A stretch of DNA of 34,539 bases, from NCBI GenBank assembly GCA_945276085.1, contig CALYPO010000011.1, forward strand, positions 1 through 34,539. The letters run 5' to 3'. Each line of letters starts with the position of its first letter. The stretch's first letter is position 1. Both the position numbers and the translations under genes were made by a program. The DNA is from an uncultured Gilliamella sp. GTDB lineage: Bacteria; Pseudomonadota; Gammaproteobacteria; Enterobacterales; Orbaceae. Under the pieces are notes generated by a model. The model ran no database searches and was not told the DNA's origin. It saw nothing but the letters and a program-made list of their open reading frames with translations. Positions 1 through 34,539 of this stretch are shown here, one piece after another.

Positions 1-30
1 TTTAAGATAGCCACTTGGGTTACTTTCTTT

Positions 31-36
31 TATAAT
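31..36 (+). promoter_or_regulatory. Candidate -10 element upstream of purL
   Basis: A perfect TATAAT lies 45 bases upstream of the purL start. No good -35 hexamer is present at 16-18 bases spacing, so this is only a candidate. I see no PurR-type palindrome (ACGCAAACGTTTGCGT-like) in the 81 bases before purL, but the window may cut the leader short. Confidence 0.35.
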
Positions 37-81
37 ATTGCTCTATTTTTACTTATTTTTGGCTTAAAAAGAGTAACTTAC

Positions 82-3000
82 ATGAAAATCTTAGCTGGTT
101 GTTCTGCTCTATCTGCATTTCGTATTAGTAAAATCTTATCAACTTGCCGTGAAACATCGATTCCTGTTATTAACTTAGAAGCGCAATACATTCACTTTAT
201 TGACTTGTTTGGTGATTTAACAGCGGATCAACAATCTACGCTCGAAAGTTTGTTGCAATATGGTTCTAAAAATGCCCAAATCGATATTCAAAATAAAGAC
301 AGTAAATTACTCTTTTTAGTTACACCTCGAGCCGGTACGATTTCGCCATGGTCATCAAAAGCAACTGATATTGCACATAATTGTGGTCTATCGCACATCC
401 ATCGCATTGAGCGAGGTATTGCTTATTATGTGCAAGTGAGTTCGGCGTTAACCGACATCCAAAAAAATGAGTTTGCAGCATTAATACATGATCGGATGAT
501 GGAATCGGTATTAACGAGTTTTGATCAAGCTGATCAACTATTTAAAATTGAACAACCCGCACCAGTTGTTACCATTGATTTGTTAGGGCAGGGGCGACAA
601 GCTTTAGAGCAAGCCAATCTTAAATTGGGTTTAGCATTAGCATCGGATGAAATTGAATATTTAATCGAAAATTTTAAAAAGTTAAATCGTAATCCGACCG
701 ATATTGAACTTTATATGTTTGCACAAGCGAATTCTGAACATTGTCGACATAAAATTTTTAATGCTGATTGGGTTATAGATGGCAAAAAGCAGCCTAAATC
801 GCTATTTAAAATGATCAAAAATACGTTTGAAAGCACACCAGATTATGTCTCCTCGGCTTATAAAGATAATGCAGCGGTGATGGATGGCTCTATGGTTGGA
901 CGTTTTTTTGCTGATAACGAAAATAAAACCTATAGCTATTCTCAAGAATATGCAGATATTTTAATGAAAGTTGAAACGCATAATCACCCAACAGCAATAT
1001 CACCTTGGCCTGGAGCGGCAACCGGTAGTGGCGGTGAAATTCGAGATGAGGGTGCGACAGGGCGCGGCGCCAAACCAAAAGCAGGATTAGTTGGTTTTTC
1101 AGTATCAAATTTACGTATACCAGATTTTGTTCAACCTTGGGAATATGATTTTGGTAAGCCTGATCGTATCGTGAGTGCGCTTGATATTATGATTGACGGA
1201 CCTTTAGGTGGGGCTGCTTTTAATAACGAATTTGGTCGTCCTGCTTTATTGGGCTATTTTCGTACTTATGAAGAAAAGGTAAATAGTTACAATGGTGAAG
1301 AGGTTAGAGGTTACCATAAACCCATTATGCTTGCGGGTGGAATAGGAAATATTCGTCGTGATCATATTCAAAAAGGTGAATTTCCGGTAGGTTCTAAATT
1401 GATTGTTTTAGGTGGACCTGCTATGAATATCGGATTAGGTGGCGGAGCCGCATCTTCAATGACATCCGGTCAATCTGATGCTGATCTGGATTTTGCTTCA
1501 GTACAACGTGATAACCCTGAAATGGAGCGTCGTTGTCAGGAAGTGATAGATCGCTGTTGGCAATTAGGCGATGACAACCCTATTTTATTTATTCATGATG
1601 TTGGGGCGGGTGGGTTATCTAATGCCATGCCGGAGCTTGTTAATGATGGTGGTTGTGGTGGTCAATTTGAATTGAGAAATATCTTAAACGATGAGCCTGG
1701 CATGTCACCGTTAGAAATTTGGTGTAATGAATCACAAGAACGTTATGTGCTAGCTATTCGCCCCGAAAGTTTGATGCTTTTTGATAAATTGTGTCAGCGA
1801 GAACGCGCACCTTATGCTGTAATTGGTAGTGCAACGTTAAATAAAGCGTTGGTTTTGCATGATAATCACTTTAACAATAATCCTATTGATCTACCTTTAG
1901 ATGTTCTTTTAGGTAAAACACCGAAAATGTTACGCGATGTAAAAACCTATCAAGCTCATGGTGATAATTTTTCAACCTCTGACATTAATTTATATGATGC
2001 GGTAAAACGTGTGTTACATTTACCAACAGTTGCTGAAAAAACATTTTTAATTACTATTGGTGATCGAACTGTCACGGGTATGGTGGCACGTGATCAGATG
2101 GTCGGTCCATGGCAAGTACCGGTGGCTGATTGTGCTGTTACCACAGCGAGTTTAGATAGTTATTATGGTGAAGCAATGTCAATTGGTGAACGTGCGCCAG
2201 TTGCATTACTCAACTTTGCCGCTTCAGCAAGGTTAGCTGTTGGTGAAGCGATTACCAATATTGCAGCAACGAATATTGGTGATATCAAACGAATTAAACT
2301 TTCGGCTAACTGGATGACCGCTGCTGGTCACCCAGGCGAAGATGCCGGACTTTATCAAGCAGTGAAAGCTATTGGTGAAGAGTTATGCCCGGCTTTGGGA
2401 CTTGCTATTCCTGTTGGAAAAGATTCCATGTCAATGAAAACCACTTGGCAGCAAGATGGTGAACAAAGATCGGTAACTTCGCCGTTATCATTGGTGATTT
2501 CGGCCTTTGCTCGGGTTGAAGATGTTCGCAAAACTGTTACACCTCAACTTTGTGTAGATCAAGATAATACATTATTATTTATCGATTTATCAAAAGGTCA
2601 TCAGGCTCTTGGTGCGACAGCACTTGCTCAAGTCTATCGCCATTTAGGTCAAAAAACGGCAGATGTTCATGATGCTAAAGCGTTGGCTGGTTTTTATCAA
2701 GCTATGCAAATGCTAGTGAATCAACATTTATTGCTTGCCTATCATGATCGTTCAGATGGCGGCTTAGTGGTTACCTTAGCTGAGATGGCTTTTGCTGGAC
2801 ATTGTGGTATAGATGTTGATATTTCGATGCTAGGTCATGATGTGATTGCCGCGCTGTTTAATGAGGAATTAGGTGCTGTTATTCAAATTGCAAATAGTCA
2901 CTTAGATCAGGTAATGGCGTGCTTTAAGCAGTTTAATTTATCTCACTGCGTGCAAGTGCTTGGTAGTGCTAAAGTTGGGCAGCAGTTTATTATTCGAAAT

Positions 3001-3984
3001 CAATCAGCAGTTGTTTTTAGTGAGTCACGTTTAACGTTAAGAACATGGTGGGCAGAAACCACTTGGCAGATGCAACGCTTACGTGATAATCCGCTATGTG
3101 CCGATCAAGAACATCAGGCAAAACAAAATGAAAACGATCCGGGTCTAAATGTGTTATTAACATTCGATCCACAGCAAGATATAGCAGCCCCATTTATAGC
3201 CAAAGGTATAAAACCTAAAGTCGCTATTTTACGTGAACAAGGCGTAAATTCACATGTTGAGATGGCTGCCGCCTTTGATCGGGCTGGTTTTGCTGCAATC
3301 GATGTGCATATGACCGATTTACTTGCTGGTGACACCAGTTTAGATCAATTTAAAGCCGTTGTTGCTTGTGGTGGCTTCTCATATGGTGATGTGTTAGGGG
3401 CCGGTGAAGGCTGGGCTAAATCAGTGCTTTTTAATGAACGTGTTCGTCATGAGTTTGAACAGTTTTTTAATCGTAACGATACGCTATCTCTTGGTGTCTG
3501 TAATGGTTGTCAAATGATGTCTAATTTGAAAGATCTGATTCCAGGTGCTGAATTATGGCCACGTTTTGTGCGAAATTTATCAGAACGCTTTGAAGCGCGC
3601 TTTAGTTTAGTGCAGATTCAGCAAAGCCCTTCTTTATTCTTTACTGATATGGCGGGTTGTCATATGCCAATTGCAGTTTCACATGGGGAAGGACAGGTTG
3701 AAGTTAATGACGAAAATCATCTAACTCATTTAGAGGCAGCCAAACTTGTTGCTGTGCGTTATATTGACCACTTTGGTCAAGTTACCCAGCAATATCCGGC
3801 TAATCCAAATGGTTCACCTAATGGTATTACTGCTGTGACATCTAAAGATGGACGCGCAACAATTATGATGCCGCATCCAGAGCGAGTATTTAGAACGGTA
3901 AGTAATTCATGGCACCCTAATAATTGGGGGGAAGATAGCCCATGGATGCGGATATTCCGTAACGCTCGTCGGCAATTAGGTTAA
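82..3984 (+). CDS. purL: Phosphoribosylformylglycinamidine synthase (FGAM synthase)
   Basis: Fourth step of de novo purine synthesis in the cytoplasm: converts FGAR to FGAM using ATP and glutamine. At 1300 residues it is the large single-chain form of Gram-negative bacteria (E. coli about 1295). The N-terminal PurS-like and linker part is followed by two AIR-synthase-like halves; the first carries the glycine-rich [20 protein letters not shown] stretch near residue 315. A C-terminal class I glutamine amidotransferase domain starts near residue 1040. Its nucleophile is Cys1140 in GVCNGCQMM, with His1265 and Glu1267 in PHPERVF completing the triad. The ATG follows a short GAG Shine-Dalgarno element. 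The gene stands alone and converges on aroF across a shared hairpin. The reading frame is intact and I see nothing unusual in it. Confidence 0.98.
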
Positions 3985-3991
3985 CATAAAA

Positions 3992-4024
3992 ATTATCGCC
4001 GATAAAAGTCGGCGATAATGTGTT
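3992..4024. terminator. Bidirectional hairpin terminator between purL and aroF
   Basis: Perfect 11-bp inverted repeat: ATTATCGCCGA at 3992-4002 and its complement at 4009-4019, with a 6-base loop. On the minus strand the stem runs straight into a T-run, so it should end aroF transcripts efficiently. On the plus strand it is followed by the weaker GTGTTTTC, serving purL. Confidence 0.85.
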
Positions 4025-4033
4025 TTCAACCAA

Positions 4034-5119
4034 TTAAGCGGTTATTGGTTGTTGTTGTCTTTTTAATAAAGGCTCAGCTAACAAGCTATTCATTTTTCGT
4101 AATAACTCATCAGTGCTGTCCCAGTTAATACAAGCATCAGTAACCGATACACCATATTTAAAGTTTTCTTTTGGTTGTTCTGACGATTGATTACCTTCAA
4201 ATAAGTTACTTTCAATCATAACCCCAATAATTGAATTATTACCGTTCTCAATTTGCTCAATAATTGAATTAGCTACAATTGGTTGATTACGATAATCTTT
4301 ATTGGAATTAGCGTGGCTACAATCAATCATTAAATTTGGTACTAAACCGGCTTTTTCCATTTGAATTTCACATAATGATACGTTTTGAGCATCATAGTTT
4401 GGCGTTTTTCCACCACGTAAAATAACATGCCCGTGTGGATTACCCATTGTCTGTAGGACAGTAACTTGCCCTTGTTGATTGATACCAACAAAACGATGTG
4501 CCATAGACGCTGATTTCATCGCATTGATTGCAACATCTAAACTGCCATCTGTTCCATTTTTAAAACCAACTGGCATCGATAATCCAGAAGCCATTTCTCG
4601 ATGTGTTTGTGATTCAGTGGTTCTTGCACCGATAGCAGACCAACTAATTAAGTCACCGATATACTGTGGAGTGTTAGGATCTAATGCTTCTGTTGCCATT
4701 GGCAAGCCAATTTGCGCGATATCCAGTAATAATTTTCGTGCTTTTTTTAGACCATATTCAATATCAAATGAACTATCCATATGTGGATCGTTGATCATGC
4801 CTTTCCAACCAACGGTGGTTCTTGGTTTTTCAAAATAAACACGCATCACAATAAATAGATTATCTTTTACTTCATCTGAAAGTTTTTTTAATCGATGCGC
4901 ATACTCAATTGCAGCATCGGTATCATGAATTGAGCAAGGGCCACAAACAACAAGTAGCCGGTGATCGCGGCGTTCTAAAATATCAACGACTGTTTGTCTA
5001 GATAAACTAATTTGTTTTTCTAACTCACTTGATAATGGATAAAGTTTTTTTATTTCATCAGGTGTAATGAGCATGTGTTCATCTCGAATTCGAACATTAT
5101 TCAGTGTGTCTTTTAACAT
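4034..5119 (-). CDS. aroF: 3-deoxy-7-phosphoheptulonate synthase, tyrosine-sensitive type
   Basis: First step of the shikimate pathway: condenses phosphoenolpyruvate with erythrose 4-phosphate to give DAHP. The 361-residue protein is a class I (AroFGH) enzyme. Motifs include LLVVCGPCSIHD, RVYFEKPRTTVGWKG, GARTTESQTHREMASGLS and GFKNGTDG. The N-terminus (M-x-K-D-x-L-N-N-V) and the LATEALDPNxPQY-like stretch match E. coli AroF rather than AroG or AroH from memory, including Asn8 and the proline linked to tyrosine feedback. Tyrosine inhibition is therefore likely but inferred. An AGGAAAA ribosome-binding site precedes the ATG. TyrR-type operators overlap the predicted promoter, which agrees with the AroF assignment. 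Confidence 0.93.
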   Translation of the reverse strand: MLKDTLNNVRIRDEHMLITPDEIKKLYPLSSELEKQISLSRQTVVDILERRDHRLLVVCGPCSIHDTDAAIEYAHRLKKLSDEVKDNLFIVMRVYFEKPRTTVGWKGMINDPHMDSSFDIEYGLKKARKLLLDIAQIGLPMATEALDPNTPQYIGDLISWSAIGARTTESQTHREMASGLSMPVGFKNGTDGSLDVAINAMKSASMAHRFVGINQQGQVTVLQTMGNPHGHVILRGGKTPNYDAQNVSLCEIQMEKAGLVPNLMIDCSHANSNKDYRNQPIVANSIIEQIENGNNSIIGVMIESNLFEGNQSSEQPKENFKYGVSVTDACINWDSTDELLRKMNSLLAEPLLKRQQQPITA

Positions 5120-5153
5120 TGTATTTTCCTAGTTAAAATCATTTAAACTTTTT

Positions 5154-5171
5154 TGTAAAAAAAATATTACA
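5154..5171. promoter_or_regulatory. TyrR-type box 1, over the aroF -10 region
   Basis: The sequence reads TGTAAA-N6-ATTACA, one base off the E. coli TyrR consensus TGTAAA-N6-TTTACA. The invariant G and C are 14 bases apart, as required. It covers the candidate aroF -10 element, so binding would repress aroF. Confidence 0.7.
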
Positions 5172-5191
5172 ATTAACGGTTAATATGTAAA
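5164..5191 (-). promoter_or_regulatory. Candidate aroF promoter
   Basis: Read on the minus strand: a -35 element TTTACA (5191-5186), a 16-base spacer and a -10 element TAATAT (5169-5164), about 45 bases before the aroF start codon. The -35 is one half of TyrR box 2 and the -10 overlaps box 1. Another TATAAT lies on the minus strand at 5208-5203, but I find no good -35 for it. Confidence 0.5.
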
Positions 5192-5203
5192 CACAAAATT
5201 ACA
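5186..5203. promoter_or_regulatory. TyrR-type box 2, over the aroF -35 region
   Basis: A second TGTAAA-N6-ATTACA, identical in its twelve defining bases to box 1. The box centres are 32 bp apart, about three helical turns, which puts both on the same DNA face and suits cooperative binding. One half-site supplies the likely aroF -35 hexamer. Confidence 0.72.
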
Positions 5204-5311
5204 TTATAGTAAATGATATTTTGTGAATTTTACAAAGATAATAATTTAATGTTGGTATAATCGATGTTTTTTTGATTTTTTCTATACCAGAAAAGCTATT
5301 TTACACTTTAT

Positions 5312-5329
5312 TGTAATGAAATATTTACA
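5312..5329. promoter_or_regulatory. TyrR-type box 3, in the aroF-apbE intergenic region
   Basis: The sequence is TGTAAT-N6-TTTACA, one mismatch from consensus. It sits 126 bp from box 2 and 108 bp before the apbE start. It could be an upstream aroF site (E. coli aroF also has three boxes) or it could act on apbE. The rest of this 318-base gap is AT-rich with a TATAAT at 5256-5261; I see no other structure. Confidence 0.55.
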
Positions 5330-5437
5330 CTTTGCATGTTTGAAATGATTTATTATTAACAAGTCTTTGGTGATGGCTAGATTTTCCTATTTTATCATTG
5401 TAAGGTATTAAGATATTAATTTTAGGAACAAAGCAAA

Positions 5438-6358
5438 ATGAACCAAGGTAAGCGCTTGCTTAATTTGATGGGCACGAAGATTCAAATATGGCTAGAACAT
5501 GATGAGGTTGAACACTTATTGAATCAAGCTCAAAAAATGTTAATCGACTACGAACAGCGCTTTAGTGCTAATCGCTTAGATTCTCAATTAATGCAGGTTA
5601 ATCTTAATGCGGGTATTAAACCCGTAAAACTGCAATCTGATCTTTTTAGATTAATAAAAATAGGCAAAACTCAGAGTTTAGCAAAAAATAGTTTTTTAAA
5701 TATTGCAATAGGACCACTTATTCAAGCGTGGCGGGTTGGCTTTAGTGATGCTAGATATCCTTCTGTTTCAGAAATCAATCAGCTTTTAACACTCATTAAC
5801 CCTAATGATATTCTTTTAGATGAAGATAATTCATCTGTGTTGTTAAAGCATTCTGGAATGGCAATCGATTTAGGTGCGTTAGCCAAAGGTTATTTTGCTG
5901 ATAAAGTTATTGAATTTTTTAAACAACAAAATGCTCACGCAGCGTATATTGATTTAGGTGGAAATGTATTAACATTTGGGGCGTGTCCTTTTCATGATGA
6001 TGGATATTGGCGAGTAGGCATTCAAAATCCCTTCTTAACCAGAGGCAATGTGATTACTGTTTTGAAGATTCAAAATCAATCAGTGGTGACTTCTGGTATT
6101 TATGAAAGAACATTTAACTATAATGGTAAAACCTATCATCATATTTTTGATAGTCAAACAGGTTATCCTGTTGAAACCGATATTGAAAGTATTACTATTG
6201 TGACTGAGCATGCTATAGATGGCGAAATATGGACTACACAATTATATGGTTATTCTGCTCAACAGGTAATTAAGCAAATAAATAAAATTGACCATATCGA
6301 AGGGATAGTTATCACCAAAAATCATGAATATGCTAGTTCTAATGGTCTATTGATCTAG
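5438..6358 (+). CDS. apbE: FAD:protein FMN transferase (ApbE family), cytoplasmic
   Basis: ApbE enzymes split FAD and transfer FMN to a Thr or Ser of target proteins, using Mg2+. The 306-residue protein has family motifs: IDLGALAKGY (143-152), YIDLGGN (170-176), VTSGIYERTF (217-226) and HHIFDSQTGYP (234-244). It has no signal peptide or lipobox, so unlike E. coli ApbE it should act in the cytoplasm, where the large flavoprotein encoded at 8202 is also predicted to sit. That neighbour carries an FMN_bind domain with an SGAS acceptor motif, making it the obvious client. In the C-terminal motif, usually like DAWATAL, I read EIWTTQL (263-269), so a metal-binding Asp seems replaced by Glu263. This is a by-eye alignment. 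An AGGA ribosome-binding site precedes the start. The gene converges on lysR. Confidence 0.9.
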   Translation: MNQGKRLLNLMGTKIQIWLEHDEVEHLLNQAQKMLIDYEQRFSANRLDSQLMQVNLNAGIKPVKLQSDLFRLIKIGKTQSLAKNSFLNIAIGPLIQAWRVGFSDARYPSVSEINQLLTLINPNDILLDEDNSSVLLKHSGMAIDLGALAKGYFADKVIEFFKQQNAHAAYIDLGGNVLTFGACPFHDDGYWRVGIQNPFLTRGNVITVLKIQNQSVVTSGIYERTFNYNGKTYHHIFDSQTGYPVETDIESITIVTEHAIDGEIWTTQLYGYSAQQVIKQINKIDHIEGIVITKNHEYASSNGLLI

Positions 6359-6409
6359 GTATTTATATGATGTTACCGCGTTAACACTCGTTTAGTTTTC
6401 ATCTTTGTA

Positions 6410-7351
6410 TTATTGATTAAAAGAAGAGACGAAAAGGTTGACGAATTCTTTTTCAGCCACGCTAAGCATTTTATTTGCTGAATATGCAATGAAATAACTT
6501 AACGAGATGAATTCTAATGGTAGGGGGATCAAATTATATGCTAAATCGCCAGTTTTTCCGCAGATATTGACACTTTCCGGAATAAACGTCACCCCCATTC
6601 CTTTTTTTGCTAATTCGACAAGAGTAAAAATGTTACTGCTTTCAAGTACGATATCGGGTTTAATCTTATATTTTGCAATGAGGTATTCAATTTGTTGTCG
6701 TATACCTGAACCGTGAGACGTTAGAATAAGTTTTTCTTGCAATAATTTTTTTATAAAAGAATGATTACATTCAATATTACTTGTTTTTTTTCGATAAAGT
6801 TTAGAACTTTCTGGTATAAGTGCATAATAATGATGTTTACCACATTTATGACTAATTAAATTTGGGGATATTGTTTCAGGATTTTGCCCAATAAAAAAAT
6901 CGAGAGTTTGGTTAATGGTTTTTTCTTCACTGTTTTTGGGCATATATTCATGTAATTCGATTTTAATATTGGGATATTTTTGCATAAAAGCAGGTAGAAC
7001 TAGAGGTAATAAGTAGGTTCCTAAGCTTGGCAATACACCGATTTGAATTGCTGTGTAGTTAGTATCAGTATATTTTTGGATTTTTTTTCTAAACTGTTCC
7101 TGTTTGTTGACTAACGACGTGAGATATTCATAATAAATTTTTCCCGCTTCGGTTAACTGTAATGGGACGGTTTGTCGATTGATGATTTCAATACCTAGTT
7201 CATTTTCAATTTTTTTTATGGTTTGTGTTAGGTAAGATTGCGAGATATAAAGGTTTTGTGCTGCTTTGGTATAATTACCATGCTTAACTAAAACATCAAT
7301 ATATTGCAGCATTATTAGTGAATTAATTTTAGCCATTCCGCTTGTTTTCAT
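6410..7351 (-). CDS. LysR-family transcriptional regulator of the reductase operon
   Basis: The N-terminal winged helix-turn-helix spans about residues 10-70, including YTKAAQNLYISQSYLTQTIKKIE. The rest is a substrate-binding-like effector domain containing GVLPSLGTYLLPLVLPAF. The 313-residue length is normal for LysR. It is transcribed divergently from the FMN-reductase/flavoprotein/MFS operon across 227 bp, the usual arrangement for a LysR protein controlling its neighbour. The effector is probably the substrate imported or reduced by that operon, but this is inference. Start choice is uncertain: the first ATG is used, with AAAAAGG directly against it. The ATG at 7336 is an alternative with a better spaced but weak AAGCGG. 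Coding is noticeably AT-rich. Confidence 0.9.
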   Translation of the reverse strand: MKTSGMAKINSLIMLQYIDVLVKHGNYTKAAQNLYISQSYLTQTIKKIENELGIEIINRQTVPLQLTEAGKIYYEYLTSLVNKQEQFRKKIQKYTDTNYTAIQIGVLPSLGTYLLPLVLPAFMQKYPNIKIELHEYMPKNSEEKTINQTLDFFIGQNPETISPNLISHKCGKHHYYALIPESSKLYRKKTSNIECNHSFIKKLLQEKLILTSHGSGIRQQIEYLIAKYKIKPDIVLESSNIFTLVELAKKGMGVTFIPESVNICGKTGDLAYNLIPLPLEFISLSYFIAYSANKMLSVAEKEFVNLFVSSFNQ

Positions 7352-7372
7352 CCTTTTTAAGATTATAACAAA

Positions 7373-7394
7373 TTAGTTATAACCCCATAATTAA
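7373..7394. promoter_or_regulatory. Candidate LysR operator
   Basis: Imperfect inverted repeat TTAGTTAT-N6-ATAATTAA (one mismatch between arms), 22 bp upstream of the lysR start, where a LysR protein would autoregulate and act on the divergent operon. The region is very AT-rich, so chance occurrence is plausible. A second small palindrome, TATTG-CA-CAATA, lies at 7445-7456. Confidence 0.3.
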
Positions 7395-7578
7395 TCAGCT
7401 ATTTCACAAATATTTTTTTCTATTTTACACTAGATAACAAATCATATTGCACAATAATTAACATAATTAATAGAACAAGAATTTATTTTACCATTTTGTG
7501 TGATTAGCTAAAGAATTTGTATTACGAAAATTAAATATTAACAAAATTGTGCCGCAAGGTACTAAGTGAGGTTTTAAA

Positions 7579-8205
7579 GTGAAATTTGTTGCTATAGTCG
7601 GAACGAATTCTGATCGTTCTACTAATAGAAAATTACTGCATTTTATGCGAACGCATTTTGCCGAGAAAGCAGAAATTGAGGTCTGTGAAATTAAATCATT
7701 ACCAGCATTTAATGAACCTAAGGATAAAACTCCGCCAGCAGCAGTAAAAGAGCTATCAGATAAAATACTAGCCGCAGATGGTGTGATTATTGCTACTCCC
7801 GAATATGATCATTCCATTACCGCTGCGTTGAAAAGTGTTATTGAGTGGTTGTCTTATACTACCCGCCCTCTGATTAATAAATGTGTAATGATTGTCGGTG
7901 CTTCACATGGTATGTTGGGGTCATCAAGGGCACAGGCTCATTTACGCCAAATTTTGGATGCGCCAGAATTAAAAGCACGAATTATGCCAAGCTCGGAGTT
8001 TTTATTAGGGCAGTCGTTACAGGCTTTTGATGATCAAGGTAATCTTGTTTATGCTGATAAAGTCAAAGAGTTAGATGAATGCTTTGATGAATTTTTATTA
8101 TTTGTGTCCATTACTAATCAATTACTCAAAACAGCAAAAATTAATACAGATCAAAATAAAAAATTTAGTTGGAAACAGGCCGCAGAAGAAGGAGCATCGT
8201 TATGA
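7579..8205 (+). CDS. NADPH-dependent FMN-reductase-like protein (small subunit, HcrA/CrdA-like)
   Basis: The 208-residue protein is a flavodoxin-fold FMN_red family member. The N-terminus [17 protein letters not shown] is the FMN phosphate loop. [21 protein letters not shown] is the family PEYxxSxxxxLKxxIxWLS motif, and [20 protein letters not shown] follows. It should bind FMN and NAD(P)H in the cytoplasm. About half its residues match the N-terminal domain of the next protein, so the pair arose by duplication. It starts at GTG behind GTGAGG at proper spacing, and its TGA overlaps the next ATG (ATGA), implying translational coupling and a stoichiometric complex. The same pairing occurs, as I recall, in lactobacillal hydroxycinnamate reductase (HcrA with HcrB) and Vibrio CrdA/CrdB. 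It may feed electrons or have a structural or sensing role. Confidence 0.85.
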
Positions 8206-10658
8206 AATTTATTGGTATAGTAGGAACAAATGCTCAAGAATCTTATAACCGCATGTTATTGCAATTTATGCAAAAACATTTTAGTCATAAAGCCGAAATT
8301 GAAATATTAGAGTTGACCGATGTTCCAATGTTTAATGAGTCAGATGACCAATCTAATAGTCCTATCATTCAGAATTTTAATAATAAAATTATTCAAGCAG
8401 ATGGTGTTATTCTTGCCACGCCAGAGCATAATCACTCAATTCCATCGGCCTTAAAAAGTATCATTGAATGGTTGTCATTTAATTTGCATCCGTTTGATGG
8501 TAAACCGGTTATGATTGTTGGTGCATCTTATGATGTACAAGGCTCTTCTCGAGCACAATTACATTTACGTCAAATCCTTGATGCGCCAGGGGTTAATGCA
8601 ACAGTTATGCCGGGCTCTGAATTTTTACTGGGTCGAGCCCATCAAGCTTTTGATGAGCAAGGTAATCTTAAATCAGAACGAACAGTCGATTTTTTAGAAA
8701 GCTGTTTTTTACGTTTTTTGCGATTTACTCAAGTTGTCAATTTACTTAATGTGCCGGAAGAAATCTCGTATGAACCAGGTAAATATTGTGTAACAGCACC
8801 GGGTCATAATGGCGATTTACCTATGGTTGTTACTTTATCAACTGACCGCATTGAATCGATTGATATTGATACCGAAGGCGAGTCAGAAGGTATTGCTGAC
8901 GTTGTGTTTAAACGTATTCCATCTCAAATCCTTGAAGGTCAGACACTGAATGTCGATTTGATTTCTGGTGCATCGGTTACAAGTAATGGTGTTATTGATG
9001 GTGTGGCAAAAGCCATTAAAATGGCAGGTGCTAATCCTGATGTATTAAGGAAAAGACCAAAAGCACCAAGCGCGCTTGATAATAGTGATGCGCAATATGT
9101 AACAGATGTCGTTGTGGTTGGTGCTGGTGGTGCAGGATTATCAGCCGCGGCAAGTATTTTACAAGAAGGCAAGCGCGTTGTCGTTGTTGAAAAATTTCCA
9201 GCCGTTGGTGGGAATACTGTCCGTACTGGTGGTCCAATGAATGCCGCCAATCCTAAATGGCAAAATACTTTCGATGCTATCGCGGGCGAAAGCCATACTT
9301 TATCTGAAATAGTAGCAATTGATGAGTCCGTGATTGATCCTGAATATTTGCAAGATTTTAGAAGCTTAAAACAGCAAATTAATGATTATTTATCAGAAAA
9401 TAAAGGCAAAACCGGTTACCTATTTGATTCGGCACTACTTCATCGTATTCAAACCTATCTTGGCGGTAAGCGTACCGACCAATTAGGAAATGTAATTTAT
9501 GGACAATATGATCTGGTTAAAATCTTGACTGATGAGGCGCTAGAATCGGTTAAATGGCTTGAAAATATTGGTGTTGAATTTGATAAACATGATGTCACTA
9601 TGCCAGTAGGGGCTTTATGGCGTCGAGGTCATAAACCGTTAAAAAGTGAAGGTTATGCTTATGTTTCTGCATTGCAAAAATATGTAGAAGATAAGGGAGG
9701 AATTATCATAACCGATACGGCTGTTAAATCGTTAATTGTTGAAGATGGGCATGTGTCTGGGGTAATTGGACAAGGTTTAAATGGTAAAAAAGTTACCGTT
9801 AAAGCCGATGCTGTCATTTTGGCATCGGGTGGTTTTGGTGCTAATACCAAAATGCTCAAAGAGTATAACACTTATTGGACTGAAATTGATGACAATATTA
9901 AAACCTCTAATTCTCCGGCAATCACTGGTGATGGTATTTTGTTAGGACAAAGTGTTGGTGCGGATCTGGTTGGTATGGGCTTTTCACAAATGATGCCTGT
10001 TTCTGACCCAGAGACTGGGGCATTATTTAGTGGGTTACAAGTTCCACCACAAAATTTCATTATGGTTAACAAACAAGGAAAACGTTTTGTTAATGAATAT
10101 GGCAGCCGAGACAAACTTACACAAGCCGCTATTGATAATGGTGGATTATTTTATTTAATAGCTGATGAAGAAATCAAAAAGACGGCTTACAACACATCAC
10201 AAGAAAAAATTGATAAGCAAATTGCGGCTGGTACGCTATTTTGTGCAGACACTTTAGAAGAATTGGCCGAAAAACTGGGAATGGATGCTGATATTTTTAA
10301 ACAAACGATTGCCAACTATAATGCGTATGCTGATGCTGGGTATGATCCTGAATTTGGTAAAGATGTATTTGATTTGAAAGTAGAAGTCGCTCCATTTTAT
10401 GCAACACCAAGAAAACCAGCGGTGCATCATACAATGGGTGGACTAAAAATCGATACACAAACCCATGTTTTGGATAAATTAGGACAAAAAATTTCTGGCT
10501 TATATGCGGCAGGAGAAGTAGCAGGGGGTATCCATGCGGGTAATAGATTGGGTGGTAATTCACTAACCGATATTTTTACCTTTGGACGAATTGCGGGAAA
10601 AACTGCTTTGAAAGATATCAAGTCAAGAATGGAGTCTGGACATGGAACAACAAACTAG
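8202..10658 (+). CDS. Three-domain flavoprotein reductase (FMN_red / FMN_bind / FAD_binding_2), probable unsaturated-acid reductase
   Basis: The 818-residue cytoplasmic protein has no signal peptide. Residues 1-180 form an FMN_red domain with [10 protein letters not shown] and [21 protein letters not shown]. Residues about 200-280 form an FMN_bind domain with the ApbE acceptor motif D252-LIS-GA-Ser258. Residues about 303-810 form a fumarate-reductase-type FAD_binding_2 domain with GAGGAG at 307-312 and GNRLGGN around Arg782. Electrons would pass from NAD(P)H through the FMN groups to FAD and then to a C=C bond. Two expected active-site residues differ: GHKP has Lys478 where fumarate reductases have the proton-donor Arg (HRP), and QMMP has Met598 where they have a substrate His (QxHPT). 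Fumarate is thus unlikely; cinnamate-like or other unsaturated acids fit better. I chose the ATG at 8202 because it has AAGGAG upstream and forms ATGA with the previous stop; an upstream in-frame ATG at 8169 would add 11 unrelated residues. Confidence 0.88.
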
Positions 10659-11868
10659 AAATCTCAATCGATGGCTTGTACTGATAGCATCAACATCAAT
10701 CTTGCTTTGTACTGGTGCGATTTATGCTTTTAGTGTTTTTGCCGGTCCTTTAAGTGCCGCTAAAAATTGGAGTATGTCAGAGGTGATGACAGCGTTTGCT
10801 ATTAATTCAGCTGTTGGCCCAATTCCTATGATTTTAGGTGGCTTTTTAACGGATAGAGGATTAGCTAAATGGTCTAGTGTTTTAGGTGGTTTGCTGTTTG
10901 GACTAGGCTTTTTTCTGACGGGTTATGTGACCAGTCCACTAATGCTTTATGTGACTTATGGCTTATTAAGTGGCTTTGGTCAAGGGCTTGCTTATTCGGG
11001 CTGTTTAAGTAATACCATTAAATTATTTCCTGATAAAAAAGGTCTCGCTTCAGGTATCATTACAGCAGGTATGGGGGGCGCTGCAATTATATCAGCACCA
11101 ATCGGTAACCATTTGATTGAGCGTTTTGATGTGCTATATGCTTTCCAAATTCTAGGTTGTACCTATATAGCTGTGGTTATTGTTGCCAGTTTCTTTATAA
11201 AGGTAGCACCCGCTAATTATCAACCGCAAGGTTGGACTCAAGCACACAGCCAACAAAATGCGCCTATTGTTAACAAAAATTGGCAACAAATGCTACAAAC
11301 GCCATATTTTTACCTCATATTTTTTATGTTAGGTACTGGTGCATTTTCTGGGTTGATGATAGCTTCGAATGCATCGAGTATTGGGCAAAACATGTTTGGG
11401 CTATCTTCTGTGGCAGCAGCATTTTATGTCAGTTTATATTCATTAAGTAATTGTGCTGGGCGAGTTGTTTGGGGAACGGTATCGGATAAACTTGGTCGTA
11501 ATCGAACATTAGATATTATCTTTTCGGTAATTATTTTGGCTTTTATGGCATTTTTATTTATTCCAACACAAGCAGGATTTGCAATAGGAATTATCGCGCT
11601 TGGTTTATGCTTTGGTGGTGTGATGGGCGTGTTCCCACCAATGGTTATGGAAAATTATGGACCGATTCACCAAGGTGTTAACTACGGTATTATTTTTGTG
11701 GGTTATTCTTCAGCGGCATTTTTTGCACCAAAATTAACGGCGGATATCCTTATCAATAATAATGGCAGTTATACTTACGCATTTTATATTGCGATCGCTG
11801 TAGCCTTTGTTGGCTTAGTGTTAAACATGATTTATAAATTTACTAAACAAAGACAATCGAACAATTAA
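10642..11868 (+). CDS. MFS transporter, oxalate/formate antiporter (OFA) family
   Basis: The 408-residue inner-membrane protein has about 12 predicted helices and a central loop near residues 195-215. The N-terminal half, [16 protein letters not shown], and the helix-4 stretch [21 protein letters not shown] resemble the OFA family (OxlT, YhjX). [15 protein letters not shown] is the MFS loop motif of the second half. It starts 17 bp inside the reductase gene, with GGAG upstream, so it belongs to the same operon. The likely job is bringing in the reductase substrate. OFA members can exchange substrate for product, so acid/dihydro-acid exchange is possible. Lys364 lies within predicted helix 11 ([10 protein letters not shown]) and could bind a carboxylate. 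Specificity cannot be read from the sequence. Confidence 0.87.
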
Positions 11869-11890
11869 TAATAAGTTCGCATTTAAGCTA

Positions 11891-11920
11891 AAGGAGCCAG
11901 ATTTCTGTGCTCCTTATTTT
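11891..11920 (+). terminator. Intrinsic terminator after the reductase operon
   Basis: The stem AAGGAGC (11891-11897) pairs with GCTCCTT (11909-11915). An inner CAGA/TCTG extension closes a two-base loop with one bulged T. ATTTT follows. It lies 22 bases after the MFS gene. Confidence 0.82.
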
Positions 11921-11964
11921 GTATACTTAACTACCAATCTAATAATTCACTATTATATACATTA

Positions 11965-13044
11965 TTATGTTCGTTCTATCGACTCAAGGACGATGTTTTT
12001 ATCAATGCCATCAAGCACTTCAACTTGTCCAATTTGTGTCGGAATAACCAGCCTGAGTTTGCCTGATAAAACTTTTTTATCGCGTAACATGTGAGGAATA
12101 TAAGCATCACTTGTCATTTGAGATGGCCGGGTAACTGGAAGTTTTGCTCTAATAAGCAGTGTTTTAATACGATCAATATCAGCGGTTGTAAATTTACCCA
12201 ACAGTTTAGCTGTTTGAGCAGCCATCAACATACCGACACTGACAGCCTCACCATGTAACCAATTACCATAACCTAATTCTGCTTCGATGGCATGACCATA
12301 AGTATGACCCAGATTTAAAATTGCACGCATATCTTGTTCAGTTTCGTCGGCCGCAACTACCTGTGCTTTGAGTTCGCAGCAGCGATAAATGCAATAACTG
12401 AGTGCTTCGACATCTAATTTAAGTAACTGGTCAATGTGCAATTCTAACCAATTAAAAAAATCAGCATCCATAATAATGCCATATTTTATGACTTCGGCCA
12501 GACCTGCTGATAATTCACGCTGTGGTAACGTTTTTAAACAATTGAGATCGATAACCACTGATTGAGGTTGATAAAATGCGCCAATCATATTTTTACCAAG
12601 AGGGTGATTAATGGCGGTTTTACCACCAACAGACGAGTCCACTTGCGAAAGTAAAGTTGTGGGCACTTGTATAAATTTAATTCCTCGTTGATACGCTGAT
12701 GCCGCAAATCCAGCGACATCACCAATAACGCCACCACCTAATGCAATTAGTCTGGAATTGCGCGTATGATTATTGGCAAGCAAAGCGGTAAGAATTTTAT
12801 TCCATGTTTCCATGGTTTTATATTGTTCACCATCAGGCAAAATGACAGAATCAGTTTTTATACCGTTGTCTTCAAGCATATGAATTAAAGTTTGTAAATA
12901 TAGTGGAGCAATGGTGTCATTGGTTGCGATTAATACACGTTGACCTGGCTGGAGTTTGAAATGTTTAAATTGAGTTAAAAGATTTTCGCCAATAGTAATA
13001 GGATAACTACGTTTTGCTAGCGCCACATTTAAAATTTTTTGCAT
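11965..13044 (-). CDS. aroB: 3-dehydroquinate synthase
   Basis: Second shikimate step: converts DAHP to 3-dehydroquinate using NAD+ and a divalent metal. It follows on biochemically from aroF at 4-5 kb, though the two genes are not linked. Visible motifs are [10 protein letters not shown], the nucleotide-binding [36 protein letters not shown], and the metal-binding region with [23 protein letters not shown] and [12 protein letters not shown] start at the ATG at 13044, giving 359 residues; E. coli AroB (362) begins at the same point before RSYPITI. A longer frame adds 26 residues with no family match. The ribosome-binding site is poor. The gene is divergent from nadE and has no aroK beside it, unlike E. 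coli. Confidence 0.95.
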
Positions 13045-13164
13045 AATAATACCCGGACAAGTCAAAGCTAATTTATTGTTGCATGTTAGCGATAAAAAAG
13101 TAGCAGTGCAACTTAGAATCATTTAAACTTATTGCCAATTTTGTTTAGTAATATTAAATTTAAT

Positions 13165-15134
<1,970 letters not shown>

Positions 15135-15140
15135 TTGAGA

Positions 15141-15764
15141 TTATTTGATATCAGGTCGCTCTTGTTTGAGTAATTCATTAGTCACAATGCCCTGCATAGA
15201 ACAAATAAGCAGATTCATATTTGTGCCTTTTTCAATTAAGAGTAATTTTTCTGTTGTATCCGGTGCTGGAATTGTTTTTACACCAACTACAGTACCGGTG
15301 TTTTCTTTCCATACATGAACATCATCATTAATGTTACGAATCATTGGATTGGCGATGTACAGTAAGTCATCTTCCATATCTTTCCAATTGATAAAATTTA
15401 ATGTCTCTTTTATTTGATTTATATCGTTATCAATAATAAAACCCCAAAAATAATATTTTCCTATTTTGCCTAAATCCATCGCACTATCATAATAACCTTT
15501 AATTGTTAGATTGTTATAGTGGATAGGGGTTTGAAAATAAACATAATTTTTATTAGTGTCACTGCGATTTTCAACGGGAATAAAGGCCTGATTATTATTG
15601 ATTACATTGACATTTGTTACTTTTAGTAACTCATCTTTATTATCATATATAGCTTTGAAAAAATTGGTATTACAGAGAGATAATGACTCTATTAATGGTA
15701 ATTTATCGGCTGATGCGACAAAAGAACAAACTATTAGTATTACTGTAATAACGCTTTTGATCAT
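15141..15764 (-). CDS. Secreted protein of unknown function
   Basis: I do not recognise this 207-residue protein. Residues 1-19 form a signal peptide (basic start, hydrophobic VITVILIVCSFV, then A-S-A), with cleavage likely before Asp20. The Cys inside the signal is not in a lipobox. The mature part has two cysteines, in SLCNTNF and LLICSMQ, which could form a disulfide in the periplasm. There are many Asn, Asp and Tyr residues and no transmembrane segment. A TTG six codons upstream would extend the frame, but the ATG gives the better signal peptide. Neither start has a good ribosome-binding site. It converges on glnB with a 6-base gap and no terminator. Confidence 0.7.
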   Translation of the reverse strand: MIKSVITVILIVCSFVASADKLPLIESLSLCNTNFFKAIYDNKDELLKVTNVNVINNNQAFIPVENRSDTNKNYVYFQTPIHYNNLTIKGYYDSAMDLGKIGKYYFWGFIIDNDINQIKETLNFINWKDMEDDLLYIANPMIRNINDDVHVWKENTGTVVGVKTIPAPDTTEKLLLIEKGTNMNLLICSMQGIVTNELLKQERPDIK

Positions 15765-16104
15765 GTTGGTTGGAGTTGACAAAAAATAAAAATTATTAAG
15801 TTAAGTTGCCTTGATTGTATAATTTTTAAAGAATAATAACAATGTTAATCCCCCTTTTCTTTTTTAAAGAATTATTAAGATTGGTGAATACTTAACCTTT
15901 ATTAAAGGTATTGAGTAAATCTAACAATATAATTATATATTTTATCAAGCAATAATCTTATTTATCTTTATTTATGGAAGACTGATCCCAAAATGATGAA
16001 TTTATTTGAAAAATAGTTTGAGTATTAGAAAAATTACTATAATTTTATTTGAGCAGTAAGTTGTTTATGTTATTCAGTCAATTAATTTTAAATGGAAATA
16101 AATT
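15765..16104. other. 340-base AT-rich region upstream of tfoX
   Basis: This region lies between the divergent secreted-protein gene and tfoX and carries no gene I can support. It holds one clear small hairpin, ACCTTT-ATT-AAAGGT at 15895-15909, flanked by partly complementary TACT and AGTA, about 195 bases before the tfoX start. No clear CRP-type TGTGA-N6-TCACA site is visible. Confidence 0.5.
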
Positions 16105-16719
16105 ATGAGTTCAACATTTGCAAATAAAATACTAGAAGATTTTTCTTGCTTTGAGGATATTTCAATCAAAACATTTTTTGGTGGATTTAGTATCAATAGC
16201 AAAGGAGTCATGTTTGGATGGATTGGTAAAGGTGAGCTATATTTAAGGGGGCATGATCACTATCGTTCAGTTTTTATTGATTTGGATATGCCCACATTAA
16301 CACTACCAACCGCAATGTCTAGAAAATCACTTGATTATTATAAAGTGAGTGATGAATTGTTAAAACATCCTAATAAGCTTCACGCTATGGTCAAAATGGT
16401 CATTGAATATGCTATTTTAGAACATAGTGAGAAAATTCAATTAAAAAATCAGCAAATTAAGACTTTACCTAATATCAACTTATCTTTGGAAAAACTATTA
16501 TTTAGCGTTGGTATAACCAATATAGAAATATTTAATAAAGTTGGTTATCTGGAGGCTTTTTACCGAATTAAGAGTATAAAATCGACTATTTCGGACAATG
16601 TTCTATTTGTTTTGTATAGTGCATTAAATTATTGCCATGTAGAAGTATTATCTAAATCGACAAAAACTGATATTGAAGTTGCATATCAAGATTTTTTAGA
16701 CAATATATCGGATAATTAA
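16105..16719 (+). CDS. tfoX: TfoX/Sxy-family competence regulator
   Basis: Sxy/TfoX works with CRP to switch on DNA-uptake genes at CRP-S promoters in gammaproteobacteria. At 204 residues it is close to E. coli Sxy (209). The N-terminal TfoX_N domain (about 10-100) includes IKTFFGGFSINSKGVMFGWI and LYLRG. The C-terminal TfoX_C domain (about 110-200) includes LPNINLSLEKLLFSVGI and a helix-hairpin-like VGYLEAFYRIK. A TGGAAA ribosome-binding site precedes the ATG. It stands alone and ends at a strong terminator shared with rhlB. Whether competence genes exist elsewhere in this genome cannot be seen here. Confidence 0.88.
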   Translation: MSSTFANKILEDFSCFEDISIKTFFGGFSINSKGVMFGWIGKGELYLRGHDHYRSVFIDLDMPTLTLPTAMSRKSLDYYKVSDELLKHPNKLHAMVKMVIEYAILEHSEKIQLKNQQIKTLPNINLSLEKLLFSVGITNIEIFNKVGYLEAFYRIKSIKSTISDNVLFVLYSALNYCHVEVLSKSTKTDIEVAYQDFLDNISDN

Positions 16720-16767
16720 GTTGTAAACTTTTATCTATTATTATGATTATCAGTCAACCATGAAAAT

Positions 16768-16812
16768 AACAGTTATCCTGAAATCAATTCATGTTAGGAT
16801 AACTGTTTTTTT
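16768..16812. terminator. Bidirectional terminator between tfoX and rhlB
   Basis: A perfect 12-bp stem: AACAGTTATCCT (16768-16779) pairs with AGGATAACTGTT (16796-16807), with a 16-base loop. On the plus strand the stem runs into seven Ts (16806-16812). On the minus strand it is followed by ATTTTC, so it can also serve rhlB. Confidence 0.88.
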
Positions 16813-16822
16813 GTAAATATTG

Positions 16823-18052
16823 TTATGAAGACGTTCTACGACGTGATGTTCGTTTAAATGGCTTTGGTGTAGGTAAATTCGTTAATAGTGCTGTTGGATC
16901 GTATTGGCTAACAGGAATAGCATGATCAATCGCTTTTTCGATAGCGGGTAAATTTTGTGAGTAACGTTCACAAGCAAGTGAAATAGAATAACCTTCTGCA
17001 CCAGCACGACCAGTACGCCCGATTCTATGTCTGTAATCATCACAGTCATCGGGTAAGTCGTAATTAAAAACATGTGTTACATGAGGAATATGTAAACCTC
17101 GCGCAGCCACATCTGTTGCCACTAAAATATCTAAATCGCCTTGCGTAAATTGTTCAAGAATCGATAAACGTTTCTTTTGTGCAATATCACCAGTTAATAA
17201 TCCAACTCGATGGCCATCTGCAACTAAATGGCGCCATATTTTTTCACACGCAACTTTGGTATTGGCAAACACAATACAGCGATCTGGCCACTCTTCTTCT
17301 ATTAGTGTTTGTAACAGCGCTAATTTATCTTCATTCGATGGGAAAAATAGTTCTTCTTTTATACGATGACCAATTTTTTGTTCTGGTTCCACTTCAACAT
17401 ATTGTGGATTATTCATATGCTCAAATGCTAATTCACGGACATTATGCGTGAGTGTTGCAGAAAATAGCATAGTTAATCGTTTTTGTGGTGGCGTCATGTG
17501 TCTAAAAATCCAACGAACATCCCGAATAAATCCTAAGTCAAACATACGGTCAGCTTCATCTAAAACAACAACTTGTATTGACTCAAGATTTATATAATTT
17601 TGTTTAGCATAATCGATCAAACGACCTGTCGTTGCGATGAGAATATCGACGCCAGCTGATAACATTTTTAATTGTTTATCATAACCATCACCACCAAATG
17701 CTAAACCTAGTTTTAGGCCTGTCTGTTCTGATAATACTTGAGCATCATGATAGATTTGCACAACGAGTTCGCGAGTTGGCGCGATAATGATTGCTCGAGG
17801 TTGGTTGGTTTGATGATCAGGTAATGGTTGATGATTCAATAAATAATTAAACGTTGAGGCTAAAAACGCGATGGTTTTTCCTGTCCCTGTTTGTCCCTGC
17901 CCAGCAATATCAATTCCTTTTGTGGTTAACGGTAACGTCTTTTCTTGAATTGGCGTACAATAAGTAAAGCCATTTTGATCAAGGGCTTTTAGTACTAATG
18001 GATGTAAAGGAAACTGACTAAAAGTCGTTTTGGTGAGATAGGATTGAATCAT
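16823..18052 (-). CDS. rhlB: DEAD-box ATP-dependent RNA helicase, RhlB
   Basis: Unwinds RNA for the degradosome together with RNase E and PNPase in E. coli. The 409 residues contain the Q motif (FTYCTPIQ), Walker [14 protein letters not shown], the DEAD box in [29 protein letters not shown] and [10 protein letters not shown]. The C-terminus is short and basic ([10 protein letters not shown]), as in E. coli RhlB (421). I start at the ATG at 18052 because [15 protein letters not shown] matches the E. coli N-terminus; a TTG at 18076 adds eight residues. It is divergent from trxA, and the rhlB/trxA/rho order is the classic gammaproteobacterial arrangement. Confidence 0.95.
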
Positions 18053-18213
18053 TATGGTTTCAAAGTTAATTATCAAAGTTTTTTAATTATAACATATTAG
18101 TCATACTGACATCACTAATAATTATCTCCTATTATAATAATTACTAGCGCGTGCTTTGAAAATATTTTAACATTTAAAACCATAAAAATTATATTATTAT
18201 TGGAGATAATAAA

Positions 18214-18540
18214 ATGAGTCATAATATTGTTGCGTTAACTGAAGCAAGTTTTGAGAAAACCATTAACGAAGCAACTAAACCCGTACTAGTTGATTTTTGG
18301 GCTGAATGGTGTGGTCCTTGTAAAATGGTTGCGCCTATTTTAGAAGAAATAGCTCAAGAATATAGTGATCGTATCGTTATTGCTAAACTAAATGTTGAAG
18401 AAAATCCTAATATAGCACCTAAGTTTGGTATTCGTGGCATTCCTACATTACTCATTTTCAAAAATGGTGAAGTTGTTTCAACACAAGTTGGCGCGTTATC
18501 TAAAGCCCAATTGAAAAGTTTTATTGAAGCACAACTGTAA
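18214..18540 (+). CDS. trxA: Thioredoxin 1
   Basis: A small cytoplasmic disulfide reductase that donates electrons to ribonucleotide reductase, PAPS reductase and methionine sulfoxide reductases. The 108 residues (E. coli 109) include [13 protein letters not shown] with redox Cys33 and Cys36, and the cis-proline in [14 protein letters not shown] ribosome-binding site stands before the ATG. It lies between divergent rhlB and downstream rho, as in E. coli. Confidence 0.97.
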
Positions 18541-18577
18541 TAGTTGTGATTGCTGCCCTCACAAAATCAATAAAAAA

Positions 18578-18613
18578 CAGTAATAAGCGTAATAAAAATT
18601 ACGCTTATTACTG
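18578..18613. terminator. Perfect 16-bp hairpin after trxA
   Basis: CAGTAATAAGCGTAAT (18578-18593), an AAAA loop, then the exact complement (18598-18613), 37 bases past the trxA stop. On the plus strand it is followed by CTTAAATC, with no U-run, so it is not a textbook terminator for trxA. On the minus strand six Ts follow the stem. It may protect the trxA 3' end or stop antisense transcription. Confidence 0.6.
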
Positions 18614-18650
18614 CTTAAATCAAGTGCGTTGTTATTTTCAATAACATAAT

Positions 18651-18759
18651 TAAATATAGACAGACTACCTTTTTTAGTGTAAATTGCTAACTTCTTACGA
18701 AAGCTCCTTTCTGCAATCCATTGTTTTTATTGATTAAGTGGGTGAACAGTCTATATTTA
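18651..18759 (+). promoter_or_regulatory. rho leader region with long-range inverted repeat
   Basis: TAAATATAGAC at 18651-18661 is exactly complementary to GTCTATATTTA at 18749-18759. This would enclose an 87-base loop containing a small GAAAG-CTC-CTTTC hairpin. It lies in the 292 bases between the trxA hairpin and rho. In E. coli rho is autoregulated by premature termination in its leader, so a regulatory leader is plausible here. I cannot place the promoter with confidence. Confidence 0.4.
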
Positions 18760-18835
18760 AACGCATAATTATCATTGAAAACTTAGTAATTCATTGCGTT
18801 TGTATATTGTAAGAAAGAGATTTTTTTATTAATAA

Positions 18836-18901
18836 ATGAAAGAAATATACAAAAATAGCAGTAATTGCAAACATATCAATTTTATCCTCAAGAATTTTTA
18901 A
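18836..18901 (+). CDS. Possible 21-codon leader peptide of rho
   Basis: A small frame ([12 protein letters not shown] and nine more residues) begins at ATG 18836 and stops with TAA four bases before the rho ATG. E. coli has a leader peptide (RhoL) before rho. I see no sequence similarity to it from memory, and the ribosome-binding site (AAAGAGA, about 16 bases upstream) is poorly spaced. The rho start itself lacks a strong ribosome-binding site, which would make coupling useful. It could be chance in an AT-rich leader. Confidence 0.25.
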
Positions 18902-18905
18902 AATT

Positions 18906-20168
18906 ATGAATTTAACTGAATTAAAAAACACTTCTGTTTCCGAGCTTGTAACGCTTGGCGAAAAAACAATGGGTCTTGAAAATCTTGCTCGCCTTAGAAA
19001 ACAAGACATTATTTTTGCTATTTTAAAACAGCATGCCAAAAGTGGTGAAGATATCTTTGGTGACGGTGTGCTTGAAATTTTGCAAGATGGATTTGGCTTT
19101 TTACGTTCTGCTGATAGTTCGTATTTAGCGGGTCCTGATGATATTTATGTTTCACCTAGTCAAATCAGACGATTTAACTTGCGGACGGGTGATACAATTG
19201 CCGGTAAAATAAGACCGCCTAAAGAAGGTGAACGTTATTTTGCTTTATTAAAAGTTAATGAAGTTAATCATGATAAACCTGAAGATGCCCGCAATAAAAT
19301 CCTCTTTGAAAACTTAACTCCGCTTCACCCAAATTCTCGATTACGTATGGAACGAGGTAATGGTTCAACAGAAGATATCACAGCAAGAGTACTTGATTTA
19401 GCATCACCTATCGGTAAAGGTCAACGTGGTTTGATTGTTGCTCCACCGAAAGCAGGTAAAACCATGCTTCTGCAAAATATCGCACAAAGTTTAGCGGTAA
19501 ATCATCCTGAATGTGAGTTAGTTGTCTTGATGATTGATGAACGTCCTGAAGAAGTTACCGAGATGCAACGTTTAGTTAAAGGTGAAGTGGTTGCTTCAAC
19601 TTTTGATGAACCAGCAGCAAGACATGTTCAAGTTGCGGAAATGGTAATTGAACGAGCAAAACGTTTAGTTGAACATAAAAAAGATGTGATTATTCTATTA
19701 GACTCAATTACTCGTTTGGCGCGTGCTTACAATACTGTTATTCCTTCATCGGGCAAAGTATTAACAGGTGGTGTGGATGCAAATGCTTTACATCGCCCTA
19801 AACGCTTTTTTGGTGCAGCACGTAATGTAGAAGAGGGTGGTAGCTTAACCATTATTGCAACAGCATTAATTGATACCGGTTCAAAAATGGACGAAGTTAT
19901 TTACGAGGAGTTTAAAGGTACCGGTAATATGGAAGTACACTTATCTCGTAAGATTGCTGAGCGTCGTGTTTTCCCTGCTATTGATTTTAATCGTTCAGGT
20001 ACACGTAAAGAAGATTTAATGACTTCGCCTGATGAACTACAAAAAATGTGGATTCTACGTAAGATCTTAAACCCAATGGGTGAAATTGATGCGATGGAAT
20101 TTTTAATTGATAAATTAGCGATGACCAAAACCAATGACGAGTTTTTTGAAATGATGAAACGCTCATGA
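18906..20168 (+). CDS. rho: Transcription termination factor Rho
   Basis: A hexameric RNA-dependent ATPase that ends transcription of untranslated RNA. The 420 residues are collinear with E. coli Rho (419) by eye. The N-terminal helical region [20 protein letters not shown] is followed by the cold-shock-like primary RNA-binding domain with [18 protein letters not shown]. Walker A is [13 protein letters not shown], Walker B lies in [16 protein letters not shown], and the Q/R-loop regions [23 protein letters not shown] are intact. Only a weak ribosome-binding site is visible. Confidence 0.98.
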
Positions 20169-20205
20169 TTTTGGGAATCAATTAGCTTAGTCAAAAATAA
20201 AATAG

Positions 20206-20233
20206 CCGTATTATATCTTGATACGGTTTTTTT
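20206..20233 (+). terminator. Intrinsic terminator after rho
   Basis: CCGTAT (20206-20211) and ATACGG (20221-20226) form a 6-bp stem with a 9-base loop, followed by seven Ts. It starts 38 bases after the rho stop. Confidence 0.87.
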
Positions 20234-20331
20234 ATGGCAAAATATAAGATAATTTATAAAACCCGTTTAAGTTTTAAGTTGTAAAAACCTTATTATCAAG
20301 GTCATGTGAGATTATATAAAGGAGCCAAATC

Positions 20332-21747
20332 ATGTCTAAACAACAAATCGGTGTTATTGGAATGGCAGTAATGGGGCGAAATCTTGCTCTTAATATTGAA
20401 AGCCGTGGATATACTGTCGCGATTTATAATCGCTCTAAAGATAAAACCGAGCAAGTGATGGCTGAACATCCCGATAAACAATTGGTTCCCCATTTTACGA
20501 TTGAAGATTTTGTTGCTTCATTAGAAAAACCGCGCCGTATTCTGATAATGGTACAAGCAGGTAAAGGAACGGATGCCGTAATTGATGAGCTACGCCCCCT
20601 GTTAGATAAAGGCGACATTATTATTGATGGTGGTAACGCCTATTTTGAAGATACCATCCGTCGCAATAAAATGCTTTCAGATGAGGGTTTTAATTTTATT
20701 GGTACTGGTGTTTCTGGTGGTGAGGAAGGAGCACTTAAAGGACCATCTATTATGCCTGGTGGTCAAAAAGAAGCCTATGATTTAGTTGCACCAATATTAG
20801 AGAAAATCGCTGCCAAAGCTGACGGTGAGCCATGTGTTACTTATATTGGACCCGATGGCGCAGGCCATTATGTGAAAATGGCTCACAATGGTATTGAGTA
20901 TGGTGATATGCAGCTAATTGCTGAAAGCTATTCAGTATTAAAACATGTGGTCGGATTAGATAATGAGCAATTATCAAGTGTGTTTACTGACTGGAATAAG
21001 GGCGAGTTAAATAGTTATTTAATTGAAATTACTGCTGATATTTTTAAATATAAGGATGAACAAGGTCAATATCTGATAGATGTGATTTTAGATGCAGCAG
21101 GTAATAAAGGAACCGGTAAATGGACCAGTCAAAGTGCATTAGATTTAGGTGAGCCTTTATCATTGATTACTGAATCAGTATTTGCCCGTTACATTTCGGC
21201 TATTAAAGATCAGCGTGTTGCTGCGGCAAAAGTTTTAAAAGGGCCACAACAAGTGACTTATACTGGTGATAAAAAAGAATTAATTGAGAAGGTTCGCAAA
21301 GCACTTTATATGGGAAAAATTATCTCTTATGCTCAAGGTTTTGCACAACTCAAAGCTGCATCAACTCATTATAATTGGCAGTTAAATTTTGGTGAAATTG
21401 CTAAAATATTTAGAGCAGGATGCATTATTCGTGCACAATTTTTACAAAAAATTACTGATGCTTACGCAGACAATAATGATATAGATAATTTGTTATTAAC
21501 ACCTTATTTTTCTCAAACAGCTCAAGCTTATCAGCAAGCATTACGTGATGTGGTTTGTTTAGCCGTTCAACAAGGTATTGCAGTGCCAACGCTTTCTGCT
21601 GCTATTGCTTATTACGATAGTTATCGTTCGCCTGTTTTACCAGCGAATTTAATTCAAGCACAACGAGATTATTTTGGTGCGCATACCTATAAACGTTTAG
21701 ACAAAGAAGGTGTATTTCACACTGATTGGTTAAATATTGAATCGTAA
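20332..21747 (+). CDS. gnd: 6-phosphogluconate dehydrogenase, decarboxylating
   Basis: Oxidative pentose phosphate step: 6-phosphogluconate plus NADP+ gives ribulose 5-phosphate, CO2 and NADPH. The 471 residues are near the E. coli length (468). The N-terminal Rossmann motif is [15 protein letters not shown], followed by YNRS for the NADP phosphate. Substrate and catalytic motifs are [17 protein letters not shown] and [17 protein letters not shown] (catalytic Lys). The C-terminal tail with [23 protein letters not shown] is complete. AAGGAG precedes the ATG. It lies alone, between the rho terminator and the nrdD leader. Confidence 0.97.
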
Positions 21748-21771
21748 TTGGTCGTAATACTGTTACATCTA

Positions 21772-21816
21772 TTTTTTAGTTAGAGTGTAAGTATACCTTC
21801 CGCTCTAACTAAAAAA
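21772..21816. repeat. 14-bp inverted repeat after gnd
   Basis: TTTTTTAGTTAGAG (21772-21785) is perfectly complementary to CTCTAACTAAAAAA (21803-21816), with a 17-base spacer, starting 25 bases past the gnd stop. The T-run comes before the stem and the A-run after it, on both strands, which is the reverse of an intrinsic terminator. It may still fold at the gnd 3' end. Confidence 0.55.
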
Positions 21817-21921
21817 TTCTTTGAATCCGCCCCGCTTTATTAAGCTCATTTCTATTATTAAAAATAAAAACCGTTGCGTGCATTAATCTTAGGCTTGTCA
21901 AGCAATTTTATTTTTTTTAAA

Positions 21922-21952
21922 TTGTAGAAAAACACAATATATGGTGTATAAT
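21922..21952 (+). promoter_or_regulatory. Candidate nrdD promoter
   Basis: A perfect TATAAT (21947-21952) with TTGTAG (21922-21927) at a long 19-base spacing. The two NrdR boxes overlap and follow it. The leader to nrdD is about 170 bases. No FNR-type TTGAT-N4-ATCAA site is evident in the 379-base gap between gnd and nrdD. Confidence 0.45.
21932..21947. promoter_or_regulatory. NrdR box 1 upstream of nrdD
   Basis: ACACAATATATGGTGT matches the NrdR consensus (ACACTATATATAGTGT-like) with intact outer ACAC and GTGT arms. It lies in the spacer of the candidate promoter, so NrdR binding would repress nrdDG when dATP/ATP levels are sensed. Confidence 0.8.
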
Positions 21953-21962
21953 CATAATATAT

Positions 21963-21978
21963 TTACTATATATAGTAT
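21963..21978. promoter_or_regulatory. NrdR box 2 upstream of nrdD
   Basis: TTACTATATATAGTAT has a perfect ACTATATATAGT core. Its start is 31 bp after the start of box 1, the three-helical-turn spacing typical of paired NrdR boxes. Confidence 0.77.
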
Positions 21979-22126
21979 CAGTCAAGCGATGTGAAAATTC
22001 CGGCGTATATCAAATTAAGTCTAATATTCTAATAAAGATTTAAGAAATCCCGATAATTATAATGAGTATTAACATTGATATATGACCCATTAACCGCTAA
22101 TAAACCATGAATATTGAGGAGTATAT

Positions 22127-24262
22127 ATGCCCGTAGTCATCAAACGTGATGGTTGTCAAACCGCATTTAATGAAGGTCGGATTAAAGATGCCATAGTTAA
22201 AGCAGCTGTTGCTGCTAATGTGAATGATCCTGATTATTGTGCTGCTGTTGCTCGCGTTGTGACTAATCAAATGACAGAACGTGAAAGTGTTGATATTAAC
22301 GAAATTCAAAATGCGGTTGAAAATCAGTTAATGTCAGGACCTTATAAAAAACTGGCAAGGACTTATATTGAATATCGACATGATCGTGACCGAGCGCGAG
22401 ACCAACGTAGTCGTTTGACTCAAGATATTCGCGGCTTAATTGAACAGAGTAATGTTGCAATTTTGAATGAAAATGCTAATAAAGATAGTAAAGTTATTCC
22501 AACACAACGCGATTTGTTAGCCGGTATTGTAGCAAGGCATTATGCTAAACAATATTTATTACCAAAAGAAATATCACGCGCTCATGATTGTGGCGAGATT
22601 CATTATCATGATTTAGATTATGCACCATTTTTTCCTATGTTTAACTGTATGTTAATTGATTTAGATGGTATGTTGACCAATGGCTTTAAAATGGGTAACG
22701 CTGAAATTGAGCCACCAAAGTCGATTGCAACAGCGACAGCGGTCACCGCACAAATAATTGCACAAGTTGCGAGCCATATTTATGGTGGTACAACTATTAA
22801 TCGTATCGATGAAGTGCTAGCGAAATTTGTTACCATTAGTTATCAAAAACATAAACAAATCGCTCAAGAGTGGGATATACCTAATCCAGAGGCATATGCA
22901 GAAAGCCGTACTCAAAAAGAGTGTTATGATGCGTTTCAATCTTTAGAGTATGAAGTTAATACTTTACATACTGCTAATGGCCAAACTCCTTTTGTTACTT
23001 TTGGTTTTGGTTTAGGAACAAGTTGGGAATCACGTTTAATTCAAGAATCTATTCTAAAAGTTCGCATTAAGGGTTTAGGTAAAAATCATAAAACAGCAGT
23101 TTTCCCAAAATTGGTGTTTGCCATTAAAGATGGTATTAATCACAAACAAGGTGATATTAATTACGATATTAAAGCGCTAGCGTTAGAGTGCGCAAGTAAG
23201 CGTATGTATCCTGATATCTTGAATTACGATAAAGTGGTTGAAGTCACCGGATCATTTAAAACCCCAATGGGATGTCGAAGCTTTTTAGGTGTTTATGAAG
23301 AAGATGGTGAGCAAATTCACGATGGACGTAATAATCTTGGCGTGATTAGTTTGAATCTGCCGCGTATTGCCATTGAAGCCCAAGGTGATGAATCTCGTTT
23401 CTGGCAGATTTTAGATAAGCGTTTAGAGTTATGTAAAGAAGCCTTAATGACACGTATTGCTCGTCTTGAAGGGGTAAAAGCTCGCGTCGCGCCTATTTTA
23501 TATATGGAAGGGGCTTGTGGTGTGAGATTAAAAGAAGATGATAGTGTTTGTGAAATATTCAAAAATGGTCGAGCTTCGATTTCTTTAGGCTATATTGGTA
23601 TTCACGAAACATTAAATGCACTTTATGGAAATAAAACGCATCCATTTGATAATGATACATTACGCGAAAAAGGCGTAGCTATTGTTCAACGTTTACGACA
23701 AGCTGTGGAACAGTGGAAAGCTGAAACGGGTTATGGATTTAGTTTGTATAGTACGCCAAGCGAAAACCTGTGTGATCGTTTTTGTCGACTTGATACGGCT
23801 GAATTTGGTGTTATTCCAGGGGTAACAGACAAAGGTTATTATACAAATAGTTTTCATTTAGATGTAGAGAAGAAAGTTAATCCATACGAAAAAATAGAAT
23901 TTGAAAAGCCTTATCCTGAAGTAGCTAATGGCGGATTCATTTGTTATGGTGAATATCCTAACATGATTAATAATGTTAAAGCATTAGAGGATGTCTGGGA
24001 TTATAGTTATAGTCGAGTTCCTTACTATGGGACTAACACCCCGATTGATGAGTGCTATGAGTGTGGTTATACCGGTGAATTTTCGTGTACAAGTAAAGGT
24101 TTTGTTTGTCCTAGTTGTGGTAATCATGATTCGTCAAAAGTCTCTGTTACTCGCCGAGTTTGTGGCTATTTAGGTAGTCCTGATGCCCGTCCATTTAATG
24201 CCGGTAAACAAGAGGAAGTAAAACGACGAGTTAAACATTTGAACAATGGTCAAATTGGATAA
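22127..24262 (+). CDS. nrdD: Anaerobic (class III) ribonucleoside-triphosphate reductase, glycyl-radical subunit
   Basis: Makes dNTPs from NTPs without oxygen, using formate as reductant. The 711 residues match the E. coli length (712). An N-terminal ATP-cone (about 3-90) provides allosteric control. Active-site cysteines lie in FPMFNCMLIDLDG and TPMGCRSFLG. Four zinc-binding cysteines are in CYECGYTGEFSC and FVCPSCGNHD. The glycyl radical is Gly680 in RRVCGYLGS. GAGGAG precedes the ATG. nrdG follows after 16 bases. Paired NrdR boxes upstream suggest repression by NrdR. Confidence 0.98.
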   Translation: MPVVIKRDGCQTAFNEGRIKDAIVKAAVAANVNDPDYCAAVARVVTNQMTERESVDINEIQNAVENQLMSGPYKKLARTYIEYRHDRDRARDQRSRLTQDIRGLIEQSNVAILNENANKDSKVIPTQRDLLAGIVARHYAKQYLLPKEISRAHDCGEIHYHDLDYAPFFPMFNCMLIDLDGMLTNGFKMGNAEIEPPKSIATATAVTAQIIAQVASHIYGGTTINRIDEVLAKFVTISYQKHKQIAQEWDIPNPEAYAESRTQKECYDAFQSLEYEVNTLHTANGQTPFVTFGFGLGTSWESRLIQESILKVRIKGLGKNHKTAVFPKLVFAIKDGINHKQGDINYDIKALALECASKRMYPDILNYDKVVEVTGSFKTPMGCRSFLGVYEEDGEQIHDGRNNLGVISLNLPRIAIEAQGDESRFWQILDKRLELCKEALMTRIARLEGVKARVAPILYMEGACGVRLKEDDSVCEIFKNGRASISLGYIGIHETLNALYGNKTHPFDNDTLREKGVAIVQRLRQAVEQWKAETGYGFSLYSTPSENLCDRFCRLDTAEFGVIPGVTDKGYYTNSFHLDVEKKVNPYEKIEFEKPYPEVANGGFICYGEYPNMINNVKALEDVWDYSYSRVPYYGTNTPIDECYECGYTGEFSCTSKGFVCPSCGNHDSSKVSVTRRVCGYLGSPDARPFNAGKQEEVKRRVKHLNNGQIG

Positions 24263-24278
24263 TGTTAATTAAATAGTT

Positions 24279-24746
24279 ATGAATTATCATCGTTATTATC
24301 CTGTAGATGTTGTAAATGGTGAAGGCACGCGTTGCGTGCTGTTTGTCGCAGGTTGTGTACATCAGTGTCCTGGTTGTTATAACAAAAGTACATGGGGAAT
24401 CAATTCAGGCGTACCTTTTACACAATCGCTTGAAGATCAAATTATCAAAGATCTGCAAGACACAGAGATTAAACGCCAAGGATTATCGCTTTCTGGCGGT
24501 GATCCTTTGCATCCACAAAATGTTCCAGCTATATTAAAATTAGTTCAACGGGTTAAATCAGAATGTATAAACAAAGATATTTGGCTTTGGACAGGGTATA
24601 AACTTGATGAATTAACCGCCGAACAACAAGTAGTAGTGCCTTATATTGATGTATTGATTGATGGTAAATTTATTCAAGAACTTGCTGATCCTCGGCTGTT
24701 ATGGCGAGGAAGCAGCAATCAAATCATACATCGATTTAAACAATAA
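24279..24746 (+). CDS. nrdG: Anaerobic ribonucleotide reductase activating enzyme (radical SAM)
   Basis: Generates the glycyl radical on NrdD using S-adenosylmethionine and a [4Fe-4S] cluster. The 155 residues (E. coli 154) include the cluster motif CVHQCPGC near residue 26 (CxxxCxxC), LSGGDPL for SAM binding and LWTGY. It sits just behind nrdD in an operon. No good ribosome-binding site is visible, so translational coupling is likely. It converges on can with a 12-base gap and no evident terminator. Confidence 0.96.
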   Translation: MNYHRYYPVDVVNGEGTRCVLFVAGCVHQCPGCYNKSTWGINSGVPFTQSLEDQIIKDLQDTEIKRQGLSLSGGDPLHPQNVPAILKLVQRVKSECINKDIWLWTGYKLDELTAEQQVVVPYIDVLIDGKFIQELADPRLLWRGSSNQIIHRFKQ

Positions 24747-24758
24747 AATTATTTGCCA

Positions 24759-25418
24759 TTATTGCGATTTGTGTAAGTTTAAAAGATAAGAAATCGCTTC
24801 ACGATAATTAATTTCTAGATTTTCACTGCTAGACGAGGTGATGTGTAAGTCAGTAATTTTACCATTATCAATACCATAAACCCATCCGTGCAAATTAACT
24901 TTTTGACCGCGCTGCCATGCCGATTGAATAATGGTTGAGTGACCTAAATTATAAACTTGCTCAATGACGTTGAGTTCACATAAAATATCTAGGCGAATAT
25001 GCGCTGGAAATTCACCAATAAGTGAGCTATATCGAAACCATAAATCTCGAATATGTAGAAGCCAATTGTTAATTAAACCTAAATCTGGGTTTTCAACAGC
25101 TGAGCGTATTCCACCACATCCTAAATGGCCACAGACAATAATATCTTCAATTTTAAGTACATCAACGGCATATTGGACGACAGATAAACAATTGAGATCG
25201 GTATGAATGACTAAATTACCTACATTTCGATGGACAAATAATTCACCAGGTTGCAATTTAATCAGTTTTTCGGCAGGAACCCGGCTATCAGAACAGCCGA
25301 TCCATAAAAATTTAGGATTTTGGGCAATTGCTAGTTGTTTAAAAAATTCGGGATCTTCTTGCTCAATTTTTTCTGACCACTCGTGATTAAAACGAATTAA
25401 ATCGTTTACATTTACCAT
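24759..25418 (-). CDS. can: Beta-class carbonic anhydrase
   Basis: Interconverts CO2 and bicarbonate in the cytoplasm, supplying bicarbonate for biosynthesis in low-CO2 conditions. The 219 residues match E. coli Can (220). Zinc ligands are Cys42 and Asp44 in [12 protein letters not shown], and the His and second Cys in VCGHLGCGG. The stretch [15 protein letters not shown] is typical of Can rather than CynT. AAAGGA precedes the ATG. cbrA lies 67 bases upstream on the same strand and may share the transcript. Confidence 0.96.
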
Positions 25419-25485
25419 TCATCTATTCCTTTAATATTTCATTATTATAAGATTGTATTATTTTTGAAAATAAACTTTATATTAT

Positions 25486-26544
25486 TTAATTGGTTTCAAT
25501 GTGTTGGATTTTACTTTTCATTATTAATTTTCGCCACATTGGTGTGGTTAAAATTTTGGCCTTGATAATTTTGCTGTATAATTTTAGACGTAATAGTAGT
25601 GTTTTTTGGTAATACAGTTTATTGGGTTTTGCTTGGCCGCTATTTAATATTTTACTTAGAATCTCAGCGCTATCGAGTGCATAGCTAATGCCTTCCAAAG
25701 AACTTGCACTAATAAAACCAGCCGCTTCACCGATTAAAAATATGTTCTCATTGCCCGTGTAAAAATCACGTAAACGATTTGGATAGATAACGAGGCATTT
25801 TTCAGTTTTGACTAAATCACTAAAAATAAAACCTTGTTGCGTTAATTTTTGTTTTAATTTTTCGAAATGTTGATTTGCTTCTTTTTTCGCAAAGGCTCCA
25901 CCTAAAATAAAGTAACCATCTTTAGACATACTCCATGCATAACAGTTAGTTAAATTGTTGTCAAAAATGCAAGAGTAAAAAGGTGTAGTATGTTTTTCGG
26001 CAAACCATTGCTGAATAGCGACATATTGTCTGATGGAGTGTTTAGGGTAACGCATTCGCCTTACAATGGAATTAGCCCCATCAGCACCTACGACATATTG
26101 AGCAGTGAATTTTTGTTCTCTATTATTTTCATCAATATAAGTGACTTGGTATCCATCAATGATTCTTCTTACTTCTTTGCATAACGTATTATGTAAAACA
26201 GTAACGGTTTCGGGAATGAGTGACTTTAGCCATAGATCAAACTTATGTCGATCAAAGCTGATATAACTGCGTTGATAATTACGAACTAGTTGAGTTTGCA
26301 AATCGATGGTTTTAACGCTAAATATTTGTGGATCGGTTAAAATGTCAGCAGGTATGTTTAATTTTTGTCTGACAAAAGATTTTTGCGCATCATTTGCCAG
26401 TAATCCACCACATGGTTTATGAAAGCCATCATGACCTGTTTGGTTTTTTTTGTCTAGTGCAATAATTTTAAATGAAGGACTAAGTAATCGTGCCAACGTA
26501 CTACCGGCAGGCCCTAGACCAATAATTGCAATATCGTAATCCAT
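25486..26544 (-). CDS. cbrA: FAD-dependent oxidoreductase, CbrA-like
   Basis: A flavoprotein of the geranylgeranyl-reductase/FAD_binding_3 type. The 352 residues are very close, from memory, to E. coli CbrA (354), a CreB-regulated protein of uncertain reaction linked to colicin M tolerance. Motifs are the Rossmann GLGPAGSTLARLL (9-21), KPCGGLLANDAQKSF, VGADGANSIVRR and the second FAD motif FLIGEAAGFISASSLEGISYAL. No membrane segment is evident. It lies 67 bases before can and 171 bases after yjiA. The substrate is unknown; polyprenyl lipid reduction is a possibility suggested by the family. Confidence 0.82.
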   Translation of the reverse strand: MDYDIAIIGLGPAGSTLARLLSPSFKIIALDKKNQTGHDGFHKPCGGLLANDAQKSFVRQKLNIPADILTDPQIFSVKTIDLQTQLVRNYQRSYISFDRHKFDLWLKSLIPETVTVLHNTLCKEVRRIIDGYQVTYIDENNREQKFTAQYVVGADGANSIVRRMRYPKHSIRQYVAIQQWFAEKHTTPFYSCIFDNNLTNCYAWSMSKDGYFILGGAFAKKEANQHFEKLKQKLTQQGFIFSDLVKTEKCLVIYPNRLRDFYTGNENIFLIGEAAGFISASSLEGISYALDSAEILSKILNSGQAKPNKLYYQKTLLLRLKLYSKIIKAKILTTPMWRKLIMKSKIQHIETN

Positions 26545-26666
26545 AAAATTATGTTATTTGCCCTATCAATTTTTGACTAATGTTATATTATCACATTTAA
26601 AGTGAAATGTGGCTAATCAAGGACGAGAATAGGGTAAGTTAGGTATCGTTGACATAGTATTTATTA

Positions 26667-26696
26667 AGCTATATGGATATATAATCCCATATAGCT
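26667..26696 (-). terminator. Hairpin after yjiA
   Basis: A perfect 10-bp stem: AGCTATATGG (26667-26676) and its complement (26687-26696) around a 10-base loop, about 20 bases past the yjiA stop. The downstream minus-strand sequence TTAATAAAT has no strong T-run, so this is a weak terminator candidate separating yjiXA from cbrA. Confidence 0.5.
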
Positions 26697-26715
26697 AAGT
26701 TAAAATTGGCTATTT

Positions 26716-27765
26716 TTAACTGGCAACGGTTGTCAAAAAAGCTTGATTTAATTCTTCAAAGGGTAAAGTTCGGCTAATTATGACTAAACGTGATAGTTTT
26801 TCTGCAGAATCTTGCCAGGGTGAACCATAATCAAAGCCAACGACTTTGTGGACACCTTGAACAATTAAGCGTTGTGGATTATTTTTGATAGCAAGTACAC
26901 CTTTGTATCGTAGCATGTCATTGCCGTATTGCTCGACTAAATTTTCCATAAAAGAGCCAATTTTTTTGATATCAAGCTCACCTGCTTCAAAAAGATAAGA
27001 GCAAATATCATCATTCCATGATTGAGTTTGCTTTTGTCGAGGCAGAACAGTGAAATCGGCCATAAATTTTTTGGCGGGATTAATGACAAAATAGCCTTTA
27101 TGAATACTTAGATCATCCGTTAGATCAAAAGCATGTATATCAATCCACTGCGATTTAGGAATTTGCCCGTTTACGGCTTCAATGATTGTGGCTTTATGGT
27201 TGATGTTGTTAATTCGATTAATCACTTTTAATTTTTCTGAATTACTAATGCAGTCAGTTTTAGTCACAATAATGCGATCTGCAAACCCAATTTGTGAAAG
27301 CGTGACGCGATGCTCATCAAGATGCTGTAAAATATGCTGGGCATCGACTAAAGTAATAATTGCATCAAGTTGAAAGCTTTGACGAATCAAATCATCAATA
27401 AAAAATAGTTGAATAATTGGTGCAGGATCGGCAAGTCCAGTTGTTTCAATTATTAATCGATCAAATAATAACTCTCCTGCTATGCGCTGATCGTGTAATT
27501 GGTATAAGGCATCGGTTAGCTCTCCTTGTACGGTACAGCAGATGCATCCATTAGTCATTTCAACAATTTTAATGTCGGTTGTTACATTTAGCAGATGGCT
27601 ATCAACGTTTATCGGGCCAAACTCATTTTCGATAATAATTATTTTTTCGTTAGGATTCTGTGCTAACAAATGATTAATTAATGTAGTTTTACCTGAACCT
27701 AAAAATCCAGTTAATAAAGTGACAGGTATTGTGGGGGAGCTGGTTTGTATTGTCATTTCTTCCAT
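26716..27765 (-). CDS. yjiA: COG0523 (CobW/YjiA) GTPase, metal-handling
   Basis: A P-loop GTPase of the family that moves metals into proteins. The 349 residues include Walker A GFLGSGKTT (20-28), the metal motif NGCICC with Cys74, Cys76 and Cys77, ETTGLADPAPI, and TKTD for guanine recognition. The C-terminal CobW_C part includes MLRYKGVLAI and QGVHKVVGFDYGSPW, matching YjiA from memory. It lies 17 bases after yjiX, as in E. coli. The start could also be the ATG at 27756. Its client protein and metal are not known. Confidence 0.9.
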   Translation of the reverse strand: MEEMTIQTSSPTIPVTLLTGFLGSGKTTLINHLLAQNPNEKIIIIENEFGPINVDSHLLNVTTDIKIVEMTNGCICCTVQGELTDALYQLHDQRIAGELLFDRLIIETTGLADPAPIIQLFFIDDLIRQSFQLDAIITLVDAQHILQHLDEHRVTLSQIGFADRIIVTKTDCISNSEKLKVINRINNINHKATIIEAVNGQIPKSQWIDIHAFDLTDDLSIHKGYFVINPAKKFMADFTVLPRQKQTQSWNDDICSYLFEAGELDIKKIGSFMENLVEQYGNDMLRYKGVLAIKNNPQRLIVQGVHKVVGFDYGSPWQDSAEKLSRLVIISRTLPFEELNQAFLTTVAS

Positions 27766-27782
27766 TCTTTACTATTTAGCAA

Positions 27783-27980
27783 CTAGCAACATTTGAATCC
27801 GCCTTTACCACCGTAACGTGCATCTTGCCGTTCTTTAAAAAACTCTTCATAAGTCATAGGCGTTTGTTCTGGGTGGGTAAGTTTCATATGTTGAACATAA
27901 GTATCATAATCTGGAATACCGACCATAAGTTTAGCTGCTTGGCCTAGATATTTTCCTGCTTTGGCGATTGAATCAAACAT
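27783..27980 (-). CDS. yjiX: YbdD/YjiX family small protein
   Basis: The 65-residue protein matches E. coli YjiX (67) closely from memory: [20 protein letters not shown], then [17 protein letters not shown] and a C-terminal Cys-Cys. The function is unknown. In E. coli it sits between the pyruvate transporter btsT and yjiA, and the YbdD paralogue follows cstA. Here no transporter gene precedes it; the divergent murA does. AAGAGA precedes the ATG. The two terminal cysteines could bind metal with YjiA, which is a guess. Confidence 0.92.
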
Positions 27981-29525
<1,545 letters not shown>

Positions 29526-29579
29526 TTTTTAACTTAAAATACTTGTAAATACAACGTAAGGTGATAAAGGAGTGTAATC

Positions 29580-30155
29580 GTGACAAAACAAGCTTTGGTC
29601 TGTTTATCAAATGGTTGTGAAGAAACAGAAGCTGTAACAACAATTGACCTTTTAACCCGAGCGGGTATTAATGTTGCCACCGCAAGTATTTCGCAGGATA
29701 GAGAAGTGCATTGCTCAAGAGGGGTGACTATTTTAGCTCAAAAAACTTGGCTTGAAGTTAAAGAACTTAATTTTGATGTTGTTATTTTACCTGGTGGATT
29801 AAAAGGCGCAGAAAATTTTCGTGATTGTCCTGCGCTTATTGAAAAACTACAGCAAACCCATCAAGCTGGAAATATCGTTGCTGCAATCTGTGCTTCACCA
29901 GCAATGGTTTTACAGCATCATCATTTATTTCCTAACGCTTATATGACTGGGTACCCAACAACGAAAGATGCCTTTCAACTTTGGAAAGATGAAAGAGTTT
30001 ATTTTGATCAAAAAAATAACGTGATTACCAGTCAAGGTCCTGCCACATCGATTGATTTTGCGCTAAAAATTATTGATGTTTTACTCGGTCGTAAAAAAGC
30101 CGCTGAAGTTGCACAGCAACTTGTTCTACCATCAGGTATTGAATGCTATCAATAG
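29580..30155 (+). CDS. yajL: DJ-1/PfpI family protein YajL
   Basis: A cytoplasmic protein linked to protection from oxidative and carbonyl stress (chaperone or deglycase activity has been proposed). The 191 residues contain the nucleophile Cys104 in AAICASPAMVL, an elbow typical of the family, and the supporting Glu residues in NGCEETEAVT. PGGLKGAENFRD matches E. coli YajL from memory. It starts at GTG with AAAGGAG upstream. fieF follows 7 bases after its stop, so the two are cotranscribed. Confidence 0.92.
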   Translation: MTKQALVCLSNGCEETEAVTTIDLLTRAGINVATASISQDREVHCSRGVTILAQKTWLEVKELNFDVVILPGGLKGAENFRDCPALIEKLQQTHQAGNIVAAICASPAMVLQHHHLFPNAYMTGYPTTKDAFQLWKDERVYFDQKNNVITSQGPATSIDFALKIIDVLLGRKKAAEVAQQLVLPSGIECYQ

Positions 30156-30162
30156 GTATCAA

Positions 30163-31059
30163 ATGTCAAATTCACATTTGTATGAAAAGTTAGTAAAACG
30201 CGCGACACTTAGTGCTGTTTTAATTTCTATTGTTTTGATCATAATAAAACTGCTAACTTGTTGGCTTACAGGATCAATAAGTTTGTTGGCATCTTTATTA
30301 GATTCAAGTATTGATTTGCTTGCTTCAGGATTGAATTTTTTTTTGGTTCGTTATGCGTTAAAGCCGGCAGATGATGATCATACTTTTGGACATGGTAAAG
30401 CTGAATCACTAGCTGCTTTAGCACAAAGTACTTTTATTATAGGGTCGGCAACAATTGTATTGTTGTCGAGTGTAAAATCAGTTATTTCGCCTAGTGAAAT
30501 TCAGGTTCCTTTACTCGGTATCATTATCTCAATTATATCGACTGTCATAACTGCATTTTTAGTCTTATATCAAAAGTACGTCATAAAATTGACAAGAAGT
30601 AAAGCAATTGAAGCTGATATGTTGCATTATTCTTCGGATATGTTAATGAATATTGCTGTCATATTTGCCTTAGCTTTAAGTTGGTATGGCGTGGCTTATG
30701 CTGATGCTTTTTTTGCTTTCTTTATTGCTTTATATATTTGCTATAGCGCTTATCAAATAGCTTATAATGCTATTCAAGATTTACTTGATCGCGCTTTACC
30801 GGATAGTGATAATGTCAAAATTGCTGAAATTATTGCTGCCTATCCCGATGTGCGTGGTTTTCATGATCTTAAAACCAGACAAGCCGGACCATTAAAATTT
30901 ATTCAATTACATCTTGAGCTAGATGATGATATGCCTTTAATTCAAGCCCATGCTATTGCCGATAGTGTTGAAAAACGTATTTCAGAAGAGTTCTCACCGG
31001 CAACTGTTATTATCCATCAAGATCCTATTTCTGTTGTACCTATCGAAATGATGCAGTAG
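30163..31059 (+). CDS. fieF: Cation-efflux pump FieF (iron/zinc, CDF family)
   Basis: A proton-driven exporter of Zn2+ and Fe2+ in the inner membrane. The 298 residues (E. coli 300) have six helices and a C-terminal cytoplasmic domain. Transport-site ligands are Asp47 and Asp51 in LLDSSIDLLAS and His155 and Asp159 in DMLHYSSDMLMN. DDDHTFGHGKAESLAALAQ is the zinc-binding loop. I start at ATG 30163 with AATAGG upstream, because SNSHLYEKLVKRAT matches the FieF N-terminus; an in-frame ATG at 30073 lies inside yajL. The fieF-pfkA order is as in E. coli. Confidence 0.95.
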   Translation: MSNSHLYEKLVKRATLSAVLISIVLIIIKLLTCWLTGSISLLASLLDSSIDLLASGLNFFLVRYALKPADDDHTFGHGKAESLAALAQSTFIIGSATIVLLSSVKSVISPSEIQVPLLGIIISIISTVITAFLVLYQKYVIKLTRSKAIEADMLHYSSDMLMNIAVIFALALSWYGVAYADAFFAFFIALYICYSAYQIAYNAIQDLLDRALPDSDNVKIAEIIAAYPDVRGFHDLKTRQAGPLKFIQLHLELDDDMPLIQAHAIADSVEKRISEEFSPATVIIHQDPISVVPIEMMQ

Positions 31060-31090
31060 ACAATTTCAGCAAAATAGCTTTTATCATCTA

Positions 31091-31119
31091 TTGTTAGATA
31101 TCTGTTTAAACTCTATAAT
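31091..31119 (+). promoter_or_regulatory. Sigma-70-type promoter of pfkA
   Basis: TTGTTA (31091-31096), a 17-base spacer and a perfect TATAAT (31114-31119), 33 bases before the pfkA ATG. It lies between fieF and pfkA, so pfkA has its own promoter. Confidence 0.75.
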
Positions 31120-31151
31120 AGTTAAAATTTAATTAGTTGGAGTTATTTTGT

Positions 31152-32114
31152 ATGATAAAAAAAATAGGTATTTTAACGAGTGGTGGTGATGCTCCGGGAA
31201 TGAATGCTGCTATTCGAGGAGTAGTTAGAACTGCGTTAACAGAAGGTTTAGATGTTTATGGTGTTTATGATGGTTATTTAGGGCTGTGTGAGGATCGCAT
31301 ATCTCAACTTGATCGTTATAGTGTTTCCGATATTATCACTCGTGGCGGTACTTTCTTGGGTTCGGCTAGATTTCCTGAGTTTAAAGATAAAGAAGTTAGA
31401 AAAAAAGGTATCGAGAATTTAAAAAAACACGGTATTGATGCATTAGTAGTTATTGGTGGTGATGGTTCTTATATGGGCGCCATGCGTTTAACCGAAGAAG
31501 GTTTTCCATGTATCGGTTTACCGGGTACTATCGATAACGATATTCGTGGTACTGATTATACTATTGGTTATTTCACTGCGTTAAGTACAGCGGTTGAAGC
31601 TATTGATAGACTGCGTGACACTTGTTCATCACATCATCGAATTTCAGTTATTGAAATCATGGGGCGCGATTGTGGTGATCTAACCTTAAATGCAGCGGTA
31701 GCTGGCGGGTGTGAGTTCATGATCATTCCTGAGGTTTCTTATACTAAAGAAGATTTGATTGAAGAAATTAAATTAGGCTTTGCTAAAGGTAAGAGACATG
31801 CCATTGTCACTGTCACTGAGCATATGTGTGATGTTAATCAGCTAGCTAAAGACATTGAAGATGCGGTAGATCATGAAACTCGTGCTACTGTTTTAGGACA
31901 TGTGCAACGTGGTGGAAGTCCTGTTCCTTATGATCGTATACTTGGCTCACGTATGGGTGCATATGCCGTTCAATTACTTCTAGAAGGGCATGCAGGTAGA
32001 AGTGTCGGTGTGCAAAATGGTAAGTTAGTTCATCATGATATTATTGATGCAATTAACAATATGAAACGACCATTTGATATGGATCTTTATAATACAGCAA
32101 AACGTCTTTTCTAG
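31152..32114 (+). CDS. pfkA: 6-phosphofructokinase 1
   Basis: The committed step of glycolysis: fructose 6-phosphate plus ATP gives fructose 1,6-bisphosphate; allosteric in the family. The 320 residues equal E. coli PfkA. Motifs are [44 protein letters not shown], and catalytic Asp128 in [33 protein letters not shown] is also present. The ATG at 31152 has GGAG nine bases upstream and gives [12 protein letters not shown] as in E. coli; a TTG at 31137 would add five residues. Asp173 in [12 protein letters not shown] replaces a Tyr in E. coli by eye; the effect is unknown. Confidence 0.98.
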
Positions 32115-32167
32115 CGGTGAGTTTGATCCCGCACGATTAATAGTGTTATGAAAATAAAACAATTTAG

Positions 32168-32215
32168 GTGAATGCTTATTGGTAATAATTTAACCAAATA
32201 AGTATTCACTTTTTT
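32168..32215 (+). terminator. Intrinsic terminator after pfkA
   Basis: GTGAATGCTTATT-GGT (32168-32183) pairs with ACCAAATAAGTATTCAC (32193-32209), with one G-T pair and one bulge, followed by six Ts (32210-32215). The rest of the 295-base gap to the next gene is AT-rich and I see nothing else in it. Confidence 0.87.
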
Positions 32216-32409
32216 CATTGAAGTTCTTAGTTATCAGCTGATAAAATTAAGTTAGTTCGTTATTCTTAAATAATAGTCTTTACAAAAGTGCAAATTAACT
32301 GGTTTATGCACCACTTTAGTCATTAGCATTGATAAATGCTTCAATAAAGTTTCATTTCATTATTATTATCAATTATAAGTAATTAATTATTGAAGAGGGG
32401 AGATAAATA

Positions 32410-32661
32410 ATGGCATTAAATTATTTAGAAGATCATGAGCGTTTCTATGTTTGTGATGCTAACAATAAGCAAATAGCAGAAATGACGTTTACTAGAGTTG
32501 GTCAAAATAAAGCAACAATTAATCATACTTATATTGATCCTGAATATCGTGGCAAAGGGATTGCAGATAAATTATTAAATTTGGTTGTGACCAAATTGCA
32601 ACAAGAACAACGTGAAATTATTCCTATCTGTTCTTATGCAGCTAAAAAATTGATGAAATAA
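32410..32661 (+). CDS. Small GNAT-fold N-acetyltransferase-like protein
   Basis: The 83-residue protein belongs to the short GNAT group (COG2388, like E. coli YjdJ). ATINHTYIDPEYRGKGIADKLLNLVV carries the acetyl-CoA pyrophosphate loop, in the form R-G-K-G-I-A. PICSYAAKKLM is the usual C-terminal block of the group. It has a strong GGGGAG ribosome-binding site. The substrate is unknown. It stands alone between pfkA and a membrane acyltransferase. An 8-bp inverted repeat lies just after it (32674-32699) without a T-run. Confidence 0.85.
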   Translation: MALNYLEDHERFYVCDANNKQIAEMTFTRVGQNKATINHTYIDPEYRGKGIADKLLNLVVTKLQQEQREIIPICSYAAKKLMK

Positions 32662-32811
32662 TACTGGAACCATATTCAAATAAACTAAAAAATTTGAATC
32701 AAATACTGTCAAGTTTTATTTTGATTATTATTTTTTTCAAATTTAGTTATAGTTAAGTGAATATGTGCTAATGTATAGCAATTCCCTAAACGTAGAATTT
32801 CGATATTTAAG

Positions 32812-33882
32812 ATGGAATCTGCAAAATCACAAAAAATTCACTCAATCCACGTTTTACGTGGTGTTGCTATTATCATGATTGTTTTTAGTCACTGTTTAGG
32901 TGTGTTTAAAAATAGTAATTTAATTGCAAACAGTTACTTATTTTCTTTTTTAAATCTATTTGCCTTTAATTTCACAACATTTTTTGTGCTCATTGCCGGA
33001 TTTTTATTTCAACATTTGACTTATAAATTTAATACTAAAACTTACTATTTATCGAAATTTAAAACAGTAGTATGCCCATATATTTCAGTCTCTATTTTTT
33101 GTTTTCTGTTTTTTCATTATCAATATTTATCTGATTTACCGTGGATTTCATCAACAGAGCCTAGCATATTAAGCACAATAACTAAAATGATGTTGACTGG
33201 AACACAGTTATTACCGTTATGGTTTATGCCAATGATTATTATTATTTATTTAATGGCTCCTTTATTGTATATGTGGTCACATAAAAATTTAATTGTTGCT
33301 GGTTTAATGTCTATGTTTTGGGTCGTGATTTTTACCAAACCTGATTTTACTCAGCCTATTTTAAATTTATTGCATTATGGTCCGGTTTATCTAATTGGTA
33401 TGATGATTAAGCAAAATTATCAAACTATTATGAAGGCAGTGAAAGATAACCTATTTTTGTTTATATCCTTTTTCTGTTTATGCTTTTTTGTGCCCTTTGC
33501 TTATCGATATATTAGCCAATTGGGTATTGAAAATCTTTATTTTGATACATTGCAAAAAATTATTTTATTCATATTAGCGCTCTATTTATTGGATCCACTA
33601 AATCATAAAAACAACGATGGTCGAGTTTATAAATTTTTCTCTTACATGGCTAATATCAGCTTTCCAATTTATTTTATACATGAAATTATCGTATTAGAAC
33701 TTGAGCAGCAAGTGATTAATTCAGCTATAGGAGATGTCATTAAAACTGATAATGGTCAACTCGCATCATTAGGTGCAATTAGCTTTTTAGTATTAACATT
33801 ATCTATTAGTATTGTTATTGCTAATGCAATAAAATTTATCTTCAAAGATAAAGCTAAATTTTTTATTGGGGGAAGTCGCTAA
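32812..33882 (+). CDS. Acyltransferase family 3 membrane protein
   Basis: The 356-residue inner-membrane protein has about ten predicted helices. The N-terminal signature IHVLRGVAIIMIVFSHCLG contains Arg16 and the conserved His27, typical of the OafA/OatA/WecH family that O-acylates sugars or lipids. FNFTTFFVLIAGFLF and MANISFPIYFIHEIIV are further family stretches. It lacks the extra periplasmic SGNH domain found in some relatives. There is no polysaccharide cluster nearby, so the target cannot be inferred. No clear ribosome-binding site is seen before the ATG. Confidence 0.85.
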   Translation: MESAKSQKIHSIHVLRGVAIIMIVFSHCLGVFKNSNLIANSYLFSFLNLFAFNFTTFFVLIAGFLFQHLTYKFNTKTYYLSKFKTVVCPYISVSIFCFLFFHYQYLSDLPWISSTEPSILSTITKMMLTGTQLLPLWFMPMIIIIYLMAPLLYMWSHKNLIVAGLMSMFWVVIFTKPDFTQPILNLLHYGPVYLIGMMIKQNYQTIMKAVKDNLFLFISFFCLCFFVPFAYRYISQLGIENLYFDTLQKIILFILALYLLDPLNHKNNDGRVYKFFSYMANISFPIYFIHEIIVLELEQQVINSAIGDVIKTDNGQLASLGAISFLVLTLSISIVIANAIKFIFKDKAKFFIGGSR

Positions 33883-33889
33883 TCCTCAA

Positions 33890-34312
33890 TTATTCGCATT
33901 GAAATTCAGCGCTTATGAGATATTTGTTATTATTAGACGGCACAGTAAGCGCTTTGCAATCAGAAACATAAATAGCTTTTTTGGTTAATTGAATACTATT
34001 TTCATACTGGCAAACGAAGTAAATCCAATCATTAAATCCCTGATTATAAGAATTTAAATCTTTCCAATGATAGTTTTTATTGCCCTTGTTTTCAGAGGGT
34101 ATGGGTTTATCATTATTATAAAGATTAATGCTAGTTAGATGTGCTTTTGGTTTAGTAAAAGCATTCACATCGATATTAAAAGGTAAAGGACGATTATGCT
34201 CTAATACAACTGAATCAATATAAACCACTTCAGGACAATCAAATACCATTTCATCAGCATAACTATTGAACGTAAAAAGTAGACCAGTAGTTAATAATAC
34301 AAACTTCTTCAT
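33890..34312 (-). CDS. Small secreted cysteine-containing protein of unknown function
   Basis: The 140-residue protein has a clear signal peptide (MKKFVLLTTGLLFTFNSYA), cleaved likely before Asp20. The mature part has four cysteines: Cys26 in FDCPEVV, Cys101, Cys119 and Cys139. This would allow two disulfides in the periplasm or outside the cell. The CP motif near the mature start recalls the DUF3757 group, but I am not sure. It converges on the acyltransferase gene with 7 bases between stops. It is similar in style, though not alignable by eye, to the secreted protein at 15141-15764. Confidence 0.72.
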   Translation of the reverse strand: MKKFVLLTTGLLFTFNSYADEMVFDCPEVVYIDSVVLEHNRPLPFNIDVNAFTKPKAHLTSINLYNNDKPIPSENKGNKNYHWKDLNSYNQGFNDWIYFVCQYENSIQLTKKAIYVSDCKALTVPSNNNKYLISAEFQCE

Positions 34313-34539
34313 TGTTTAACCCAATATCTTATTAAGCTTTCTATTATTATCAGATAATACGAGGATATTAATTCCTGTTCAAGTTAATAAACTAATATTA
34401 AAGTAATAAATTATTTTTTAATAAACTTATTAATGTTTATTTATTTTACGATAATTGTCTATACAACAATTAAATTGAGCAAATAAAACACAAACAGAAA
34501 AAAAATAGCAATAAACACTTGCAGGAATTTTTTAAGTGC
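34313..34539. other. AT-rich end of window
   Basis: These 227 bases upstream of the secreted-protein gene are very AT-rich. They must include its promoter. I see no coding frame, repeat or hairpin that I can support. The window ends here. Confidence 0.4.

Follow-up and report, generated by a model that had tools for sequence, protein, structure and literature searches.

Gene Content and Organization of the Locus

The present analysis identified five adjacent genes at positions 5438–11868 of the window (the whole stretch of 34,539 nucleotides that was analyzed), encoding an ApbE flavin transferase, a LysR regulator, two proteins carrying FMN_red domains and an OFA-type transporter (Table 1). 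The five-gene unit proposed in an earlier note on this DNA is confirmed, since all five genes were found and the Pfam domains of all of them score above the cut-offs. The overlaps claimed for the last three genes are both exact: the two subunit genes share ATGA (8202–8205), and the large subunit and transporter genes share 17 bases (10642–10658). The small subunit is 53% identical to residues 1–191 of the large subunit, which combines FMN_red (128.1 bits), FMN_bind (48.2 bits) and FAD_binding_2 (233 bits). ApbE had been described as cytoplasmic; no lipobox is visible by eye at its N-terminus, and the enzyme is apparently cytoplasmic.

Table 1. Genes and sequence features of the locus (positions in the window)
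Feature	Position	Strand	Length or start	Description
apbE	5438–6358	+	306 aa	ApbE (Pfam, 240.3 bits)
lysR	6410–7351	-		Divergent regulator (HcrR-like), HTH_1 and LysR_substrate (Pfam)
Inverted repeat TTATAAC-N6-GTTATAA	7363–7382			Candidate LysR operator in the divergent promoter region, from the sequence
Small subunit gene (HcrA-like)	7579–8205	+	GTG start	Stand-alone FMN_red (125.8 bits)
Large subunit gene (HcrB-like)	8202–10658	+	818 aa	FMN_red - FMN_bind - FAD_binding_2
OFA/monocarboxylate-type MFS transporter gene	10642–11868	+		Translational overlap with the large subunit gene
Hairpin and short T tail	11891–11915	+		Possible terminator, operon/convergent aroB

The last three genes had also been assigned a shared terminator. 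A hairpin is indeed present behind the transporter gene (-14.3 kcal/mol, z -3.5, equalled by three of 200 shuffles); however, the T run that follows it (AUUUUG) is weak, and the hairpin is absent from the matches of the terminator consensus scan. A terminator common to the fmnS-reductase-OFA operon is thus no more than plausible. Both promoter-like matches (28 against a shuffle mean of 29.4) and terminator-like matches (five against 4.0) are at chance level.

Conservation of the Cassette and Candidate Operator

The large subunit aligns co-linearly with Lactobacillales and Clostridia proteins. It is 81–82% identical to the protein of its closest relative, Enterococcus sp. PF1-24, and seven Lactiplantibacillus species carry full-length co-linear relatives (71–73% identity) with the same domain order and the gene order lysR-fmnS-hcrB. 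Among the 80 related loci retained (eight from Gilliamella and 72 from outside this genus), the small FMN_red gene lies beside the large gene in all cases, a divergent lysR is found in 63, apbE is near in 45 (24 in + and 21 in - orientation) and an OFA gene is located downstream in 25. The whole five-gene layout occurs in 18 loci, including 11 of the 72 outside Gilliamella. Because it is conserved among these related loci, the arrangement is not due to chance. The cassette was found in 13 of the 35 Gilliamella-genus genomes searched. Carriers include wkB171, wkB108 and ESL0177; in ESL0177, no OFA match adjoins the operon. In a search of 369 genomes of the class, the large subunit (E ≤ 1e-80) and LysR (E ≤ 1e-40) matched only the window's own genome; since this search scored few candidates per genome and evidently missed the Vibrio locus found later, its result does not amount to absence from the class.

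The LysR regulator is 42–59% identical to those encoded by the neighboring lysR of non-Gilliamella loci (the split frame of L056 excepted). The gap between lysR and fmnS was usable in 61 of the 80 loci. The core of the palindrome, TAAC-N6-GTTA, is exact in 30 of these gaps (mean of 0.45 and maximum of three in 500 shuffles) and present with at most one mismatch in 50 (mean of 11.1 and maximum of 19 in 100 shuffles), these shuffles ignoring kinship, as 19 of the 30 exact matches belong to one Clostridia-type clade. The 11 others come from Enterococcus (n = 5), Gilliamella (n = 2), Lapidilactobacillus (n = 2), Vagococcus (n = 1) and Lactococcus (n = 1). TAAC-N6-GTTA is thus a candidate for a shared LysR operator, which was counted in favor of the main reading given below. 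The core is exact in two of the eight named Gilliamella loci and has one mismatch in the six others; it has one mismatch in Enterococcus sp. PF1-24, one or two mismatches out of eight positions in all seven Lactiplantibacillus rows and three in Vibrio. Its weakness in these four groups was counted against the main reading given below.

Phylogeny and Probable Horizontal Transfer

The main tree of the large subunit (94 rows) was obtained by a quick method with SH-aLRT supports only; L001-L012, L014-L016, L020, L023, L025, L026, L028, L038, L047 and L099, which are duplicates of retained rows, partial copies or broken frames, were left out. In this tree, the Gilliamella proteins form a clade (SH-aLRT 100) nested among Bacilli, within a group of 16 rows that includes Enterococcus, Vagococcus and Saccharibacillus (SH-aLRT 96), and the large subunit shares a clade with the full-length Lactiplantibacillus proteins of HcrAB architecture. 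Outside this clade, the deep order cannot be trusted because the end branches of L022 and L035 reach 8.1 and 6.0. The earlier note had set beforehand, as a refutation, the placement of the large subunit in a fumarate or urocanate reductase clade; in this tree, whose rows include neither UrdA nor Fcc3, it lies apart from the K. pneumoniae protein (L036) and from the genome's own fumarate reductase-like copy (L017).

Four single-gene trees (79, 63, 30 and 52 rows), also quick, computed without a mixture model and rooted at midpoint, all recover Gilliamella as one clade (SH-aLRT 99–100). With this rooting, the sister of Gilliamella varies: it is Saccharibacillus in the trees of the small subunit (83) and of apbE (62), Vagococcus fluvialis in that of the OFA transporter (93) and, in the lysR tree, a broader group (86) whose first 12 listed rows are lactobacilli. 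All these trees point to Bacilli, without one fixed donor. Furthermore, at least 21 of the 23 non-carrier genomes have aroB close to aroG and no cassette there. Base composition gave no sign of transfer, the G+C content of the cassette (31.3–38.4%) being close to that of its neighbors (35.8–40.6%) and of the window (35.2%). Apparently, the cassette was acquired horizontally from relatives of Enterococcus.

Probable Function of the Cassette

Judging from the sequence, the cassette probably encodes (at a probability of about 0.8) a horizontally acquired enzyme of the HcrAB type, i.e., a soluble reductase of (hydroxy)cinnamic acids that consists of two subunits and depends on NAD(P)H. The five-gene kit would most likely enable some bee-gut Gilliamella to pass electrons to plant acids of the cinnamic type. 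This type of enzyme is already known from lactobacilli; the novelty lies in the Gilliamella host and in the transfer. No report of the reduction of these acids by Gilliamella was found among the matches listed in searches of open-licence papers, which was counted against this reading.

The electron path that we infer would start with the reduction by NAD(P)H of the FMN bound to the FMN_red domains, i.e., the small subunit and the N-terminus of the large subunit. Electrons would then pass to the FMN covalently linked by ApbE to the FMN_bind domain and from there to FAD. The C=C bond of the side chain would receive its hydride from FAD and its proton from Arg636, while His743 and Arg782 would hold the carboxylate. 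The OFA transporter would carry the unsaturated acid and/or the reduced product through the membrane, and LysR bound to the palindrome would turn the operon on in response to the acid. In the bee gut, pollen hydroxycinnamates could thus feed an electron sink independent of oxygen and allow NAD+ regeneration.

The alignments point to Arg636 as the proton donor and His743 and Arg782 as the carboxylate ligands of the large subunit, the corresponding Fcc3 residues (R402, H504 and R544) being conserved. The flavinylation motif is D252-L-I-S-G-A-S258, and ApbE is expected to put FMN on the acceptor Ser258. In tests cited in the part of a review that was consulted (PMC12052999), flavinylation was 10–55% lower with Ser than with Thr as acceptor; given this difference, Ser258 was counted against our reading.

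The pocket residues speak against a dicarboxylate and do not separate aromatic from aliphatic acids. Alternatively, the enzyme could act on aliphatic unsaturated monocarboxylic acids such as acrylate, crotonate or methacrylate, the OFA protein then being a monocarboxylate exchanger. The existence of acrylate reductases in the same superfamily was counted in favor of this alternative, as was the match of the transporter, above the cut-off, to the NCBIfam model SfMCT for L-lactate MFS transporters (420.1 bits, cut-off 320); the transporter scores below the cut-offs of both oxalate/formate models. Its fit to a monocarboxylate model was also counted in favor of the HcrAB reading. We nevertheless regard the aliphatic alternative as improbable, since, among architectures whose function has been tested, HcrAB of Lactiplantibacillus is the nearest and since residues 590–620 are nearly identical to those of the two aligned Lactiplantibacillus rows.

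A soluble NADH-dependent fumarate reductase is far less credible. The structure-based search that had been recommended for the 818-residue protein (predicted structure with a pLDDT of 81.1) was informative on the fold, its best match being a flavocytochrome c fumarate reductase, and the large subunit exceeds the cut-off of the flavocytochrome c model TIGR01813. However, in the alignment, the residues specific for fumarate in Fcc3 (H365, E378 and R381) are replaced by Met598, Gly611 and Pro615. Among the 35 rows of the clade, the first place is occupied by Met (n = 32) or Leu (n = 3), the second by Gly in all rows and the third by Pro in 34. The NCBIfam model NF005064 gives 277.8 for the large subunit, below its cut-off of 542, compared to 627.1 for the K. 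pneumoniae protein and 667.1 for L017; the score with the model of the vinylphenol reductase VprA (NF053717) is also below the cut-off (179.6 compared to 600). Moreover, the same genome harbors on contig 12 a separate fumarate reductase-like unit resembling that of K. pneumoniae, which comprises an apbE of its own and an anion transporter; contig 116 carries part of another such unit. The proteins are also set apart in the tree.

The large subunit is equally unlikely to be a urocanate reductase: although 6T85 is the second-best fold match and urocanate is likewise a monocarboxylate, Met598 and Pro615 occupy the places of Tyr373 (Fcc3 His365) and Arg390 (Fcc3 Arg381), and the N-terminus is an FMN_red domain that begins at residue 1, instead of a secretion signal. 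The fumarate and urocanate readings were both rejected because of the residues, the family scores and the tree. Finally, a detoxifying azo, quinone or chromate reductase pair with a secondary FAD part, evoked by the resemblance of both FMN_red domains to YieF/ChrR and azoreductases, is hardly tenable, because all 35 clade rows retain the FAD-domain catalytic residues, nearly all of them retain the flavinylation motif, and apbE is so often near.

Implications for Gut Symbionts

Gut symbionts of honey bees and bumble bees inhabit a nearly oxygen-free environment, where the diet supplies plenty of pollen phenolics. We give an even chance to the broader proposal that a core gammaproteobacterial genus of the bee gut took from Lactobacillales associated with insects or plants an electron-sink cassette complete with its regulation, comprising a flavinylating enzyme, a regulator and its operator, a two-subunit reductase and a transporter. 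Pollen hydroxycinnamates would then serve as terminal electron acceptors in some Gilliamella lineages; this capacity would differ between strains according to a single site between aroG and aroB, and electron entry and pocket would be separate modules. If this is true, carriers should convert hydroxycinnamates to phenylpropionic acids and gain growth, and non-carriers should not; carrier and non-carrier genomes provide a clean comparison. Such a cross-phylum transfer would connect an insect symbiont with an enzyme of food lactobacilli. Three points go beyond the earlier note: the probable horizontal origin, a second (fumarate) system in the same genome and the shared candidate operator.

Comparison with Known Systems

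According to the part of the source consulted (PMC10295242), the HcrR-HcrA-HcrB system of L. plantarum (lp_1422-lp_1426) likewise has two adjacent FMN_red (COG0431) subunits and a LysR regulator, HcrB being described with COG0431 and flavin-binding domains; its hcrR lies downstream and belongs to the same transcript, in contrast to the divergent lysR of the loci studied here. The same part states that hcr-like genes and phenotype do not always agree and that hcrB is induced by cinnamic acid, yet cinnamic acid is not reduced; both points were counted against our reading. The Gilliamella cassette includes apbE and an OFA gene, whereas among the seven Lactiplantibacillus loci OFA is adjoining only in L. 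daowaiensis and apbE is beside lysR in none, that of L. herbarum being located about 4 kb downstream. The resemblance to hydroxycinnamate reductases put forward earlier is supported by the Lactiplantibacillus clade and by the pocket. The comparison covered seven Lactiplantibacillus species other than L. plantarum, so that orthology to the tested HcrB (lp_1425) is putative and based on genus-mates and architecture. FMN_bind and FAD_binding_2 are presumably the names of the HcrB domains.

CrdAB of Vibrio ruber is reportedly an NADH:cinnamate reductase. Vibrio sp. MEBiC08052 carries apbE, lysR and FMN_red genes, and its large subunit shares 68% identity with that of the window; unlike Gilliamella, it groups with Clostridia-type rows in the main tree, its apbE has the same orientation as lysR and an OFA gene is missing from the vicinity.

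In the part of the review consulted (PMC12052999), the soluble fumarate reductase of K. pneumoniae works with a cytoplasmic ApbE. L036, which is taken to be this enzyme from its neighbors and residues, shares with the window protein an FMN_bind-type motif, a FAD_binding_2 core and an apbE neighbor. It differs by its retained fumarate His, Glu and Arg, by its low identity (about 32%) and by its other neighbors, an anion permease and dcuR-type regulators. UrdA (6T85), as described in the part of PMC7921117 consulted, has the same FAD-domain fold and the same set of Arg, His and Arg for the shared carboxylate; it is periplasmic, has another electron input and possesses Tyr373, which is missing here.

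The catalytic core is shared by OYE-headed relatives from S. epidermidis (L032), Gilliamella (L018 and L019) and Vibrio (L033 and L034), which are 55–59% identical to the large subunit over about residues 173–806. The pocket residues of L018, L032 and L033 are those of the large subunit, with the one exception that L032 has Thr where Fcc3 has Arg381. In these relatives, NAD(P)H would enter through the OYE-like domain instead of FMN_red, and the flavin acceptor is Thr instead of Ser; L017 also has an OYE-like N-terminal part. One catalytic core is thus found in three forms, with FMN_red, with an OYE-like domain or with no input module. Since the input domain varies on one core, the module for electron entry and that for the substrate pocket would evolve independently, and these three enzyme forms are useful for tracing electron transfer between flavins.

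The reductase cassette and its relatives

The window, contig 11 of a Gilliamella genome, carries, between an aroG-type DAHP synthase gene and aroB, five genes: apbE, a divergent lysR, a gene encoding an FMN_red protein (small subunit), one encoding an FMN_red/FMN_bind/FAD_binding_2 protein (large subunit) and one encoding an MFS transporter. The window's proteins are 97-100% identical to those of Gilliamella sp. wkB171 and of a Gilliamella MAG, and the gene overlaps reported in the earlier note are exact. Since the small subunit is 53% identical to the N-terminal domain of the large one, the cassette has one fused and one free FMN_red copy.

With ten aligned core proteins as query, one genome per species was scanned; this yielded 245 relatives, and the 80 best-matching ones were retained. 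Outside Gilliamella, the closest large subunits among these 80 are those of Enterococcus sp. PF1-24 (81-82% identity) and of Enterococcus sp. JM4C and Vagococcus allomyrinae (80%). Those of seven Lactiplantibacillus species are 71-73% identical, those of Clostridium and Lacrimispora 69-71% and that of one Vibrio 68%. The small FMN_red gene adjoins the large-subunit gene in 80/80, a divergent lysR is found in 63, apbE lies nearby in 45 (24 in plus and 21 in minus orientation), and the OFA transporter gene is located downstream in 25 and upstream in five. The five-gene layout of the window occurs in 18 of them, including 11 of the 72 non-Gilliamella loci.

G. apicola ESL0177 shows no OFA transporter match from the large-subunit gene to aroB and keeps the remaining cassette, which makes it a natural test of the need for the transporter. 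Cassette genes have split reading frames in four loci, reflecting either sequencing errors or pseudogenes. Two Lapidilactobacillus loci encode after the cassette an extra protein that lacks the FAD domain and shares 48-52% identity with the large subunit's residues 1-287. In Lactiplantibacillus herbarum, a UbiD-like decarboxylase gene, whose product presumably resembles gallate decarboxylase, and a transporter-like gene adjoin the hcr unit.

LysR proteins bind sites of the T-N11-A type, to which the inverted repeat beside lysR belongs. Among the 61 usable lysR/fmnS gaps, 30 contain an exact copy of its core, TAAC-N6-GTTA, a count inflated by the relatedness of the loci (shuffle mean 0.45, maximum 3 in 500 runs). 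Exact copies are found in two of the eight named Gilliamella loci (the other six have one mismatch), and also in Enterococcus, Vagococcus, Lapidilactobacillus, Lactococcus and a Clostridia-type clade (19/30). PF1-24 has one mismatch, all seven Lactiplantibacillus rows one or two each and the Vibrio three.

Features of the window and of related loci
Feature	Locus	Position	Strand	Remark
aroG-type DAHP synthase gene	window	4034-5119	-	borders cassette
aroB	window	11965-13122	-	borders cassette on other side
Inverted repeat TTATAAC-N6-GTTATAA	window	7363-7382		beside lysR start; candidate LysR operator
OYE-headed enzyme	L018, L019 (other Gilliamella genomes)	6449-9460; 7499-10534		57-58% core identity
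OYE-like/FMN_bind/FAD_binding_2 reductase, own apbE, anion transporter	L017 (window's genome G000, contig 12)	4388-9686		
Second copy of this unit	L016 (G000, contig 116)			most of it, and start of apbE; cut by contig ends
No OFA transporter match	L041 (G. apicola ESL0177)	9080-9846		
Split frames	L047, L099, L051, L056	6629-9055; 3951-6601; 9103-10370; 4842-5849		
Extra protein (~290 aa)	L057, L060 (Lapidilactobacillus)	10546-11412; 10546-11427		
UbiD-like and transporter-like genes	L074 (L. herbarum)	1359-4375		

Catalytic core, electron input and fumarate reduction

Residues were placed by a phmmer alignment with flavocytochrome c3 and a 37-row alignment. Met598, Gly611 and Pro615 of the large subunit occupy the places of fumarate reductase His365, Glu378 and Arg381, and Arg636, His743 and Arg782 keep those of Arg402, His504 and Arg544. 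According to PMC7921117, in fumarate reductase His365, whose counterpart is Tyr373 in urocanate reductase, binds a carboxylate, Glu378 and Arg381 belong to the proton path with Arg402, and the Arg402/His504/Arg544 set is responsible for holding the shared carboxylate and for proton donation, in urocanate reductase too. The His365 place holds Met in 32 and Leu in three of the 35 clade rows; at the three places, the Klebsiella pneumoniae and L017 proteins carry His, Glu and Arg. The closest structural matches of the AlphaFold model of the large subunit (pLDDT 81.1, pTM 0.69, 29-row alignment) are flavocytochrome c fumarate reductase and urocanate reductase, which confirms the fold, not the substrate.

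The FMN_bind motif, DLISGAS (acceptor Ser258, by motif), fits the ApbE consensus D-x-x-[S/T]-G-A-[S/T] given in PMC12052999, which also reports that a Thr to Ser change weakens flavinylation. The acceptor is Ser in 27 of the 29 FMN_red-type rows and Thr in the six clade rows of other types.

An OYE-like domain precedes the same core in Gilliamella (L018, where apbE adjoins the gene, and L019), Vibrio plasmids (L033, L034) and an S. epidermidis plasmid (L032). The core stands alone in Aerococcus and two lactobacilli plasmids (L029-L031), with an annotated divergent LysR gene beside two of the three. The pocket pattern recurs in the six of these eight loci that the residue table covers, with Leu instead of Met in L029 and Thr instead of Pro in L032. 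On this single core, the electron-input domains have been exchanged.

The contig 12 and contig 116 units resemble the K. pneumoniae unit (reductase, apbE, anion permease), taken to be the soluble fumarate reductase that PMC12052999 describes for that species. The L017 and K. pneumoniae proteins pass the NF005064 cut-off; the large subunit of the window fails it. Since the genome has such separate K. pneumoniae-like sequences, its fumarate reduction seems already covered. The collection lists the K. pneumoniae record that holds this unit (L036, CP125156.1, 5.37 Mb) as a plasmid; judged by its size, it looks like the chromosome.

Probable horizontal origin

The Gilliamella rows make up a single clade (SH-aLRT 100) in the 94-row core-protein tree, within a group of 16 rows that also holds Enterococcus, Vagococcus and Saccharibacillus (SH-aLRT 96). 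The FMN_red clade excludes the K. pneumoniae protein, the window genome's own paralogue and the OYE types; it includes the rows devoid of input domain (L029; L030 and L031), which is what a loss of their FMN_red part would predict. Four single-gene trees place the Gilliamella genes beside Bacilli, with a sister that differs between trees.

Within the genus, 13 of the 35 genomes, counting the window's own, encode the full-length large subunit. The 23 non-carriers, each with a completeness of 90% or more, comprise the 22 other genomes of the genus and one of a second genus. All 23 have aroG, and in 21 of them aroB lies within the fetched flank of ~1.5 kb, with aroB-aroG gaps of about 260 to 1400 bases; none of the 23 aroG stretches gave a cassette-gene match at E<=1e-5. 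In seven of the eight named Gilliamella loci, aroG and aroB flank the cassette; the contig of the eighth (L039) stops short of aroG. The base composition of the cassette bears no trace of transfer, so either the transfer happened some time ago or the donor had a similar composition. As far as searches of open-licence papers show, which were in part too broad, such a transferred cassette is new in a bee symbiont.

Comparison with known systems

The earlier note, which proposed an inducible flavin-based reductase for an unsaturated carboxylic acid and favoured cinnamates, was right on the object itself and on its kind. We class the cassette with the HcrAB kind; orthology to the tested Lactiplantibacillus plantarum enzyme is strongly suggested via seven genus-mates, such as L. 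herbarum, and we infer the substrate. According to PMC10295242, the L. plantarum unit (lp_1422-lp_1426) comprises HcrA and HcrB, each with a COG0431 domain, and a LysR-type regulator whose knockout abolishes the activity; HcrA is a proposed stabiliser of HcrB. The Gilliamella cassette has the same make-up: a LysR-type regulator, an HcrA-like and an HcrB-like protein.
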